A stretch of 64,000 bases of DNA from Chthoniobacteraceae bacterium. GTDB lineage: Bacteria; Verrucomicrobiota; Verrucomicrobiia; Chthoniobacterales; Chthoniobacteraceae. Positions within the stretch are counted from its first letter, which is position 1, and every line of letters starts with the position of its first letter. The stretch is taken from contig JAQGOL010000035.1 in the NCBI GenBank assembly GCA_028293625.1, positions 62,001 through 126,000 on the forward strand. The letters are read 5' to 3'. A model generated the notes under the pieces. That model saw nothing but the letters and a program-made list of their open reading frames with translations, was not told the origin of the DNA and did no database searches. The translations under genes and the position numbers were made by a program. Below, piece by piece: positions 1 through 64,000 of this stretch.

Positions 1-250
1 CCGTAAAACTCCGACATCCCCATGCAGCCGAGACCGAGAGGGGAGGTTTCAAGGGTACCAAGGAAACGCGCTGGGAACATGGGCGGATGATTAATGGTTC
101 GCGCATTTTGGCGAGCGCGTTCCTTTTGAATGTTTCCATTTTTCCGCTTGCGCGACCGGGGAGCCAACGGCTGGAAGCGAGCAGATGAAGATTAAGAGCA
201 AGAGAAGATGGACGTGGTCACTGGAAAGTGGCTCAGTCCCATTCCCTTGA
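1..250. other. Leader region without a recognised gene
   Basis: No convincing coding frame, RNA gene or repeat was recognised in this stretch upstream of the phoH-like gene. It may contain the promoter of that gene or the tail of something outside the window, but no clear promoter hexamers could be assigned. Confidence 0.4.
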
Positions 251-1780
251 GTGAAATCCAAGCGCCCTTCCTTAGTGAAGAAACCACATAAACCGGAACC
301 GGACCCAGCGGCGAAGCACTACGTGCTCGATACCAACGTGCTCATCCACGAGCCCCAATCGATGTTTAACTTCGAGGAGAATTCCGTTTGGATTCCCGTG
401 GAGGTTCTGGAGGAACTTGACCGGTTTAAATCCGAATCGACCACGCGCGGAGCGAATGCGCGCGAGGTCCACCGGCGGTTAAGCGGCCGGTTTTCCACGG
501 CCGAACAGATGAAAAACGGCGTGGAACTGGAGAATGGCGGCACATTACGGGTCTGCATTAATCCGCATGTGAAATTTGAAAATCACGGCTGGCAATTGCT
601 AAACGATTCGCCCCGATTCAAGTTGGTACGCGCCCTTTTCCCTGATCTTTCGTTAACAGACAACCGCATTCTAGCCAGTGCTGTTTATCTGGCGGACACT
701 CAGGTTGGGCAGACCGTTCTGGTGACAAAAGACATCAATATGCAGCTCAAGGCGCGTACCCTTGGGCTTGATGCCGAGGATTACCGCACCGACCGGGTCG
801 AGGATAGCGACATCCGGCGCACCCAGCGGCGCAGCGGCCCCGATGAAGTCGAGACGCTTGATCTGCCCGGCCACACACTCCAGGCGTTTGCCAGCCAGGA
901 ACAGATCACGCTTCCTTTAGCCGAAAAGCTGTTGCCCAACCAATACGTCTTTCTTCGCAACGAAGAGGAGCATTCCCACGGCGTTCCCGCCCGGCATCTG
1001 CGCGACGGCTACTTCCGCAAGCTGCGCATCGATCACATCAATATCCGCGGCGGCCGCACTTTTCAGGCCGCCAATCTGGGCCAGCGTTTCCTTCTCGATG
1101 CCCTTTACGATCCCGACATCTCGCTTTTGACGGTTTATGGAAAAGCGGGGACCGGTAAAACGCTTTTGAGCGTCGGCGCTGCCCTTGAGCAGGTCCAAAA
1201 CGGCGATTACGAAAAAATGCTGATCACGCGGGTGATCATGCCGACCGGACGCGACATTGGTTTTCTTCCCGGGAGCAAGGAGGAAAAGATGCAACCATGG
1301 CTTCAACCCGCCTACGATGCGCTGGAGCAACTCCTGGCGCGGCCCCGCAAACCCGAGCAATTTGACAAACGCAAACAGAGCGCGCGCAAGAGTTCTCCCA
1401 GCTCCACCAAGAGCCCGGCTGCTCCCGTGCAAAGCAAGGTGGTGCGGCCGTATGAGCCATTGATGGCGGCCGGATTGCTTGAAATTGAAGCGATCGCCCA
1501 TATTCGCGGCCGCTCGATTCCGAAGGCGATTTTTATCGTGGATGAAGCCCAGCAATTGACACCGCATGAGGCCAAGACGCTCGTCACGCGGATGGGCAAA
1601 GGAAGCAAGATCATCATGATCGGCGACCTGGCCCAGATCGATAATCCGTATGTCGACGCCCATACCAACGGACTCGTCTACACGCGGAACCGGCTTCAGG
1701 GGCAGTCGTTCATGGCGCACGTTAATTTGTTCAAAGGCGAGCGAAGCGAAATGGCCGACGTCGCCGCCAACCTGATGTAA
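251..1780 (+). CDS. PIN domain / PhoH-family ATPase
   Basis: This 509-residue protein joins an N-terminal PIN nuclease-like domain (about residues 25-165, opening with LDTNVLIHEP) to a C-terminal PhoH ATPase domain. The Walker A motif GKAGTGKT lies at residues 297-304, and a DEAQQ Walker B-type motif starts at residue 431, followed by the PhoH signature around KIIMIGDLAQID. Proteins with this architecture are predicted RNA-processing or stress-related ATPases; the exact substrate is not known. The start is GTG. A lysine/serine/proline-rich insert near residues 370-395 is probably a flexible loop. The SUI1-like gene follows 20 bp downstream on the same strand, so the two may be co-transcribed. 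Confidence 0.93.
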   Translation: MKSKRPSLVKKPHKPEPDPAAKHYVLDTNVLIHEPQSMFNFEENSVWIPVEVLEELDRFKSESTTRGANAREVHRRLSGRFSTAEQMKNGVELENGGTLRVCINPHVKFENHGWQLLNDSPRFKLVRALFPDLSLTDNRILASAVYLADTQVGQTVLVTKDINMQLKARTLGLDAEDYRTDRVEDSDIRRTQRRSGPDEVETLDLPGHTLQAFASQEQITLPLAEKLLPNQYVFLRNEEEHSHGVPARHLRDGYFRKLRIDHINIRGGRTFQAANLGQRFLLDALYDPDISLLTVYGKAGTGKTLLSVGAALEQVQNGDYEKMLITRVIMPTGRDIGFLPGSKEEKMQPWLQPAYDALEQLLARPRKPEQFDKRKQSARKSSPSSTKSPAAPVQSKVVRPYEPLMAAGLLEIEAIAHIRGRSIPKAIFIVDEAQQLTPHEAKTLVTRMGKGSKIIMIGDLAQIDNPYVDAHTNGLVYTRNRLQGQSFMAHVNLFKGERSEMADVAANLM

Positions 1781-1800
1781 TAGCAAGCGAGTGCCAAGCC

Positions 1801-2187
1801 ATGCGACCCGAGCCAAAAAAACGCCTCGATACCGCTGCCTCGGAACGCCCGGGCCTTAACAGCGCATTTGCCGGCCTTGATATTCCCAACCTGCCGGCAC
1901 CCGAGCCGCCCGCCGTTCCGCTGGAAACCAAGCAGGTTTGGAAGCTGGGCCGCGTGGTGTTGCGAAAAGAAAAAGCGCATCGCGGCGGCAAGACCGTGAT
2001 CGTGGTGGACGATTTCGCCCAACACCTGCCCGAATCGCTGATCGAGAAACTGGCAAAAAAGCTGCGGGCGGCGTGCGGATGCGGAGGGACGATCAAGGAG
2101 CGCACCATTGAGATTCAAGGCGATCAGGCCGGAAAAATCCGCGAGCTGTTGGAGAAGGAAGGGTTTCAGGTTGCCGGGGTGCGCTGA
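1801..2187 (+). CDS. SUI1/YciH-family translation initiation factor-like protein
   Basis: The 128-residue product carries a C-terminal SUI1/eIF1 fold: a VVLRKEKAHRGGKTVIVV strand region, then CGCGGTIKERTIEIQGDQ and KIRELLEKEGF, the classic end of this family. The N-terminal 50 residues are proline-rich and probably disordered. Bacterial members (YciH) are thought to influence start-site fidelity, but they are not essential initiation factors. It lies 20 bp behind the phoH-like gene on the same strand. Family assignment is firm; the cellular role is inferred. Confidence 0.9.
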   Translation: MRPEPKKRLDTAASERPGLNSAFAGLDIPNLPAPEPPAVPLETKQVWKLGRVVLRKEKAHRGGKTVIVVDDFAQHLPESLIEKLAKKLRAACGCGGTIKERTIEIQGDQAGKIRELLEKEGFQVAGVR

Positions 2188-2307
2188 GGAATTGGACCGG
2201 GATCGTAATTTTCCGTCCTGAAAACGGAATAGCCAAAAGGGAGGGCACACAGCCTGCTTTACGCGGTCATCTGCTTCGAGCACGTCCGCTTAACCAGGCG
2301 CAAAATC

Positions 2308-4554
2308 ATGTCACAGCCCGAGCCGTTTTCCGACTTCGAAAACCGCCCTAAAAAGCGGGTCAACGATCTATCGCCGATCATTAACCTACCGGTTAACGCG
2401 ATGATTGATGAAGTTGATCCCACACGGGATATTCGCTCACTGATCGATGAACTCCAGCGTGCCGCCCGCGAGAGCCGCGAGCAGACTCAACTCTCCGAAC
2501 GCGAAAACGAACGGCTCACGGTAAAACTTGAAACCGCCCTGGCTGAACTTCGCGCAGCCGGGACTCGCGAAGCGGAGCTGCGCTCTCGCTTTTTGGAGGT
2601 CACCTCGCTCATTAAAGAGCGCGACGCCGCGCGCGCGGCCGAAGAACGCTCAATGCAGACCATCGCTGAACTCCAAAAACGTCTTGAAGCTGTGACGCGT
2701 GAAAACGACGCGTTGAGCCGGCAACGCGAGTTGGCCGTGCGCCAGCTCGATGCGTTGACAAAATCGGCCGCCGCCACCGCAGCCCAGCTTGTCCAGGCTC
2801 AGACCCAGATCGTTTCCATTCGTCAGGCGCGCGATGCGATCCAGGCGCAAAGCCGCGAAACTGCCGATAAACTTGCACGGGCCGAGGACCAGCTCGCTGA
2901 ATTTGTTTACGAAAAAGAACACTCCCAGAATCACGCGGATCAGGCGGTTGAAAAAATCGCCGACCTTCATCGACAGGTCGAGGCGCTTGCCGCGGAACGC
3001 GCCGCGCTTGTTGAACAGGTCAGCGCGCTAAGCAGGGAGGTCGATGCCGGCCGCCAAAAAATCCTCGATCTTTCCGAGCAACGCTCAGCGGCGGCGATGG
3101 CGGGCAATGAACATTCCGCGACCCTGAGCGATGCCAGGGCGCAGATCCTTGAGAGCGCGCGGGAGCGCGATCTGGAACGTGCGCGGGTGGATGAACTCAA
3201 CAACGAGCTGCACGCTTTAAGGATCAAATTTGACGCGCTCCAGGCTGATTACGTGGAGGCTTATAACGCAAAGGCGGAGCTCGAGGAGGCGCGCCGCCAG
3301 TTGCAGTTGATTCCAATGCAGAAGGAAGCGCTGGCTGAGCGCGAAAAAGAATTATTAAGTCAAAGCCAGGAGCAGGAAGAGCAGCTCGCGCAGTTTGCCG
3401 CCCAGCTCGCCAGTGCGCAGGATGGACGCGAGAGCGTGCTTGAAACGATGGCCGCCGCGGAAGCGCGCATTGAGGAAATTCATCGGGAACGCGCCGATGC
3501 CGAGGAGCGGCAGGCCGAACAGACCAGGGCTCTGGAGTTGCAGACCGCGGCGCTGACTGAGCGTGACGCCGAGCTTGTGCAATCGCTGGCCCGGGCTCGC
3601 GAGGAACAAAGCGCCCAGAATCAGAAACTGCATGAATTAAACCGGCAATGCGAAGATCATCGGCTCGTGGCCATTGAGCTGGCGGGCCGCCTCGATGCGG
3701 CGCAACGCGAGCTCATTGAAGTGACCGCGAACCTTGCCGAGGCGCGGCTTCAGGTGAAATCGGCGAAACGAAAAAGGGCAGCGCCGGTGGCATCTTCACT
3801 TCCTGAGCGAAGTGACGAACCCGATGTGAGCAATCCGATCGATGTTTATCCGCCGCTGACTGAAAAAGATTCCCGCAGCGTGCTGGTGGCAATGCGCCAA
3901 TGCCATCAGGCGTTTACAAAGAGCCCCTCGGATCTGAGCCTCATCAACGAGCTCTACTGCCACGCGCATAGTTTTTCAGAACGGGCGCGCACTTCGGGAA
4001 TGCTTGCGCTGCATCGGCTCGGATCCGCGTTCGCCTCGCTCACGCATCATCTCTACGAGATCCCCGAATCGCTCAACGTGTCGACCATGAACACGATGCA
4101 GCAGACCATTGAGCTCCTCATGACCCTGGCGCGCGACCGCAACCTGATGCGGCTCATGGACCCGACCAAAGCCCAGGTCTACGCGGTCGACGATGACGTC
4201 GACGGATGCGAGATCATCAGCCTCGGGTTGGAAATGGTGATGCTCAAACCGGTCTATTCGGCCGAGCCTTTCGCGGCCCTTGCCGATCTTTCCAATGGCG
4301 CGTACGACCTTATTTTTCTCGATGTCGATCTGCCAGGAATGGATGGATTTGAACTCTGTTCAGAGATCCGCAAGCTCGATACCTACGGCAAAACGCCCAT
4401 TGTCTTCCTTACCGGGCTCGACACTCCCGATTATAAAGCGCGGGCCACCGAGCATGGCGGCACCGATTTCATCGCCAAGCCATTCAACCTCCACGAGCTC
4501 GGCGTCAAAGCGCTCACCCACCTGCTCAAATCCCAACTCGAAGCGGCCGGTTGA
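2308..4554 (+). CDS. Coiled-coil protein with Hpt-like and C-terminal response-regulator receiver domains
   Basis: The 748-residue protein begins with a short unstructured lead, then about 430 residues of almost pure coiled coil rich in Glu, Arg, Ala and Gln. A basic hinge (KSAKRKRAA) separates this from a helical region at roughly 535-615 that resembles an Hpt phosphotransfer bundle, with HAHSF and a candidate phospho-histidine at 554. A receiver domain follows from about residue 621 (VYAVDDDVDG), with phospho-acceptor Asp 672 in IFLDVDLPGMDG and a C-terminal lysine in IAKPFN. No kinase ATPase domain is present, so phosphate must come from another protein. The receiver call is firm; the Hpt call is tentative. 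The long coiled coil suggests a scaffold or polarity role, which is inference. Confidence 0.85.
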   Translation: MSQPEPFSDFENRPKKRVNDLSPIINLPVNAMIDEVDPTRDIRSLIDELQRAARESREQTQLSERENERLTVKLETALAELRAAGTREAELRSRFLEVTSLIKERDAARAAEERSMQTIAELQKRLEAVTRENDALSRQRELAVRQLDALTKSAAATAAQLVQAQTQIVSIRQARDAIQAQSRETADKLARAEDQLAEFVYEKEHSQNHADQAVEKIADLHRQVEALAAERAALVEQVSALSREVDAGRQKILDLSEQRSAAAMAGNEHSATLSDARAQILESARERDLERARVDELNNELHALRIKFDALQADYVEAYNAKAELEEARRQLQLIPMQKEALAEREKELLSQSQEQEEQLAQFAAQLASAQDGRESVLETMAAAEARIEEIHRERADAEERQAEQTRALELQTAALTERDAELVQSLARAREEQSAQNQKLHELNRQCEDHRLVAIELAGRLDAAQRELIEVTANLAEARLQVKSAKRKRAAPVASSLPERSDEPDVSNPIDVYPPLTEKDSRSVLVAMRQCHQAFTKSPSDLSLINELYCHAHSFSERARTSGMLALHRLGSAFASLTHHLYEIPESLNVSTMNTMQQTIELLMTLARDRNLMRLMDPTKAQVYAVDDDVDGCEIISLGLEMVMLKPVYSAEPFAALADLSNGAYDLIFLDVDLPGMDGFELCSEIRKLDTYGKTPIVFLTGLDTPDYKARATEHGGTDFIAKPFNLHELGVKALTHLLKSQLEAAG

Positions 4555-4562
4555 TTGCCGCC

Positions 4563-5108
4563 TTAACCGAGCACGGCGAGGAGCTCCCGTTCGCGTTGCC
4601 GCTGCGCCTCCTCGCTGATCACTTCCTCAAAGGAAGCCGACAACGGCAATTCCGGCAGGTTGACCCATGAACGGCAGCCGCCATACCGCGGGGAATCCTC
4701 GAAAACAAACGGTTCGGAAAGCCGGAAGGCGCGGACAAAAGCGAGGCTGACCGACTGCTTTTCGTCGTAGTAAAAACGCTCTTCAATGATCTCGTCGCGC
4801 CACAAATGAAACGGCGCAAGACGGCGCACCAGCTCCAGGTCAGCCAGATCCCGCGTCCACTCGACTTTGACCCGGTAACGAATTTCCAGGGATTGATCGC
4901 CACGCGCCTCGGGCAGCGCGGTATTGGGCGGAACTTTGAGCTTGGCGGCCTGCTCATGGAAAAGCGTCGGAAACAGGAGAAAATCGTCGTGCTGAAAACG
5001 GAAACCGGCGCGGCCTTCGGCGATGCCGCCCTTGCGCAAGATAATGCTCTGCGTGCCATTTCCCAAGGCGTCGCAAATCAAGGTCCATTCTTTGAATCCA
5101 GTGCTCAT
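4563..5108 (-). CDS. DUF1802 family protein
   Basis: The 181-residue product begins MSTGFKEWTLICDALGNG, and ILRKGGIAEGRAGFRFQH with FLLFPTLFHEQ follow, which is the DUF1802 signature. An upstream in-frame start at 5192 exists, but the family begins at the ATG chosen here. The function of DUF1802 is unknown. The gene ends 8 bp from the convergent response-regulator gene and starts about 140 bp from the PHP gene, which is transcribed away from it. Confidence 0.85.
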   Translation of the reverse strand: MSTGFKEWTLICDALGNGTQSIILRKGGIAEGRAGFRFQHDDFLLFPTLFHEQAAKLKVPPNTALPEARGDQSLEIRYRVKVEWTRDLADLELVRRLAPFHLWRDEIIEERFYYDEKQSVSLAFVRAFRLSEPFVFEDSPRYGGCRSWVNLPELPLSASFEEVISEEAQRQRERELLAVLG

Positions 5109-5247
5109 TGCAGAAGTGGAAAGTGGAATGGCAGAAGTGGGAAGCCGGAATTTTGAAAAGAAACTCCGATGCATTTTCAAAAGCTCTCCCAAAGCGGGGA
5201 TCTCTCGCGTGTTTGCTCTTTTGACTTTCGCCGTTCAGGATTGCGCC

Positions 5248-5943
5248 ATGGCTTATATGATCGATCTGCATTGCCACTCCTGGTATTCCGGGGACGGCGT
5301 CAGCAGTCCGGAGGCAATGATTGCTTCAGCAAAAAAGAAGGGAATCCATGGATTGGCGCTGACGGATCACAACACTTGTGACGGCTTCCGGCATCTTTTG
5401 GACAAAGGTCTTGCCCGCGAGGACGGTCAGCCGGTGGACGGTTTCCTTGTGATTCCCGGCGTGGAGGTAACCACCGCGGAAGGCCATCTGCTTTGCCTTG
5501 GAGTAACCCTTCCTAATTTAAAAGGGACGCCTGCCGCGCAAGTCTGCAAGCTCGTCCATGAACAAGGCGGCCTGGCGATTCCCGCGCATCCATACGACAT
5601 GTTGCGGGCCGGCATCAAACAGTCCGTCCTTGAAACCCTGGAGATGGATGGACTTGAGGTTTTTAATGCCGCCACCACTTTCAAACGCTTTAACCGGCAG
5701 GCTTTCGAGTTCGCCAGGTTGCACAAACTGCCGATGACGGCGGGCAGCGACGCGCATCATGAAGCGGCGGTGGCCACCGCGTATACCATCTTCCCCACGG
5801 CCGATTTTTCAGTGAGCGGGATACTTGGCCAGATTGGCAAGGGGATTGAGCGCAACGAGCGCTATCTCACCACCAGGGACGCCATGCGCAAGACTCTCAA
5901 CAACTGGATGCGGCTCAGGAAAAAGCGCGTCCACGGACGATAA
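5248..5943 (+). CDS. PHP domain phosphoesterase
   Basis: The protein (231 residues from this ATG) shows the four PHP metal-binding motifs in order: HCH near residues 8-10, TDHN around 38-41, a PAHPYD motif mid-protein, and SDAHH late in the chain. This fold hydrolyses phosphoester bonds in small molecules or nucleic acids using a multinuclear metal centre. The open frame extends upstream to 5023, but that segment overlaps the DUF1802 gene on the other strand and has no PHP homology, so the start before MAYMIDLHCHS was chosen. The substrate cannot be deduced. Its 3' end converges on dltB. Confidence 0.88.
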   Translation: MAYMIDLHCHSWYSGDGVSSPEAMIASAKKKGIHGLALTDHNTCDGFRHLLDKGLAREDGQPVDGFLVIPGVEVTTAEGHLLCLGVTLPNLKGTPAAQVCKLVHEQGGLAIPAHPYDMLRAGIKQSVLETLEMDGLEVFNAATTFKRFNRQAFEFARLHKLPMTAGSDAHHEAAVATAYTIFPTADFSVSGILGQIGKGIERNERYLTTRDAMRKTLNNWMRLRKKRVHGR

Positions 5944-5948
5944 GCAGC

Positions 5949-7109
5949 TCAGCCGAGCCTGCCCGAGAAGATCAGCAGGCCAAAGCAGACGGCGTGGAAG
6001 GTAAGAAGTATGTTGCCGACCCGCCAGAATGGGCCATCGGGCCAGAACTTGCTCTGTTTGTTCCAGCGCGCGAACCAATCGTAACCGCCTAACAGGGCGG
6101 CATGGTAGAAGCCGTAGATGATGAAATGGCGCTGCGTGCCGTGCCAGATTCCCATCAGGCCGAAGGTGAGAAAGAGTCCGAGGTAGGAGGCGGTGTGTTT
6201 GCCTTTGAACCATTTGCCTTTGGCTGCCGCGAGCAGGAAACGCATATAGACATGGTCGCGAAACCAGAACGAGAGCGTGATATGCCAGCGGTTCCAGAAC
6301 TCGCGGATGTTGCGCGCCAAAAACGGCAGATTGAAATTCTCCGGCGTCCGGACTCCGAAAAGATAGCTGATTCCCACAGCAAAAGCGCTATAGCCGGCAA
6401 AATCAAAAAAGAGATAAAGGCTATAACTATACATATAGCCGATGACATGCAGCGGATTGCCACCTAACGAGAGCGGCTTGACCCAGTATTTTTCGATCAA
6501 TACCGAGATGATGAATTTGTAAAGAAACCCGCGGAAGACCCGTTGCACGGCGCCATCCAGGTCGATGAGAAACTCCGTGCGATTGCGTTTGCGCGCCCAA
6601 TCCTGGCCAAAACGGCGGTACCGGTCGACCGGTCCCGAGGAGATCGTGGGAAAGAAAAAGAGGAATGCGAAATATTGCCAGAGCGAGAGCTTCTTGATGA
6701 CCCCGTCGTGAATGCTAAAGACAACATCCAGGGCGCGGAAGGTCACATACGAAATGCCCGCGTAGCCAAAGCTGTTTTCCGGGGAGAAAACCGGGAGGAA
6801 TTTCGCGGTTGCAAGCGGTAAAATCGCCAGCGGAATCGCCGCGTAGAAGAAGGGACGCGATTTAAAGCGCAGGAACGTGGCGGCGAGCGTGCCTTGGTAA
6901 ACAAAAAAACCGAGCGCGGCCCAGATCTGGGGAATCTGCCAGTCGGAATATGGCGTCACCGTGTCGGTGCCAAGATGCAGCAGAAGGCCTGCAATGCTTG
7001 CGATCACCACCCAAAGCGCGTTGGCCCTGCCGAACAAACCAAGCAGCACGGTCACGACGACTACATACAGCAGGAGCGCGAAGTAGTGGAAATCAGCGTA
7101 GGGAGGCAT
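5949..7109 (-). CDS. dltB: MBOAT-family O-acyltransferase DltB
   Basis: A polytopic membrane protein of 386 residues from the chosen ATG, the last gene of the dlt operon. DltB-type features are the PYADFHYF start before the first helix, the SGPVDRYRRF loop, the EFWNRWHITLSFWFRDHVY segment and the GIWHG motif with the conserved MBOAT histidine. DltB passes D-alanine from the DltC carrier across the membrane toward the outer acceptor. A TTG at 7160, immediately after the dltA stop, could give 17 more residues, but the family normally begins near the internal ATG. Assignment is supported by dltD, dltC, dltX and dltA directly upstream. Confidence 0.93.
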   Translation of the reverse strand: MPPYADFHYFALLLYVVVVTVLLGLFGRANALWVVIASIAGLLLHLGTDTVTPYSDWQIPQIWAALGFFVYQGTLAATFLRFKSRPFFYAAIPLAILPLATAKFLPVFSPENSFGYAGISYVTFRALDVVFSIHDGVIKKLSLWQYFAFLFFFPTISSGPVDRYRRFGQDWARKRNRTEFLIDLDGAVQRVFRGFLYKFIISVLIEKYWVKPLSLGGNPLHVIGYMYSYSLYLFFDFAGYSAFAVGISYLFGVRTPENFNLPFLARNIREFWNRWHITLSFWFRDHVYMRFLLAAAKGKWFKGKHTASYLGLFLTFGLMGIWHGTQRHFIIYGFYHAALLGGYDWFARWNKQSKFWPDGPFWRVGNILLTFHAVCFGLLIFSGRLG

Positions 7110-7160
7110 GAACGGCGTGGGCCAGCAAATCAAAAAGCAATGCGCGCAGACTTGAGACAA

Positions 7161-8621
7161 TCAAATCATCTCGGCGAGTTTGCGCCGGTCGGCCTTGCCG
7201 TTTGCCGTCATCGGAAACGCATCCAGAAAGCGGAATTTTCTCGGGACCATGTAAGCGGGTACCCGCTCAACCAACCCCGATTTGAGCAGGCTGGTAAATT
7301 CAAAATCCGAACCGGAGCGCGCGATCGCCGGAACAATAAAAGCGATCAGCGATTCGATTCGTTCGCCTTTTTGGACAGGAAGCACGACCGCGTCGGCCAC
7401 CTCAGCCAGCGCCCGCAGGTTCGCTTCCAGATCGCCCAGTTCAATCCTGTAACCGTTTACTTTGACCTGGCTGTCCATGCGGCCTTCAAAAAAGAGAAGC
7501 CCATTGCGTTCGCGTCCCCAGTCGCCGGTCCGGTAAGCCTGGATGCCGTTAAACAAAAAGAATGCCTTCTGTGTGAGCTCCTCGCGTCCAAGATAACCGG
7601 GACTCACATTCGGACCGGCAATGATGATCTCGCCGCGCTCGCCTTCTTCGACCCGCGCGCCGGATTCGCTGGCAATAAAGACGCGGGTGCCAGGCATCTC
7701 ACGGCCCACCGGCAACGGCGAATGCGCCGCAAGCAGCTCGCGATCGACCCGGATCGAAGTCGTCGCCACGGTTGCCTCGGTCGGCCCGTATGTGTTCCAA
7801 ACTTCCGCCTCGGCAAACCGTTCGATGAGCTGGGAAGCGGTCTCCGGTGCGAGCGTTTCGCCACAAAAAAGAAACCGCCGCAGCGCTGGGAGCATGGTCT
7901 GATTAAAGCCGCGCTCAATCAGGCACATCTGGGCAAAGGAAGGTGTTGAAACCCACGTGGTCACTCCGGAGCGGGCGAGCGCTTCATAAAGTTTCTTTAA
8001 GTTCCCGATCTCCTCCTTGGTGATGCTGAAGAGCGTGCCGCCCGTGACCAGGCTCAGGTAAAGATCCATGACCGAGAGATCAAAAGAGAACGGGGCCTGA
8101 TTAAGGAACGTCTCGGCCCAATCGCCAAACCCGTGCTCGACGCGCATCCAATCAACGAACGCCGTCAGATTGGCCAGGGTGATCACAACCCCTTTCGGCT
8201 CGCCGGTGCTGCCTGAGGTAAAAAGAATATAAAACGGATCGTCTTTTTCAACGCGCCGCGGCCGGGTTTCACGACGTTGAGCCGATTCAACTGCAATCCG
8301 TTCAGGGGTCAGGACGATTGCCGCGCCGGCCGTCTGCACGATCCGTTCGACGCGATGGGATGGGATCGACGTGTCGATAGGCACATAAGGCCGCCCCGCC
8401 TTGACCGCCGCGAGGAAGGCAATGAGCATCTCGGGTTCCTTATGGCCCAGCACGACCACCGGGGCGCGGCTGGAGTCATCGAGTTCATCCACAAGCCAGC
8501 TTGCGAGCGCATCGGAGCGGGCTGTCAGCTCTCCGTAAGTCAGCACCCGGTCGCCGCTGACATGTGCGGCACGATCCGGGGCCAGACGGCTCCATTGATC
8601 AATCTGGTCGAGTAAATGCAT
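7161..8621 (-). CDS. dltA: D-alanine--D-alanyl carrier protein ligase DltA
   Basis: The 486-residue adenylation enzyme carries the ANL-superfamily core FTSGSTGEPKGVV, the NTYGPTEATV motif, the YRTGDWG motif and the C-terminal lysine region NGKADRRKL. DltA activates D-alanine with ATP and loads it on the phosphopantetheine arm of DltC in the cytoplasm. The start ATG begins MHLLDQIDQW; an extension to 8675 would overrun the dltX gene. It begins 4 bp after the dltX stop and precedes dltB. The D-alanine specificity rests on operon context as much as on sequence. Confidence 0.95.
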   Translation of the reverse strand: MHLLDQIDQWSRLAPDRAAHVSGDRVLTYGELTARSDALASWLVDELDDSSRAPVVVLGHKEPEMLIAFLAAVKAGRPYVPIDTSIPSHRVERIVQTAGAAIVLTPERIAVESAQRRETRPRRVEKDDPFYILFTSGSTGEPKGVVITLANLTAFVDWMRVEHGFGDWAETFLNQAPFSFDLSVMDLYLSLVTGGTLFSITKEEIGNLKKLYEALARSGVTTWVSTPSFAQMCLIERGFNQTMLPALRRFLFCGETLAPETASQLIERFAEAEVWNTYGPTEATVATTSIRVDRELLAAHSPLPVGREMPGTRVFIASESGARVEEGERGEIIIAGPNVSPGYLGREELTQKAFFLFNGIQAYRTGDWGRERNGLLFFEGRMDSQVKVNGYRIELGDLEANLRALAEVADAVVLPVQKGERIESLIAFIVPAIARSGSDFEFTSLLKSGLVERVPAYMVPRKFRFLDAFPMTANGKADRRKLAEMI

Positions 8622-8625
8622 GCGC

Positions 8626-8775
8626 TTAGAATCCCTGGTAGACAAAGGGCGGCGTGGAAAAATTGCCACGCCCATACAGCACCACGAGTCCCGCGATGAT
8701 CGCCAAATAATAAAGGGTGAGCAGTGCCACGCGCATATGCGGGTGGGCTTCGAGCCAGAGCGGGATGCGGCTCAT
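8626..8775 (-). CDS. dltX: DltX, small D-alanylation membrane protein
   Basis: This 49-residue frame fills the gap between dltC and dltA. It begins MSRIPLWLEAHP, has one hydrophobic helix (about residues 16-35, containing LYYLAIIAGLVVLYG), and ends FSTPPFVYQGF. A single helix followed by an F-[IV]-Y-x-x-F C-terminus is the hallmark of DltX in Gram-positive dlt operons, where it is needed for D-alanylation. Its ATG overlaps the dltC stop in an ATGA junction and it ends 4 bp before dltA. Position, topology and terminal motif agree. In Firmicutes dltX usually precedes dltA at the operon start; here it also precedes dltA but follows dltD and dltC. Confidence 0.88.
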   Translation of the reverse strand: MSRIPLWLEAHPHMRVALLTLYYLAIIAGLVVLYGRGNFSTPPFVYQGF

Positions 8776-9023
8776 TTTACCGGCTCACCAAGACGCGCCT
8801 GCAGATCGGCCACGAGTTTGGCCGGAGTGGCCCAATTTTCGCGCTCAAATTCCGCCGGGGAAATCTCCACGCCCAGCTCACTTGAAAAGGCGACGATCAA
8901 TTCCACGGTCTTCATGGAGTCGAGCACCTGGCTTCCATAGAGGTCCAGGTCGGGATTGGTGCGCACTTCGTCGGTCTCAGCCGTGTTGGCGAGAATTTCA
9001 AGAATCTGGTCGGTTGTGCTCAT
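8772..9023 (-). CDS. dltC: D-alanyl carrier protein DltC
   Basis: The 83-residue acyl-carrier-type protein carries the phosphopantetheine attachment serine at residue 36 in VLDSMKTVEL, matching the DSM motif of DltC. It accepts D-alanine from DltA and donates it at the membrane to the DltB/DltX/DltD machinery. It starts 11 bp after the dltD stop and overlaps dltX by four bases. Length and motif are normal for the family. A general ACP cannot be excluded from sequence alone, but the operon makes DltC far more likely. Confidence 0.92.
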   Translation of the reverse strand: MSTTDQILEILANTAETDEVRTNPDLDLYGSQVLDSMKTVELIVAFSSELGVEISPAEFERENWATPAKLVADLQARLGEPVK

Positions 9024-9034
9024 AAGAAGAGGTT

Positions 9035-10234
9035 CTAGCGGTTGGTAAACCGCCCATGGTAAAAATCATCGAGTGCTTTGTTGTAATACATCCAGCCCTC
9101 GGCGCTGAGATGGTCGAGAAAATCGACCAGGAAATCGTTGTCTTTCTCGTGCTCGCGAAAGTCGGCCAGCGGCATCTGATACTTGGTGGCAAGCGCGTTG
9201 AGCCGCTGCACATAAGCGGTCCGCGGCAGCGGAGAAAGGCCCGCCACCTCCAGCCGAATATCTTCAATCGGCATGGCCAATAAAAGCGGTTCAGCGCCCA
9301 ATTCTTTAAATACGCGCAGCAACAACTCGAGGTCGGTCCATTCCCGGGCGGTTCCCGGCAAAAGACTCTTGTCCCGTGAAGCGCGCGGCAGATGCTTCTT
9401 TTTGACCTCGTCCTTTTTCTTCTGCACGGTCGCGGCGGCGTTGGCCAGTTTGGCGGCGCGCTTGAGCATCTCGCTCCATTTCATGACCCCCATGCCGCGC
9501 ACAGGCACCGGGTTGAGCTTCTCGTCAACATCGAGAATATGGAGCGCCGCCTCAAAATGATCCTGCATCTGGCCGACCGCGCAATAAATCCGTCCCAGCG
9601 GCCAGGTCCCGGCATACAACAGCCGGTCAACCATCGTGTCGCCGGCAAGCCGCCAAAGGGTAAAATTCAGGAGCGCGCGATCGTCGAGCGTGTTCGGAAA
9701 ATCCAACATCCGGCGCGCCACATCCCGCTTCAGTTCAAAGCTGAGATGGGTGCTGAAGGCCAGCTCAAAGGCCTGCATGTTGGAGAAATTTCCCTCGTAA
9801 TATTCCGGGGCGAAAACCTCGGTGAAAAACCAGCCCGGCGAAATGGAAAACGCCACTTTGCGCCCCTTGATATCGTCTCCGACCGCAGCCACTTTCTGCA
9901 AAACCGAAAGCGAGGAAGTGCCCGGTTTGCCCACCGGGAAAACGCGAAACCCGGTCGGGTAATCCTGGAAAAACTGGGTCGCGTTGTTGGGCATTTCCTT
10001 TACCAGTTCCGAACTGCCGTACAGGACGAGCAGGTCGGGCTGGCTGAAGGCGTGCTTCTGGAGCGCCGCGCCCTGGAGTTTTTCGGGCGTGAATTCAGGC
10101 GCCAAGGCGTGGATGTAGCGGCGCTCAAGCCGCGTGCACCATAGAAGGCTCGCGGCTAGGGCAATCGCCGCGATCACCAGGGCAAGCAATGCGGCTTTTA
10201 AATGAGGCTGACGGGAGGGGGACCCAGTTTGCAC
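9035..10234 (-). CDS. dltD: DltD, D-alanyl transfer protein
   Basis: The 399-residue protein has an N-terminal membrane anchor (about residues 14-32) and an SGNH-hydrolase-like extracytoplasmic domain. The nucleophile motif is LYGSSEL, followed by FRVFPVGKPGTSSLSVLQK, and the C-terminal block DHLSAEGWMYYNKALDDFYHG matches the family's D/H-containing end. DltD performs the last transfer of D-alanine onto the acceptor polymer outside the cytoplasmic membrane. It is the first gene of the operon here, whereas it is last in most Firmicutes. The acceptor in a didermic organism is unknown. Confidence 0.92.
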   Translation of the reverse strand: MQTGSPSRQPHLKAALLALVIAAIALAASLLWCTRLERRYIHALAPEFTPEKLQGAALQKHAFSQPDLLVLYGSSELVKEMPNNATQFFQDYPTGFRVFPVGKPGTSSLSVLQKVAAVGDDIKGRKVAFSISPGWFFTEVFAPEYYEGNFSNMQAFELAFSTHLSFELKRDVARRMLDFPNTLDDRALLNFTLWRLAGDTMVDRLLYAGTWPLGRIYCAVGQMQDHFEAALHILDVDEKLNPVPVRGMGVMKWSEMLKRAAKLANAAATVQKKKDEVKKKHLPRASRDKSLLPGTAREWTDLELLLRVFKELGAEPLLLAMPIEDIRLEVAGLSPLPRTAYVQRLNALATKYQMPLADFREHEKDNDFLVDFLDHLSAEGWMYYNKALDDFYHGRFTNR

Positions 10235-10328
10235 GGGGCGCCAATGGTGCGCTCCCGGGGCAATTATTCAACCCCAGATTTGCATACCCTTCGCCCGCGT
10301 GCTCAAGCGAGCCGCTTTTCCGGCGATT

Positions 10329-12104
10329 TTAAAGCCGCGAAATGAGCAATTCGCGCTGGAAAATGAGCTCCTTGGGCAGCCGGTCGTGCACGGTCAAAAA
10401 AAGTTCCGTCTGGGAAATCAATTCCCGGCGCCATTCCGTGCCGTCGATTTTCATGCATTTCTCAAACTTTTCGCGCGGATAATCGAGTCCCGTCCAATCG
10501 AACTCCTCGTATCGGGGCATCCAGCCGATCTGGGTCTCCCGCGCTTTGGCGCGTCCGCGGCAGCGATCGATAATCCAGCGCAGGACGCGGAAGTTTTCCC
10601 CAAACCCGGGCCAGAGGAATTTGTCATCGTCATCCTTGCGGAACCAGTTGACGTGGAAAATGCGGGGGCAATCGTCGAGGTCGCGGCGGATGTTGAGCCA
10701 ATGGTTGAAATAATCGCCCATGTTATAGCCGCAGAATGGAAGCATCGCCATCGGATCCCGGCGCACTTCGCCCATGGTGCCGGCGGCGGCGGCTGTCATT
10801 TCCGAACCCATCGTGGCGCCAAGGTAAGTGCCATGGATCCAATTGAATGACTGGCAAACCAGCGGCATCGTCGTCGCGCGGCGTCCTCCGAATATGATCG
10901 CGCTGATCGGCACCCCGGCGGGATCCTGCGCCTCGGGAGCGAGCACCGGATTATTCTGCATCGGCGCGGTGAACCGGCTGTTGGGATGCGCGGCTTTGGT
11001 TCCGGACTCAGGCGTCCATGCGTTGCCCATCCAATCCAGCGTCCCTTCCGGCGCGGGTTCATCCTTGCCCTCCCACCAGACATTCCCGTCGGGAGTCAGC
11101 GCAACATTGGTGTAGATCGTGTCCCGCTCGATGCTCTTCATCGCGTTCGGGTTCGATTTGTAATTGGTGCCGGGCGCCACCCCAAAATAACCGGCCTCCG
11201 GGTTGATGGCATAAAGGCGGCCATCGGCGCCCGGTTTCATCCAGGCAATGTCATCTCCAATCGTCGTGATTTTCCATCCGGAGAACGCGGCGGGCGGAAT
11301 CAGCATGGCGAAATTGGTCTTGCCGCATGCGCTTGGGAAAGCGGCCGCGACATACGTCTTTTCTTTCGCCGGCGATTCCACGCAGAGGATCAGCATATGC
11401 TCCGCCATCCATCCCTGATTGCGCCCCAGATAGCTGCCGATGCGCAACGCCAGGCATTTTTTCCCCAACAAGACGTTGCCGCCGTAGCCCGATCCGACCG
11501 AGATAATCGCGTTATCCTGCGGGAAATGGCAGATGTAGCGGCGCTCCGGATTACAATCGAGCACGCTATGGACGCCGCGATTGAACTCATCGCCCTGGCC
11601 GAGCTGATTGAGCGCCACCTGGCCCATCCGCGACATGATCCGCATGTTGAGAACCACGTAGATGGAGTCGGTTATCTCGATGCCGACCTTGGTCAGCGGG
11701 GAACCGGGGGGGCCCATCAGATACGGCACCACATACATGGTGCGACCGGCCATGGCGCCCTTGAGCAGGCCATTGAGCTTCTCATACATCTCCTTTGGCG
11801 GCGCCCAATTATTGGTTGGGCCGGCTTCATCCCTGGCCGTTGTGCAAATATAAGTGCACTGCTCAACGCGCGCCACGTCATTGGGGTTTGAACGGTGATA
11901 ATAGCAGCCGGGCAGCTTTTCCTGGTTGAGCTTTATCAGCACTCCTGTGCCCACCGCTTCCTCCAGCAAAAACGCCTTTTCCTCCTCTGATCCATCGCAC
12001 CAGAAAACGTGCTCCGGCTTGGTCAATGCCGCCACCTCGTCAACCCAGGCCGTTAAAATCGGATTGTCCGACGCGGCACCGCCAGGAGAATATTGTTTAG
12101 CCAT
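10329..12104 (-). CDS. pckG: Phosphoenolpyruvate carboxykinase (GTP)
   Basis: The 591-residue enzyme interconverts oxaloacetate plus GTP and phosphoenolpyruvate plus CO2, feeding gluconeogenesis. The GTP-type kinase-1 loop FPSACGKT sits at residues 256-263. Other family blocks are [22 protein letters not shown], the DDIAWM metal/substrate motif, and the RRATTMPLV segment. The start begins MAKQYSPGG; the upstream frame to 12167 has no homology. It is transcribed away from the rhomboid-like gene, with about 145 bp between starts. Confidence 0.97.
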
Positions 12105-12249
12105 AGTATTCAATAGATTCGTCAAAGCCGGGCATGATGGCAAGACGGGCAGCCGTCCATTCCACATTTACGATTCGGACTCGCAGTGCGGCCCGCGCGA
12201 TTTGACGGTTTGCTCCGTAACATCAAAGCGACTATTCACCTACCCAAGC

Positions 12250-13101
12250 ATGCGCACGACTTCGAGTTTCAGTGACTATCAGCCCCTGGGCCATCTTGGC
12301 CGTCTGCCCATCCACGTCACGACGCTCCTGGCCATTTTTTATGTGATCGGGATGGTGTTCACCACATTCCTTCAAGCCGCCAGCAACGCCCCGATTTCAG
12401 GGCTTTCGTTTGTCAGCCACGAGTTTTTTGGCCGTGGCTGGCTTTGGGAGCCGTTTACCTGCACATTTGTTAATTCGCCGAACTTCTTTTTTCTTTTCGG
12501 CATCGTCTTTTTCTACACGGCGGGCATTGAGGTGGAACGGTTTTTTGGAAGGAAGCGGTTCATCAAGTTCTTCCTTCTTTGTTTATTAGTCGTTCCGCTT
12601 ACATTAAGCGCCTGGTGGCTGCTTGGGGTCGATTATGCTTATAGCACAGTCTACGATATTCTTGTGGCAATGTTTATTGCATTCGCAACACTTTATCCAA
12701 ACATCGAATATTTCGGGTGGGTCCCCCTCAAATACGTCGCGTTTGCCTGCTTTGCCATCGCCTGCCTTCAACACGTCTCCCAGCATGATTGGGTCGGGTT
12801 CAGCGTGCTTGCGGTGGAAAGCGCGGCCGCGTTTGGAGTGGTGCGTTACTTAAAAAACGGCGGCTCCATTGAGTTTGGCGATTTAAAAGAAAAACTCTTC
12901 GGGCCGCGCCGCAATTTCAAAGTCGTCCCATCGCCCAGCCGGGAATACGGTGAGGATGAGAACGATGACGTGATCGAGGAGATTGATCCGTTGCTTGAAA
13001 AGATCGCCAAATCGGGGCTTGCGAGTCTGACCCGTAAGGAACGCGCGCGTTTGGAAAAAGCGCGGCAGGCTTTGATTAAAAAAGAGACGCCCGATTTATA
13101 A
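12250..13101 (+). CDS. Rhomboid-fold membrane protein, probably not a protease
   Basis: The 283-residue protein has about six hydrophobic segments arranged as in small bacterial rhomboid-family proteins, with a WLWEPFTCTFVNS segment after the first helix and an FFYTAGIEVERFFGRKRF loop. The fourth-helix region reads STVYDILVAMF rather than the catalytic GxSG. The second-site histidine is not evident, so it looks like an inactive rhomboid or derlin-like relative. The hydrophilic C-terminal tail is acidic then basic and ends in a helix (LTRKERARLEKARQAL). Start chosen at MRTTSSFSDY, because the longer frame runs through pckG on the other strand. Confidence 0.75.
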   Translation: MRTTSSFSDYQPLGHLGRLPIHVTTLLAIFYVIGMVFTTFLQAASNAPISGLSFVSHEFFGRGWLWEPFTCTFVNSPNFFFLFGIVFFYTAGIEVERFFGRKRFIKFFLLCLLVVPLTLSAWWLLGVDYAYSTVYDILVAMFIAFATLYPNIEYFGWVPLKYVAFACFAIACLQHVSQHDWVGFSVLAVESAAAFGVVRYLKNGGSIEFGDLKEKLFGPRRNFKVVPSPSREYGEDENDDVIEEIDPLLEKIAKSGLASLTRKERARLEKARQALIKKETPDL

Positions 13102-13184
13102 CGGCGGCGTCAAAACGGAGAGGGCCAGGCCGGGCGTGAAGTGAATTCATTCGAGCCTGGGCTCGGAGGTGCTACTAGTCAGCC

Positions 13185-13886
13185 ATGAGTGACGCGCCTC
13201 AAAGCGAACAAGCCAAACGCCTTTCGCGATCGGATAGCAATTATGTGACCGCCATGTCGCATTTTTACCGGGGCGAACTTGGCCGGATCATGGCATGGCG
13301 CGCCCGGCTCGATAACACGACCAACTGGGCGATTACCACTTCCACGACGATTTTCACGGTGGCGTTTTCGTTCCAGGGCGTCCCGCATATTATCTTCTTT
13401 TTCAATGTGGCGATCGTCTGGGTGATGCTTTGGATCGAAGCGCGCCGCTATCGTTTTTACGATGCATTCCGCGCCCGGGTTCGCATGCTGGAAGCCCACT
13501 TTCTGGTGCCGATCGTCGCCCAGAACAGCCAGCTCCTTCATGGAGACTGGCAGAAACTTGTTTGTGAGGATCTGTTGCTGCCCTCTTTTAAGATCAGCAA
13601 ATTTGAAGCCGTTGGCCGGCGGCTAAAACGCAACTACGGCTTTATATTCATCATCATTTTGTCGGCGTGGTTTACGAAAATCTTCCTCCATGCCTCCTCG
13701 CCGATCACAAACTTCAGTTCTTTTTATGCCGCGCTGAAGGTTGGCACCTCCATCCCCAGCTGGCTTGTGGCGTTTGTTTTTCTCGCCACGTTTATCTCCA
13801 CCATCGCCATCATCATCTATATCAGCAGACAATCGACGGGCGAAATCTCCGAGTTCGGCGCCCACCGTTCGCTCTGGCGGATTTGA
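13185..13886 (+). CDS. DUF2270 integral membrane protein
   Basis: The 233-residue protein has the DUF2270 core: NYVTAMSHFYRGELGRIMAWR followed by RLDNTTNWAITT, a helix pair near 50-85, WIEARRYRFYD, a DLLLPSF block, and two C-terminal helices. The function of the family is unknown. It lies between the rhomboid-fold gene and mazG on the same strand, with 83 and 25 bp spacing, but nothing indicates a joint role. Confidence 0.85.
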   Translation: MSDAPQSEQAKRLSRSDSNYVTAMSHFYRGELGRIMAWRARLDNTTNWAITTSTTIFTVAFSFQGVPHIIFFFNVAIVWVMLWIEARRYRFYDAFRARVRMLEAHFLVPIVAQNSQLLHGDWQKLVCEDLLLPSFKISKFEAVGRRLKRNYGFIFIIILSAWFTKIFLHASSPITNFSSFYAALKVGTSIPSWLVAFVFLATFISTIAIIIYISRQSTGEISEFGAHRSLWRI

Positions 13887-13911
13887 TCCTCGCTTGTCAC
13901 CTTGTCGCCTT

Positions 13912-14682
13912 ATGCCTCTTGATCAGCTCCGTGAAATTGTTGCCAGGCTGCGTTCCCCGACCGGCTGCCCCTGGGATCGTGAACAAACGCATACCAGTCT
14001 GCGCGCCGGGCTCATTGAAGAGGCGTATGAAGTGGTCGAGGCCATCAACAATTCGGACGATGCCAATCTGCGGGAGGAACTTGGCGACCTGCTTCTGCAG
14101 GTTGTTTTTCATGCGCAAATCGCCTCGGAAGAGGGGCGCTTTAACTTCGATGAAGTTGCGCAGGATATTTCCGAAAAATTGATCCGCCGGCACCCGCATG
14201 TCTTCGGCGAGGACCAATGCGCTGATTCGGCGGCGGTGCTGGTACGGTGGGAGGAAATCAAGCGGGCTGAAAAAGGAATCACACAGACTTCAGCCCTTGA
14301 TGGCGTTTCGGGAGGGTTGCCCGCGTTGATGCGAGCCGAGAAGGTCCAGAAAAAAGCGGCGCGAGTTGGCTTTGACTGGAGCGAAGTGGCCCCGGTGCTG
14401 GAAAAAATCAGGGAAGAGATTGCGGAAGTCGAAGCGGAAATCGGTGAGGCGCCTGAACGGATTGAGGATGAGATAGGCGATCTGTTTTTCTCGGTGGTGA
14501 ACCTGGCGCGCAAACTCAGGATTGACGGCGAAGTGGCGCTCCATCGAGCGACGGACAAGTTTGTCGGCCGTTTTCATCAACTTGAAAAACTCGCCCTCGA
14601 ACGCGGCCTGGCCCTGGATAAAATGACGCTGGCCGAACTCGATGCGCTCTGGGATGACGTCAAGGCGGCGTCGCGAATTTAG
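13912..14682 (+). CDS. mazG: Nucleoside triphosphate pyrophosphohydrolase MazG
   Basis: This 256-residue all-alpha pyrophosphohydrolase has two MazG repeats. The first carries EEAYEVVEAI and EELGDLLLQVVFHA; the second carries EEIAEVEAEI and EDEIGDLFFSVVNLARKL. The ExxE/ExxD pairs bind magnesium. The enzyme hydrolyses (d)NTPs to monophosphates and clears aberrant nucleotides. The start is the ATG before PLDQLREIVARLRSPTGCPWD; the upstream frame overlaps the DUF2270 gene. Length matches the two-domain E. coli type. Confidence 0.95.
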   Translation: MPLDQLREIVARLRSPTGCPWDREQTHTSLRAGLIEEAYEVVEAINNSDDANLREELGDLLLQVVFHAQIASEEGRFNFDEVAQDISEKLIRRHPHVFGEDQCADSAAVLVRWEEIKRAEKGITQTSALDGVSGGLPALMRAEKVQKKAARVGFDWSEVAPVLEKIREEIAEVEAEIGEAPERIEDEIGDLFFSVVNLARKLRIDGEVALHRATDKFVGRFHQLEKLALERGLALDKMTLAELDALWDDVKAASRI

Positions 14683-14725
14683 CGGTCTAAAAACCGGGAG
14701 AGGTGCGCATCAACCGATTGCGGGC

Positions 14726-15769
14726 TTACTGAAGAAAAATCAGTCCAATTGCGTCGACGTCGGCCCCGGCAAGGATGTTTGAACCGACAACAAGTTTGCC
14801 TTCGCCATTTAACTCCTTTGGTTTGCCGCCCGTCGTCCCGCCGACCCACTCGCTTTTGTAAGAATCCCGCGGATCAAGCCCCAGCCCTTGGTCTTTGATT
14901 TTCATGAATGTCACCTGCATGCCAATGAGCCGGCTTCCGGGTTTCAGTAACACGGCGCCGACCGCATACCCTTTTTTGGCGACCACGATTGTATGGCGCT
15001 CACCTTCTCCATAAACTGCACCCTCCACATCGCCATTGACCGTGCGAAATACCGGCTGAATTGATTTAATGATCGTTTCGGAATTATAGCCGCCTGCGCC
15101 AATCCGAAAGCCGGCCAGCAATCCGTTTTTTTTGATCTCCGCCCGGCCGCCATTGGGATTGTCGCCAATAATTGGCGTTTTATAGATGCGTTTTTGGGCC
15201 AAGAGATCGGCAACCTGCATCATGTTGATTTCGAAGCGGACATCTCGCAGTTCTTCGGAATCGCCGCGGGCGGCGATGAGCCTTGCCATGTTGTTTAGCT
15301 GCTGAGCATACCGGACTCGAATGCTGCTCAATTTTAAGTCCGAGCGACTGCTGGCACTCTGAATATCGAGGTCAAACTGGCTCCTGAGTTGCCGCGCGAC
15401 ACCTGGTATCGCACGGCCGCCCTCTTCATCCTCCCTCTGTTCTTTAACGCGCGTTATCTCCCTGGCGATGGCATTGCTCTCCGCCACCTTTTTGGAGCTC
15501 AATAACCGCTCCTTGATCACATTAAGCGCATTGATGTAGCCCAACCTTATTGTTTGAATGCGCGGCTCGGATTCGGCCTCCACAGCCTTTGTCTGGGCTT
15601 CAAAATCCGCTCGCAAAGTTTGGAGCTCCGATGGCGCTGCGGCAGACTGAGCCCGAGCTAAAACGCCGAGGAGCACCAGCAGATTCAGGAGAACCATCGC
15701 CCGGAGGATGGACCGGACACTTCGAGCCGGAAATCGAGGGATCTTCCCGCAGTGTACGCTTTTATTCAT
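14726..15769 (-). CDS. Exported coiled-coil protein of unknown function
   Basis: The 347-residue product has a basic N-region and a hydrophobic stretch (MVLLNLLVLLGVLARAQS) that looks like a long signal peptide. A helical, charged coiled-coil section of about 150 residues follows, then a beta-rich glycine-containing C-terminal domain with KPGSRLIGMQVTFMKI and a WVGGTTGG motif. No named family was recognised. An internal ATG at 15697 would give a shorter signal peptide and leave room for the promoter proposed upstream. It converges on mazG. Confidence 0.7.
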   Translation of the reverse strand: MNKSVHCGKIPRFPARSVRSILRAMVLLNLLVLLGVLARAQSAAAPSELQTLRADFEAQTKAVEAESEPRIQTIRLGYINALNVIKERLLSSKKVAESNAIAREITRVKEQREDEEGGRAIPGVARQLRSQFDLDIQSASSRSDLKLSSIRVRYAQQLNNMARLIAARGDSEELRDVRFEINMMQVADLLAQKRIYKTPIIGDNPNGGRAEIKKNGLLAGFRIGAGGYNSETIIKSIQPVFRTVNGDVEGAVYGEGERHTIVVAKKGYAVGAVLLKPGSRLIGMQVTFMKIKDQGLGLDPRDSYKSEWVGGTTGGKPKELNGEGKLVVGSNILAGADVDAIGLIFLQ

Positions 15770-15777
15770 TGGATTTA

Positions 15778-15804
15778 GTGATACAATCCGTTTCGACGTG
15801 TCAA
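15778..15804 (-). promoter_or_regulatory. Possible sigma-70-type promoter
   Basis: On the minus strand a perfect TTGACA (15799-15804) is followed after 15 bp by TATCAC (15778-15783). The expected transcript would start at about 15771, almost on the annotated ATG at 15769, so either the mRNA is nearly leaderless or translation begins at the internal ATG at 15697. The spacing is shorter than optimal. Confidence 0.3.
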
Positions 15805-15935
15805 CAATATCTCACCTCCTGGTTTAGCCCCTTTTGGCATCCAAAAAACCAGGCGAGTACATTTGCCAAGTCGTTGGCGCAAGTTGCGCTTGTTAGCGCG
15901 AAGACGACTGGTAACTTCGCACGCACTTTCCTCGC

Positions 15936-17522
15936 ATGGCCCCCACCGGATACCTCGCACTCGTTCTTCACGCTCATCTCCCGTATGTGCGGCATCCGGA
16001 ATATGACGATTTTCTGGAGGAAGACTGGCTCTACGAGGCGATCACGGAAACCTATCTGCCGCTGCTCGATGTGCTCCAGGGGCTGGCGGACGATGCGGTC
16101 GAATTCGAGATCGCCATGTCGCTCACGCCGCCGCTCTGCCACATGTTGCGCGACGCATTGCTCCAGGACCGGTATGTCCGTTATTTGGAACGCTCCATCG
16201 AGCTGACCCGGCGCGAAGTGGAACGGACACAGGGCGATGAAAAACTTCAGGAGATTGCCCAGTTTTATCTTCATCGGCTCACCCATTCCCTCCACGCGTA
16301 CGAGGTGCGCTGGAAACGGGATCTCGTCGCCGCGTTTGCCTCGCTTCAGGATCGCGGGGTGCTGGAAATCATCACCTGCGCGGCCACCCACGGTTTTCTG
16401 CCGTTGATGGAAAACTTTCCCGAAGCGGTTCGCGCCCAGGTTTTTATCGCCTGCGACCATTATAAGGAGATGTTCGGACGCGCGCCCCGCGGCATCTGGC
16501 TGCCGGAATGCGCTTATGTGGCGAGCCTGGACGAAGTGCTGCGCGAGGCCGATCTGCGCTGGTTTATTGTCGATTCCCATGGGCTCATGTTTGGGAATCC
16601 GCGTCCCAGGTATGCCATTTACGCGCCTTGCTTTACTCCGGCAGGCCCCGCGGTGTTCGGACGCGATCGGGAATCGAGCAGGCAAGTCTGGAGCGCCGAG
16701 GAAGGTTACCCGGGCGACCCGGCATATCGCGATTTCTACCGCGACATCGGGTTTGAACTTTCCCTCGAATATTTGCGCGATTTTCTGCCACCGGACGGGA
16801 CCCGTAAATTTACAGGACTCAAATACCATCGCGTCACCGGCCGGACTCCGGAGAAGGACCTTTACAATCGTGGTTGGGCGATGGGCGCGGCCGATCATCA
16901 TGCCGGTCATTTCATGGCGAGCCGGGCCGCGCAGATTGCCGGTCTGCGCGAGCACATGAACACGGACCCGATCGTGATCAGTCCCTTTGACGCGGAACTC
17001 TTTGGGCACTGGTGGTTTGAAGGGCCTGAATTCATCAATCTTTTCATCCGCAAATCGGTTCACGATCAGACTGAATACAAGCTGACGACCCCTTCGAGCT
17101 ACCTTGCCTCGCATGACACGCATCAGCTCCTGGCGCCTTCCTCATCGAGCTGGGGCCACAAAGGATATTGGGAGGTCTGGCTCGACGACAGCAATTCGTG
17201 GATTTATCCCCACCTCCATATCGCCGCCCGGCGCATGACACAAATGGCCCGGGCGCACCGTGAGACGACTTCAAAACTTCTTGATCGTGCGCTTCGGCAA
17301 ATGGCTCGCGAACTTCTTCTGGCGCAATCGAGTGACTGGGCGTTTTTAATGAAGACCGGGACGGCAAAAAACTACGCGACCAAACGGACAAAGGATCACA
17401 TCCTGCGTTTTACGCGGCTTTACGACCAGGTGCATTGTGAAGATGTGGATGTCGATTTCCTTGAAAACTGCGAGTGGCGCGACAACATTTTTCCAAACCT
17501 CAACTGGCACTATTATGCATGA
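15936..17522 (+). CDS. Glycoside hydrolase family 57, probable glucan branching enzyme
   Basis: The 528-residue protein begins GYLALVLHAHLPYVRHPE, the GH57 signature. It has the nucleophile-type Glu 191 in WLPECAY and the candidate acid/base Asp 352 in SPFDAELFGHWWFEGP, followed by a C-terminal DUF1957-type helical bundle. This subfamily is typically 1,4-alpha-glucan branching enzymes of about 530 residues, acting in glycogen metabolism; amylase activity is an alternative. The downstream exported gene overlaps its stop by eight bases. Confidence 0.9.
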   Translation: MAPTGYLALVLHAHLPYVRHPEYDDFLEEDWLYEAITETYLPLLDVLQGLADDAVEFEIAMSLTPPLCHMLRDALLQDRYVRYLERSIELTRREVERTQGDEKLQEIAQFYLHRLTHSLHAYEVRWKRDLVAAFASLQDRGVLEIITCAATHGFLPLMENFPEAVRAQVFIACDHYKEMFGRAPRGIWLPECAYVASLDEVLREADLRWFIVDSHGLMFGNPRPRYAIYAPCFTPAGPAVFGRDRESSRQVWSAEEGYPGDPAYRDFYRDIGFELSLEYLRDFLPPDGTRKFTGLKYHRVTGRTPEKDLYNRGWAMGAADHHAGHFMASRAAQIAGLREHMNTDPIVISPFDAELFGHWWFEGPEFINLFIRKSVHDQTEYKLTTPSSYLASHDTHQLLAPSSSSWGHKGYWEVWLDDSNSWIYPHLHIAARRMTQMARAHRETTSKLLDRALRQMARELLLAQSSDWAFLMKTGTAKNYATKRTKDHILRFTRLYDQVHCEDVDVDFLENCEWRDNIFPNLNWHYYA

Positions 17523-18825
17523 GGCATGGCGTCCGGTGGCGGTCGGTTTTCTAACCGCCATTTGCTGCATTTTCCAGTCTGCCTCCGCCCAGGAGAGTGA
17601 GGCGCCGCCCGCAAAAAAAACCGGAATCCAGATCACGTTTCTGCCGCCACCCATGGAAGGGCGGCTCAGCCTTGGGCTCTACGATAAATCGGGCAAACTC
17701 GTCCGCACGTTAAGCAAGGAAGCGCTCGAAAAAGAGTTCATCATTGGCCTCAACGGCTTGATTACGGTCTGGGACGGCAAGAATAATGGCGGTCTTCCGG
17801 TGCCGCCCGGCAAATACTCGGCACGCGGCTATTCGGTTGGCGAAATGGATGTCGATGGGATCGCGTTCCATTGCAACGAATGGATGAACGAAGCGGCCAG
17901 AGTCCGCGAGATTGTTTCCATCTACGCACTGCCGGATGGCGAACTGCTTGTTCACACAGTGCAACCCGATGGCGCCGCCCTTGATCTGCGCTGCGATCGA
18001 ACCGGCACCGTGCGCCGCGCGTCGCCCGCCGATTCAAGCGCGATCGCGGAAAAAACGGGTGGTCCGGAGCCCGGAACCGCCGTTTCTGTCCATGACCCGT
18101 TGATTCTCCGCGACGGGGTGCTTTCAAAAAGTGCCGAGGAAAAGCTCGAAAGTCTTTCATTGCCTGGCCTTGAGCATCCGATCGACGCGTGCCACGGCCT
18201 CGATCGCGCCGTCTGGGTAATTGATAAAACCAGTGCCGGAGTCGAGGTGCGCGAATACTCCAGCACAGGGGAGCCGTTGCGCCGGCTTGCCATTCCGCCC
18301 AATGAGCCGGAGCCTTCGCGGATCGTCGCGTCGACGGAAACCGACATCATTTACCTCCTTGAACGCAATGCCAAGGTCGTGCGCCTGCGCGGGCTTGCGC
18401 TCGAGCCACCGGTTGCCGGCGAAGCACCCGCCGCCTCGACCTGGAAAACGTTTCTCTCAAAAAGCGTCGTTGCCAGCGACACTTTTGCCGCCGTGGCAGA
18501 CCAGCTTGGTCGCGCGAAGCCGTTTAAGCCGGAGGAAAAAATCCGGGTTCGGCTGGTGCCCAACCCACTTTTTAAGGAAGCGACCCAAGACGTTGATGTA
18601 CGGATTGCGAGCGATTCCGAAGGCTCCTATTTTCAGAGCGCCGACGGGCTTTTACTGCATCGCATTACCGAGACACCGGGCTTGAAATGGAGCGTGATGG
18701 GAAAAGAAGGCGGCAAAGTGATCACTATTTTTCAAAGCGACGGCGCCGTGGTCGAAGAATTCAAGGCCCGCCGTCTGGCCAATATGATGGCGTTTGATGC
18801 GGGAGAATACGAAGTATCAAAGTGA
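17515..18825 (+). CDS. Secreted protein with FlgD-like Ig domain
   Basis: The 436-residue product has a signal peptide ending near QSASA, then a FlgD-like immunoglobulin fold (GRLSLGLYDKSGKLVRTL to WDGKNNGGLPVPPGKYSARG). The remainder has alternating strand and turn segments suggestive of a beta-propeller-like or repeat domain, though none was firmly identified. The ATG overlaps the GH57 stop, so it is probably translationally coupled. Its role next to a glucan enzyme is unknown. Confidence 0.72.
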   Translation: MHEAWRPVAVGFLTAICCIFQSASAQESEAPPAKKTGIQITFLPPPMEGRLSLGLYDKSGKLVRTLSKEALEKEFIIGLNGLITVWDGKNNGGLPVPPGKYSARGYSVGEMDVDGIAFHCNEWMNEAARVREIVSIYALPDGELLVHTVQPDGAALDLRCDRTGTVRRASPADSSAIAEKTGGPEPGTAVSVHDPLILRDGVLSKSAEEKLESLSLPGLEHPIDACHGLDRAVWVIDKTSAGVEVREYSSTGEPLRRLAIPPNEPEPSRIVASTETDIIYLLERNAKVVRLRGLALEPPVAGEAPAASTWKTFLSKSVVASDTFAAVADQLGRAKPFKPEEKIRVRLVPNPLFKEATQDVDVRIASDSEGSYFQSADGLLLHRITETPGLKWSVMGKEGGKVITIFQSDGAVVEEFKARRLANMMAFDAGEYEVSK

Positions 18826-18887
18826 GCGCAGGCAATGCATTGGGTCATCTGCTTGTCATCGGCGAACCGATTCCTTAAAAGCCACCC

Positions 18888-19430
18888 ATGTCCCGAGACA
18901 TTGTCTATTTCGATCTTGAAACCCAGCGCACTGCCAACGACGTCGGCGGCTGGGATAAAAAGCTCGATATGGGCATGTCGATCGGGGTCACTTACAGCAC
19001 GCGCCTTGGCGAATACCGCATTTACGGCGAAAACCGGGTCAACGATCTGGTCGACCAACTCTTGCGGGCGGACCTCGTGGTTGGGTTCAACGTGATTAAT
19101 TTTGATTACGAAGTGCTCATGGGCTACACGGTCCTCGATTTGCGGCATCAATGCTGCACGCTCGATCTAATGGCCGATATCGAGGTCAAACTCGGCCACC
19201 GTCTCGGGCTCGATGCCGTCGCCACCGCCACGCTCAAGGTGGGCAAAACCGGCGATGGCCTCGACGCCATCCGCTGGTGGAGGGAAGGCCGGCTTCTGGA
19301 TATTGCGGAATACTGCTGTTTTGACGTGAAATGCACGAAGCTTGTTCACGAATATGGAGTGGCCAATAAACAGCTTTTTTATAATGACCGCTTTCAGCAG
19401 CGCAAAAGCGTCGCCGTCGAGTGGAACTGA
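18888..19430 (+). CDS. RNase H-fold DEDD-type exonuclease-like protein
   Basis: The 180-residue protein shows the DEDD exonuclease pattern: FDLET with Asp 9 and Glu 11, GFNVINFDYEVL, and a C-terminal YCCFDVKCT containing the last aspartate. It resembles the stand-alone YprB/ribonuclease-H-like domains that often accompany helicases. No helicase lies nearby; the DUF2868 gene overlaps its end instead. Nuclease activity is likely from the acidic residues but unproven. Confidence 0.75.
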   Translation: MSRDIVYFDLETQRTANDVGGWDKKLDMGMSIGVTYSTRLGEYRIYGENRVNDLVDQLLRADLVVGFNVINFDYEVLMGYTVLDLRHQCCTLDLMADIEVKLGHRLGLDAVATATLKVGKTGDGLDAIRWWREGRLLDIAEYCCFDVKCTKLVHEYGVANKQLFYNDRFQQRKSVAVEWN

Positions 19431-20980
19431 ACAACCGCGATGCTTTTTCCCGGCTTAACCCCCTTTCATTCGCAGTGAGCGTCTCCGACCCGTGGACGAT
19501 CGCCGACGTTATCGATTTTGAGTATCTGCTCACATCGGAAGCGAGTTCGAACGCGCAAGGTTTAAGCGATCACGAGCGGGCACTTTTTCAAAGCCATCTT
19601 CCCACAAAGTCCGGCGAGGAACCGTCGCGGCAGGAGATTTTCAAGGCGTGGATCGAAACACGCCGCGAGGGGGAGGGGAGCGCCTTGCCCGGTGAACATT
19701 TCACCGCGGGCTGGCAGTCGTTGATCACCCTGAGCGCGCTGGCCGGCCTTTTCCTCGGTGGCAGCCTCGTGGCGGCGCTCCTGCATTATAAGGGAGATGA
19801 ACCGGTCAATGTTTCCTGGTTTCTGGTCTGCACGATCGGGGTGCAATTGCTCATCCTTCTGGCTGTCGCACTGATCTGGGCGATCCGTCGCGTCACCCAT
19901 CTTTTTGAAAATTTCGGGCCGCTCCAATGGGTTTTGGCCGGCCTGGTCTGGGCGTTTAGCGCCGGCTTGCAACGGTTGCCGGGTGAAAAACGGGAACGTC
20001 TTCGGGCCGCCCTCTCTGTGATTCGCCGCAAACGGGAGATTTACGGTTCATTGGCGACCTGGCCACTCCTTGTGGTGACCCAGATTTTCGCGGTCAGCTA
20101 CAATCTCGGCATGATTTTGATCCTGCTGGCGCATGTTTCGACGACCGACCTTGCATTTGGCTGGCAGTCGACCTTGCAAACCAGCCCCGACGAGGCGTTC
20201 CGAATTATCCGTGGAATCGCCGCGCCATGGGCGTGGCTCTTTCCCAATGCGCATCCAAGCCTCGCCCAAGTGGTGGCCAGCCGGTTCCAATACAGCGCCG
20301 GGCTCAAGCCGCTCTCCAATGCGGCAATGGCTTCGTGGTGGCCGTTTCTTTGTTACGCGATCTTTTTCTACGGGTTGCTGATCCGGGGGGCGATCCTTGT
20401 GTTTGCCTCGGTAAAAATGCGTTCCGATCTGAAGGGCCTCACACTCGATCATCAAGGCTGCAACGCGCTCTATCGCAAACTGACCGGCCCGATCATCCGG
20501 GCACAAAGCGGCACCGCCATTCTTGAAATCCCGGAAACGGTGGAACCCGTTGTGGCGCATCCGGTGCGTGCGGGTAGATGCATTGCCCTGGTGGCCGCGG
20601 AACTCGATCTCGGCCGGGAACCGCTCGCTGAGTATTTAAAGGAGAGCTACCGCTGGGAACTGGAAGCCTTTTTCTCCGCGCAAATTGACCATGCGCGCGG
20701 CAATGTGGAAGCCCTTGCCCTGGTGGCTGAAAAAGGGGCCGACCTTGCGGCGGTCGTCATTGTGGTGCAATCCAAACGGTCACCGATCATGGCTATCGCG
20801 CTTTTTCTTCAAAAAGTCATTGCCGCCGCGGGCACCAAACCGGAGCTCCTTTTGCTCTTGGTTGGACGCAAGGATGGCGCGACTTTTCTTCCCGTGGGCG
20901 ACGACGAATTCACGCATTGGCGTAACTTCAACGAAATCCGCGGACTACACCTCGAACTGGAAAAATGGAACCGATTGTAA
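19421..20980 (+). CDS. DUF2868 membrane protein
   Basis: The 519-residue protein matches DUF2868: a soluble N-terminus, a helix pair at about 105-150 (LITLSALAGLFLGGSLVAALL and the following segment), further helices around 210-330, and a C-terminal cytoplasmic region with GRCIALVAAELDL. It starts with GTG inside the last codons of the exonuclease-like gene and overlaps the DUF3482 GTPase gene by 16 bases. In proteobacteria DUF2868 genes are also found beside DUF3482 GTPases, implying a membrane/GTPase pair. Function is not known. Confidence 0.83.
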   Translation: MELNNRDAFSRLNPLSFAVSVSDPWTIADVIDFEYLLTSEASSNAQGLSDHERALFQSHLPTKSGEEPSRQEIFKAWIETRREGEGSALPGEHFTAGWQSLITLSALAGLFLGGSLVAALLHYKGDEPVNVSWFLVCTIGVQLLILLAVALIWAIRRVTHLFENFGPLQWVLAGLVWAFSAGLQRLPGEKRERLRAALSVIRRKREIYGSLATWPLLVVTQIFAVSYNLGMILILLAHVSTTDLAFGWQSTLQTSPDEAFRIIRGIAAPWAWLFPNAHPSLAQVVASRFQYSAGLKPLSNAAMASWWPFLCYAIFFYGLLIRGAILVFASVKMRSDLKGLTLDHQGCNALYRKLTGPIIRAQSGTAILEIPETVEPVVAHPVRAGRCIALVAAELDLGREPLAEYLKESYRWELEAFFSAQIDHARGNVEALALVAEKGADLAAVVIVVQSKRSPIMAIALFLQKVIAAAGTKPELLLLLVGRKDGATFLPVGDDEFTHWRNFNEIRGLHLELEKWNRL

Positions 20981-22410
20981 CCGACGCAACGCCGACCTTT
21001 GCCATCGTGGGCGCGGTCAACCACGGCAAAAGCTCGGTGGTTTCCACCCTGGCCGAGGATGACCAGATTAAGATCAGCGCCATGCCGGGCGAAACGGTGG
21101 AATGCCAGCGGTTCTGGTTACTCGATCTCTTTGTTTTTTACGATACCCCGGGCTTTCAGAATGCGCTTGAAGCATTGAATGAACTGGCACCGGCCGCCCA
21201 GGCGAGCGAACCGCTCTCCGTGTTTCGCCAGTTTGTCGAACGTCACAAGGGCGAGGTCGAATTTGAAGCCGAGTACCAGCTTTTCCAGCCGATCATCGCG
21301 GGCGCCGGAGTGGTCTATGTGGTCGACGGCTCCGAGCCTTTGCTGGAAATTCACAAGGCCGAGATGGAAATCCTGCGGATGACCGGGCAGCCTCGCCTGG
21401 CTATCATCAACCGCACCGGCACCGACGATCATGTGCAGGATTGGAAACGGCGGCTCGGTCTGCATTTCAACGCGGTCCGTGAATTCAACGCGCATCACGC
21501 CACGTTTGCCAACCGGCTGGAGCTTTTGGAAACGCTCGCCGGCATTGAGCAAAGCTGGAAACCGAAATTGATGCGGGCTGTTACCATGGTGCGCGAAGAT
21601 TGGGAAAAACGCCTGAGCGAGTGCGCCGAGATCCTGGTCAACATGCTCAGCGACTGCCTCACTCACGAGGAGCGGACGCTTTTGCAATCCGAAGCGCAGC
21701 GTCAGAGCGAGGAGCGGGCATTGACGGACCGTTTCCAAAAAGCGATCTGCGCGCGCGAAGCGAATGCGCATAAGGCGATCATCAAACTTTTCCGCCATGA
21801 GCTCATCAAATCGGAGACCAGCGCGGGCGATCTTTTTGAAGAAGGGCTCTTCAGCGAGCAGACATGGAGTCTTTTTGGATGCAGCCAGCAACAGCTTGTC
21901 GCATTGGCAAGTGTCGGCGGAGCCGCCGGCGGCGCCATGATTGACGTGATGTTCGGCGGCCATTCACTCGGCGCGTTTGCATTGGGCGGCATGGCCATCG
22001 GCGCCGCGGGCGCTTTTTTCGCGGGAAAAACGCGGCCCGAGATCGAACTCGAAATGCCACGCAACATGCGATGGCTTTCGCCCCGGCTCAAAGTGGCAGG
22101 CACCACCCTGCGGGTGCCTCCTTACGCGGCGCTTAATTTTCCCTGGATCCTGGTCGACCGCTGCATCGCCATTTTCCATTATTCCATCCATCGCACCCAT
22201 GCGCGCCGCGACAAGGTGCGCATCAACAGCGCCGAGGAAAAAGCGAAGATGGCCAAGAGCGGTGTTTCCACCGATCACTGGCCGGCTGGCGTGAGGCGCG
22301 ATTGCCAGAAGCGTTTTACGGCGCTCCGCAACGGCAAGCTTGCTCCGAAAGCGCGCGAAGAACTGCGTGAACTCCTGCGAGCCCAGTTGGTGGCAGTCAG
22401 CAACTCGTAG
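20965..22410 (+). CDS. GTPase with DUF3482 domain
   Basis: The 481-residue protein has an N-terminal TRAFAC-type GTPase: P-loop GAVNHGKSS at residues 16-24, the DTPGF G3 motif, and a G4-like IINRTGTDD in place of NKxD. The central part is helical, with a glycine-rich hydrophobic segment (GGAAGGAMIDVMFGGHSLGAFALGG, read as separate motifs) that may insert into membranes. The rest corresponds to DUF3482. It overlaps the DUF2868 gene, its usual partner. The degenerate G4 motif leaves nucleotide specificity open. Confidence 0.83.
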   Translation: MEPIVTDATPTFAIVGAVNHGKSSVVSTLAEDDQIKISAMPGETVECQRFWLLDLFVFYDTPGFQNALEALNELAPAAQASEPLSVFRQFVERHKGEVEFEAEYQLFQPIIAGAGVVYVVDGSEPLLEIHKAEMEILRMTGQPRLAIINRTGTDDHVQDWKRRLGLHFNAVREFNAHHATFANRLELLETLAGIEQSWKPKLMRAVTMVREDWEKRLSECAEILVNMLSDCLTHEERTLLQSEAQRQSEERALTDRFQKAICAREANAHKAIIKLFRHELIKSETSAGDLFEEGLFSEQTWSLFGCSQQQLVALASVGGAAGGAMIDVMFGGHSLGAFALGGMAIGAAGAFFAGKTRPEIELEMPRNMRWLSPRLKVAGTTLRVPPYAALNFPWILVDRCIAIFHYSIHRTHARRDKVRINSAEEKAKMAKSGVSTDHWPAGVRRDCQKRFTALRNGKLAPKAREELRELLRAQLVAVSNS

Positions 22411-22462
22411 GCAGGCAAAATAGCTGGCGCGGGCTTGCCGGCCATCACGCTAAAAGCCGGTC

Positions 22463-23017
22463 TTACGCCTCTGCTTTGGCGGCAATCATGCCGCTTTTGC
22501 GGGCAAAATTGAAAATCCCGCCGGCATCAATGACCGGACGCACTTCGCCGAGCGGTTTGAGCTGATAGGTTTTCCCGTTGGCGGTTAGGGTGTCATTGTC
22601 AAAATCGAGCGTGGCGATGTCGCCCGTGGTCAGCACGTCGCAAAGGCGCTCATTTGAATCGTACGGATAGAGTTCCCCGGTCGCGACGCAGTTGCGGAAG
22701 AAAATGCGGGCAAATGAATCGGCGACAACGGCTTCGACCCCGGCGGCGCCCATGGCGATCGGGGCGTGCTCACGCGAACTGCCGCAGCCGAAATTGCGCC
22801 CGGCAATCACAATCTTGTAAGTGGTTTTGAGTTCGCCCTCAGGGACAAAACGCTGCGGATAAAGGTCGTCGGGCAATCCAATCAGCGCGTAGCTGCCGAG
22901 CTTTTCATATTCTTCGGCAATGGTCGGCACGAGGGTAAGATACTGCGCTGGGATAATCTGATCGGTGTCGATATTATCGGCGCAAACGTAGACGGGACTG
23001 GTGATGACGTGGGACAT
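22463..23017 (-). CDS. leuD: 3-isopropylmalate dehydratase small subunit
   Basis: The 184-residue swivel-domain subunit carries DNIDTDQIIPAQYL, the GRNFGCGSSREHAP substrate loop and DSFARIFFRN. With LeuC it isomerises 2-isopropylmalate to 3-isopropylmalate in leucine synthesis. The chosen ATG (MSHVITSP) is 13 bp after the SH3 lipoprotein stop; the upstream frame has no homology. The C-terminus (VIDAGGIFNFARKSGMI) recalls plant chloroplast small subunits. Related homoaconitase-type activity is a minor alternative. Confidence 0.93.
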   Translation of the reverse strand: MSHVITSPVYVCADNIDTDQIIPAQYLTLVPTIAEEYEKLGSYALIGLPDDLYPQRFVPEGELKTTYKIVIAGRNFGCGSSREHAPIAMGAAGVEAVVADSFARIFFRNCVATGELYPYDSNERLCDVLTTGDIATLDFDNDTLTANGKTYQLKPLGEVRPVIDAGGIFNFARKSGMIAAKAEA

Positions 23018-23030
23018 AAGGTGAAAGAAA

Positions 23031-23522
23031 TTACTCAGGAGTAGGAGGAGAAGAAGGGGCGGGGTCTTCAGGGAGCGGCGCCACAGGCAGATCGCTGACA
23101 TCGAAGAGCGCTGAACCGGGAGTTGGCGCGACGTTGCTATGCTTTTCCACCCAGCCGCCGCCACCACCTCCGCCGCCGCCACCGCCGGACTTCGGCATGG
23201 TTGGAGTTACAGCCGCGACGATAACCGGTTCGGGAGGCGCGGGCCGGATGTCATCCCCGGCAATGTATCCGGTGACGCCATCCTCGGTTTTAACCTGGCT
23301 GAAACCGTAGGCGCGATTAACCATCGTGACTTTCTGCCCTTTGCTAAGCTGAAAGTCGGGGCCAAAATTTTGCGAGGGACCGTATTTGTAAAATGCCGCC
23401 TTGGGAGCGACAACGACGAATTTGCCACCGGGCTGTTGGGCCGGCCGAGTCAGGCAGGAGACGCTTAGCAAAACCGAAGCAGCAAGCGGCACCAGGACAA
23501 CGGATTTCAATACGAGTGGCAT
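23031..23522 (-). CDS. SH3-domain lipoprotein
   Basis: The 163-residue product has a signal peptide ending in the lipobox-like LSVSC, a bacterial SH3 domain (about residues 35-95), a run of 11 glycines near residue 115, and a proline-rich acidic tail. Bacterial SH3 domains commonly bind cell-wall peptides. It lies between leuC (71 bp upstream) and leuD (13 bp downstream) on the same strand, an odd place for an envelope protein. The glycine run is encoded by repeated GGN codons that could slip during replication. Confidence 0.78.
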   Translation of the reverse strand: MPLVLKSVVLVPLAASVLLSVSCLTRPAQQPGGKFVVVAPKAAFYKYGPSQNFGPDFQLSKGQKVTMVNRAYGFSQVKTEDGVTGYIAGDDIRPAPPEPVIVAAVTPTMPKSGGGGGGGGGGGWVEKHSNVAPTPGSALFDVSDLPVAPLPEDPAPSSPPTPE

Positions 23523-23593
23523 CTTAAAATAAACGATACCGGCGCGCGCAGCGATTGCCCTGGGGTGCCACGTCGCGCCGGAAATCCGTTCGA

Positions 23594-24964
23594 TCAGCTG
23601 ATGAATTCGCGGGGATCGGTGATTCGTCCCGTCAAAGCACTCGCGGCCACGGTGTAAGGGCTTGCCAGGAAAACCTGCGATTCCTTGTTGCCCATGCGGC
23701 CGGGGAAATTGCGGTTGGTGGCGCTGATGCACTTCATCGGCGTATTAAGCCGGCCGAATGTATCCACAGGACCGCCAAGACAGGCTGCGCAGGAAGCATT
23801 TTCAGTCATGCGCACACCGGCGTTTTCCAGAATCGACCAGACACTCAGACCGTCCACCATGACGTCTTTGAGCTCCTGAACGACCTTCGTGGTGGCTGGC
23901 ACGCCAAACGTATCGATCTTGACCGTCTTGCCCTTGACCACCTCGGCGAATGCGAGGAAATCGCTCGTTTTTCCTCCGGTGCACGAGCCGATGTAAGCAC
24001 GGTCGAGCTGCACGTTGCCCATTTCCTTGGCGAGTTTGCGCTGGCCGGGATCGGGATGGCAGGCAACGGTCGGCTCAAGCTTGGAGAGATCGAAAATCTT
24101 GTCGTAAACAAAACGTTGATCAGCATCGATGTCGACGGGTTCAAACTCGCTTTTGGTCCCGTTTTCCTTGGTCCGTTCGTTCACGTAATCGATCGTTTTC
24201 TGATCGCACGGGAACATGGCGTTTTTGCCGCCCGCCTCGATGGCCATATTGGCAATCGTCATGCGGTCATCCATGTTCATGGTGAAAACGCCGGGGCCTT
24301 CCCATTGCATGGCGCGATAAGTGGCGCCATCAAAACCGATGTCGCCGATCACGTGCAAAATGACATCCTTGGCCATCACTCCTGGCCGCATGGCGCCCTC
24401 GAGGAAAAAGCGCATCGATTCGGGCACCTTGATCAGGAGCTTTCCGGTGCCAAGAATAAATCCGGCATCCGTGTTGCCGATTCCGGTTGCGAATTGATTG
24501 AAGGCGCCTGCCATGCAGGTATGCGAGTCGGTGCCGAAAAGGATTTCGCCGGGGCGGGTGTGCCCTTTCCAGGGGAGGGTGGTGTGGCAAACGCCGGTGT
24601 ATCGCGAGCCGTATTGCTTTTTGGTCTGGCCCAGGGCGGCATCAAACTTCCAATGCCCGTCCTCGTCATCGATCACGTCGTAGAAATAAGGGAGTCCCTG
24701 TTCTTTTACAAACTCGCGCAACAAATCGACGTTGCGGTTGGACATCGAGTCAGCCGTGAAAATGTAATGATCCGGGATGATGACCAGCTTCTGCTTGTCC
24801 CAGACCTTGGCATCCTTGCCGAACTCACGCTTGAAAACGCCAATGGTGCCCGGACCGCAGACATCATGCGTCATGAGAAGGTCCACATTCACCCATACGT
24901 TGTCACCCGCTTCGACGCGCGATTTGCCGCTGGCGCGCGCGAGGATTTTTTCGGTCAAAGTCAT
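23594..24964 (-). CDS. leuC: 3-isopropylmalate dehydratase large subunit
   Basis: The 456-residue aconitase-family protein keeps the iron-sulfur ligands in YIGSCTGGKTSD and ASCAACLGGP, plus GTDSHTCMAGAF and NRNFPGRMG. It binds a [4Fe-4S] cluster and acts with LeuD in leucine biosynthesis. The N-terminus (TEKILARASGKS, VNVDLLMTHDVCGPG) strongly resembles plant chloroplast IPMI large subunits as I recall them. It leads the leuC-SH3-leuD group. Homoaconitase is possible but less likely. Confidence 0.94.
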   Translation of the reverse strand: MTLTEKILARASGKSRVEAGDNVWVNVDLLMTHDVCGPGTIGVFKREFGKDAKVWDKQKLVIIPDHYIFTADSMSNRNVDLLREFVKEQGLPYFYDVIDDEDGHWKFDAALGQTKKQYGSRYTGVCHTTLPWKGHTRPGEILFGTDSHTCMAGAFNQFATGIGNTDAGFILGTGKLLIKVPESMRFFLEGAMRPGVMAKDVILHVIGDIGFDGATYRAMQWEGPGVFTMNMDDRMTIANMAIEAGGKNAMFPCDQKTIDYVNERTKENGTKSEFEPVDIDADQRFVYDKIFDLSKLEPTVACHPDPGQRKLAKEMGNVQLDRAYIGSCTGGKTSDFLAFAEVVKGKTVKIDTFGVPATTKVVQELKDVMVDGLSVWSILENAGVRMTENASCAACLGGPVDTFGRLNTPMKCISATNRNFPGRMGNKESQVFLASPYTVAASALTGRITDPREFIS

Positions 24965-25015
24965 AAGGGTGCGACTATCTCACTCCCCTTTGTGAGGATG
25001 CAAACCGAATGTCTT

Positions 25016-26218
25016 CTATTGCGTACGAACGCAAGGTTCGGGTTGGGGCACCGGCAGCGGGCTCATTGCTTCCGCGTTGGGGAATTGACGAAGCACAGGA
25101 TCCATACGGGTCGGTTCAATCCACGGCAGAAACCGGCGAATGACGGCATGCAGCAAGGGGGAAGCGCCCGCCACATAAAGATCGAGTGGCGTCAGGGTAA
25201 AACCAAGATGCAGTTTGGGATCATAATTCAGCGGCGTGCTGTAATAACGTTCAATCCCATTGGCCATCGCCCAAGTGAGCACGTCGCGGATCGTGACAAA
25301 ATAAAGATGCAGGCTTAACGCCACCGAGTAATCGAGCCCGAGGTATTCGTCATAAATGGTGCCGTCGTGAACCAGGCAAATGCTGCAAGCCACGAGCCGG
25401 CCCTCGTGCCGCCAGAGAAAAAAGCGCGCCCGGTCCGGCATCCGCTTTCCAAATTGAAGCAGGAACTCTTTGGTGAGGCGCTCAAACTTCAAAGTCGAGC
25501 GCGAGAAGACCTGTTCGTAAAGGGCATGCACTTCATCGACGACATCGGCCACGTCAGTAACCACGGTCATCGTGATGGGAATCCCGCGCGTGACCTTAAA
25601 TTTGCGCCGCAGATTTTTGCGCATCGCATGGCTCAGATGCCGCCCCATGTAATCCTCAAACCCGCCAAACCCAAGCATGAGTTGAGTGGCCGGCATGCTT
25701 GCCACCCGCATGAACCGCCCGTTTTTGAGCAGGCCCTGGCACGCATCGCGGTAACCAACCGGCCAATCCTTCCAGATCACAAACCAGGCGCCCGTTTTTT
25801 TCGCCAGTTTCGGAAGCGCTTCGGCGGTGGCCGCGACATTCCAGCTCCATTCCTCTTCGGTTCCCGGGGGATGTCCCTCGCCGGCCACACATCCGCTCAT
25901 CAGCATGCGCAAACGAAGGAACCGGGGAAAAAAGGCGCGGATTGCCGCCACCATGACGCGCACGAATTTCGGCCCCGTCATGACAAGGTCCTGATCGACA
26001 AAAAAGAGGGGCTGGATGGCGCGCGCCTCTCCGCCATGTGCTTCGAGCAAAAGGTAACGGAACTCAAAGTCGCCGCGCAGCGTCTGGTCGGCTATCTCAT
26101 AAAAACGGTGGTCCTTGGCCAGGCGGCCAAAGCATTCGGCCCACAACGCGGAACCGCGCACCTCCTCGAGTGAGAGCAGCCGAACACGTCCAAATGAGGT
26201 TTCGAAAGTTTTTTCCAT
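25016..26218 (-). CDS. GNAT-fold (FemAB/BioF2-like) acyltransferase
   Basis: The 400-residue protein looks like a large two-lobed GNAT protein of the Acetyltransf_6/FemAB-like type, with a SHAMRKNLRRKFK basic segment, LTKEFLLQFGKRMPDRARFFLWRHEGRLVACSICLVHDGTIYDEYLGLD, read as separate strands, and an LHLYFVTIRDVLTWAMANGIERYY helix pair. Substrates of such proteins include lipids, peptides or cell-wall precursors; none can be assigned. Its start faces the start of the exported candidate protease on the other strand, about 75 bp away. Confidence 0.75.
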   Translation of the reverse strand: MEKTFETSFGRVRLLSLEEVRGSALWAECFGRLAKDHRFYEIADQTLRGDFEFRYLLLEAHGGEARAIQPLFFVDQDLVMTGPKFVRVMVAAIRAFFPRFLRLRMLMSGCVAGEGHPPGTEEEWSWNVAATAEALPKLAKKTGAWFVIWKDWPVGYRDACQGLLKNGRFMRVASMPATQLMLGFGGFEDYMGRHLSHAMRKNLRRKFKVTRGIPITMTVVTDVADVVDEVHALYEQVFSRSTLKFERLTKEFLLQFGKRMPDRARFFLWRHEGRLVACSICLVHDGTIYDEYLGLDYSVALSLHLYFVTIRDVLTWAMANGIERYYSTPLNYDPKLHLGFTLTPLDLYVAGASPLLHAVIRRFLPWIEPTRMDPVLRQFPNAEAMSPLPVPQPEPCVRTQ

Positions 26219-26293
26219 TAATGGGGGTCGACGTTGTAAACGCTGCAGCGGCGATTGACAGTCTTGCCGTTCGGCCTCCTTTTGAACGCCATC

Positions 26294-27058
26294 GTGTCAT
26301 CCCTGCTTAAAATCCCCTTTTTCCTGGTCGTTCTCCTGTTTTGCAAGGAGGCAAACGCGCGTCCGTTTGCCTTGCACAACGATACGTTTGCCTTTTCAAA
26401 CGACACAGTCTTTGCATACGGGATCGACGAACGCGGAAATCTTGAAATCAAAAAACGCGATAAACCGGTTGAGTTCGGGCATCGCTGTTTTGTCCTGACC
26501 CGCGCGGTCATGCAGTTTTATCAGTTTGCCCGGTTCGCCCCGGAACAACCGCGTCTTTCCCGGGAGGAATATAAAAAGATTGTGCTGCGGGTCTGCCGTG
26601 TGCCCATCTGGAGCAGCGGCCCGGCGCAACGCATAGTGATTCCCGGCTACCGCGATCTGCATCACTTTTCGATCGCCTACGAAGGGTTGCTTAAAGAAAA
26701 CCTCGGCGGCTGGCTGCCGACTTATCTGCGCGTCGGCAATTGGCGAATGCTGATGGGGCATCCGCGGGTCGGACAGGCCGCCGCCGCGCGATGGCTGGTC
26801 AAATCGATGGACGAACACCGGTTGCGGGCGCTTTACCTGGCCCGTTTTCCCCACATGAACCACGTGGTGATCGCCTATGACATGCAACGCCGGCCCAATG
26901 GCGATCTTCACTTTACGGTGTATGACCCGAACTATCCCGGCGAACCGACCTTTCTCGATTACCGGCACGATCTCCGCAGCTTTGAGTTTGCCAAACGTTG
27001 GTATTTCCCAGGCGGCAGGGTGAACGTCATGCGCGTCTACATCTCGCCTTTTCATTAA
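26294..27058 (+). CDS. Exported protein, possible papain-fold cysteine peptidase
   Basis: From the GTG at 26294 the product has 254 residues and a good signal peptide (SSLLKIPFFLVVLLFCKEANA). A TTG at 26255 would add 13 residues. A GHRCFVLTRAVMQFYQF helix followed much later by HMNHVVIAYDM and VYDPNYPG resembles the Cys...His...Asp/Asn order of papain-fold peptidases. No named family was recognised, so enzymatic activity is conjecture. The coding frame and export signal are better supported than the function. Confidence 0.62.
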   Translation: MSSLLKIPFFLVVLLFCKEANARPFALHNDTFAFSNDTVFAYGIDERGNLEIKKRDKPVEFGHRCFVLTRAVMQFYQFARFAPEQPRLSREEYKKIVLRVCRVPIWSSGPAQRIVIPGYRDLHHFSIAYEGLLKENLGGWLPTYLRVGNWRMLMGHPRVGQAAAARWLVKSMDEHRLRALYLARFPHMNHVVIAYDMQRRPNGDLHFTVYDPNYPGEPTFLDYRHDLRSFEFAKRWYFPGGRVNVMRVYISPFH

Positions 27059-27107
27059 TCATCCCGGCGCGAAGAATCTCCTTTCTTTTCCTGTCTCCTC
27101 TTAATTC

Positions 27108-27695
27108 ATGTTTACCGGTTTAATTGAAGAATGCGGTCAGCTCACCGCCTTGACCCACACAACCCAAGGTGCCCGTCTAATTGTGCGCGCCGCCCTCGTC
27201 TCGCAAGATGTGCAAATCGGCGATAGCATTGCCGTAAACGGCTGCTGCCTGACCGTTTGTGCCTACGAGGGAGAATCACTGGAATTTGATCTGCTGCGAG
27301 AAACCCTGGAGCGGACCAATCTTGGCGCTCTTTCCCCGGGCGGGCCGGTTAATTTGGAGCGTGCCCTGGCCGTGGGCGGCCGGCTTGGCGGCCATTTCGT
27401 CCAAGGGCATATCGACGGAACGAGCACCGTTCTCAGCTTTGAACCAGCCGGGGCGGATCATCGGCTTGAAGTTGTGCTTCCGTCCGAATCAGCGCGTTAC
27501 GTCGCCTTCAAAGGCTCGATTGCGATCGACGGCATCAGCCTGACGGTGGCCGAGGTGTGTGAGAGCTCCTTTGTCGTCTGGCTGATCCCGCACACGCTCG
27601 CCGCGACCAATCTGCATTCCCGCCGGCCGGGCGACGTCGTTAATCTGGAGTTTGATCTTCTGGCGAAATACGTGGAGCGGCTGATCTCCAGGTAG
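27108..27695 (+). CDS. ribE: Riboflavin synthase alpha chain
   Basis: The 195-residue enzyme begins MFTGLIEECGQL and has two homologous lumazine-binding barrels: the first with SIAVNGCCLTV and the second with SIAIDGISLTVAEV. It dismutates two 6,7-dimethyl-8-ribityllumazine molecules to riboflavin. Length and both repeats are normal. No other riboflavin genes or FMN riboswitch were seen nearby. The gene converges directly on the Roadblock gene, with adjacent stop codons. Confidence 0.96.
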   Translation: MFTGLIEECGQLTALTHTTQGARLIVRAALVSQDVQIGDSIAVNGCCLTVCAYEGESLEFDLLRETLERTNLGALSPGGPVNLERALAVGGRLGGHFVQGHIDGTSTVLSFEPAGADHRLEVVLPSESARYVAFKGSIAIDGISLTVAEVCESSFVVWLIPHTLAATNLHSRRPGDVVNLEFDLLAKYVERLISR

Positions 27696-28172
27696 CTACT
27701 TCTTTTTCTCGAACAACGCCTGTACGTCGGTTGGATTCAGGTCGCTGAGATCGAACCCATTATCGCCACGCTGGGTGGCAAGGAGTATGCGCCCGGCGAT
27801 TCCTTTGACCGTGGGGCCGGCGTAATACTTCATTGAACCGACCGTTAAGTGGGTGGGAAAAACGATAACCAGCAGGGAGTTCTCGTCGATGTTCATCATC
27901 AACGTGCTGTATTTTTCTCCCTGCTGATACATGCTCGTAAAATTGCTCTCATTTACGAGACTCGCCATGAACTGGACGGCGTTATAGGCGTTGGATCCCA
28001 GCGTCGCGAAGGTGGTCGTGTCGACTTGTCCGGGATTGCCGCACTGATGGATAAGGTAACCGGCTTTTTCCACCAACAACGCGATATTGGCCTCGCTCTT
28101 GCGCAAGAGCTCGAGCAACACCAAATCCAGGTAATCGAGGTCTTCTTTGTTGAGCGAAGGAAACTGGCTCAT
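27696..28172 (-). CDS. Roadblock/LC7 (MglB-like) protein
   Basis: The 158-residue protein has the Roadblock/LC7 pattern: an N-terminal helix (DLDYLDLVLLELLRKSEAN), a strand pair around IALLVEKAGYLIHQCGN, a central helix, and MMNIDENSLLVIVFP. MglB-type Roadblock proteins act as GTPase-activating or exchange partners of MglA. It lies 17 bp after the MglA-like GTPase gene on the same strand. Detailed GAP activity is inferred from context. Confidence 0.78.
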   Translation of the reverse strand: MSQFPSLNKEDLDYLDLVLLELLRKSEANIALLVEKAGYLIHQCGNPGQVDTTTFATLGSNAYNAVQFMASLVNESNFTSMYQQGEKYSTLMMNIDENSLLVIVFPTHLTVGSMKYYAGPTVKGIAGRILLATQRGDNGFDLSDLNPTDVQALFEKKK

Positions 28173-28189
28173 AGGGCTGATTGGAAAGA

Positions 28190-28804
28190 CTAACGGCGGC
28201 GTCCACCGTCATTGAGAAACTTGTGCAAAAGCATCCGGGTAATCATGTTCAAGGTCTCAAAGACGCCATCGCACTTGGAAGCAGCGGCTTCAAAGGATGG
28301 GACCTGAACTTCGCGGTTGTTAAGAAGAAAATCGAGATATTCAACAGGAGCCACATCCGGCAAGTCACGCTTGTTGTACTGCATGACGTAAGGAATATCG
28401 TCCAGGCTCAGATTAAGCGTTTTGAGGTTCTCCTCCAGATGCCGGAAAGTCTCAATGTTTTCCTCCATCTTTTCATACTGGGAGTCCGCCACGAAAACAA
28501 TTCCATCAACCCCGCGCAGCACGATCTGGCGGGTGGCATTGTAAATGACCTGACCGGGAACAGTAAAGAGGGCGAACTTGGTCTTAAATCCTTTGATCGC
28601 AACGGTTTCCAGGGGGAAAAAGTCGAAGAACAAAGTCCGGTCGCTGCTGGTGGCCAGCGAGGTCATCTTCCCTTTCGCCTCGGGATTGGGCACCTGCACG
28701 TTACTGTGGACCTGTTCAAGGTTGGTGGTTTTACCGCTCTTGGCTGGACCGTAGTATACGATCTTTACCTGCAGTTCCTTGGTGGCCTGATTGATAATAG
28801 CCAT
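28190..28804 (-). CDS. MglA-like small Ras-family GTPase
   Basis: The 204-residue protein is a clear MglA-type GTPase: P-loop GPAKSGKT at residues 19-26, a TVPGQVIYNATRQIVL switch II region, GVDGIVFVADSQ, and the QYNKRDLP G4 motif. MglA family GTPases set cell polarity and motility direction in myxobacteria and act as polarity regulators elsewhere. The gene sits between two Roadblock-containing genes, its expected regulators, with 8 and 17 bp gaps. No motility genes occur in the window, so the output of the switch is unknown. Confidence 0.9.
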   Translation of the reverse strand: MAIINQATKELQVKIVYYGPAKSGKTTNLEQVHSNVQVPNPEAKGKMTSLATSSDRTLFFDFFPLETVAIKGFKTKFALFTVPGQVIYNATRQIVLRGVDGIVFVADSQYEKMEENIETFRHLEENLKTLNLSLDDIPYVMQYNKRDLPDVAPVEYLDFLLNNREVQVPSFEAAASKCDGVFETLNMITRMLLHKFLNDGGRRR

Positions 28805-28812
28805 GAGTATTC

Positions 28813-30918
28813 TTATTTTTGGGTCTGAAGCGCTAACTCCTCGGCGATAAGCTCAAGCTCTCGTCGCGGCAGGTTTTGCCCGGGTTTGCCGAGTACCGCA
28901 AAGAAAACCACTCCAAGTCGGAAAACTTGGAACTCCGCGCCGTTGGTACGCATGAGCAGATCGTCGACCGCGCCAAGTTTCATTTCATCGGAGTATTGAT
29001 TAAGACGGCTGAAGATCTGCGGGAGAAACGCGGCCACATCTTCACCCTTCATTGTATCGGGCAATGATTCAGCTACGACGAGACCTTCCTGAAGCGAAAC
29101 AAGCGCTCCATCGAACTGAGGCATCTTGCAGATGTTGGTCACAATCTCCGCGGGCGACCAATCCGTTTTGCCGGGCAGGCTGAAAATATCGCCCAAGGTC
29201 CGCGCATTCGGCGCCGTAATGGCGGCCTCAGCGGACGGCTCCTCCACGAGGGCCGCTTCCGGCACCGTCTCAACGACAGATTCCGGTTCCACGGAAGCCC
29301 CATCACCCGACTCATTGGGGACAGGTAATTTATCCGCTTCGGGGAGCAACTCCGAAGCGAGGGGCTCATCGCCCGGTTCCTTTTCAACGGCGGACTCCTC
29401 GAGAACGGATTCGACCACCGGTTCCACGGGAACCCCATCACCGGATTCCTCGGGGACAGGTACTTTGTCCAAGGCGCCATCACCGGATTCTGCGGCGGCC
29501 GGCGGCGCTTGGGAGTCCTCTGATAGCTCTTCCACTTCGGCCGGTTTTTCGTCCGAAAGATTCTCCGTTTCACCAACGGGTGCCGGCTCCGGGTTAGCAG
29601 CTGGCTCTTCTACTTCAGTCTCCACCGCTGCCTCAGGCGTGGAATCTGATTCCTCATCACGCTTTGGTGCGGGCTCTTCATTTGCCGGCGACTCCGCATC
29701 AGGCTCTTCGCGCGAGTCAGCAATTGCCAGGTCGTTTGATTCGACTTCGGATTCGTCAATGGCAGCCGGCACTTCGACAGGCTCGGATTCCGGTTCGGGA
29801 ACGGGTTCCGGCGCAAGCTTCAGGGGAGGCTCAGGTTCCGGCACGGGAATTTCAGGCTCGGCAGCGTGTTTGCGCGTCAGCCCTTCAAAAAGCGCGGGAA
29901 TCTCGTCGGTGACCGTCACCTTTTTGCGGGAGGAAGGTCCCGTGCTTGACTTCAAAAATGCCGGGGCAACAACGCGCAGGGGCAATCGAATTTCCAACGA
30001 CTCCGAGAGCAACGAGAGATCGAGCATTGCCGGCGAGATCCAGCTGCGGATCTGGCCCCAGGTAAACGAGACGCGTCCTTTAGCGAGTCCCGCGGAAACT
30101 TCCGCCAGGGGGAGCGAAACCATGGCTCCCGGTTTTGAGGGAAGTTCATTTTTCACTTCCGCCGGCCACTCCGCGGAAATATCAGCCAAAGCGAGCATCA
30201 GGGCATTGCCAGCCTGCGGTTTTGCCATGCTTACCTGCGGACGTTTTTGAACAGCCGGGGCAGGGGTTCCAAATCCCGGCGGTGGCGGCACGACCCGCAT
30301 CGGTTCTGAAGCAGCGGGGCGTTCAACGGGAATCATCGGCACTGCTTGCACCGGTTCGGGAGCCAGCGCGGGCGGCGCGGCTGGAAAAACAAGGGGATCG
30401 GAAGCCACCGGAGGGGCGGATTCGGCTGGCGCGGCGGCGGTTCCCACCGGAGCCACCATAAAAGGATTGGTCGGATCGCCAAAAACATCGATCCCATCAT
30501 CCTCGGCCAGAGCGTTCATGCGCTGGTCGTCGCGGCGTTTGAGCAGTTCCGGTTTGACTCGTTTGAAAATTTCTCCAAGCGGCACTTCCACCAGACGTTT
30601 TTCCTCCATGCGTGGAGCGCTGAATGTACCGGAAGGCGCCTGCCGGTAAATACTCGCCAGCGACATCTTCACCGAGCCACTCGGAAGCTGCTTTAAGATC
30701 GTCGAAAGAGGCAGTGCCACCATGACGGAAGCTTCAGGCTGTTTCACGATGCTTTCCTTAAGATCAGCGGGAAAACGGTTCAGGATCGCTGCCAGGGAAA
30801 GGGAAGCAGTTTCCACCTTCACGACAGGAGAAGCCAACTCCGGTACGGCGCGCTGAACCGGGACAGGCGCGGCGGCCGGGGACGACTTGCGGAAGAGTTT
30901 TTGGAAAAACTTGATCAT
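28813..30918 (-). CDS. Large acidic repeat protein with C-terminal Roadblock/LC7-like domain
   Basis: From MIKFFQKLF the product has 701 residues; an upstream in-frame start at 31002 is possible. The N-terminal third repeats a pattern of the form V-x-L-P-L-x-x-I-x-x-x-L-P followed by a second strand, at least five times. The middle 250 residues are disordered, Glu/Pro/Ser-rich and contain near-duplicate ESGDG-containing blocks. The last 110 residues (DGALVSLQEGLVVAESLP to LGVVFFAVLGKPGQNLP) fit a Roadblock domain. It probably docks to the downstream MglA-like GTPase. No known full-length family was recognised. Confidence 0.75.
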   Translation of the reverse strand: MIKFFQKLFRKSSPAAAPVPVQRAVPELASPVVKVETASLSLAAILNRFPADLKESIVKQPEASVMVALPLSTILKQLPSGSVKMSLASIYRQAPSGTFSAPRMEEKRLVEVPLGEIFKRVKPELLKRRDDQRMNALAEDDGIDVFGDPTNPFMVAPVGTAAAPAESAPPVASDPLVFPAAPPALAPEPVQAVPMIPVERPAASEPMRVVPPPPGFGTPAPAVQKRPQVSMAKPQAGNALMLALADISAEWPAEVKNELPSKPGAMVSLPLAEVSAGLAKGRVSFTWGQIRSWISPAMLDLSLLSESLEIRLPLRVVAPAFLKSSTGPSSRKKVTVTDEIPALFEGLTRKHAAEPEIPVPEPEPPLKLAPEPVPEPESEPVEVPAAIDESEVESNDLAIADSREEPDAESPANEEPAPKRDEESDSTPEAAVETEVEEPAANPEPAPVGETENLSDEKPAEVEELSEDSQAPPAAAESGDGALDKVPVPEESGDGVPVEPVVESVLEESAVEKEPGDEPLASELLPEADKLPVPNESGDGASVEPESVVETVPEAALVEEPSAEAAITAPNARTLGDIFSLPGKTDWSPAEIVTNICKMPQFDGALVSLQEGLVVAESLPDTMKGEDVAAFLPQIFSRLNQYSDEMKLGAVDDLLMRTNGAEFQVFRLGVVFFAVLGKPGQNLPRRELELIAEELALQTQK

Positions 30919-31104
30919 GCGGGCGGGAGACTCGCAAACCTGCCTGAGCAAACGCGATGCCATTTCGCGGAAAGTGTATAATTCTCTCTTGTCGCGTTGC
31001 ATTGCTGGCCTGCCTCATGCTTACCAAGCGTACCTCGATGTCTCTTTTTTTCCGCCTCGCCGTTTTCCCCCACGCGCCGATACGCTGATTTCTTCTCATT
31101 TCCC

Positions 31105-32151
31105 ATGGCTGCACGTCAAAAAATTCTCATTCTCGACGACGAACACGATATTCTGGAGATCTACCAGGAGATCCTGGCCCGGCTGCCCAGCGCGCCCGAG
31201 ATCCATACCGCCGACAACGGTGCGCGCGCCATTGCCCTTCTTGAAAGTGCCGCCTTCAATTTGTTGCTCATCGATTTGCGCATGCCGCAGATGGATGGAT
31301 TTCAGGTGCTTGTGCTTGTAAGACGCAAATTCCCATCTTTGCGAGTCATCGTCATGACAGCCGGCGAGGACGAACAGTTTCGCGCCCGCGCGTACGCCAT
31401 GGGAATCGACCTTTACATGGAAAAGCCGAAGACCGGCAAAGAGATCATCAACTTTGTCGACTGCATCGAGTCGCTTCTGGAACGGGAAGACCGGGGCGGT
31501 TTTCGCGGGGTCCAAAGCAAGACCCTCGTTGATATCGTCCAGCTTGAATGCTTTACGCAAAGCTCCGCGATTTTGAAAGTCACCACCTCCGTTGGCGAAG
31601 GCCGGATCTGGCTGCAGCGCGGTGAAATCATCGATGCCTCAACGGGCGATATGACAGGCCGCGAGGCGTTCCTGGAGATGATGCGCTGGAAAGCTGGCAA
31701 CTTCGAGCTTCTCGCCTCCGATCTGCCGCGGCCCCGCACCATCTTCAGTTCTTACGAGAGTCTGCTGATGGAAACCGCCCAGACCCTTGATGAGACCGCC
31801 GCCGTCACTCCTTCGCTCGAAGAGGCCGGTCTTGGAGCATTCGGCCGCTTTAAAGGTGTGCAATTTGCCGTTTCCGTCCAGACAACGGATAAAAACAAGT
31901 TCGACCAGTGGGGCATGGAAAATCCCGAGCAAATGGCCTCGTGGATTCATGAAACTTCTAAAAATTTGCGGAACCTTGGTGATAAACTCGTTGCCGGCCA
32001 GCTCGAACGATTTGAAGGGCTCGGCCCGCAACGCCATATCGCCGTTCTCTCCGGCGACGAACAATCACTCGGAATTGGATTCACCCGCTCAGCCGTCCTG
32101 CCGCATATTCGCGAAACCATGAAACAGATTGAGTCCAAATGGCTATCATGA
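31105..32151 (+). CDS. Response regulator with receiver, DUF4388 (PATAN) and C-terminal Roadblock-like region
   Basis: The 348-residue protein begins with a receiver domain (ILILDDEHDILEIYQEIL, phospho-acceptor in LLIDLRMPQMDGF, lysine in MEKPKTGKE). A DUF4388/PATAN domain follows from about residue 140 (LVDIVQLECF, GRIWLQRGEIIDAS, GREAFLEMMRWKAGNFEL). The C-terminal 110 residues (GVQFAVSVQTTDKNK onward) look like another Roadblock fold. Start is the ATG after a pyrimidine-rich leader; the upstream frame lacks homology. It is divergent from the GTPase operon and overlaps the next gene. Confidence 0.85.
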   Translation: MAARQKILILDDEHDILEIYQEILARLPSAPEIHTADNGARAIALLESAAFNLLLIDLRMPQMDGFQVLVLVRRKFPSLRVIVMTAGEDEQFRARAYAMGIDLYMEKPKTGKEIINFVDCIESLLEREDRGGFRGVQSKTLVDIVQLECFTQSSAILKVTTSVGEGRIWLQRGEIIDASTGDMTGREAFLEMMRWKAGNFELLASDLPRPRTIFSSYESLLMETAQTLDETAAVTPSLEEAGLGAFGRFKGVQFAVSVQTTDKNKFDQWGMENPEQMASWIHETSKNLRNLGDKLVAGQLERFEGLGPQRHIAVLSGDEQSLGIGFTRSAVLPHIRETMKQIESKWLS

Positions 32152-32855
32152 GGTCCTCGGCACGTGCGCAAAAGCCGTTGCGCCCTGAGCTGCTCCCCTC
32201 GGGTTGCGTAAGTTTTCATCGAGGCGGCGGCATTGTTGCCTCCACGCTTCCAAGCAGCTTTCCTCCGGCTCTTGTAATCGAAATCGGCCGTGTCGTCATG
32301 GACGCCTTTCAGCGTGCATCGACGACGCATCTGCCGTTGAGCGATTTTTACATCCAATTCAGCGGCCTTAACATTACTGCCCGGGAGCTCCATGGAGGAG
32401 CGCTCGTCTTTCTCAGCCCCGCCACCCTCAATCTCGCCCGCACTTACACGCCCCCCGCCATGCATTACAAGACCCTCGAGGACTTTATCCTGCACCTTGA
32501 GAATTACATCGAGTGCTGGAAACAGTTTAACACCTACGTAAACCTCGCACGGGATAAAAAATTCTCGAGGGAAGACGAAAACCAGTTCCTTGAGGTCAAA
32601 AGCATCATCGCCCAGGGACTTGAAGCCATTTTGGCGAGCGCCGAAAAACAGGGTCCTAAAAAGGATGAAGTCAATGCGCTCTTTGCCAACGCTCCATCGC
32701 TCCGCTATTTGAGCGATATGCCCGACGCCATCCACAACGTGGAAGCGCAATGGCACAAGATCTACCTCAGTCTCCAGAGCCTTCTTGGACAACTCAAGGT
32801 CCAGGAGAGCAAACAGGAAAAGGGCGCCGGCTGGAGTCTCTTCGGCAAGAAGTAA
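32148..32855 (+). CDS. Roadblock-like N-domain protein of unknown function
   Basis: The protein has 235 residues from the ATGA overlap with the response regulator; an ATG nine bases upstream gives 238. Residues 18-100 (GCVSFHRGGGIVASTLP, FYIQFSGLNITARELHGGALVFLSPA) fit a Roadblock/LC7-like alpha-beta pattern. The remainder is helical, with EDFILHLENYIECWKQFNTYV, and ends in a basic tail. Coupling to a REC-PATAN gene suggests it takes part in the same signalling module. The Roadblock assignment is by pattern only. Confidence 0.65.
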   Translation: MRSSARAQKPLRPELLPSGCVSFHRGGGIVASTLPSSFPPALVIEIGRVVMDAFQRASTTHLPLSDFYIQFSGLNITARELHGGALVFLSPATLNLARTYTPPAMHYKTLEDFILHLENYIECWKQFNTYVNLARDKKFSREDENQFLEVKSIIAQGLEAILASAEKQGPKKDEVNALFANAPSLRYLSDMPDAIHNVEAQWHKIYLSLQSLLGQLKVQESKQEKGAGWSLFGKK

Positions 32856-32984
32856 TCGGCTCCGGGCCGGAGAGAATAATTGCCGGGGTTTCGGTCTCTG
32901 CATCCGGGCTTGCGGTTTGATCGGCGGCGCGCACAATCCGCTGCTGCTTCGAGACGCTTCCGAGGCATTGGCTTCCCCCGGCTT

Positions 32985-35861
32985 ATGCGCATTATTTTCT
33001 CCTGTTTGCTCCTCGTATTGTGCGCGGCCGAACTGACCGCGGCTGAAACCGCATTTCTGCGCGGTGTGAATCTCAACGGCCCGGCGCTCACAATCGACGG
33101 GCACGAGTGGCTTGGAGACGGGGCGCCTGGCGTGGTGATCAAAGGGAGCGCGTTTGAAAATCAGGAGGTGCCTCTGAAACCGCCGACCGACGCGGCTCGC
33201 GCCACGATGTTGCGCAGCAGCGTCTGGGGCAAAAAAGTGCAGGTCGAACTCTCCGAGGTGCCGGAAGGAGCGTATCAGCTGTTTGTTTATGTCTGGGAAG
33301 ATAACCAGAGCGAACGTTTTGATATCCTGGTTAATCAGCGCCGGGTTCTTGAAGGCTTTAATAGTGGAAACGCCGGGACATGGAAAAAGCTCGGCCCTTT
33401 TCAATGCGAGAGCATCGACTCAAAGCTCACGATTTCCGCTCAGGGTGGTGACGCGAATTTTTCCGGGATCGAGGTCTGGAGAGGCAGCGGTCCCATTCCC
33501 GACAACAAACCTTTGCTGTTTGCAACCGCGCCGACCACGGAGCAGCTCGCGTTTTTTGAAAACAAAATCCGTCCCGTGCTTGTGGAGCGCTGTTATGAGT
33601 GTCACAGCGTAAAAGCTGAGAAAATCAAGGGCGGCCTCCTGCTTGACTCGCGCGCGGGCTTGCTCAAGGGAGGCGATACCGGAGCCGCCATCACGCCAGG
33701 GGATCCGTCGGCGAGCTTGCTGATCGGGGCGGTGCGGCATACCGACAAAGAGCTGGCCATGCCTCCCAGGAAAAAACTGCCGGCTGAACAAATCGCCGCG
33801 CTTGAAGAATGGGTGAAGATGGGCGCTCCCGATCCCCGCGGTGAGGATACGGTCGCGGCGGTGCCTGCTAAAAACGCCATTAACTGGGAGAAGGCGCGCG
33901 AATGGTGGTCGTTGCGCCCGCTTGTTTCCCCCGAACCACCGCAGGTACGCGATCAAACGTGGCCCGCAAACGAGATCGACCGGTTTATCCTTGCCCGCAT
34001 TGAGCAGGCGGAACTCAAACCGGCAGGCAACGCCGGGATGCGCGCCTTTATCCGGCGCGCGACTTACGACCTGATCGGCCTGCCGCCGGCGCCCGGGGAG
34101 GTGGAGGCGTTTGTTGTTGAAGCCAGCGGGCATGAAGATTTGGCGATCAGCCATCTGATTGATCGGCTCCTGGCTTCTCCACAATACGGCGAACGCTGGG
34201 GCCGTTACTGGCTCGATGTGGTGCGTTACGCAGATACCGCGGGCGACAACTCCGATTTTCCAATCCCGCAAATGCATCGTTACCGCGATTGGGTAATCGC
34301 GGCCTTTAATCGCGACCTTCCTTACGATGAGTTCACCCGGATGCAAATCGCCGGTGACCTGATGCCGGGCTTGAATGAAGCCGAAACCCGCGAGCGCTTG
34401 ATCGCGACAGGTTATCTGGCCAATGCGCGCCGTTTTGGTTCCCGCGTCGACGATTACCCACAGCATCTCACGATCGAAGATACAATCGACAACCTGGGCC
34501 GCGCGTTTCTCGGCCTCACTGTAAACTGCGCGCGCTGCCACGATCATAAATTCGACCCGATCAGCACCCGGGATTATTATGCGCTCTACGGCATTTTTAA
34601 TAGCACGCGTTATCCGTGGCCGGGGATCGAGCTCGAACAAAAGCAGCGCGACCTGATACCGCTTGCCTCGCCTGAGACGGTCGCCGTTTTTCAAAAGGAA
34701 AAGGCCGAAAAACAGATGGCTCGTGATGCCGAGGTAAAGCGTTTGGAAAAGGAGCTCAAGGAGGCGCAAAACGACGCGAAAAAGCCGCTTGAGGATCAGC
34801 TCAAAAAAGCAAAGGAAGCTGCTCAGATCCTTCCGCCCTACGAGATGGCTTACGCCGTTGCCGAGGCCGCCAAACGCGAAGACGCGCCAGTTCAGCAAAA
34901 GGGTGATCCGGCAAAACCCGGTCCGATCGAAAAGAGGCATTTTCTCACGGTATTCGGCGGGGCAGGGTTGGCGCCGGAGGAGAAATCGAGCGGCCGTTTG
35001 CAGCTGGCGGAATGGATCTTAAGCAATCCACTTCCGGCGCGTGTGATGGCCAACCGGATCTGGCTGCATCATTTTGGCAAGGGGCTGGTCCCGACACCGA
35101 ATGACTTTGGCAAGCAAGGCAAGCCGCCAACGCATCCCGAGTTGCTCGATTGGCTGGCATCGCGATTGGTTTCAGAAGGGTGGTCAATCAAACAAATGCA
35201 CCGGATCATCATGCTCTCGCACACGTATCGGCTTGCCGGCGCGCGCGATGCCGAGGCGCTGGAGCGCGATCCGAACAATGAGCTGCTTGCCGCCTTCCCG
35301 AGGCTGCGTCTTGATGCCGAAGCGCTCCGCGACACGCTCCTCGCACTCGGCGGCACCCTCGATCCGGCGCCAGGCGGCGCCCATCCTTTCCCGCCGCAAA
35401 CGGAATGGAAATTTACCCAGCACAACCCATTCAAGGCCGTCTACGAGACCAACAAGCGCAGTGTTTATCTGATGACACAGCGCATCCAGCGGCACCCGTA
35501 TCTGGCGATTTTTGATGGGGCAGATCCTTCCGTCAGCACCCCGCAACGCGCCGCGAGCACCACACCGCTTCAGGCGCTCTATCTGTTGAACGATCCTTTA
35601 GTCCATGAACAATCGCGCCGGTTCGCCACGCGCCTTCTCGCGGAGGGCAACGACGATGAGGCACGTTTGCAACTCGCTTACGCACTTGCGTTTGCCCGTC
35701 CCGCCGATGCCAGTGAACTTGAGCAGGCGCTCGGATTCCTGACCACAGCGCGTGCCCGCCTCAGCGCTACCGGAACTGCGGATTCCAAGCTCGATGCGGA
35801 AGCCTGGCAGGCTCTCGTCCGGGTCCTGTTTCGCCTGAATGAATTCGTTTACCTCGAATAA
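32985..35861 (+). CDS. PSD1 cytochrome c / DUF1549 / DUF1553 protein
   Basis: The 958-residue exported protein has a signal peptide (MRIIFSCLLLVLCAAELTAA), a malectin-like carbohydrate-binding domain, and a planctomycete-type cytochrome c domain with the haem motif CYECH at residues 203-207. DUF1549 (FILARIEQAELKPAGN, YGERWGRYWLDVVRYADT) and, after a Lys/Glu/Ala coiled segment, DUF1553 (WLHHFGKGLVPTPNDFGKQGKPPTHPELLDWLA region) follow. These proteins pair with DUF1501 proteins, as here, 11 bp downstream. They are thought to act in polysaccharide metabolism outside the inner membrane. The upstream extension to 32880 lacks a signal peptide. Confidence 0.93.
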   Translation: MRIIFSCLLLVLCAAELTAAETAFLRGVNLNGPALTIDGHEWLGDGAPGVVIKGSAFENQEVPLKPPTDAARATMLRSSVWGKKVQVELSEVPEGAYQLFVYVWEDNQSERFDILVNQRRVLEGFNSGNAGTWKKLGPFQCESIDSKLTISAQGGDANFSGIEVWRGSGPIPDNKPLLFATAPTTEQLAFFENKIRPVLVERCYECHSVKAEKIKGGLLLDSRAGLLKGGDTGAAITPGDPSASLLIGAVRHTDKELAMPPRKKLPAEQIAALEEWVKMGAPDPRGEDTVAAVPAKNAINWEKAREWWSLRPLVSPEPPQVRDQTWPANEIDRFILARIEQAELKPAGNAGMRAFIRRATYDLIGLPPAPGEVEAFVVEASGHEDLAISHLIDRLLASPQYGERWGRYWLDVVRYADTAGDNSDFPIPQMHRYRDWVIAAFNRDLPYDEFTRMQIAGDLMPGLNEAETRERLIATGYLANARRFGSRVDDYPQHLTIEDTIDNLGRAFLGLTVNCARCHDHKFDPISTRDYYALYGIFNSTRYPWPGIELEQKQRDLIPLASPETVAVFQKEKAEKQMARDAEVKRLEKELKEAQNDAKKPLEDQLKKAKEAAQILPPYEMAYAVAEAAKREDAPVQQKGDPAKPGPIEKRHFLTVFGGAGLAPEEKSSGRLQLAEWILSNPLPARVMANRIWLHHFGKGLVPTPNDFGKQGKPPTHPELLDWLASRLVSEGWSIKQMHRIIMLSHTYRLAGARDAEALERDPNNELLAAFPRLRLDAEALRDTLLALGGTLDPAPGGAHPFPPQTEWKFTQHNPFKAVYETNKRSVYLMTQRIQRHPYLAIFDGADPSVSTPQRAASTTPLQALYLLNDPLVHEQSRRFATRLLAEGNDDEARLQLAYALAFARPADASELEQALGFLTTARARLSATGTADSKLDAEAWQALVRVLFRLNEFVYLE

Positions 35862-35872
35862 ATCGCCCTCCC

Positions 35873-37246
35873 ATGAACCCACGCCTTTTTTCCCGCCGCG
35901 ACGTTATCCGCAGCCTCGCGGGCGGTTCGATGCTGTTGCCGGGCATTCTCTCCGAACTGCTTGCCGATTCGGCTGATCCGCTTTCGCCTAAGCCGCCGCA
36001 TCACTCCGCCAAAGCAAAGCGCGTCATATTTATTTTCTCCAATGGCGGCGTGTCGCACATGGACACATTTGATTTTAAGCCGAAACTTTTCGCGGCGGAT
36101 GGCAAGACGATGGGAATCGGTGGCGGACTCTCCAATCAGCAGCGCGTGCTTTTGAAGCCCGGCTGGGAATTTCGGCCCGGTGGAAAATGCGGGACCTTGG
36201 TAAGCGACCTTTTTCCGCACCTGCGCGAGTGCATGGACGACGTCTGCCTGATTCGTTCGATGAAGTCCGACGACAACGAGCATTACAACGCGACGCTCGG
36301 CATTCACACCGGCTCGTTTTTTTTCTCGCGGCCGGGCATTGGCGCCTGGGTGAGCTATGGGCTTGGGACAGTCAACCAGAACCTCCCTTCCTTTGTGGTC
36401 CTCGCGCCGCAGATGCCTTACGCGGGGATGCAGATTTTCAACAACGATTTCCTGCCTGCATACCATCAGGGCGTGCGTGTTATTCCAGGCAAAGAACCGA
36501 TCGCCAACCTCGAACGCCGCACAAAACAAGGCGATTTACAGGAGCTCGAACTTGGATTGGCCGACGCGTTTAACCGGCGGCATCTGCAAGCGCATCAGGA
36601 TGATGCAAACCTGGCCGCTCGGATGCGCACATTTGAGACGGCGTTCCATATGCAGACGGAAGCAAGCGAGGTGTTTGATCTCTCCAAGGAATCGGACGAG
36701 ACGCTCGCGCTTTACGGCATGGAACGTGGCCAGAGTGAGGGATTCGGCTGGCAATGCCTTGTGGCGCGGCGGATGGCTGAACGCGGCGTCCGTTTTGTGG
36801 AACTCGTGGATGGGAGCTCAAGTAATAACTGGGATCAACACGGCGACATGGCCGAGCATGCAAAACACGCAAAGAACATTGACCAGCCTATCGCCGGCCT
36901 GCTGCGTGATCTGAAACAGCGCGGAATGCTCGACGATACACTGGTGGTCTGGACCACCGAGTTCGGCCGCACTCCCGGAGTTGATGGAACAAAAGGCCGC
37001 GGCCACCATAGCGCCTGTTATTCTTCATGGCTAGCCGGCGGTGGCGTCAAAGGCGGTCTTGGCTACGGCGCCACTGATGAGCTCGGTGCAAGCGTGGCGG
37101 AAAACAAAGTGCATGTGCATGATTTCCACGCCACGATCCTTCATTTGTTGGGGCTGGATCATACAAAGCTAACTTATCGCCATGGCGGCCGCGATTACCG
37201 GCTAACCGATGTGTATGGAGAAGTAGTAAAGGATCTTCTGGCTTAA
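35873..37246 (+). CDS. DUF1501 family exported protein
   Basis: The 457-residue protein begins with a Tat-like signal (FSRRDVIRSLAGGSMLLPG) and then has the DUF1501 sulfatase-like fold: VIFIFSNGGVSHMDTFDFKP, DNEHYNATLGIHTG, GWQCLVARRMAERGVRFVEL in separate blocks, and WTTEFGRTPGVDG with RGHHSACYSSWLAGGGVKGG. It is the standard partner of PSD1/DUF1549 proteins. The family resembles alkaline phosphatase-like hydrolases, but activity is unproven. The start is 11 bp after the partner's stop. Confidence 0.93.
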   Translation: MNPRLFSRRDVIRSLAGGSMLLPGILSELLADSADPLSPKPPHHSAKAKRVIFIFSNGGVSHMDTFDFKPKLFAADGKTMGIGGGLSNQQRVLLKPGWEFRPGGKCGTLVSDLFPHLRECMDDVCLIRSMKSDDNEHYNATLGIHTGSFFFSRPGIGAWVSYGLGTVNQNLPSFVVLAPQMPYAGMQIFNNDFLPAYHQGVRVIPGKEPIANLERRTKQGDLQELELGLADAFNRRHLQAHQDDANLAARMRTFETAFHMQTEASEVFDLSKESDETLALYGMERGQSEGFGWQCLVARRMAERGVRFVELVDGSSSNNWDQHGDMAEHAKHAKNIDQPIAGLLRDLKQRGMLDDTLVVWTTEFGRTPGVDGTKGRGHHSACYSSWLAGGGVKGGLGYGATDELGASVAENKVHVHDFHATILHLLGLDHTKLTYRHGGRDYRLTDVYGEVVKDLLA

Positions 37247-37264
37247 ATTCTCAGCTGGCACTTC

Positions 37265-37560
37265 CTAACTCGCCGATAGCACTTCCTTGATTAGCGCGGC
37301 GGTGATCGCCCGCGCTCTTGCCTGGAAGAGTTTGTTCTTTTTGGAAACAAATAACAGCTCTTCCATTTCCGGGTTATTAATGAACTCTACTTCCAGATGG
37401 CATGCCGGAAATAATCTGATCCTCGGGTATTGGTTAAGTTGATAGAAACGATAAGACCAATAAGCGAGTGTATGCGTGGCAACCGGTCATTGCGGAAGAA
37501 GCGGAGATGTCCAACTCCCGCAAAAGAGAGCAGCGCGCCATCGTGATTTGATAGTTGCGG
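37265..37560 (-). pseudogene. Decayed remnant, possibly of an N-acetylmuramoyl-L-alanine amidase-like gene
   Basis: On the minus strand a protein-like frame runs 37265-37486 without a start codon. It contains HTLAYWSYRFYQLNQYP and PACHLEVEFINNPEMEELL, and ends with a helix and a stop. The LEVEFINNPE block resembles the C-terminal VEVGFISNPEE motif of amidases. Upstream, a second frame (HLRFFRNDRLP) appears to continue the same protein across a frameshift near 37475-37490. No full gene is present, so this looks like a truncated, frame-broken remnant. The family assignment is tentative. This also accounts for most of the otherwise gene-free stretch 37247-37578. Confidence 0.38.
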
Positions 37561-37578
37561 CAATTATCGTGAGTTACC

Positions 37579-37878
37579 TTGACGCAGCTTGATAATGCCG
37601 GTCATGGTGGAGAGCAATTGACTCATTACCAGACCCTCGGCGTATCGTCCGATTCCAAATACGATGCCATCCGCGGCGCTTACCGCTCGCTGGTGGTCAA
37701 GCATCATCCTGACAAAGGCGGCGATCCGCTCCTGTTCAAGGCGATTCAGGAAGCTTACGACGTGCTGGGCGACGAAACCAAGCGCCGCGCGTACGATGCG
37801 GCAGCGAAGAAAAAGCCGGTCGAATCGCTCACGGCAACCGCCACGCGCATGGTCGATGAGTTCATGGCAGCCTGCTGA
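37579..37878 (+). CDS. Small J-domain (DnaJ-like) protein
   Basis: The product is a J-domain and little else: [20 protein letters not shown], then [13 protein letters not shown] with the essential HPD tripeptide, and [21 protein letters not shown]. It would recruit and stimulate an Hsp70. The TTG at 37579 gives 99 residues; a TTG at 37618 directly before the J-domain is equally possible. No DnaK or GrpE gene is present in the window. Three unknown genes follow within a few bases on the same strand, forming a probable operon. Confidence 0.85.
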
Positions 37879-37888
37879 TTTTTTTTCC

Positions 37889-38374
37889 ATGATTCCATCC
37901 AATGCCGCCATTGCGGAATACGAAGAACAGGTGACGTCGTTTCTTCGCCGAGCCAGCTCGAAAGCCGAGGGCGTTGCCGCTCTCAACCAGCATTCAAACG
38001 CGCTTTTAAAAGATCTGCGGGCACTACTACCGGCCATCAAAGAATCACCCGCTTATGCCGGAGTCGCATTTTACGGACGCTTCCAGGCGGTCAACCTGAG
38101 CCTTATCAAAAAACTCGCTGCCGACAACGTGGCGGCCGTGGCGGCCCTGGAAGCCATCCGCACGGGCAAAGCTTTGCGGGTGGCAGCCTCGGCAAAAGTA
38201 GGCTGGGATCTTTTATTCAAAGAAAACCCGGGCGCGCTATGGGCGGCCATTTACCTAAACCTCTGCGTCAAAGCCGCCAGCGTGCGCGTTGCAGCCGTTC
38301 GCGAGGACGACGACGAGGTGGACGAAGATCAGGATAACGACGATCAACTGGAGGACGATGACGATGCCAACTGA
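37889..38374 (+). CDS. Hypothetical protein with acidic tail (DnaJ cluster)
   Basis: The protein has 161 residues from MIPSNAAIAEYEEQV; the longer frame overlaps the J-domain gene. It is predominantly helical, with LLKDLRALLPAIKESPAYAGV and AVAALEAIRTGKALRVAAS, and ends in about 25 residues that are mostly Asp and Glu. No family was recognised. It begins 10 bp after the J-domain gene and overlaps the next gene by 11 bases, so joint expression is likely. Confidence 0.7.
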   Translation: MIPSNAAIAEYEEQVTSFLRRASSKAEGVAALNQHSNALLKDLRALLPAIKESPAYAGVAFYGRFQAVNLSLIKKLAADNVAAVAALEAIRTGKALRVAASAKVGWDLLFKENPGALWAAIYLNLCVKAASVRVAAVREDDDEVDEDQDNDDQLEDDDDAN

Positions 38375-39047
38375 CAAAACCCTGGCGGTGCGAGCCGCGC
38401 TTGAAAATGGCGGGAGCGCCGCGGAAACCCAACTCGCTTTGCTCGCGGGCGAAGCGGGCGATTCGCAGCTCCAGATCGTGGTGGAGAAACTCACGGCCGC
38501 CGAAATCAACGTGCTCGTGGCCGATGCGGACATGAGCAAGCCTTCAATGGCGCACGCCTTCATCACGCCCGATCAGTTTTTGGAAGCATTTGACCGGCTC
38601 GGCGCCCGCTGGTCGCAGTCCGATGAAATCAAGTCGACGGCTGATTACACTGAGATCCAGAGCGACGTGGAGGATTTCCTCTGCCCGATGATCCTCTCCA
38701 CCGGCGAATCGGTCCGCGCCAAAAAAATGCTCGAAAAGCTGCTTGGCCATCCCTTGGGCGCGGAAGCCATTTTGTTTACGGCGATCGGGCGCAAAGATTA
38801 TCTGGAGTTTCTGGCCGCGCCGGGCACGCAGGCGATCACGCGAGGCACTTGGCAGGAGCTTCTTCAGGTCACGCTCGAAGTGCAGCCCTCCGGTTATGCG
38901 GAAATCGCGGGTCTGGCCCGGGCCATTCACGAGGACGAGGACGGGTTGCTCTCGTTCGCGGCCGGTTTCATCCATGCGATGCATGAAGAAGCGCGCAAAT
39001 ACCACGCGGCAGTGGAAACGGCTGAGGAAGATTTCGTCGATATTTAG
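38364..39047 (+). CDS. Hypothetical helical protein (DnaJ cluster)
   Basis: The protein has 227 residues from MPTDKTLAVRAALENG. The ATG at 38364 is preferred over 38358 because a good GGAGG lies nine bases before it, one of few clear Shine-Dalgarno sites in the window. The sequence is helical and acidic throughout (pattern of ALL/EVL/DFL hydrophobics), with no signal peptide and no recognised domain. The gene lies inside a tight four-gene string. Confidence 0.72.
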   Translation: MPTDKTLAVRAALENGGSAAETQLALLAGEAGDSQLQIVVEKLTAAEINVLVADADMSKPSMAHAFITPDQFLEAFDRLGARWSQSDEIKSTADYTEIQSDVEDFLCPMILSTGESVRAKKMLEKLLGHPLGAEAILFTAIGRKDYLEFLAAPGTQAITRGTWQELLQVTLEVQPSGYAEIAGLARAIHEDEDGLLSFAAGFIHAMHEEARKYHAAVETAEEDFVDI

Positions 39048-39050
39048 CCC

Positions 39051-39911
39051 GTGGAAGTTCAAGTCATTGATAAAAGGCCGCCGCTCGGCGCCGTAATCGC
39101 CCTTGCCAAAGCCGAGCGCGACGCGCTTCTGCCCAAGTGGCGTGACGACATGGCTGCGATGTCGGCGGAAGTGGCGCGCAAATATTTCGGCGCACTGACC
39201 GAGGAAGCCGTCCTCGACGGTGTCGAGGCGTGCGTCAATCTTCTGAGCATCGGATTGTTACGCTCCACTTCGGGCGGAATCGAGCCGGCTGCATGGTTGC
39301 AGACCTTCCGCGCCGCGGGAGTGCGCGGGGTAAGCAAACTGGCCGTCGAGTTGATCAAAGTCTGCGACGCGCTGCCCGATTACGCGTTGGTCTATTCTGC
39401 CAAAGATGAGTTTCGCCCTTCGCTGTTGCTTCAGCTCCTTTCCCAGGCTTCAAAACACGGGCCGGCGCGCGCCTATGTTTTTCTGATGCGCGAAACGGCT
39501 GAACGCACTGAAATCAAACGCCAGATCCAGCTGGCGGAATGGCTCCTTGGCAACACGTCCAGCGGCCGGATTGCCCGGCGCGATATGGATCGTTTTTTCG
39601 GCACCGATTCCCCCGATGCAGAGGCGGCCATTCATCATGTCATCTCCCTGTCATGCGGGGCGGCCAAGATCGATCCTTACGCGGAGTCATTCAACGAGGA
39701 TGGACCGCCGGAGATTGCGCCGCACGATTTGCAGGTCACACGGCTGGCACCCAAACGTCTGGCTGAAGCTCGCAAACGGTATGAGGATCTGGTGGAAAGA
39801 ATTCCTGCAGATCTCCGGGCAGCGCTTCTGTTTCGGGAAAAAACGTGGTTTGATCGCTTTGTTTTGCCGACGGCGCGCCCACGCAAGGCCGGAGCTCCGG
39901 CGGAACCCTAA
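39051..39911 (+). CDS. Hypothetical protein (DnaJ cluster, last gene)
   Basis: The 286-residue product starts at a GTG three bases after the previous stop. It is mostly alpha-helical, with ALLPKWRDDMAAMSAEVARKYF and a LAEARKRYEDLVERIPADLRAALLF helix near the C-terminus, and ends in a basic proline-containing tail. No domain or catalytic motif was recognised, and no transmembrane segment is apparent. A terminator-like hairpin lies about 40 bp downstream. Confidence 0.72.
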   Translation: MEVQVIDKRPPLGAVIALAKAERDALLPKWRDDMAAMSAEVARKYFGALTEEAVLDGVEACVNLLSIGLLRSTSGGIEPAAWLQTFRAAGVRGVSKLAVELIKVCDALPDYALVYSAKDEFRPSLLLQLLSQASKHGPARAYVFLMRETAERTEIKRQIQLAEWLLGNTSSGRIARRDMDRFFGTDSPDAEAAIHHVISLSCGAAKIDPYAESFNEDGPPEIAPHDLQVTRLAPKRLAEARKRYEDLVERIPADLRAALLFREKTWFDRFVLPTARPRKAGAPAEP

Positions 39912-39953
39912 GCCATTGATTTTAAGCATCTTGTGAATTGCCATTGGCGGGTT

Positions 39954-39987
39954 GCCGGTTTCGCGGCTAAGAATGCCGGCTTTTTTT
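39954..39987 (+). terminator. Candidate Rho-independent terminator after the DnaJ cluster
   Basis: GCCGG at 39954-39958 can pair with CCGGC at 39976-39980, and seven T residues follow immediately at 39981-39987. The stem is only five base pairs and the loop about 17 nt, so it is weak, but it is correctly placed between the DnaJ cluster and the cytochrome gene. Confidence 0.35.
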
Positions 39988-40004
39988 GCTTATCTCGGCA
40001 CACG

Positions 40005-40910
40005 ATGAAATTCCTTCTCTGCTGGACGCTGCTGCTCTCTACCCTGCTTGCCACGGGTCAATGCGGCCTGCCTTCAGCGACTCCCCTCAATGAAGAGCAG
40101 CTGCGCATGGCTCTCCAGGTCCTCGACATTTTTAAAGCCAAATGTGTCGATTGCCACGGCGCCGATTTGCCTCGGCCAAAAGGGAAGTTTGGTTACGTGC
40201 TCGATCTTAAACGCGTGGTCGAGACTCCGAAATACGTGGTCAAGGGCGACCCGGAAAAATCTGATATTTACACGCTGGTGCGCGACGATGACATGCCCGG
40301 CGACGACGCCAATGTGCCGCCTTTGACCGAGAACGAAAAAGCAATCGTCAAGCGCTGGATCGAAATGGGCGCGCCCTCAGACTTGCCGCCCGCGACCGAG
40401 TCCGCTTCGGCGCAGGCAGTGGCTGCGGAGCCTTCGATTTTTCCAATCACGGTGCATCCGATGCCACTCTGGAAACAGGGTTTCCGCTGGCTGGGCCGGT
40501 TCCACCCGCTTTCGACTCATTTTCCGGTGGCGCTCATGTTCGTGGCGGTGCTGGCCGAGGCATTTGCCTGGTGGTCGCGCCGGGAAGGATGGATTGAAAC
40601 CGTCCGTTTTTTAGTGGTCATCGCCGCGCTTGGCGGGGTGAGCGCCGCGGGGCTCGGCTGGCTGAACGCGTGGTTTACGAGCTATGTGGGACAATCGGCT
40701 TCCATTCTTCTCTGGCATCGCTGGCTTGGCACCGGCACGGCGGTTTGGGCCGTCATCTGCGCCGGGCTCATCATGACCCACGAATGCCGGGAAGGTTCCC
40801 TGCAAAGGGCGCGCTTCCGCGGGGCTCTTCTTCTGGGCGCGTTTCTGGTCGGCGTCACGGGGTTCCTGGGTAGCGCCCTCATCTACGGGCTCGACCATTA
40901 CAACTGGTGA
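40005..40910 (+). CDS. Cytochrome c domain / DUF2231 membrane protein
   Basis: The 301-residue protein has an N-terminal signal (FLLCWTLLLSTLLATGQCG), a PSD1-like cytochrome domain with the haem motif CVDCH near residue 47, and an acidic segment with DDDMPGDDANVPPL. A C-terminal membrane part with about four helices resembles DUF2231 (LGRFHPLSTHFPVALMFVAVL). It likely passes electrons at the cytoplasmic membrane. A possible lipobox (ATGQC) is present. It is followed 53 bp later by trmB. Confidence 0.85.
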   Translation: MKFLLCWTLLLSTLLATGQCGLPSATPLNEEQLRMALQVLDIFKAKCVDCHGADLPRPKGKFGYVLDLKRVVETPKYVVKGDPEKSDIYTLVRDDDMPGDDANVPPLTENEKAIVKRWIEMGAPSDLPPATESASAQAVAAEPSIFPITVHPMPLWKQGFRWLGRFHPLSTHFPVALMFVAVLAEAFAWWSRREGWIETVRFLVVIAALGGVSAAGLGWLNAWFTSYVGQSASILLWHRWLGTGTAVWAVICAGLIMTHECREGSLQRARFRGALLLGAFLVGVTGFLGSALIYGLDHYNW

Positions 40911-40963
40911 CAAGGCTCGCGAGCGAGTGCTTGTCACTTTCTCGCCGGTTGTCATCTTCCATT

Positions 40964-41593
40964 ATGAGTGAAAAGGATCACACCCCTGGCGACCCGCTTT
41001 CCGAGGCGGCCAAGCTAATCGAATTTGTTCCCGAGAATTTTTTCAAACGCGTCCCAATGGAGGAACTCTTTCCCCGGACCGCGCCTTTGGAAGTGGATAT
41101 CGGGTGCGGCGAAGGCGCGTTCATCGCAGCCATGGCCGAGCGTCACTCGGAACGCAATTTTCTTGGAATTGAACGGCTCCTTGGACGCGTCAACACCGTT
41201 TCCCGGATCGCCGCACACCGGCGGCTCACCAATGTGCGGGTGATGCGGGTGGAAAGCGCTTACGTTGTCGAGCATCTGCTGCCGCCCGGTTCGGTCTCTG
41301 TTGCGCACGTTCTTTTTCCCGATCCGTGGCCAAAACGCTACCATCACCCGCGCCGGCTGGTTCAGGATGCGTTTATGGTCGCCTTGCATGGGTTGCTCGG
41401 GCCCGGCGGAGAGCTGCGCGCCAAGACCGATGACCTCCCTTATTTTCAATGGATGGAGAAGGTTTTTGCAAAAGCGGCCGGTTTTGAACGCGTTGAATGG
41501 CCCGAGGAAGCCGATGCGCCCGTTACCAATTTCGAGCGCCGGTTTCTGAACAAGGGCCTCCCAATCTACCGCGCACGACTTCGAAAAATCTGA
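40964..41593 (+). CDS. trmB: tRNA (guanine-N7-)-methyltransferase
   Basis: The 209-residue SAM-dependent enzyme shows the motif I loop DIGCGEGAFI and the TrmB signature FPDPWPKRYHHPRRLV, with the substrate region KTDDLPYFQWM and NFERRFLNKG. It methylates G46 in the variable loop of tRNAs. Length and motifs are standard. Start is the ATG at MSEKDHTPGD. Its last 28 bases overlap the 3' end of the convergent comEC gene. Confidence 0.96.
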   Translation: MSEKDHTPGDPLSEAAKLIEFVPENFFKRVPMEELFPRTAPLEVDIGCGEGAFIAAMAERHSERNFLGIERLLGRVNTVSRIAAHRRLTNVRVMRVESAYVVEHLLPPGSVSVAHVLFPDPWPKRYHHPRRLVQDAFMVALHGLLGPGGELRAKTDDLPYFQWMEKVFAKAAGFERVEWPEEADAPVTNFERRFLNKGLPIYRARLRKI

Positions 41594-43893
41594 CCGTTCG
41601 CAAATCCGCGCAGTTCAAACATTCCCGCTTCCTGTAAAGCAATGTGAACAGCGCCGGTTTTTTCCTGGGCGAAAACGGCGATACCCCGCGCGGCGGCCAT
41701 CGCCTGCCATTTGGCTGAGACCGTGGCGGCCTGCCCAAATGGCGGAGGGGAAGAGATAAGCGCCTGCGGCTGCACGGCTTGCAGGAATTCCTCCGTCCCG
41801 GAAAAATCGCGTTCATGCTGGCCTTTGATTAGCACGTCGGCGCGCAGGTGCGGTTCATTTTCCAAAAGCCATTGCTCGGTCCGGAAGCCACTGTCTGACA
41901 TGCAAAGTATCCGGATGCCGGCGAATTCAATCAGGATGACGAGCGCCTTGTCATCCGCGGCGGAACGTTTCAAATCGGGTGGCGGAAAAAGCACGCGCAG
42001 GTTTGTTTCGGACGAGAGCGCAATGCGGTCGCCGCGCTGAAGGAATTCCTTTCCCAGGGCGCGTTTTGCCAGCTCAGCGTGGAAATCGCGCCGCGTTCTG
42101 GAGCGATCCGGCAGGGACGATTCAACGATCTCGCGGGGGCGAAAATCATCCAGGAGCGTCAGGCCGCCGCCGATATGCTGGATATCCCCATGCGTAAGCA
42201 AAATCCCATCAAGGCGATTGACGCCACGGGAGCGCAGATAAGGGCGCACAGCCTGCCCATAACGTTGCGCTGAGCCGCAATCAATCAGCCAATCGCGGCC
42301 GGCCGATCGCACGTGGATGGCTCCACCGGCGCCTAATTCAAACACAAGCATTTCGCACGGGGGCGGACGCGCCAGATGCGGCATCTCGACATACAGATGT
42401 CCGCCCGGGACGAGGGCAAAACCTTTTACAACCATCAAAAGCAACCTGGCCGCCGCCCAATTTGCGTTGTTAAAGAGAATCGCCGTTCCCGTGCTGATCC
42501 CAGCCGAAACCACCGAAAGCAGTCCGAGACCGAGCACGACAAAAGCAATCGGGACCGCGATCAGGTTTGCAAAAATGGAGGCCACCGAGAAAAGGTGGAA
42601 ATATCCGGCGGTAAACAAAAGAGATCCGCACCAAGCTGAGAGCGTGACGCCGAGGGTGCTCGCAAACGCATTCCAAATGAATACGCGGGTTTTTTGCATC
42701 CGCGTCCAAAGCTGACGCGGCAGGAACGGATCGGGCATTCCAAGGGGCTCGATCCGATGCTGAATCTTCAACGCAAGCCAGACGATCGTGAAGACAAGGA
42801 CAAATGAAAACTGAAAGCCCGGGGAAAACAACTGGTTGGTATCCCAGGCCAGGATCAGGAAGGCGGACGCGGCAAGGCTGTTATAAAGGATTGGCCGGCG
42901 GTCGACGAGATAAGCGGCAAGCACCAGGGCGCCCATGATGGTGGCACGAACGCAACTGGCGCTCAGCCCGGTGACAAGCGCGTAGGCAATCAGGATTGGC
43001 AGGATGATAACGATTGCCACCCCACGCGGAATCCGCAGCGGTTTAAGCACAAACCAGATCATCGAGGCGAGCATCGCCACGTTGAGTCCGCTGACTGCAA
43101 AAAGATGCATGGTGCCGGTGCGCTGGAAAAGCGCCTTAATCTCCTCGGGCGTTTCCCCGTGGAGCCCAAGCACCATGCTTTCGATCAGGGCAGCGATTTC
43201 CGGCGAGTCCTCAAGATCCCGGTCGAGTTGCTCTTTTATCCAGCGGGAAGAACGGATGGCAAACGCCTGCGCGGGATTGCCAAACTCGTGGCCCGTTATC
43301 CGGCAGTCCGATGCGAACCGGCTTTGGATCTCGGAATAAATCCCGTTGCGTTGCAGATACGCCGTGAAATCAAACTGCCCCGGATTGCGGATCGGCGCGA
43401 TGTTCTGGCCCGAGCCGGTCAGCTCCACCCGATCGCCATAGAGGACGGGCATCACTCCGGCCCACGCCACATGAACAAGCGCGCCGCCCGGCCAAACGCT
43501 TCCATCCTCAAAACCGATCGTCTGAATTTTGAGCGTAAACCGGGCACGGATAGTCCGTGACGGCATGAGGGGCGGTTCCGGGTCACTCCAAACAATGCCG
43601 GCGACTCGAACCACGCGGGCTCCGTCGTTGAATTCACGCGACAGCGCACGGGCCCCGCTCCCATGATGGCGCACGGTATGGAGGGCAAAAAACGCGGTAA
43701 AAACAAAAGCCCAACACGGGATGGTTTTTAAGCGCGCGGCGGCCCAGACCGCGGTGAGCGCCGTCACGGCGAGCACCACGGGCAGCGGAAATTCAACCCA
43801 ATCCGCCGCCACCACACCCGTCACCGCCGGAATTGCGAGTCCCGTAAACGGCTGCCGGGGAATAAGCTCCCACAGCTTCATGAGAGCGCACAA
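41566..43893 (-). CDS. comEC: ComEC/Rec2-family DNA uptake channel
   Basis: The 775-residue polytopic protein has an N-terminal DUF4131-type region, a Competence domain with RTGTMHLFAVSGLNVAML and about ten helices, and a C-terminal metallo-beta-lactamase-like domain. ComEC forms the inner-membrane channel for transformation. The metal motif reads THGDIQHIGG, whereas the usual form is THPDxDHxGG, so the second Asp is replaced by Gln. Partner genes (comEA, pili) are not in the window. It lies 48 bp after the TPR gene on the same strand and may share its transcript. Confidence 0.92.
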   Translation of the reverse strand: MCALMKLWELIPRQPFTGLAIPAVTGVVAADWVEFPLPVVLAVTALTAVWAAARLKTIPCWAFVFTAFFALHTVRHHGSGARALSREFNDGARVVRVAGIVWSDPEPPLMPSRTIRARFTLKIQTIGFEDGSVWPGGALVHVAWAGVMPVLYGDRVELTGSGQNIAPIRNPGQFDFTAYLQRNGIYSEIQSRFASDCRITGHEFGNPAQAFAIRSSRWIKEQLDRDLEDSPEIAALIESMVLGLHGETPEEIKALFQRTGTMHLFAVSGLNVAMLASMIWFVLKPLRIPRGVAIVIILPILIAYALVTGLSASCVRATIMGALVLAAYLVDRRPILYNSLAASAFLILAWDTNQLFSPGFQFSFVLVFTIVWLALKIQHRIEPLGMPDPFLPRQLWTRMQKTRVFIWNAFASTLGVTLSAWCGSLLFTAGYFHLFSVASIFANLIAVPIAFVVLGLGLLSVVSAGISTGTAILFNNANWAAARLLLMVVKGFALVPGGHLYVEMPHLARPPPCEMLVFELGAGGAIHVRSAGRDWLIDCGSAQRYGQAVRPYLRSRGVNRLDGILLTHGDIQHIGGGLTLLDDFRPREIVESSLPDRSRTRRDFHAELAKRALGKEFLQRGDRIALSSETNLRVLFPPPDLKRSAADDKALVILIEFAGIRILCMSDSGFRTEQWLLENEPHLRADVLIKGQHERDFSGTEEFLQAVQPQALISSPPPFGQAATVSAKWQAMAAARGIAVFAQEKTGAVHIALQEAGMFELRGFANGQIFRSRAR

Positions 43894-43941
43894 TAACCCG
43901 GAACTGGTCGCGATGCAGGCTTTTAACGCCGCGCGCCGTCC

Positions 43942-46563
43942 TTAGGGATGAGCGTTTTTGCGCTGAAAATATTCCGGGTATCGGCTTTGAAGCGTATTGG
44001 TGAGCCGTTTGGCATCCGGTTCCCTGGCGGTGGCCTTGTAAGCCTCGATTGCTTTTTCCAGCGCAACCGGTGTCACGGTCTCGTCGTCGATCACCACCAC
44101 GACGCTTTCGTAGATCCTGGCCGCTTCCTCCGAATTTCCGCGCGCCTGCTGGATGTCGCCGGCAAGAATTCGCGCTTTGGCATTGAGAATGCCGTCGGGC
44201 TGGAGACCGAGCACAGCCTGGGCGGATTTCTGCGCCTCATCGAGCGACTTCAATCCGATCTGCGCTTGGCCAAGCGCGAGCAATCCCTCGCTGCGCGGAC
44301 CCGGTTCCTTGGTGGAGGCGAGATATTTTTCGAGGATCTCGCGAGCGGGAAGAAATTTGCTCAGGCTCACTTCTGCCCGGCCCAGGTTGAGAAAATCCTC
44401 GGGCTTCACGTCGTCGCGGCTGATAAGCAGGGTAAGAAATCGGGAAGCTTTGCGATAGAGTTCCATGCGCGCCTCGGTATCTTCCGTCTTGAGCGCAGCA
44501 TCGTAATAGCCCTGCCCAAGCCATTGTATGACTTCATACGGGACCGGCCGCTTGATTCCGCTTTTGTTGTAAGCGTCGATTTCTCTGGCAAGCGCCTCTT
44601 TGTTTTCCAGGGAGTAATAGGAAAGCACAATGCGCAGACTCGCGCGTTCAAGATACTGTTCCTTGTCGAGCTGGCGCGCCTTGTCGAGTGGCTCAATCAC
44701 CGACTTATAATCCTTGGATTCAAATGCCACCCAGCCAATCCAGTAATTGGCTTCAGCAGCCACCGGCGTCTCAGGAAAATCCTTAAGCAACTGTTTAAAA
44801 GTGGCTGTCATCCCGGCGTTGTTGTTCATCTGCCCCTGGATCAGCGCCTTTTGCTGCAGCCCAAGTTCGCGTTCCTTGGCTTTGGGATGGCGCGAACTGA
44901 GTTCATCAAAATCTTTGAGTGCCCCGGCGAGATCCTTGATCCGGAGCCGGGCAAGACCGCGCTGGCAGAGAGCGGAGGGAACCGATTTCGACGTCGGATA
45001 ACCGCTCAAAAATGCCGTATACGCCTTGATAGCCTTGTCGTAGTCCTTGGTTTGCATCAGGCACCAACCGAGCTTGGCGAGCGCCTCGCCCTTAAGCGCG
45101 CTGGCCAAAGTGCGCGAGTTTTCAAATTGCGCGTAAATGGACGCGGCGGCGGAGAAATCTTGTTTCTTAAAAAGCGTCTCCGCTTTCATTAAGAGCACTT
45201 GATCCGCTTTTGAGCTCTCCGGATTGGTTGCTAAAAACTGATCAATTTCCCCAAGCAAACCGTTGGCGTTGGTCGAATAAAGAACTGCCAGCCGTTCGTA
45301 TGCGGCTTCCTTCCCGTACACCGAGCCCGGCGATTCTTTTGAAAGCGTCTGAAGAACCGCCAGCGATTCCTCGCCTTTCCCGAGCTGCCGCATCGACATG
45401 GCGACCAAGTTTAATAATTGCGGACGGGTTTCCGGACCGAAATCCCTGCTCGCCGGGTCGTACGAATCGATGACTTGCTGGTACTTTTTCTGGGTGAAAT
45501 AAAGCTGGAGCAATCCGAGCTGCGCAATGTCTTTCCACCGTGTCACTTCCGGCATTTGGAGTGCCCTTTTCAGATCCTCCTCGGCACGCGCGGTCTGGCC
45601 CAGCTCCACCTCCCAGACCCCGGCGTAAACCGTCGCCTGCGCCTTGAGCTCGGCGTTGGCCGCCTCCTGGGAGAGCGCCTGAATCTGCTTGAGGGCATCG
45701 ATCGTACGGCCCGATTCCTTGAGCAGGAGGGCGAGCGAAAGCCGGCTTGCATCTAAGAAGGGATTCTCGTCCGGCGAACTCAGGAGATCTTCATAAGCGA
45801 TCCGCGCATCCATCTTTTGGCTGAGCGCTTCCAGACAACGGCCGGTAAAAAACTTCGCCGAGTTTGAGAGCCTCAGATCTTTAAGACGCCCGATGGAGCG
45901 GCGGTAAAGGGGGAGCGCGGCGGAGTAATTTTTCTCCTGGTAATAAAACTCCGCAAGCCGGTAGGTGGCCGGGCCGGCCAACTCGTGGTTTGGAAACTGG
46001 GTGATAAGGGTTTCGTAACTGCTTTTTGAAGCATTCACCGCCCCCGTCGACCGATAGGATTCGCCCAATCGGTAAAGCACGCTTGGACGATCGGTTCCCG
46101 CCGGATACAGGCCGAGATATTTTTCATATTCCGGGGCCGCCTGATCGTACGATTTGCGATTATAAAAACTGTCGGCAATGCTCAACTGCACCTGATCCTG
46201 GCGCATCGTCCCCTGGGGCGAGATCCGGATCTCGCTGGTCGGATCAGCCATTTCGGGCTGCGGGATCGGTGTCGCCTTGGGCAATGTGCGAGGCGCCGCG
46301 GGACGCGTAGGCAAAGTCGCACGCTTGATAGGAAGCGGCGTCGCTACGGGGATCGGCGGCGCTTCCACAACGGGAGCCGGTTCCACGGCCGCCGGCGCTA
46401 CGATTACGGCTTCTGGCGGCGGCGGGGAAGGAGGAGGAGGGGAGGCAGGCTTTCCTTCCTCGGTAAAAAACGGTTTGAGCGGCACTTCTTTTTGCGCCCA
46501 AAGCGACGATGGCGCCAAGCTGAGGCTGATAACGGTGAACCCGATTTTTTTCCAATCCTTCAT
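43942..46563 (-). CDS. Exported tetratricopeptide repeat protein
   Basis: The 873-residue protein begins MKDWKKIGFTVISLSLAPSSLWA, a signal peptide, followed by a proline-rich stretch of about 70 residues and then TPR repeats to the end (for example SIADSFYNRKSYDQAAPEYEKYL and YRLGESYRSTGAVNASKSSYE). The Pro/Ala/Val/Glu segment resembles the periplasm-spanning part of TonB-like proteins. Its ATG overlaps the exbD stop. It probably forms a periplasmic complex with the ExbB/ExbD pair. YbgF/CpoB-type function is possible. Confidence 0.85.
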   Translation of the reverse strand: MKDWKKIGFTVISLSLAPSSLWAQKEVPLKPFFTEEGKPASPPPPSPPPPEAVIVAPAAVEPAPVVEAPPIPVATPLPIKRATLPTRPAAPRTLPKATPIPQPEMADPTSEIRISPQGTMRQDQVQLSIADSFYNRKSYDQAAPEYEKYLGLYPAGTDRPSVLYRLGESYRSTGAVNASKSSYETLITQFPNHELAGPATYRLAEFYYQEKNYSAALPLYRRSIGRLKDLRLSNSAKFFTGRCLEALSQKMDARIAYEDLLSSPDENPFLDASRLSLALLLKESGRTIDALKQIQALSQEAANAELKAQATVYAGVWEVELGQTARAEEDLKRALQMPEVTRWKDIAQLGLLQLYFTQKKYQQVIDSYDPASRDFGPETRPQLLNLVAMSMRQLGKGEESLAVLQTLSKESPGSVYGKEAAYERLAVLYSTNANGLLGEIDQFLATNPESSKADQVLLMKAETLFKKQDFSAAASIYAQFENSRTLASALKGEALAKLGWCLMQTKDYDKAIKAYTAFLSGYPTSKSVPSALCQRGLARLRIKDLAGALKDFDELSSRHPKAKERELGLQQKALIQGQMNNNAGMTATFKQLLKDFPETPVAAEANYWIGWVAFESKDYKSVIEPLDKARQLDKEQYLERASLRIVLSYYSLENKEALAREIDAYNKSGIKRPVPYEVIQWLGQGYYDAALKTEDTEARMELYRKASRFLTLLISRDDVKPEDFLNLGRAEVSLSKFLPAREILEKYLASTKEPGPRSEGLLALGQAQIGLKSLDEAQKSAQAVLGLQPDGILNAKARILAGDIQQARGNSEEAARIYESVVVVIDDETVTPVALEKAIEAYKATAREPDAKRLTNTLQSRYPEYFQRKNAHP

Positions 46564-46976
46564 TCCACTTTGGGAGCTGTGGCAAAAGCGACGTTCCAAA
46601 TCTTCGCCTCGCGGCAAACATCAAGCACGGCGACAATGTCTTCGTATTTGGTTTTAAGATCACCGCGAAGAATGATCGCGTAATCCGGGTAGAGCGTGGA
46701 GAGCTTATTCAAGCGGGCACGCAAGTCTGCCGCGGCGATCGGTTTGCGGTCCCAGACCACCGTGCCGTCAGCCCGCACGTTGAGAACGGTTTGGTTCATC
46801 ACGGCGACGGATTCTTTTCCGCTTTCGGCGGCCGGCACTTTCACATCGAGCTCCATTTCCTTTCGCGCGAAATTCCATGTGACGATGAAAAAACACATCA
46901 AAACCAAAAGAATATCGACCATCGGCGCGATCTGAAAGCCGATGATATGCGGTGCGGCTCGGGTGCGAAATTTCAT
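46560..46976 (-). CDS. exbD: ExbD/TolR-family biopolymer transport protein
   Basis: The 138-residue protein has a short cytoplasmic N-terminus, one transmembrane helix (PMVDILLVLMCFFIVTW, with the proton-path Asp of the family), and a periplasmic domain ending CREAKIWNVAFATAPKVE. ExbD/TolR couples proton flow to an outer-membrane-spanning partner with ExbB/TolQ. It lies 24 bp after the exbB-like gene and overlaps the TPR gene. No TonB was recognised. Whether it serves Tol or Ton functions is unclear. Confidence 0.9.
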   Translation of the reverse strand: MKFRTRAAPHIIGFQIAPMVDILLVLMCFFIVTWNFARKEMELDVKVPAAESGKESVAVMNQTVLNVRADGTVVWDRKPIAAADLRARLNKLSTLYPDYAIILRGDLKTKYEDIVAVLDVCREAKIWNVAFATAPKVE

Positions 46977-47000
46977 GATCTAAAAGAATTCCCGCTTCTT

Positions 47001-47876
47001 TTAATATTCGTCATCGATGGGAACCCGTGACGGCTGCTCTCTCTTTTTATTATAATTCAGCGCGATAAGGCCAAGCACATGCGCCGAGGCAATTTCGAGA
47101 TCGGAAATCAGGCTCTGCACCCGGTTGCGGAAAAGCGAATAAAAGCCCATTGCCACGATCCCGAGCACCAATCCGCCGGCCGTCGCCACCAGCGCCGTGG
47201 AAACGCCCCCCGCGAGCAATACATCGCGCGATGTTTCCCCTTTTGTGACGCTTCCAAGCACCCCGAACGACTCGATAATTCCAAATACCGTCCCGAGCAG
47301 ACCAATCATCGGCGCCAGTGTGCCGATATCCGCCAGATAAACCGTGCGATGCTGCAGGGAAGCCGCCTGGCTTTGCCCTTCGGTTTCCGCGATCTCCTTG
47401 AGGACCTCGAAGGTCGCCCCCGGATTTTTCGTGGCGAAATCAAGCGTTCGCTGCACGACCCGCGCGATCGCTTCACTATGGCGGTTTGAAATCGCGAGCA
47501 GTCCGAGGTAATCGCGTTTTTTTAACAACACATCCGCCGTGTTCATATAGTTGGCGGTGAGAATTGCACCGCGCCGCAGGGTAACCAGATAAACGAGCAC
47601 CAGCATCACTGTAATGACCGAAAGCGCTCCCAGCGGCACCATCGGCCACCCACCCGAATGGATCAGCGTCCAGAGCTTTACGGTCTCAGCTTCGGCGCCG
47701 GTCTTTCCCGGTGATTTGATCGAAATCGCATCGTCGGGCCGGCCGCTTGAGACTTTCCTGCTGGTTTGAGTCGCCGCAGGCGTATCCCCTTCGCCAATCC
47801 GCGGCGCCCCCGAATCCTGCCCAAAGAGCGTGGAAGCGCCTAAAATTAAGGCGAAAAGTGAGGTGACGATTTTCAT
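47001..47876 (-). CDS. exbB: ExbB/TolQ/MotA-family proton channel protein
   Basis: The 291-residue product starts at MKIVTSLFALILGAS with a cleavable-looking signal, then a linker, three transmembrane helices, and the conserved TLAPMIGLLGTVFGIIESF block followed by LVATAGGLVLGIVAMGFY, diagnostic for the family. With ExbD it forms the proton-driven motor. A periplasmic N-terminal extension with signal peptide is seen in some ExbB variants. It is the first gene of the exbB-exbD-TPR(-comEC) string. Confidence 0.9.
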   Translation of the reverse strand: MKIVTSLFALILGASTLFGQDSGAPRIGEGDTPAATQTSRKVSSGRPDDAISIKSPGKTGAEAETVKLWTLIHSGGWPMVPLGALSVITVMLVLVYLVTLRRGAILTANYMNTADVLLKKRDYLGLLAISNRHSEAIARVVQRTLDFATKNPGATFEVLKEIAETEGQSQAASLQHRTVYLADIGTLAPMIGLLGTVFGIIESFGVLGSVTKGETSRDVLLAGGVSTALVATAGGLVLGIVAMGFYSLFRNRVQSLISDLEIASAHVLGLIALNYNKKREQPSRVPIDDEY

Positions 47877-47980
47877 GAATTTCGGGCCGATATAGTAACC
47901 GTGCACTTTTGGGATGCAACCCCGGCTTCCCCAAGAGCGTTTGATGGTGAAAATTACTCCGGTTCAACCACTTCTGCCCT

Positions 47981-49582
47981 GTGACCACTCCAAATGCGAT
48001 TCCTGTTGCCCGCGAAAAAGTCGATTTTCGTTCCAAGCTGAATGATGTGCCGCACAAACCGGGCGTCTATTTAATGCGGGACCGCTTGAATCGCGTTATC
48101 TATGTCGGCAAAGCTCGCGACCTTCGCAAGCGCGTAGGCCAGTATTTTATGCCGTCGCGCAAAATGACGGCCGACCTCAAAACACGCGCCCTCCTTGACA
48201 GTGTCTGGGACTTTGAATGGCACACCGTTAACAGTGAGCCCGAGGCGCTTTTGCTTGAGGGCCGTCTGATCAAGGAGTTCCGGCCCCGTTACAACATTAG
48301 TTTTCGCGACGATAAAGGATTCCTCCTGGTGAAGGTCGATCTGCGCGATGAGTGGCCGCGCTTCCGGCTGACACGTCAAAAGAACGATGAAGGGGCTCGC
48401 TATTTCGGGCCGTTCGCCCATTCGGGCGCTTTGCGCCAGACACTCACTTTCATGCGCAAGACATTCGGGGTGTTGACCTTTGGACGAGGCAACCCGACTC
48501 CACGGGAACTCAAATCCTCCACCTATCAGGTCCCAATGAAATTAAACGGGATCACGCCCGAGGAATACCGCGAAAGGGTGCTTCGCGCCTGCGAACTGCT
48601 CGCCGGCCAGTCCCGGGAAATGCTCGCCCAACTCGAAGAAGAGATGAAAGCGGCCGCCGCGGCGCTCGATTTTGAGCGCGCCGCTGAAATGCGCAACATG
48701 CTCGACGATTTGCGCAAAACGACCAAGCCGATGCATCGCTATACCCGTTCTTTCGGACACCGGCTCGGCGGCGCAATCGATCCGCTGGCCGATATCGCCG
48801 CGCTGGCCGAGTCCCTGCAGCTCGGCAAACCGGTGCGCCGCATGGAATGTTTCGATATCTCCAACATCAGCACCACGCACATCGTGGCCAGCATGGTCTG
48901 CTTTATCGATGGCCGGGCCGCGCCCCAGCTTTACCGCCGTTTTCGCATCCGCACTGTTGAAGGGCAGGACGATTTTGCGAGCATGGCCGAGGTCGTGCGC
49001 CGCCGGTACAGCCGGATTTTGCGTGAAGCCGGCGAGAATGCCCGGAAACCGTCTGAATCGAATGATCCAGCGGTCGATTATTCGCCGGAATTTTCCCAGG
49101 AAGAACCGACGGACGCCGTGCCGCGCGTGGCCACCCAGCATGCCTCGCTGCCGGATCTGATCATTGTCGATGGCGGCAAAGGCCAGCTTAACGCCGCATG
49201 CAGGGAATTGCGCAAAATGCGTCTACAGGATGTGCCGATTATCGGGCTCGCCAAGGAGTTTGAAGAGATTCATCGCCCCGGGCAGGCGCTCCCTACGTTA
49301 TTGCCAGCCGATAGCGGCGCTTTGCGGCTTTTACAGCGAATCAGGGATGAAGCGCATCGCATTGCCAATTCGTATCATCAGCTCCTTATGAAACGGCGAA
49401 TGGGCGAGAGCATTCTGGATGATTGCCCGGGAGTTTCCAGCAATCGCAAGCAACTCCTGCTGCAGCGTTTCGGCAGCGTGACCCGGCTCAGGCGTGCCAC
49501 TGCGGTGCAAATCGCCACCGTAGAAGGGATCGGCGTAAAGCTTGCCGAACAAATCGCCTTGTATCTCGCCGAGCGCCGGTAG
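47981..49582 (+). CDS. uvrC: UvrABC excinuclease subunit C
   Basis: The 533-residue protein has an N-terminal GIY-YIG nuclease domain (PGVYLMRDRLNRVIYVGKA), a UVR motif near residue 215 (LDFERAAEMRNMLDDL), an RNase-H-type UvrC domain (ECFDISNISTTHIVASM and LIIVDGGKGQLNAA), and C-terminal helix-hairpin-helix motifs (GVGSVTRL-like FGSVTRLRRATAVQIATVEGIG in two parts). It makes the dual incisions in nucleotide excision repair. It is somewhat shorter than E. coli UvrC, but all domains are present. Start is GTG. The origin-like region follows its stop. Confidence 0.95.
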   Translation: MTTPNAIPVAREKVDFRSKLNDVPHKPGVYLMRDRLNRVIYVGKARDLRKRVGQYFMPSRKMTADLKTRALLDSVWDFEWHTVNSEPEALLLEGRLIKEFRPRYNISFRDDKGFLLVKVDLRDEWPRFRLTRQKNDEGARYFGPFAHSGALRQTLTFMRKTFGVLTFGRGNPTPRELKSSTYQVPMKLNGITPEEYRERVLRACELLAGQSREMLAQLEEEMKAAAAALDFERAAEMRNMLDDLRKTTKPMHRYTRSFGHRLGGAIDPLADIAALAESLQLGKPVRRMECFDISNISTTHIVASMVCFIDGRAAPQLYRRFRIRTVEGQDDFASMAEVVRRRYSRILREAGENARKPSESNDPAVDYSPEFSQEEPTDAVPRVATQHASLPDLIIVDGGKGQLNAACRELRKMRLQDVPIIGLAKEFEEIHRPGQALPTLLPADSGALRLLQRIRDEAHRIANSYHQLLMKRRMGESILDDCPGVSSNRKQLLLQRFGSVTRLRRATAVQIATVEGIGVKLAEQIALYLAERR

Positions 49583-49608
49583 AGCGGTTTTCACAAGTTC
49601 TGAACGAG

Positions 49609-49834
49609 TTGTTCACCGCTTTAAGAAGAGATTTTAAATTTCAAAACTCTCAATTCATAGCCTTAATGCTGTGAATAAGAGGCGGGGATGGAGTTCCACG
49701 CAGCGGCAAAGGGTGTTCCACGCCGATCGTGGCTTGGGAATAAGTATCCAGCGCGATTCGAGCCTGTGGCCGGAACCCGGATTGCCGGCAAGTTATTGGG
49801 CTCCACTCAAGGTTGCCCACAGGTTATTCACAAT
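49609..49834 (+). repeat. Origin-region repeat unit A
   Basis: From the TTGTTCAC at its start, motifs occur at +61 (TGTGAATAA), +84 and +106 (GTTCCAC), +129 (GAATAA), +184 (TTATTGGG), +204 (TTGCCCACA) and +215 (TTATTCACA). The +10 to +50 interval is A/T-rich (GATTTTAAATTT). It shares the CATAGCCTTAATGCTGTGAA block with unit B. Confidence 0.8.
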
Positions 49835-50166
49835 TTATTCCCGGCTTCCGGCCAGCCGCCGGCACCGGGGTAAATACCTCCCGGCGAATCAGGCAAAGTC
49901 CGCGGTTTGCGCCGAAACAAATGGGCCAATCGATGTTTGGGTTAAAACATCAAGTAGACGGTCGTATGGCACCTCGATTGAATCCTCTCTGTAGAGCGGC
50001 CTTTTGATCCGTTTTTTTGGCATCCAATCGCGGTGCGCCGGGTCGCCCGTGTAAAGCGTCCGCCTTGGCGGCTCCTGGTCTCCACCTTGGTAAACCACCC
50101 CACCAAAAATTCCATGAGCCTCGAAAATGGGCGGAGCAAGTGTCGATTTCAGCCGCGGTTTTGGAG

Positions 50167-50392
50167 TTGTTCACAGCTCTATGAAGAGATTTTATTTTTA
50201 GAAAACCAAACCTCATAGCCTTAATGCTGTGAACAACTTCGCCGGATGCGGTTCCACACCGCTCCATGGCGGGTTCCACGGATTTTGGCAGATGCGAATA
50301 ACCCGCCGGTTCGATCCGCATGACTGATGGGAAGTCCGAATTCGGGCGACTTATTCAGAGCGGCTCACACTTATTCACAGGTTATCCGGTGC
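50167..50392 (+). repeat. Origin-region repeat unit B
   Basis: Same motif register as unit A: TTGTTCACA at 0, TGTGAACAA at +61, GTTCCAC at +84 and +106, GAATAAC at +129, TTATTCAGA at +184, TTATTCACA at +204, TTATCCGG at +215. A/T-rich core GATTTTATTTTTAGAAAA. Confidence 0.8.
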
Positions 50393-50541
50393 CAATTTGC
50401 ACCCTGAAACTCCGGCGGAAATTTTTTGCGCCCGGCCCGGTTTTCAGTGGCGCTTGGGCTGACGCCCTTTGGGCGGAGGCCGTCCCCGCGGCGATGATGC
50501 ATCGATTTGCGCTTTTACCGGAGCGCGCGTGGAATGATCCA

Positions 50542-50767
50542 AAAGTTATTCACAGGCTCATGGGAAGATGTGAAAAGGGCAACTTCACCCACGCCGATAA
50601 GATGTGAACAACGATACGGATTCCTGCTCCACGCTGATTCCATCAGGGTTCCGCGCCGGTTGGCGGCTGGGAATAACTTTCCGAAAGCCTGTTTGAAGAG
50701 GGCCGGAAACTTTGAAACGGGAAGGTTATTCCAACAGTTCCCGAGTTATTCACAGCTTATTGGGTGG
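50542..50767 (+). repeat. Origin-region repeat unit C (diverged)
   Basis: The first box is shifted by four bases (TTATTCACA at +4) and the core is not A/T-rich, but TGTGAACAA at +61, GCTCCAC at +84, GTTCCGC at +106, GAATAAC at +129, TTATTCCAA at +184, TTATTCACA at +204 and TTATTGGG at +215 are all in register. Confidence 0.7.
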
Positions 50768-50890
50768 CTTGTTCGCCGTTTTTGAGCCGGTTCCGGATAA
50801 TGGACGATGAAGGGGTTCCCTTCGAGGAGTCGGCAAATCGAGGACAAGACCGGATTTTAAAAAGCGACCTTCACGCTGACCGAAGCGTGG

Positions 50891-51116
50891 TTGTTCACAT
50901 CTCTTCTGAAGAAGAAAAGGTTCTGGAATAAAAACTTCTCAGCCTTAATCGAGTGAATAACTCGTCCGAATCGTGTTCCACATTCTGTCCATCGCCGTTC
51001 CACACGATTCACAGCCTGCGAATAACCTGGCGGCTCAATCGGAAGCCGCGCCCGTAACTTGCATTATTGCGCGGTTATTCTGCCGAACTCGAAGTTATTG
51101 GCAGGTTGGTAAGAAC
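50891..51116 (+). repeat. Origin-region repeat unit D
   Basis: TTGTTCACA at 0, AGTGAATAA at +61, GTTCCAC at +84 and +106, GAATAAC at +129, TTATTCTG at +184, TTATTGGCA at +204. The last 40 bases run into the 3' end of rnc, so the final boxes are also coding sequence and are degenerate. Confidence 0.72.
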
Positions 51117-51851
51117 ATTGTTCTCAGCCACATTGGCCGGCGATCCCTTCGCCGCGCCTTTTTTGAAAGGCTGCTTCCAGAGCTGCTTTCTCAAAGCATT
51201 GTGAGCCGCCGCCACTTCCGCTTCCTTTTTGCTGCGCCCTTCCCCTTCGCCGAGTTCAATGCCGGACCAGACGATTTTTGAGACAAACTGCTTTTGATGC
51301 TCCGGACCCGACTGATCAATAATCGGATAAGTCGGACTGACCGGTGAGATGGCCTGGAGGATTTCCTGGAGTTTGCCCTTGGGATTGGCTTCCGGCGGGT
51401 CAACATCGAGATTTTCGAGGATCTCACGCGACTCGGTCAGCACGATCCGGCGCACCGTCACGTAATCCGAATCCAGATACATCGCGCCAATCAACGCTTC
51501 ATACGCATCGGCGAGCGCCGATGCCCGTTCCCGGCCGCCGCTTGATTCCTCGCCCCGGCCCATCATCAGATATTTTCCCAGGCCCATATCGACCGCGAGT
51601 ACTTTAAGGCCTTCCCGGGAAACGAGACGGGCTCGTAATTTGGTCAGTTCGCCCTCGGTGAAATCGGGATGATGATCAAAGAGGTATTCAGTGAAAATCA
51701 GTTGCAGCACCGCGTCGCCGAGAAATTCGAGGCGCTGATTGTCAAAATGATGGCGCTGCGTCTCGTGCCCCAGGCTGGGATGAGTCAGTGCTTCCGCCAG
51801 AAGCAGAGAGTTCCGAAATTTATATTTGATGCGCTGTTCGAGCGGATTCAT
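51075..51851 (-). CDS. rnc: Ribonuclease III
   Basis: The 258-residue protein has the RNase III catalytic domain with signature NQRLEFLGDAVLQL and ALADAYEALIGAMYLD (metal-binding Glu/Asp residues), followed by a double-stranded RNA-binding domain (NPKGKLQEILQ, then a GRSKKEAEVAAAHNAL helix). It cleaves double-stranded RNA in rRNA and mRNA processing. A 25-residue low-complexity C-terminal tail overlaps part of the last origin repeat. Start is MNPLEQRIKYKF. Confidence 0.96.
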   Translation of the reverse strand: MNPLEQRIKYKFRNSLLLAEALTHPSLGHETQRHHFDNQRLEFLGDAVLQLIFTEYLFDHHPDFTEGELTKLRARLVSREGLKVLAVDMGLGKYLMMGRGEESSGGRERASALADAYEALIGAMYLDSDYVTVRRIVLTESREILENLDVDPPEANPKGKLQEILQAISPVSPTYPIIDQSGPEHQKQFVSKIVWSGIELGEGEGRSKKEAEVAAAHNALRKQLWKQPFKKGAAKGSPANVAENNVLTNLPITSSSAE

Positions 51852-52109
51852 GGCGGGCGGCAGAGGGATTCTTCAACGATTCACGTTCTATCGCGAATCT
51901 TGTCTGCCGTATTAAAGTTAGGTCGCGATTTGGGGAGTCTCATGATTTCAGCCGGATACCGTTGGAGAGGGAGCCGAAACCTTGCCACTTGTTGGATTCT
52001 GTCTACAAAATGTGCGGCTGGCACATAAAATAATTCGAGACAGGAGACCTTGAAAACCGGAAATAAGCGCCTCATTGCGCTTCCGCGTGCCCGAATTTCA
52101 TTTTTAAGA

Positions 52110-52185
52110 TGGGGTGACCGACGGGATTCGAACCCGCAACAACCAGAATCACAATCTGGGACTCTACCATTGAGCTACGGTCACC
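52110..52185 (-). tRNA. tRNA-His (anticodon GTG)
   Basis: The minus strand folds as a complete 76-nt tRNA with encoded CCA. The anticodon arm CCAGATTGTGATTCTGG presents GTG. The T arm has GGGTTCGAATCCC. An extra 5' G at 52185 pairs with the discriminator C, the identity element of tRNA-His, and the 7-bp acceptor stem (GTGACCG/CGGTCAC) is perfect. The roughly 260-bp stretch between it and rnc shows nothing else recognisable. Confidence 0.97.
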
Positions 52186-52284
52186 GTTTTGGGCGGGCAA
52201 ACATAACAAATGCTGCTCGCTTGCCAATCGTATTCTTGACTTCTTTTACGTCAATTCGCGACTGGCTTGGAAAAAGGGTCCTCT

Positions 52285-53445
52285 TTAAGCGGCATTGGCG
52301 ATGCGTCGCAGCTTTTCAATCACCTGCGGGACTACTTCAATGGCCGTTTGCACTTCTGCAGCCGTATTAAAACGGCTGAATGAAAAGCGAAGGCTCGCAC
52401 GGGCGCGTTCCTCGGAAAAACCCATCGCCTTTAAGACATGCGAGGCGTGCACTGAACCGGTCGTGCAGGCCGATCCCGAGGAACAGCAGATGCCGTGTTG
52501 ATCAAGCAACAGCAGCACCGCTTCGGAATCGATCCCCTCAAAAGCGAGGTTCGATGTGTTGGGCAATCGGTTGATCGGGTCTCCGTTGATCCGGCTGCCG
52601 GCAACCCGGTTCAAAATCGCGCTTTCAAATTCATCGCGCATCGCTCGCACCGCCGTCGTTTCGTGCTCCATGAATTGCCCGGCGAGTTCGCATCCTTTGC
52701 CCAGAGCCACGATTGATGCCACGTTTTGTGTCCCGGCGCGTTTCCCAAACTCCTGCCCGCCGCCGATCGAAAACGGATGAAATTTCGTCCGTTTATTGAT
52801 GTAAAGAACGCCCACACCTTTTGGGCAATGGAGCTTGTGGCCGGAGAGCGAAAGAAAATTGATCTTCGCATCCGCCAAGTTTACCGGGATTTTCCCGATG
52901 GTCTGAACGGCGTCGGTATGAAAGAGGACGTTCTTTTTGCGGACGATCGACGCGATTTCCTCAATGGGGAAAAGAACGCCGGTCTCGTTGTTGGCCCACA
53001 TGACCGTCACGAGGGCGGTATCGGAGCGAATGGAGCGTTCAAGTTCGGCAAGATCGATCTGGCCGTTTGAATCGACTCCCAGCCAGGTGATCTCATAACC
53101 GCGCTTGGCGAGGGTCTCGCAATGTTTAAGCGTGGCGGAATGTTCGACCCGGGTGGTGATGATATGCTGCCGGTCGCGATCCATCAGCAGCGCCGAATTG
53201 ATCGAGGCGTTGGTCGATTCGGTGCCGCAGCTGGTGAAAATGACTTCCAATGGTTCGCATCCAATGAGGTTCGCAACCCGTTCCCGCGCCTGATCAAGCG
53301 CTTTGCCCACCTGCGAGCCAAAACGGTAGCCGCTGGAAGGATTGCCATAGAAATCGGTCAGATACGGAAGCATCTCCTCGACAACGGCAGGGTCGACCCG
53401 GGTGGTGGCGTTGTTGTCGAGATAGATAATGTCGCTGGCGTTCAT
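52285..53445 (-). CDS. Cysteine desulfurase (NifS/IscS family)
   Basis: The 386-residue PLP enzyme begins IIYLDNNATTRVDP. It has the PLP-lysine motif SLSGHKLHCPKG, the TEST-like GTESTNAS block and the catalytic cysteine in CCSSGSACTTGSVHASHVL. It takes sulfur from cysteine for Fe-S cluster assembly or tRNA thiolation. The longer frame to 53490 has no homology. No iscU or other Fe-S assembly gene is adjacent, so the sub-role is uncertain. Confidence 0.94.
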   Translation of the reverse strand: MNASDIIYLDNNATTRVDPAVVEEMLPYLTDFYGNPSSGYRFGSQVGKALDQARERVANLIGCEPLEVIFTSCGTESTNASINSALLMDRDRQHIITTRVEHSATLKHCETLAKRGYEITWLGVDSNGQIDLAELERSIRSDTALVTVMWANNETGVLFPIEEIASIVRKKNVLFHTDAVQTIGKIPVNLADAKINFLSLSGHKLHCPKGVGVLYINKRTKFHPFSIGGGQEFGKRAGTQNVASIVALGKGCELAGQFMEHETTAVRAMRDEFESAILNRVAGSRINGDPINRLPNTSNLAFEGIDSEAVLLLLDQHGICCSSGSACTTGSVHASHVLKAMGFSEERARASLRFSFSRFNTAAEVQTAIEVVPQVIEKLRRIANAA

Positions 53446-53507
53446 GGCAGAAAAGGCGCGGACACTACCCCAGGACGCTCCCTCTGCCAACCGAACTTTC
53501 CCGGCGC

Positions 53508-54002
53508 TTAAACCTGCACACGCCGCTCATCGCGGATCGCGGGTGTGGTGGCCTCCGTTTTGCCCAGCGGGAATACCCAGCGATGATAAAGGAAGAACTT
53601 CAATCCGGCCAAAAAGAACTGCGTGGCCACGATGTCGAGGTCGATCGGAAAACGGCCTACGCTTAAGGCCATGTGCGCGTCGAATTTTTTGAGGATCGTC
53701 AGTGTGATCGTTGAAAGCGTCCACATCAGGAGCACCGCTCCGCAATACCGGGCAAGCGCATCGCGCCGCCGGGAATCGGTCCGGAAATTAATGAAATAAT
53801 TCCAGAGGAAAAAGAACGTGGAGCTGACTGCCAGGCTGCAGGCGGATTTTGCCAGGTCCGGCAACTCGGTGTGCGTGGCGAGGTATTTGAAAGGGGTGCT
53901 GATGAGCGCGTAATTGAGTGCCGCGCCGGCAATAAACCAGAATACCCGTGATTTAAACGCCTGTTGGCGCTTTGCAATGTCGGGGGTCTCTTGGGCTTTC
54001 AT
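53508..54002 (-). CDS. GtrA-family membrane protein
   Basis: The 164-residue protein has four transmembrane helices in the GtrA pattern: FWFIAGAALNYALIS, a second segment with CSLAVSSTFFFLWNYFINFRT, then two more, ending FFLYHRWVFP. GtrA-like proteins are thought to flip lipid-linked sugars or support polysaccharide synthesis. It starts about 100 bp from, and is divergent to, the ketosynthase gene. Confidence 0.88.
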   Translation of the reverse strand: MKAQETPDIAKRQQAFKSRVFWFIAGAALNYALISTPFKYLATHTELPDLAKSACSLAVSSTFFFLWNYFINFRTDSRRRDALARYCGAVLLMWTLSTITLTILKKFDAHMALSVGRFPIDLDIVATQFFLAGLKFFLYHRWVFPLGKTEATTPAIRDERRVQV

Positions 54003-54105
54003 CGGTCATTTGATAGGGATTCAGGCGCCGCTTGCCAATCTTCCTCTCAATTTGCAATCGACGCTGGAACTTGAGCGCCGGCGTGTGGATAAGTGGCGCG
54101 GTTCA

Positions 54106-55308
54106 ATGCTCACCCCCCATCGTGTTGCCATCACTGCCGCCGGAGTTGCCAGTCCTCTAGGAATTGGACTCGATGCAACTTTGCGCGCGCTCCGCGAGGG
54201 GCGCGATTGTGTCTCGCTTGTCACGGGTTTTGATACGAGCCGGACCCGGTCAAAAACGGCCGGGCAGATTGATGCCGCGCAGCTTGGGGAGAGCGTTTCG
54301 CGGCGCGATCAAAGGTTGCATCCCGCCAGCAGAATGATGATCGCCGCCGCCAGGGAACTGAGCGAGGCCGATCCGGGGTTTGAGCCGGAATTGACCGTGA
54401 TCGGCACCACGAGCGGGGGAATGAGTTTTGGAGAAGCCTATTACCGCTCGCTCACAGGCAAATCGCGTCCTTCCAATCGAGCCCGCTGGCTCGCCAATTA
54501 TCTGCCCCAGAAACCGCTGCTTGATGCCCAGCAGGCGTGCGGATTTTTTTCCCCCGGCCAGATCATTGCCAACGCATGCGCTTCGGGAACCAACTCGATC
54601 GGCCATGCGTTTTCCCTCATCCGCGCCGGCAAACAGCGGCGCGTTCTGTGTGGTGGATACGATGCGATCTCGGAACTGGTTTTTGTCGGATTCGATTCGC
54701 TTCAGGCTTCCACCGCGGAAAAAATTCGTCCTTTCGATAAAAACCGCACCGGCCTGGTTCTCGGAGAAGGCGCGGCGCTGCTTGCCTTGGAGGAATGGGA
54801 ATCGGCGCGGCAACGCGGTGCCGGCATTCTCGGGGAAGTCACCGGATACGGCATTTCAACCGACAATCATCATTTGACCCAGCCGCATCCGTCCGGGATT
54901 GGGCCGTTGCAGGCAATGCAGCGCGCCCTGGATTCGGCCGGCCGCAAGCCCGCCGAGGTCGATTACATCAACGCGCATGGGACCGCCACGGCGTTCAACG
55001 ATTCCACGGAAGGGACCGCCATCGCGCAACTTTTCGGCGACCGCGCGGTGCCGGTCAGTTCCACAAAATCGATGATGGGCCATTCGCTTGGCGCGGCGGG
55101 TTCCATCGAAGCGGTCTTTTCGCTTCTCGCGCTGCGGCATCAGTTCCTGCCTCCCAATATCAACTATACCGAGGCGGATCCGCAGTGGGCGATCGACATT
55201 GTCGCCAATGAATCCCGGCCGGCGCGGGTGAAGTGTGTTCTTTCCAACTCGTTTGGGTTTGGCGGCACCAACGCTTCCATCCTCCTTGAATTGCCCGATG
55301 AGATCTAA
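54106..55308 (+). CDS. Beta-ketoacyl synthase (KAS II/FabF-like)
   Basis: The 400-residue condensing enzyme retains the Cys-His-His triad: Cys 158 in NACASGTNS, His 291 in NAHGTATAF and His 326 in MMGHSLGAAGSIEA. It elongates acyl chains on an acyl carrier protein. Start is MLTPHRVAITAAG; the longer frame runs into GtrA on the other strand. The downstream KS-like gene is 7 bp away, so a heterodimeric KS/chain-length-factor pair is likely instead of housekeeping FabF. Confidence 0.9.
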   Translation: MLTPHRVAITAAGVASPLGIGLDATLRALREGRDCVSLVTGFDTSRTRSKTAGQIDAAQLGESVSRRDQRLHPASRMMIAAARELSEADPGFEPELTVIGTTSGGMSFGEAYYRSLTGKSRPSNRARWLANYLPQKPLLDAQQACGFFSPGQIIANACASGTNSIGHAFSLIRAGKQRRVLCGGYDAISELVFVGFDSLQASTAEKIRPFDKNRTGLVLGEGAALLALEEWESARQRGAGILGEVTGYGISTDNHHLTQPHPSGIGPLQAMQRALDSAGRKPAEVDYINAHGTATAFNDSTEGTAIAQLFGDRAVPVSSTKSMMGHSLGAAGSIEAVFSLLALRHQFLPPNINYTEADPQWAIDIVANESRPARVKCVLSNSFGFGGTNASILLELPDEI

Positions 55309-55314
55309 AAACAG

Positions 55315-56331
55315 ATGAGCGCAAGGATAGCAGGCATCGGCTGGGTCACCCCGCTCGGCGCGGATCTGGAAACGGTCTGGAGCCGCCTGATGACGGGCGA
55401 CATTGCCGAATCCAAGACATTGATCAACCCGGAGTCAGGCCGGATACACCCGTATTTTCCCGTCCCTCCCAAGCTCGTTGATTCTTTGGCAAGGAATCCA
55501 CGGCTGCGGCGCTCAAGTGCGATCAGCTATTTTTCCGTGGCTGCGGGCCTGGCCGCCCTGGAAAATGCCGGCCTCGCTGTGACGCCTCAAACCGCGGAGC
55601 GCACCGCCGTGGTATTTGCGATCAGCGATGGCGGAGTCCAGTACACACGCCGCTTTTACGAGCAGATTGTGAAACAAGGCGCCAATTGCGCCAGTCCGCT
55701 CCTTTTTCCCGAGACCGTTTACAACGCGCCTGCCAGCCATTTGTCAGCCCAACTCGGTCTTAATGGCGCGAGTTACACCCTGGCCGGAGACGGCTCAGTA
55801 GGCATGTCGGCGCTCCATTTTGGCGCCCAATTGCTCGATACCCTCGACATCGATCAATGCCTCGTGGTTGGCGCCGAGGAATGCGATTGGGTGCTTTGCG
55901 AAGCTTATCGCGACTGGCGGTTTGCAAAAACCCCGCTTGCCGAGGGCGCGGCTGCCGTCGTGTTGAATCGCACCGGCCGGCTCTCGATTAAGACCCATCC
56001 CGGGATCCCGTTTTTCCGCCAGGCCCGGGCCGTTGACGCGCTTGGGAAAGTCGTGGCGGACCTGGTGAAAAATAGCGGGCCTATCGAATATGTCGTGCGA
56101 AGTGCCAATGGCACTTTTATCGACCAGGCAGAGCTGGAGGTCCTGAATCAATTTGGAGCGGATATCGGCGGTTTTTCACCGAAAGCGCAGTTGGGAGAAG
56201 CCCCGGGAGCCAGCGCGCTCATTCAGACGGTCGGGGCGGCGATGGCCTTGGAAAAACAAATGGCGCGCTCCGCCCTGGTATCTGTGGTTGGTTTTAACCA
56301 GCAGGCGGGCGGGGCTTTGTTAACGGTCTGA
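55315..56331 (+). CDS. Ketosynthase-like protein without catalytic residues (chain-length-factor-like)
   Basis: The 338-residue protein has the thiolase-fold ketosynthase outline (AGIGWVTPLGADLETVW at the start, GFNQQAGGALLTV at the end), but all three active residues are lost. The cysteine region reads LAGDGSVGMSAL, the first histidine position SANGTFID, and the second GEAPGASAL. Type II polyketide and aryl polyene systems use such partners as chain-length factors. It follows the active KS by 7 bp. No ACP, ketoreductase or dehydratase gene is nearby. Confidence 0.82.
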   Translation: MSARIAGIGWVTPLGADLETVWSRLMTGDIAESKTLINPESGRIHPYFPVPPKLVDSLARNPRLRRSSAISYFSVAAGLAALENAGLAVTPQTAERTAVVFAISDGGVQYTRRFYEQIVKQGANCASPLLFPETVYNAPASHLSAQLGLNGASYTLAGDGSVGMSALHFGAQLLDTLDIDQCLVVGAEECDWVLCEAYRDWRFAKTPLAEGAAAVVLNRTGRLSIKTHPGIPFFRQARAVDALGKVVADLVKNSGPIEYVVRSANGTFIDQAELEVLNQFGADIGGFSPKAQLGEAPGASALIQTVGAAMALEKQMARSALVSVVGFNQQAGGALLTV

Positions 56332-56334
56332 CCG

Positions 56335-56760
56335 TTATTTTGAAGGAAAGATAAACATCGCCACATGCGTTCTGTGGCGGACGGCTTCAATCGTGCTGCC
56401 GTGGATGATGTCGCCCACGAGGCGATGTCCGTGGGAAATCATCGCAATCATGTCGACTCGCTCGGAGTGGGCGACTTTTAAGATCTCATCGGGCGGACTG
56501 CCCAGAGCCAGACGCGTGCTGACAGTCAGGCCGGTTTCCTCCCGCAACCGCGTGGCAGCGCTTTCAAGACGGTTCCAGTCCTCGCGCATCTCCTCCGAGG
56601 AAGCGAGATTGAGCTGGGTAAAATTGCGCGCGGCCCAGCCATCGGCAACATGGACGAGCAGCAACTCGCTTTTCATCAGCGTTGCCAGTTTTGCAACCTG
56701 CGTGAGAAGCAGCTGCGCCGAATCGGTGTGGTCAAGTGCGACCAGGATTTTTGAATACAT
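56335..56760 (-). CDS. Universal stress protein A family
   Basis: The 141-residue protein has the UspA fold: ILVALDHTDSAQLLLTQVAKLA at the start, ELLLVHVAD, and the ATP-type loop MISHGHRLVGDIIHGSTIEAV. UspA proteins bind ATP or AMP and support stress survival. It lies 6 bp after mntH on the same strand and converges on the KS-like gene 3 bp away. Confidence 0.92.
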   Translation of the reverse strand: MYSKILVALDHTDSAQLLLTQVAKLATLMKSELLLVHVADGWAARNFTQLNLASSEEMREDWNRLESAATRLREETGLTVSTRLALGSPPDEILKVAHSERVDMIAMISHGHRLVGDIIHGSTIEAVRHRTHVAMFIFPSK

Positions 56761-56766
56761 GCAGCG

Positions 56767-58158
56767 TTAAAGGCCAAGGATTCCGTTGATTGCTTTCTGC
56801 CACGATTCCGGCGCGAAAGAGTCAAAAAGCAGTTTCAGATTGAGGGTAACGATGACCGCCGCCGAGGTCCATGCCAGCAAAGTGATCCAGAGCGGATTGA
56901 CAAACTGACCCATCTTTTTTTTGTTCCCGGTGAAAAGCAGGAGCGGAATTACCGCAAATCCAAGCTGCATGCTCAGGATCACCTGGCTCCAGATCAAAAG
57001 ATCCGTGGTGCGGCCCTCGCCGAAAAAACCGATCACGCAAACCGCCGGCACGATCGCAACGAGCCGTGTGACAAGTCGCCGCAGCCATGGGGCGATGCGG
57101 ATATTAAGAAAGCCTTCCATCACGATCTGGCCCGCGAGCGTGCCGGTCAGTGTCGAATTCTGACCGCTGGCCAGCAGTGCCAGGGCAAAAAGTGTGCTCG
57201 CGATGCCGACCCCGAGCGTGGGAGTGAGCAACTCGTAAGCATCCTGAATCTGCGCCACTTCATGATGCCCGCTCCAGTGAAAAGCCGCCGCGGCGAGGAT
57301 CAAGATGCCGCCGTTGATGAATAGCGCAAACATCAGCGCGACGGTCGAGTCGAGCGTGGCGAACTTGATCGCCTCGGTTTTGCCTTCCACGTCGCGATCG
57401 AAGTTGCGCGTCTGCACAATGGAAGAGTGCAGGTAAAGGTTATGGGGCATCACTGTTGCGCCAAGGATGCCGATCGCCACGAAAAGCATTTCTTTGTTCT
57501 TCAGGATCTCCATTGAAGGAGCAAACCCATGCACAATGCCGGTGATGCTTGGTTTGGCGAAAATGAGCTCCGCTAAAAAACAACCGCCAATTGTGAGGAT
57601 CACCACGATCACCAGCGCCTCCACGTAACGAAAACCTTTATTCTGAAGGAAAAGCACAATCATCACGTCGAGCGAGGTGATGACACAGCCCCAGACGAGC
57701 GGGATTCCAAAGAGGAGCTGCAAGCCGATTGCGGAGCCGACCACTTCGGCCAGGTCGCACGCTGCAATGGCCGCCTCGCACAATATCCAAAGCCCGATTA
57801 CGGCCGGCTTGGAATAATCGTCCCGGCAGGCCTGCGCCAGGTCGCGTCCGGTCACGACGCCGAGCTTCACGCAAAGATGCTGAAGCAGGATCGCCATCAG
57901 GTTGGAAATCAGGATGACCGAGAGGAGCGTGTAGCCATATTTTGCGCCGCCGGCCAGGTCAGTGGCCCAGTTGCCCGGATCCATGTAGCCGACTGAAACC
58001 AGAAAGCCGGGGCCGGCGAAGGCGAGAAGTTTTTTCCAAAACGAGGCGTTTTTGGGGACGGGAACCGAGCGAAAAACCTCGGGTAAAGAGACGCTGGCGG
58101 CTTCCTTGCGCCATCCCTCGTTGGAGGTGGGAACCGGGTTGGGCATGATATGAGACAT
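56767..58158 (-). CDS. mntH: Nramp-family Mn(II)/divalent metal transporter
   Basis: The 463-residue protein has 11 transmembrane segments and the Nramp metal-site motifs MDPGNWATD in helix 1 and [11 protein letters not shown] in helix 6. It imports Mn2+ (and Fe2+) with protons. An in-frame ATG at 58146 is a second possible start. It is divergent from the mntR gene with a shared operator between them, and is followed by a uspA gene. Confidence 0.95.
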
Positions 58159-58169
58159 GGAAATCTAAT

Positions 58170-58183
58170 TTAGGCTTACCTAA
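58170..58183. promoter_or_regulatory. Palindromic DtxR/MntR-type operator
   Basis: TTAGGCTTACCTAA is a 5-4-5 inverted repeat 12 bp upstream of the mntH start and 87 bp upstream of the mntR start. It resembles DtxR/MntR-family binding sites. The neighbouring DtxR-family regulator gene is the expected binder; in that case Mn-loaded MntR would repress mntH. Binding itself is not shown. Confidence 0.65.
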
Positions 58184-58269
58184 CTTTATTGTCGGAGACT
58201 TAAAATGTGTCAACCGCCTTTTCTTTCCGCCGCTTGACGCTCTTTTATCGGCCCCCTACCTTTTGCACC

Positions 58270-58713
58270 GTGTCCACCAAGCCCAAGAGCCCCGCCCGTC
58301 CGCCTTCCTCCGCGGTCGAGGATTACCTGGAGCGGATCCTGGGTCTTATCAACACCAAGGGTTACGCCCGGGTGGTTGATATTGCCCAGTCGCTCGATAT
58401 ATCGCAGGCCAGCGTTACCAACATGGTTCAGCGCCTCGATGCCGAGGGTCTTCTTAATTACGAGAAATACCGGGGCCTCGTGCTGACCCCGGCTGGCGAG
58501 GCGCTGGCGAAAAACATCACTCACCGGCATGAGTTGTTGACCGATTTTCTAAAGCTGCTCGGTCTCGATGACGCTGTCATTTATCATGACGTTGAGGGCA
58601 TGGAACACCATATCAGTCCTCCGACTTTGCGCGCGATTGAAGCGCTGACCGCCCACCTTACCCGCCAGCCCTCCCTTCTTGCCCGGGTGCGCGAACAACT
58701 CGATGCCAACTAA
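58270..58713 (+). CDS. mntR: DtxR-family Mn-dependent regulator MntR
   Basis: The 147-residue regulator starts at a GTG (VSTKPKSPARPP); the open frame begins at 58207 but that part is not conserved. It has the winged helix (EDYLERILGLINTKGYARVVDIAQSLDISQASVTNMVQRL), read as consecutive helices, and the metal-binding dimerisation domain with HRHELLTDFLKLLG and DVEGMEHHIS. It senses Mn and probably represses the divergent mntH. The last 11 bases overlap the DUF4380 gene. Confidence 0.92.
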   Translation: MSTKPKSPARPPSSAVEDYLERILGLINTKGYARVVDIAQSLDISQASVTNMVQRLDAEGLLNYEKYRGLVLTPAGEALAKNITHRHELLTDFLKLLGLDDAVIYHDVEGMEHHISPPTLRAIEALTAHLTRQPSLLARVREQLDAN

Positions 58714-59635
58714 CACCATTGCCGCCTTTGGCTGGGAACATTGCGCCCAGCTTTCCAATGCGCACGCCGAACTCCTCGTCACGCTCGATGTCGGTCCTCG
58801 CATTTTAAGTTATAAAACACCGGGAGGCCGAAATGTGCTCAATGCGCTGCCTGAAAGCCTCGGCACCAGTGGGGAATCCGAATTTGTTGTCCGTGGCGGC
58901 CATCGCCTCTGGGTTTCGCCCGAAGACGCCCGCTCTTATGCGCCGGATAATGGACCGGTGAAATTTGAGCAAAAAGAGTCCGGCTCCATTTTCGTTGAGA
59001 ACGCGCCCGCCGCGCCGTGGCAGGTGCGCAAGGCGATGACCATTTCTCTCTCGCCCGGGAGCAGCGCGGTGCGGATTGAGCATCGGCTGACCAACGAAGG
59101 CGCTGAACCGATCACCGTTTCCGCATGGGCGCTCACCGTGATGGCGCCTGGCGGTTTGGAAGTCATTCCACAACCGCCCCTGGGAGAGCATGGAAAAGGG
59201 GCTCCCGGCCGCGAGTTTCTCCCGACCCGCGTGATTGTTCCGTGGAGTTTTACCGATCTTTCCGATGAGCGCTGGAAAATCGGACGCCGGTTTATCACGC
59301 TGCGCGCTGAACCGGGGCGGCCGGCCACCAAGCTCGGTCTTTTGCATTCCGAAGGGTGGGCCGGTTATATTCTGCCCGGGGCTCTTTTCATCAAGACGTT
59401 TGTCAGTGTGCCCGACGCGCTCTACCCCGATTTCGGATGCAATTTCGAGACTTTCACCAAGGACACGTTTCTTGAAATGGAAACGTTGAGCCCGTTGCGG
59501 AGGCTGGAACCGGGGCAATCGGTCGATCATGTGGAAAACTGGCATCTCTTTGATGGCGTGACGCCGCCCGATTCGTTAGAGGAAAGCGTCCTAGAGGAAT
59601 GGTTTGTGCCGTTCCTTGCAAAAATCGGCCTTTAA
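58703..59635 (+). CDS. DUF4380 family, galactose-mutarotase-like protein
   Basis: The 310-residue protein has the beta-sandwich pattern of DUF4380, related to aldose 1-epimerases: VTLDVGPRILSYKTPGGRNVL, GGHRLWVSPED, and a late YPDFGCNFETFTKDTFLEMETLSP region in separate strands. The role is unknown; sugar binding is suggested by the fold family. It has no signal peptide. The ATG overlaps the mntR stop. Confidence 0.82.
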   Translation: MPTNTIAAFGWEHCAQLSNAHAELLVTLDVGPRILSYKTPGGRNVLNALPESLGTSGESEFVVRGGHRLWVSPEDARSYAPDNGPVKFEQKESGSIFVENAPAAPWQVRKAMTISLSPGSSAVRIEHRLTNEGAEPITVSAWALTVMAPGGLEVIPQPPLGEHGKGAPGREFLPTRVIVPWSFTDLSDERWKIGRRFITLRAEPGRPATKLGLLHSEGWAGYILPGALFIKTFVSVPDALYPDFGCNFETFTKDTFLEMETLSPLRRLEPGQSVDHVENWHLFDGVTPPDSLEESVLEEWFVPFLAKIGL

Positions 59636-59641
59636 ACTTCC

Positions 59642-60121
59642 ATGAATTTCCGTTCCTCCCGTTGCGTTATCCTTCTCGTTATTGTTCTTGGCCTGGCCGG
59701 CTGCGCGACCACCAATTCGCAGATGCTTCAATCGGGGCGCGCGACAATGAATGCGGCGATCCGGGCCGAAGCGCCGGGCAAATATTATATTGCCCGTCGG
59801 TATTATAAACAGGACTACAAATTCTGGGGATTTGTGCGGCAGCCTGGCCAACCATGGAGCAGTGCCAAGCTTGTAATGCTTAATGAGCAGCTGAAACTGG
59901 CTCCCGACCGTGAGACCGGCCATATTGGCGACGACAACAACTACGAGTACAAGTTGCTTGGCGATTTCTCCGGCCAGAGTGTGTATGAGCCTGCCAGCAA
60001 CGGCATCTATCCCGAGTTCATTCTCAAAGGTTACGAACTCCGTTCCAAAACGCCTGGCTCAATTTACCGCACCCCGGGCGCGACCGATCCTTCCCGCCGC
60101 GTCATCGCAATGCCGTATTAG
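59642..60121 (+). CDS. Lipoprotein of unknown function
   Basis: The 159-residue product has a lipoprotein signal with lipobox LAGC at residues 18-21 (CVILLVIVLGLAGCATT). The mature part is rich in Tyr and Asp and contains YYIARRYYKQDYKFWGF and KLLGDFSGQSVYEPASNGIYPEF. No family was recognised. It begins 6 bp after the DUF4380 gene and ends 9 bp from the convergent tsaE. Confidence 0.78.
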   Translation: MNFRSSRCVILLVIVLGLAGCATTNSQMLQSGRATMNAAIRAEAPGKYYIARRYYKQDYKFWGFVRQPGQPWSSAKLVMLNEQLKLAPDRETGHIGDDNNYEYKLLGDFSGQSVYEPASNGIYPEFILKGYELRSKTPGSIYRTPGATDPSRRVIAMPY

Positions 60122-60130
60122 GAGTGCCCT

Positions 60131-60541
60131 TTACGTGGTGATCTGACGGGTATCGCCTTCTCCCACCTGGAAATGGATCCAATGGGTGGCGGCCGGGAGC
60201 AGGCCGTGGAATTTATCGGCCCATTCAATGGCGAGGACGGTGGGAGGCACGAGGTAATCATCCAAGCCGATGCGCAGGACGTCGTCCTCGGTTTCCAAGC
60301 GGTAGAAATCGAAGTGGCAGAGCGGCAGCCGGCCACCGGTGTACTCATGAATGAGCGTGAAGGTCGGGCTGGTGACTTCGCTCTGATGTCCAAGGCCGGC
60401 AGCCACTCCTTTGACAAAATGCGTCTTGCCGGCACCAAGGTCGCCGGCAAGTGCGAGGACTTCGCCGCCGCGCAGAGTCGCAGCCAGGGCCCGGCCAAGT
60501 GCGAAGGTTTCAGCGGGACTTTGCGAAATGATCGAACCCAT
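60131..60541 (-). CDS. tsaE: tRNA threonylcarbamoyladenosine biosynthesis protein TsaE
   Basis: The 136-residue P-loop ATPase has LAGDLGAGKTHFVKGVAAGLG with its Walker A lysine, SPTFTLIHEY and a HFDFYRLE block, all standard for TsaE. It works with TsaB and TsaD in t6A modification of tRNA. Start is MGSIISQSPAETFALG; the longer frame lies inside thiL. It overlaps thiL by 32 bases at the end of a four-gene operon. Confidence 0.95.
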   Translation of the reverse strand: MGSIISQSPAETFALGRALAATLRGGEVLALAGDLGAGKTHFVKGVAAGLGHQSEVTSPTFTLIHEYTGGRLPLCHFDFYRLETEDDVLRIGLDDYLVPPTVLAIEWADKFHGLLPAATHWIHFQVGEGDTRQITT

Positions 60542-61424
60542 GGGGAAATTGGCGTGAAGTGGAGGGGCGTGAAGTAAGAGAACCGATTCGGGTGAGGGGA
60601 AGTTTTGGAAAACGGTTTTTCCAGGCGTGTTCAAGCTGCTCGGCTGCGCCGGGCGCAAGCGCGAAGAGCAGTTCGTAATCTTCGCCGTCGGCCAGCGCTT
60701 GTTCAATACTGCTGCCGCGGGAGCGCGGAATTCGTTCCGGCTCGATTTGAAATCCACAATGGCTGGCGGCGGCCAGACGCGGCAGATCCGCGCCCACGCC
60801 ATCGCTTAAATCCATCATGGCGTGAAGCTGGAAATGTTCGGTCAGCCAACGCGCTTCTTCAAGCCGCGGGATAAAATTGAGATGTTTGCCCCCGATTGAA
60901 CCCCCAAGCTTTCCAGTCACAAAAAGGGCGTCGCCTGCCTTTCCGCCCGATCGCAGCACGCATCGCTCGCGTTCGACCAAACCGGTCAGGGCGATGTTAA
61001 TGAAAATGGGGCCGGGCGAGCGCGCGGTTTCTCCCCCGACAATGCTCACGTTGAAACGGGCGGCTGCGCGCCTTAATCCGAAATAAAGGCGGCGCACCCA
61101 GGCCAATTCCACATTTCGGGCAACCGCCAGAGTTACCAGTGCATGTTGAGGCAGGCCACCCATGGCCGCGATATCGCTGATGGCGCGGCAGAGCGCTTTC
61201 CATCCCACGCGCCGCGCATCTTCTCCCGGTAAAAAATGGACATTTTCAAGCACCGCATCGGTTTTGAGCAAGGTCCAGCTGGCGGCGTCCGGACGACCGA
61301 CCACCGCGCAATCGTCGCCGGCGGCCACCCGCACATCGGCGCCCTGGGGCAGGCTGCGGATGAGCATGGCAACGAGTTTATCCTCGCCAATTTTATCCAG
61401 CGTAATAGGCCGCTCAGCCGGCAT
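60510..61424 (-). CDS. thiL: Thiamine-monophosphate kinase
   Basis: The 304-residue kinase carries GDDCAVV, the KTDAVLENVHF metal-binding block, ALCRAISDIAAMGG and DLSDGVGADLPRLA, all ThiL motifs. It phosphorylates thiamine phosphate to thiamine diphosphate using ATP. It overlaps the CPBP gene by 11 bases and tsaE by 32 bases. Confidence 0.95.
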   Translation of the reverse strand: MPAERPITLDKIGEDKLVAMLIRSLPQGADVRVAAGDDCAVVGRPDAASWTLLKTDAVLENVHFLPGEDARRVGWKALCRAISDIAAMGGLPQHALVTLAVARNVELAWVRRLYFGLRRAAARFNVSIVGGETARSPGPIFINIALTGLVERERCVLRSGGKAGDALFVTGKLGGSIGGKHLNFIPRLEEARWLTEHFQLHAMMDLSDGVGADLPRLAAASHCGFQIEPERIPRSRGSSIEQALADGEDYELLFALAPGAAEQLEHAWKNRFPKLPLTRIGSLTSRPSTSRQFPHGFDHFAKSR

Positions 61425-62223
61425 GCGACCGGAAATAAAGGGTCACGAGCTGACTCAAATTAAAGAGTGCGTGCATGCTCATTGGCACTGCCAGCGAGCC
61501 GGTAGCCTCGTAGGCAATCGTCAGGCAAAGCGCCAGGACAAAGAGGCTCGGCAATGAAGAGAGGTTCAGGTGGACGAGGGCAAAGAGCGCCGAAGTGAAA
61601 ATCGCGCTCACCGGAGCGCCGCAATAACGTTTGATCGCCCCATAAAAATAGCCGCGAAAAAGAAATTCCTCACTGAGCGGGGCAACAATGACCCCGGTAA
61701 ACAAGATCGTGCCAATCAGCGAGTAGTTGTTTTTTCGCGAGACATCCCGAAAAAGCGTGACGAGATCCTGTTCGTGAGCCGGCTCGTGAAGCAGGTTTTG
61801 GATTAAAAAACTGGCGGCCAAAACCACTGGAAAAGCGGCGAGCACCAGTCCGAAAGCGATCAGCAACGCGCGTCCGATCGGAAGCCGGTCAAAGCCAAGC
61901 AGGTGTTTTAGGCTGACACCACGGGTATACAAAAAGGCCGCGATCCCAATCGCCAGGATCAGGAAAACGCTGGCGTTTAAAAGAATATCCGTCGGCTTAA
62001 GTGAGGCCGTTTCGGCCGGCGCGGGCTGGGAAAATCCCTGCGGGATGAGCAGGGCGAAATAGCCGACCAGAACGATGGTCACCAGCAAATCGGGGATGTC
62101 GAATTCGGCCGTGCGCACCTTTCCACTGCTTTCGTGGATGCGCCGCAACAGGTTTTGATAGACTCCCAATGAGACCGCTGAAATCGCGGCAAGGATGACA
62201 AGGATATAAAAATCCGGTTCCAT
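61414..62223 (-). CDS. CPBP-family intramembrane metalloprotease
   Basis: The 269-residue protein has about eight hydrophobic segments and the CPBP/Abi motif block: SEEFLFRGYFYG (EExxxR) and later ALFALVHLNLSSLPSLF with the second histidine. Known relatives process prenylated or signal proteins inside membranes. It lies between sppA and thiL in the operon. The substrate is unknown. Confidence 0.9.
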   Translation of the reverse strand: MEPDFYILVILAAISAVSLGVYQNLLRRIHESSGKVRTAEFDIPDLLVTIVLVGYFALLIPQGFSQPAPAETASLKPTDILLNASVFLILAIGIAAFLYTRGVSLKHLLGFDRLPIGRALLIAFGLVLAAFPVVLAASFLIQNLLHEPAHEQDLVTLFRDVSRKNNYSLIGTILFTGVIVAPLSEEFLFRGYFYGAIKRYCGAPVSAIFTSALFALVHLNLSSLPSLFVLALCLTIAYEATGSLAVPMSMHALFNLSQLVTLYFRSHAG

Positions 62224-62265
62224 GGTTCAGTGCGCCTTAAATAAAATACGCCCGTTTAAACGGAT

Positions 62266-63285
62266 TCATTGGGCGTAAATGCTCGGCAAATAATAGAAGC
62301 GCCCGGCTTCAAGTTTTGGCATGAGCGACTGGGTGAGATTGACTTCAATCTTCGCTTTTTCGGACTGGCCAAAGAGATTAAAAAGTTTGCCAAGCTTGAA
62401 TCCGGATTCGTACCGGATGATCGCCGCGTCGGCAGCACCGCCGAGTTCCATCGCCTTGGCATACGCGTCCTCGACTTCACCGAGCTGGTTGATGAGCTTG
62501 GCTTCCAGCGCATCCTTGCCTGAAACCACGCGTCCATCGGCAATCCCGCTCCGCAGCTGATCCTCCGGCAGGCCGCGTTCCCTGGCGACGATGCCGACAA
62601 ATTTCCCGTAGGTTTGCATCACCAGGCCCTGGATATACTCCTTTTCCGCGTCAGTCGGCTCGCGTGAGCCGCTGAGCATATCCTTAAATTCGCCGCTCTT
62701 GAAAGTGAACGTTTGCAGGCCCACTTTGCCAAAGAGCTGCTGGTAATTAAGGGTCTGCATGATGACTCCAATGCTGCCCGTGAAAGTCGTTTCATTGGCC
62801 ATCAGCCATGAGCCGCCGCATGCGACGTAATAACCGCCGGAAGCCGCCACCGAGCCCATGTAGACGACGACCGGCTTTTTGGCGTCGTCGCGCACTCGCC
62901 GAACCGCGTTGTAGATCATATCCGAGGCGGTCACTTCGCCGCCGGGCGAATCGACATAAAGGAGGACCGCCTTCACTTTGGGATCATCGGAGGCTTGTTT
63001 TAGTTGGATGCGGAGATCGTCGACCATGGTGACGCCGACCGATCCCGGCTCCATGCCGGTGATGATGCCGCGCAGATAGATCATGGCGATTTTTTGAGGA
63101 CTGTTGTTCCTGGCGGCGACTACCACTTCCTCGTCGAATTTGGGCGCCTGCTCAGCTGCGCCGCTCAATGAAGCGGCCGCCGCGCTCGCGCCCCGGGTGA
63201 GAACGAAGATGAGGTTTGCCAGCAAGCTCAGACAAAGCAGGCCGATCAGCACGGCTCCAAGACAGCCAAATCGTTTGTTCGCCAT
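62266..63285 (-). CDS. sppA: Signal peptide peptidase SppA (36-kDa type)
   Basis: The 339-residue membrane-anchored serine protease has an N-terminal helix (LGAVLIGLLCLSLLANLIFVL), the VLLYVDSPGGEVTASDMI block, the catalytic Ser in MGSVAASGGYYVA, and a probable catalytic Lys in TFKSGEFKDMLSG. It degrades signal-peptide remnants in the membrane. It leads the sppA-CPBP-thiL-tsaE operon, 42 bp ahead of the CPBP gene. Start is MANKRFGCLG. Confidence 0.94.
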   Translation of the reverse strand: MANKRFGCLGAVLIGLLCLSLLANLIFVLTRGASAAAASLSGAAEQAPKFDEEVVVAARNNSPQKIAMIYLRGIITGMEPGSVGVTMVDDLRIQLKQASDDPKVKAVLLYVDSPGGEVTASDMIYNAVRRVRDDAKKPVVVYMGSVAASGGYYVACGGSWLMANETTFTGSIGVIMQTLNYQQLFGKVGLQTFTFKSGEFKDMLSGSREPTDAEKEYIQGLVMQTYGKFVGIVARERGLPEDQLRSGIADGRVVSGKDALEAKLINQLGEVEDAYAKAMELGGAADAAIIRYESGFKLGKLFNLFGQSEKAKIEVNLTQSLMPKLEAGRFYYLPSIYAQ

Positions 63286-63414
63286 AATCTGCGTCACCGT
63301 GCCGGAAGCGAAGTCCGCGGGCAAGTGGGAAGGAAATAAGCCGGCATGCCCGGCCCGTATTTCTCACCCGCCGCTCGGGTTGTTGCCTGAGGGGGAGAAC
63401 ACATACGGTTAGCC

Positions 63415-64000
63415 ATGAGGGATCTCTCTGAAAAGAGCTTGGTGGTAATCGGCGGAGCGTCAGGTTTGGGGCTCTCCGCCGCACGTGTTTTTGTGGAGGA
63501 AGGGGCCAAAGTGGTTGTGGCGGGGCGGGTACGGGACGCCGTGGAACGTGCCTCGCGGCTGCTGGGGTCACAGGCGATCGCCATTTGCGCCGATCCGAGC
63601 GATCCGACCACGGCAACGCGCGCCGTGGCGCAGGCCGTCAATGCTTTTGGCAAGCTCGACGGCCTCTATCACGCAGTGGGAGCAACCGGCCGAAAAATGG
63701 GCGACGGACCGCTCCATGAGTTGAGCGATACCGCATGGAGGATTGTTCTGAACTGGAATCTGAACGCCGCGATGTATTCAAATCGTGCCGCGATTCGTCA
63801 ATTCCTTCACCAGCACACCGGAGGGAGTATTCTGAATCTCGGCTCAGTCTGTGGCCTGGCGGCGTCGCAAGGCCAGTTCATCACCCACGCTTATGCCGTT
63901 GCCGAATCGGCCGTGATCGGGTTGAGCAAATCCCTCGCCGCTTATTATGCGGACCGAAGCATCCGGGTAAATGTTCTGGCTCCGGGTTTTATCGAGCAAC
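63415..64000 (+). CDS. SDR-family oxidoreductase (truncated at window end)
   Basis: The frame opens at ATG (MRDLSEKSLVVIGGASG) and stays open for 195 codons to the last base, so the gene continues outside. It has the nucleotide-binding glycine motif GGASGLG, a catalytic-type serine in LNLGSVCG, and PGFIEQ near the end. The usual YxxxK reads YAVAE, replacing the catalytic lysine with glutamate. It is either an altered SDR or non-catalytic. It is divergent from sppA. Confidence 0.88.
   Translation, partial: MRDLSEKSLVVIGGASGLGLSAARVFVEEGAKVVVAGRVRDAVERASRLLGSQAIAICADPSDPTTATRAVAQAVNAFGKLDGLYHAVGATGRKMGDGPLHELSDTAWRIVLNWNLNAAMYSNRAAIRQFLHQHTGGSILNLGSVCGLAASQGQFITHAYAVAESAVIGLSKSLAAYYADRSIRVNVLAPGFIEQ

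Follow-up and report, generated by a model that had tools for sequence, protein, structure and literature searches.

Where does replication of the chromosome begin in a Chthoniobacter-like bacterium whose genes uvrC and rnc are separated by an unusually patterned gap, filled with sites that resemble DnaA boxes? For the more distant verrucomicrobium Methylacidiphilum infernorum the origin was set by GC skew at 250 nt upstream of dnaA, according to the part of the article available to us (PMC2474590), and the excerpted text on 12 mouse-gut strains, including Akkermansia muciniphila, reports that origins located by parS and GC skew were not always at dnaA (PMC10197239). Among the titles and abstracts listed in searches of an open-access library none described the element analyzed here, and no natural tandem oriC array was found by title or abstract among the listed papers on tandem or multiple oriC.

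In the present study the region between uvrC and rnc was analyzed with regard to its sequence, conservation and copy number, and in some relatives to its position relative to strand asymmetry and parS. It is very probably the oriC of this bacterium. If this is right, a recognisable origin becomes available for Chthoniobacterales and some related families, together with a natural example of an origin growing from one module to four, and direct contact between ParB and the origin becomes testable.

Genome and locus

The assembly comprises 6.83 Mb in 43 contigs, and the window, by which we mean the whole stretch of 64,000 nucleotides analyzed, is located on contig C39. The nearest named relatives of its rnc are Chthoniobacter, Spartobacteria and other Verrucomicrobiota, mostly metagenome bins. 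The intergenic gap (49583-51074, 1492 bp; positions are those of the window unless a contig is named) is flanked by the convergent 3' ends of two genes:

47981-49582, plus strand: uvrC, left neighbour, pointing toward the element (Pfam UvrC_RNaseH_dom, GIY-YIG, UVR)
51075-51851, minus strand: rnc (RNase III), right neighbour, with the element at and beyond its 3' end (Pfam Ribonuclease III and dsrm)

A tRNA gene lies upstream of rnc (52113-52184), and an Rfam scan of the window returned nothing beyond one tRNA.

DnaA boxes and the four units

Five exact copies of the box motif TTATNCACA had been claimed for the gap, and five were recounted; at no more than one mismatch the number of DnaA-box-like sites rises to 15. 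In 500 dinucleotide shuffles of 49583-51074 the exact motif occurred 0.02 times on average (maximum 1) and sites at no more than one mismatch 0.66 times (maximum 5). The gap holds 5 of the 83 exact TTATNCACA sites of the whole genome, and the runner-up windows of 1.5 kb contain 5 sites each (593 kb of C39 and 200 kb of C31 scanned). A dense cluster of DnaA boxes in a non-coding gap, as is characteristic of an oriC, is hence present.

The sites are arranged in four units in register, each of about 225 bp:

49609-49833, minus strand: unit 1, profile score 77.8 bits, E 3e-21, unit included in profile
49609-49617 (plus, TTGTTCACC, two mismatches), 49670-49678 (minus), 49735-49743 (minus), 49824-49832 (plus): boxes of unit 1
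49693-49699 and 49715-49721: GTTCCAC pair of unit 1
49618-49669, no strand: A/T-rich core of unit 1, candidate unwinding element, A/T 0.71 (0.04% of the 52-bp windows of C39 are as A/T-rich)
50167-50391, minus strand: unit 2, profile score 81.9 bits, E 1.5e-22, best of the four, unit included in profile
50167-50175 (plus), 50228-50236 (minus), 50293-50301 (minus), 50351-50359 (plus), 50371-50379 (plus): boxes of unit 2
50251-50257 and 50273-50279: GTTCCAC pair of unit 2
50176-50227, no strand: A/T-rich core of unit 2, candidate unwinding element, A/T 0.67 (0.17% of C39 windows)
50542-50766, minus strand: unit 3, degenerate, profile score 63.3 bits, E 1e-16, unit included in profile
50546-50554 (plus), 50603-50611 (minus), 50668-50676 (minus), 50746-50754 (plus): boxes of unit 3, whose half-sites read GCTCCAC and GTTCCGC
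50891-51115, minus strand: unit 4, proximal to rnc and overlapping its 3' end, profile score 75.3 bits, E 1.8e-20, unit included in profile
50891-50899 (plus), 50952-50960 (minus), 51017-51025 (minus): boxes of unit 4
50975-50981 and 50997-51003: GTTCCAC pair of unit 4
50900-50951, no strand: A/T-rich core of unit 4, candidate unwinding element, A/T 0.63 (0.56% of C39 windows)

Ungapped identity between units over 225 bp ranges from 43 to 63% (mean 51%), against a mean of 25.5% and a maximum of 35% in 2000 random pairs from the contig. When the window genome was searched with profile R1, these four units were the only full matches, and the other matches at E<=1 were the same cores on the opposite strand, which appear because the core is quasi-palindromic.

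The earlier note on this DNA had described the four units as carrying eight motifs each, at constant offsets. Their register holds, and so does a four-base shift of one box, namely the first box of unit 3, but the motifs are not intact in each unit. The GTTCCAC pair is exact at six of eight places, the exceptions being the two half-sites of unit 3. The motif placed at +215 is a DnaA box in unit 1 only; units 2 and 3 have a box at +204 instead, and in unit 4 neither position matches well. An A/T-rich core had been credited to two units, correctly for units 1 and 2, but unit 4 has one too. These three cores, all in the top 0.04-0.6% of C39 windows, are candidate unwinding elements of the kind expected in an oriC; in unit 3 such a core was sought between the boxes and is absent, the A/T content being an ordinary 0.48.

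Conservation across relatives

The seed profile was matched by 24 of the 80 named rnc loci at E<=1.1e-13, although nine of these 24 had themselves gone into the seed, and by a further eight at E<=3e-4. Model R1 was built from the four window units and 24 relatives, so that matches of its own members count by construction; some genomes also duplicate named loci in R1 (e.g., contig C60 of G016, which agrees in length and element position with the C. flavus contig, locus L099), and the counts include both.

In the Chthoniobacteraceae 38 of 40 genomes, the window genome included, match the unit profile at E<=0.001, and with the exception of the window genome each does so at a single place when overlapping matches on the two strands are merged. 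One conserved locus per chromosome, a further property of an oriC, is thereby found in these 38 of 40 family genomes. The two genomes without a match in the family search are G001, of the same genus, and G014, which is 62% complete and reached E 0.002 in the search of the order. With stricter filters than those applied to the family, 142 of 197 genomes of the order match at E<=0.01, and in the class 111 of 384 match, so that most genomes of the class are without a match; outside the family many matches span just the core between the inverted boxes. Two genomes of the order, G045 and G054, each a single contig of 0.9 Mb and 99% complete, gave no element match with the strict filters, and in these reduced genomes the element may be lost or altered.

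The gene rnc is present in the 3-kb locus of 27 out of 29 family loci, and relatives carry a single unit just beyond it, followed by differing genes. In locus L030 the gap that holds the unit is likewise one between rnc and uvrC. In 20-kb pieces from three genomes of other families (G076, G112 and G041) no rnc was seen near the element, the piece of G112 covering 1.8 kb on one side.

Anatomy of the element

Elements at E<=1e-6 numbered 83, of which 79 came from 131 loci and four were the window units; only 58 are distinct because named loci and other genomes overlap. A box pair was obtained from 56 of them, and 54 are of full length and were used for the tree and the GTTCCAC counts; the four own units are part of every set.

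Read outward from rnc, the element consists of DnaA boxes near the rnc end, a box of TTATTCGCA type, a GTGGAAC-like pair (GTTCCAC on the plus strand), a TTATTCACA box, an (AAG)n tract, an A/T-rich stretch and the inverted box TGTGAACAA. In 55 of 56 elements, the four own units among them, a distance of 59-63 bp separates the inverted boxes that flank the core. Relatives have kept the (AAG)n tract that follows the left box, and 40 of 56 elements show four or more successive triplets with A in the middle (z 12.2); in the window genome the tract is degenerate.

A reading of this tract as a standard DnaA-trio was first considered and then rejected, as its polarity is opposite to the rule for the left box, the convention being that given in the consulted parts of PMC8235120, PMC7561715 and PMC10316083. 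Correctly oriented trios in the 16 bp next to a box are, as a group, not enriched, neither at the left box (z -2.6; a run of at least four in 5/56) nor at the right box (z 0.1; 8/56); at the right box trios of reverse polarity occur in 16 of 56 elements (z 4.6). Single elements do agree with the loose published trio rule, such as unit 2 with a run of four from the right box. An (AAG)n tract of polarity reverse to the DnaA-trio rule is a new feature.

The spacing of the GTTCCAC-like pair is exactly 22 bp in 52 of 54 elements; 46 of 54 have at least one exact copy and 12 have both exact, the second base being the most variable. On C39 the heptamer occurs 94 times (both strands, 593 kb), six of them within the 1.5-kb gap. 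A second protein had been proposed for this pair, and the proposal can be narrowed, since GTTCCAC, the heptamer of the units, is identical to half of parS. In the part of PMC7022226 that was available, ParB of Pseudomonas aeruginosa is described on half-parS GTTCCAC or GTTTCAC, as are five other ParBs clearly and four weakly, and nine not. Judged by this identity, ParB is the most likely occupant of the pair in the element; a weak DnaA site or a site of another protein is possible. At the level of sequence, the conserved GTTCCAC-like pair matching the half-parS heptamer is new.

Strand asymmetry

The element lies within the zone where strand asymmetry switches in G076 and near that of G390. 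On contig C2 of G076 (3.76 Mb, sampled in 20-kb pieces), where the element is found at 75 kb, GC skew is negative from 0 to 60 kb, stays close to zero as far as about 160 kb, is positive in all samples from 160 kb to 2.7 Mb and is negative in four of the five thereafter; six samples of contig C3, the orientation of which is unknown, gave mixed signs. An oriented motif was picked from the two arms of G076, and because of this choice only G390, G364 and G360 test it independently (match lists of G390 and G360 are complete). In G390, a single contig, the motif is mostly on the minus strand up to 2.364 Mb and more often on the plus strand from 2.550 to 5.06 Mb, the element being located at 2.425 Mb, and an equally good fit is reached at only 2.6% of grid positions. 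The detrended walk of this genome reaches -12.3 at 1.767 Mb against -12.0 at 2.364 Mb, with mixed signs from 2.8 to 4.0 Mb. Agreement is loose in G364, where the zone of low values has a width of roughly 0.2-1.3 Mb by a hand count of the first 100 matches listed, and G360 is compatible with the element's place but does not discriminate, as 44% of its grid positions score at least as high as the element.

In G112 GC skew switches near 940 kb, with the element at 902 kb and the last sample negative again; samples of G041 showed no switch. The skew of the own contig C39 is weak, with a cumulative low near 20 kb, a slight rise to 70 kb and a flat course to 110 kb, and thus no minimum at the element on the scale of contigs. 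GC skew gave no clear pattern for the portion of C31 examined or for the 558-kb contig of C. flavus Ellin428, which has its element at 125.6 kb, and the orientation of GAGCAGGG gave no signal on C39 and the C. flavus pieces.

Motifs that orient FtsK are strand-biased. A bias like theirs is displayed by GAGCAGGGC in G364, where all 33 matches listed between 1.73 and 2.93 Mb of contig C1 are plus-strand.

parS, ParB and dnaA

The parS of these genomes is of the TGTTCCACGTGGAACA type. Whole genomes were searched at no more than one mismatch in six cases, and in four of them (G112, G390, G360 and G364) exactly one pair was found, 6-8 kb from the element; the window genome has one near-perfect parS 56 kb from the element, with a second parS-like site 0.8 kb from the first under a looser match, and G076 has none. 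A parS nearby, likewise typical of an oriC, is thus found in four of the six genomes searched whole, with the own site at 56 kb. Pairs with one or two mismatches are situated 0.2-1.5 kb from the element in G076 and 9-10 kb in G041, as seen in the fetched pieces only, and the sampled pieces of C. flavus contain no parS pair. Three frames around the parS pair of G112 have no Pfam family. The parS-like sites of the window genome (C39:168057 and 168823, outside the window; locus L018) are placed one within gidA/mnmG and one at its 5' end, an arrangement shared by G041; gidA adjoins oriC in other bacteria. The sole ParB_N match of the window genome (G000 C11:152008-152286) is on a different contig from the parS pair.

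The dnaA gene of the window genome is on a different contig from the element, and of the dnaA genes seen on the element's own contig in a check of 11 genomes, that of G021 comes closest, at 78 kb. An origin at dnaA was rejected: the 5 weak boxes in 1.5 kb of the dnaA region equal the best window of the 200-kb piece but amount to one third of the 15 at the element.

The region as a probable origin

An origin of the chromosome, as the earlier note had suggested, is favoured because one locus is conserved in 38 of 40 family genomes and persists beside other genes, because strand asymmetry switches at or near it in G076 and G390, and because parS is close by. Protein binding, melting, initiation and the choice of the unit that fires are deduced from architecture. 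DnaA would fill the boxes, the A/T-rich core of 52 bp enclosed by the two inverted boxes (spacing 61 bp) would melt, and helicase would be loaded at the melted core, while the GTTCCAC pair would be occupied by another protein, for which ParB, bound to half-parS sites, is the likeliest candidate.

How the four units would share this work can be envisaged differently. As a sub-case of the oriC reading, and compatible with it, one unit alone may be the working origin and the other three may mainly hold or time DnaA as a datA-like sink beside it. The loss of the A/T core in unit 3, which has kept four DnaA boxes, and the single unit of the other matching family genomes speak for this division, against which stands that units 1, 2 and 4 all retain a core and that unit 2 is the best profile match; we give it slightly less than an even chance. 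We regard it as rather unlikely that the conserved half-parS pair with its two-turn spacing puts ParB inside the origin and so couples segregation to initiation, and that the window genome has several firing-competent modules in tandem; this was rated lower because the pair, though kept in position, has two exact copies in no more than 12 of 54 elements.

Clustered DnaA boxes are also a property of datA and DARS of E. coli, and the locus could accordingly be imagined as a site of DnaA titration, the other option of the earlier note, or reactivation only, with the true origin elsewhere. Dense boxes and the missing skew minimum on the own contig would suit such a site. It is nonetheless improbable: the A/T-rich core is retained with fixed box spacing, parS lies beside the element in several families, strand asymmetry switches in G076 and G390, and the dnaA region holds only 5 weak boxes. 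Hardly credible is a role as binding sites of another regulator recognising TTGTTCACA and controlling rnc or uvrC, to which the inverted pairs among the boxes and the adjacency of rnc in 27 of 29 family loci might point, since the gap sits between convergent 3' ends and the element occurs without rnc nearby in G076, G112 and G041. Chance low-complexity sequence or an assembly artefact is refuted by the shuffles (at most 5 against 15 sites), by conservation across genera and, for misassembly, because the units are too divergent (44-61% aligned identity).

As an origin, the region resembles oriC of E. coli and B. subtilis in its intergenic DnaA-box cluster with A/T-rich core, in parS nearby in several genomes and in the parS-gidA link that the window genome shares with G041; it differs in its location away from dnaA, in two boxes inverted around the core, in four tandem modules and in the half-parS-like pair. 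From datA and DARS, with which it shares clustered boxes, it differs in the A/T-rich core that is kept and the parS in the neighbourhood. With the basal unwinding system of DnaA box, spacer and DnaA-trio, as outlined in the accessible text of PMC8287927, it has in common a trinucleotide repeat near a DnaA box, whereas here the (AAG)n after the left box is reversed and trios of the right polarity are unenriched at both boxes. Thermotoga maritima oriC with its eTrio is similar, as far as the excerpt of PMC10316083 goes, in having essential trinucleotide repeats beyond the trio nearest the box and one inverted box, but box sequence and spacing are different and the repeat here is AAG, not TAG. 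The heptamer GTTCCAC is common to the half-parS sites bound by ParB; these number hundreds chromosome-wide in the portion of PMC7022226 consulted, in contrast to a fixed 22-bp pair inside a candidate origin here.

Probable growth of the array

In the tree, unit 4 clusters (support 0.69) with the one unit that L030 carries, likewise between rnc and uvrC; units 1 and 2 form the closest pair (support 0.96) and unit 3 is placed elsewhere. Between the aligned ends of these two genes L030 has some 220 bp, compared with 1492 bp in the window genome. By sequence, unit 4 is probably the ancestral copy, and one module beside rnc most likely expanded to four in the lineage of the window genome, because unit 4 adjoins rnc and groups with L030, the gap of L030 is short, and units 1 and 2 are closest to each other. 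On this view the one original module, next to the rnc 3' end, was multiplied, with units 1, 2 and 4 retaining the candidate unwinding core and unit 3 the DnaA boxes only. Two matches about 0.5 kb apart (E 6e-5 and 0.006) are found in G493, a member of another family (C1:497134-497757), and perhaps constitute a second multi-module origin.
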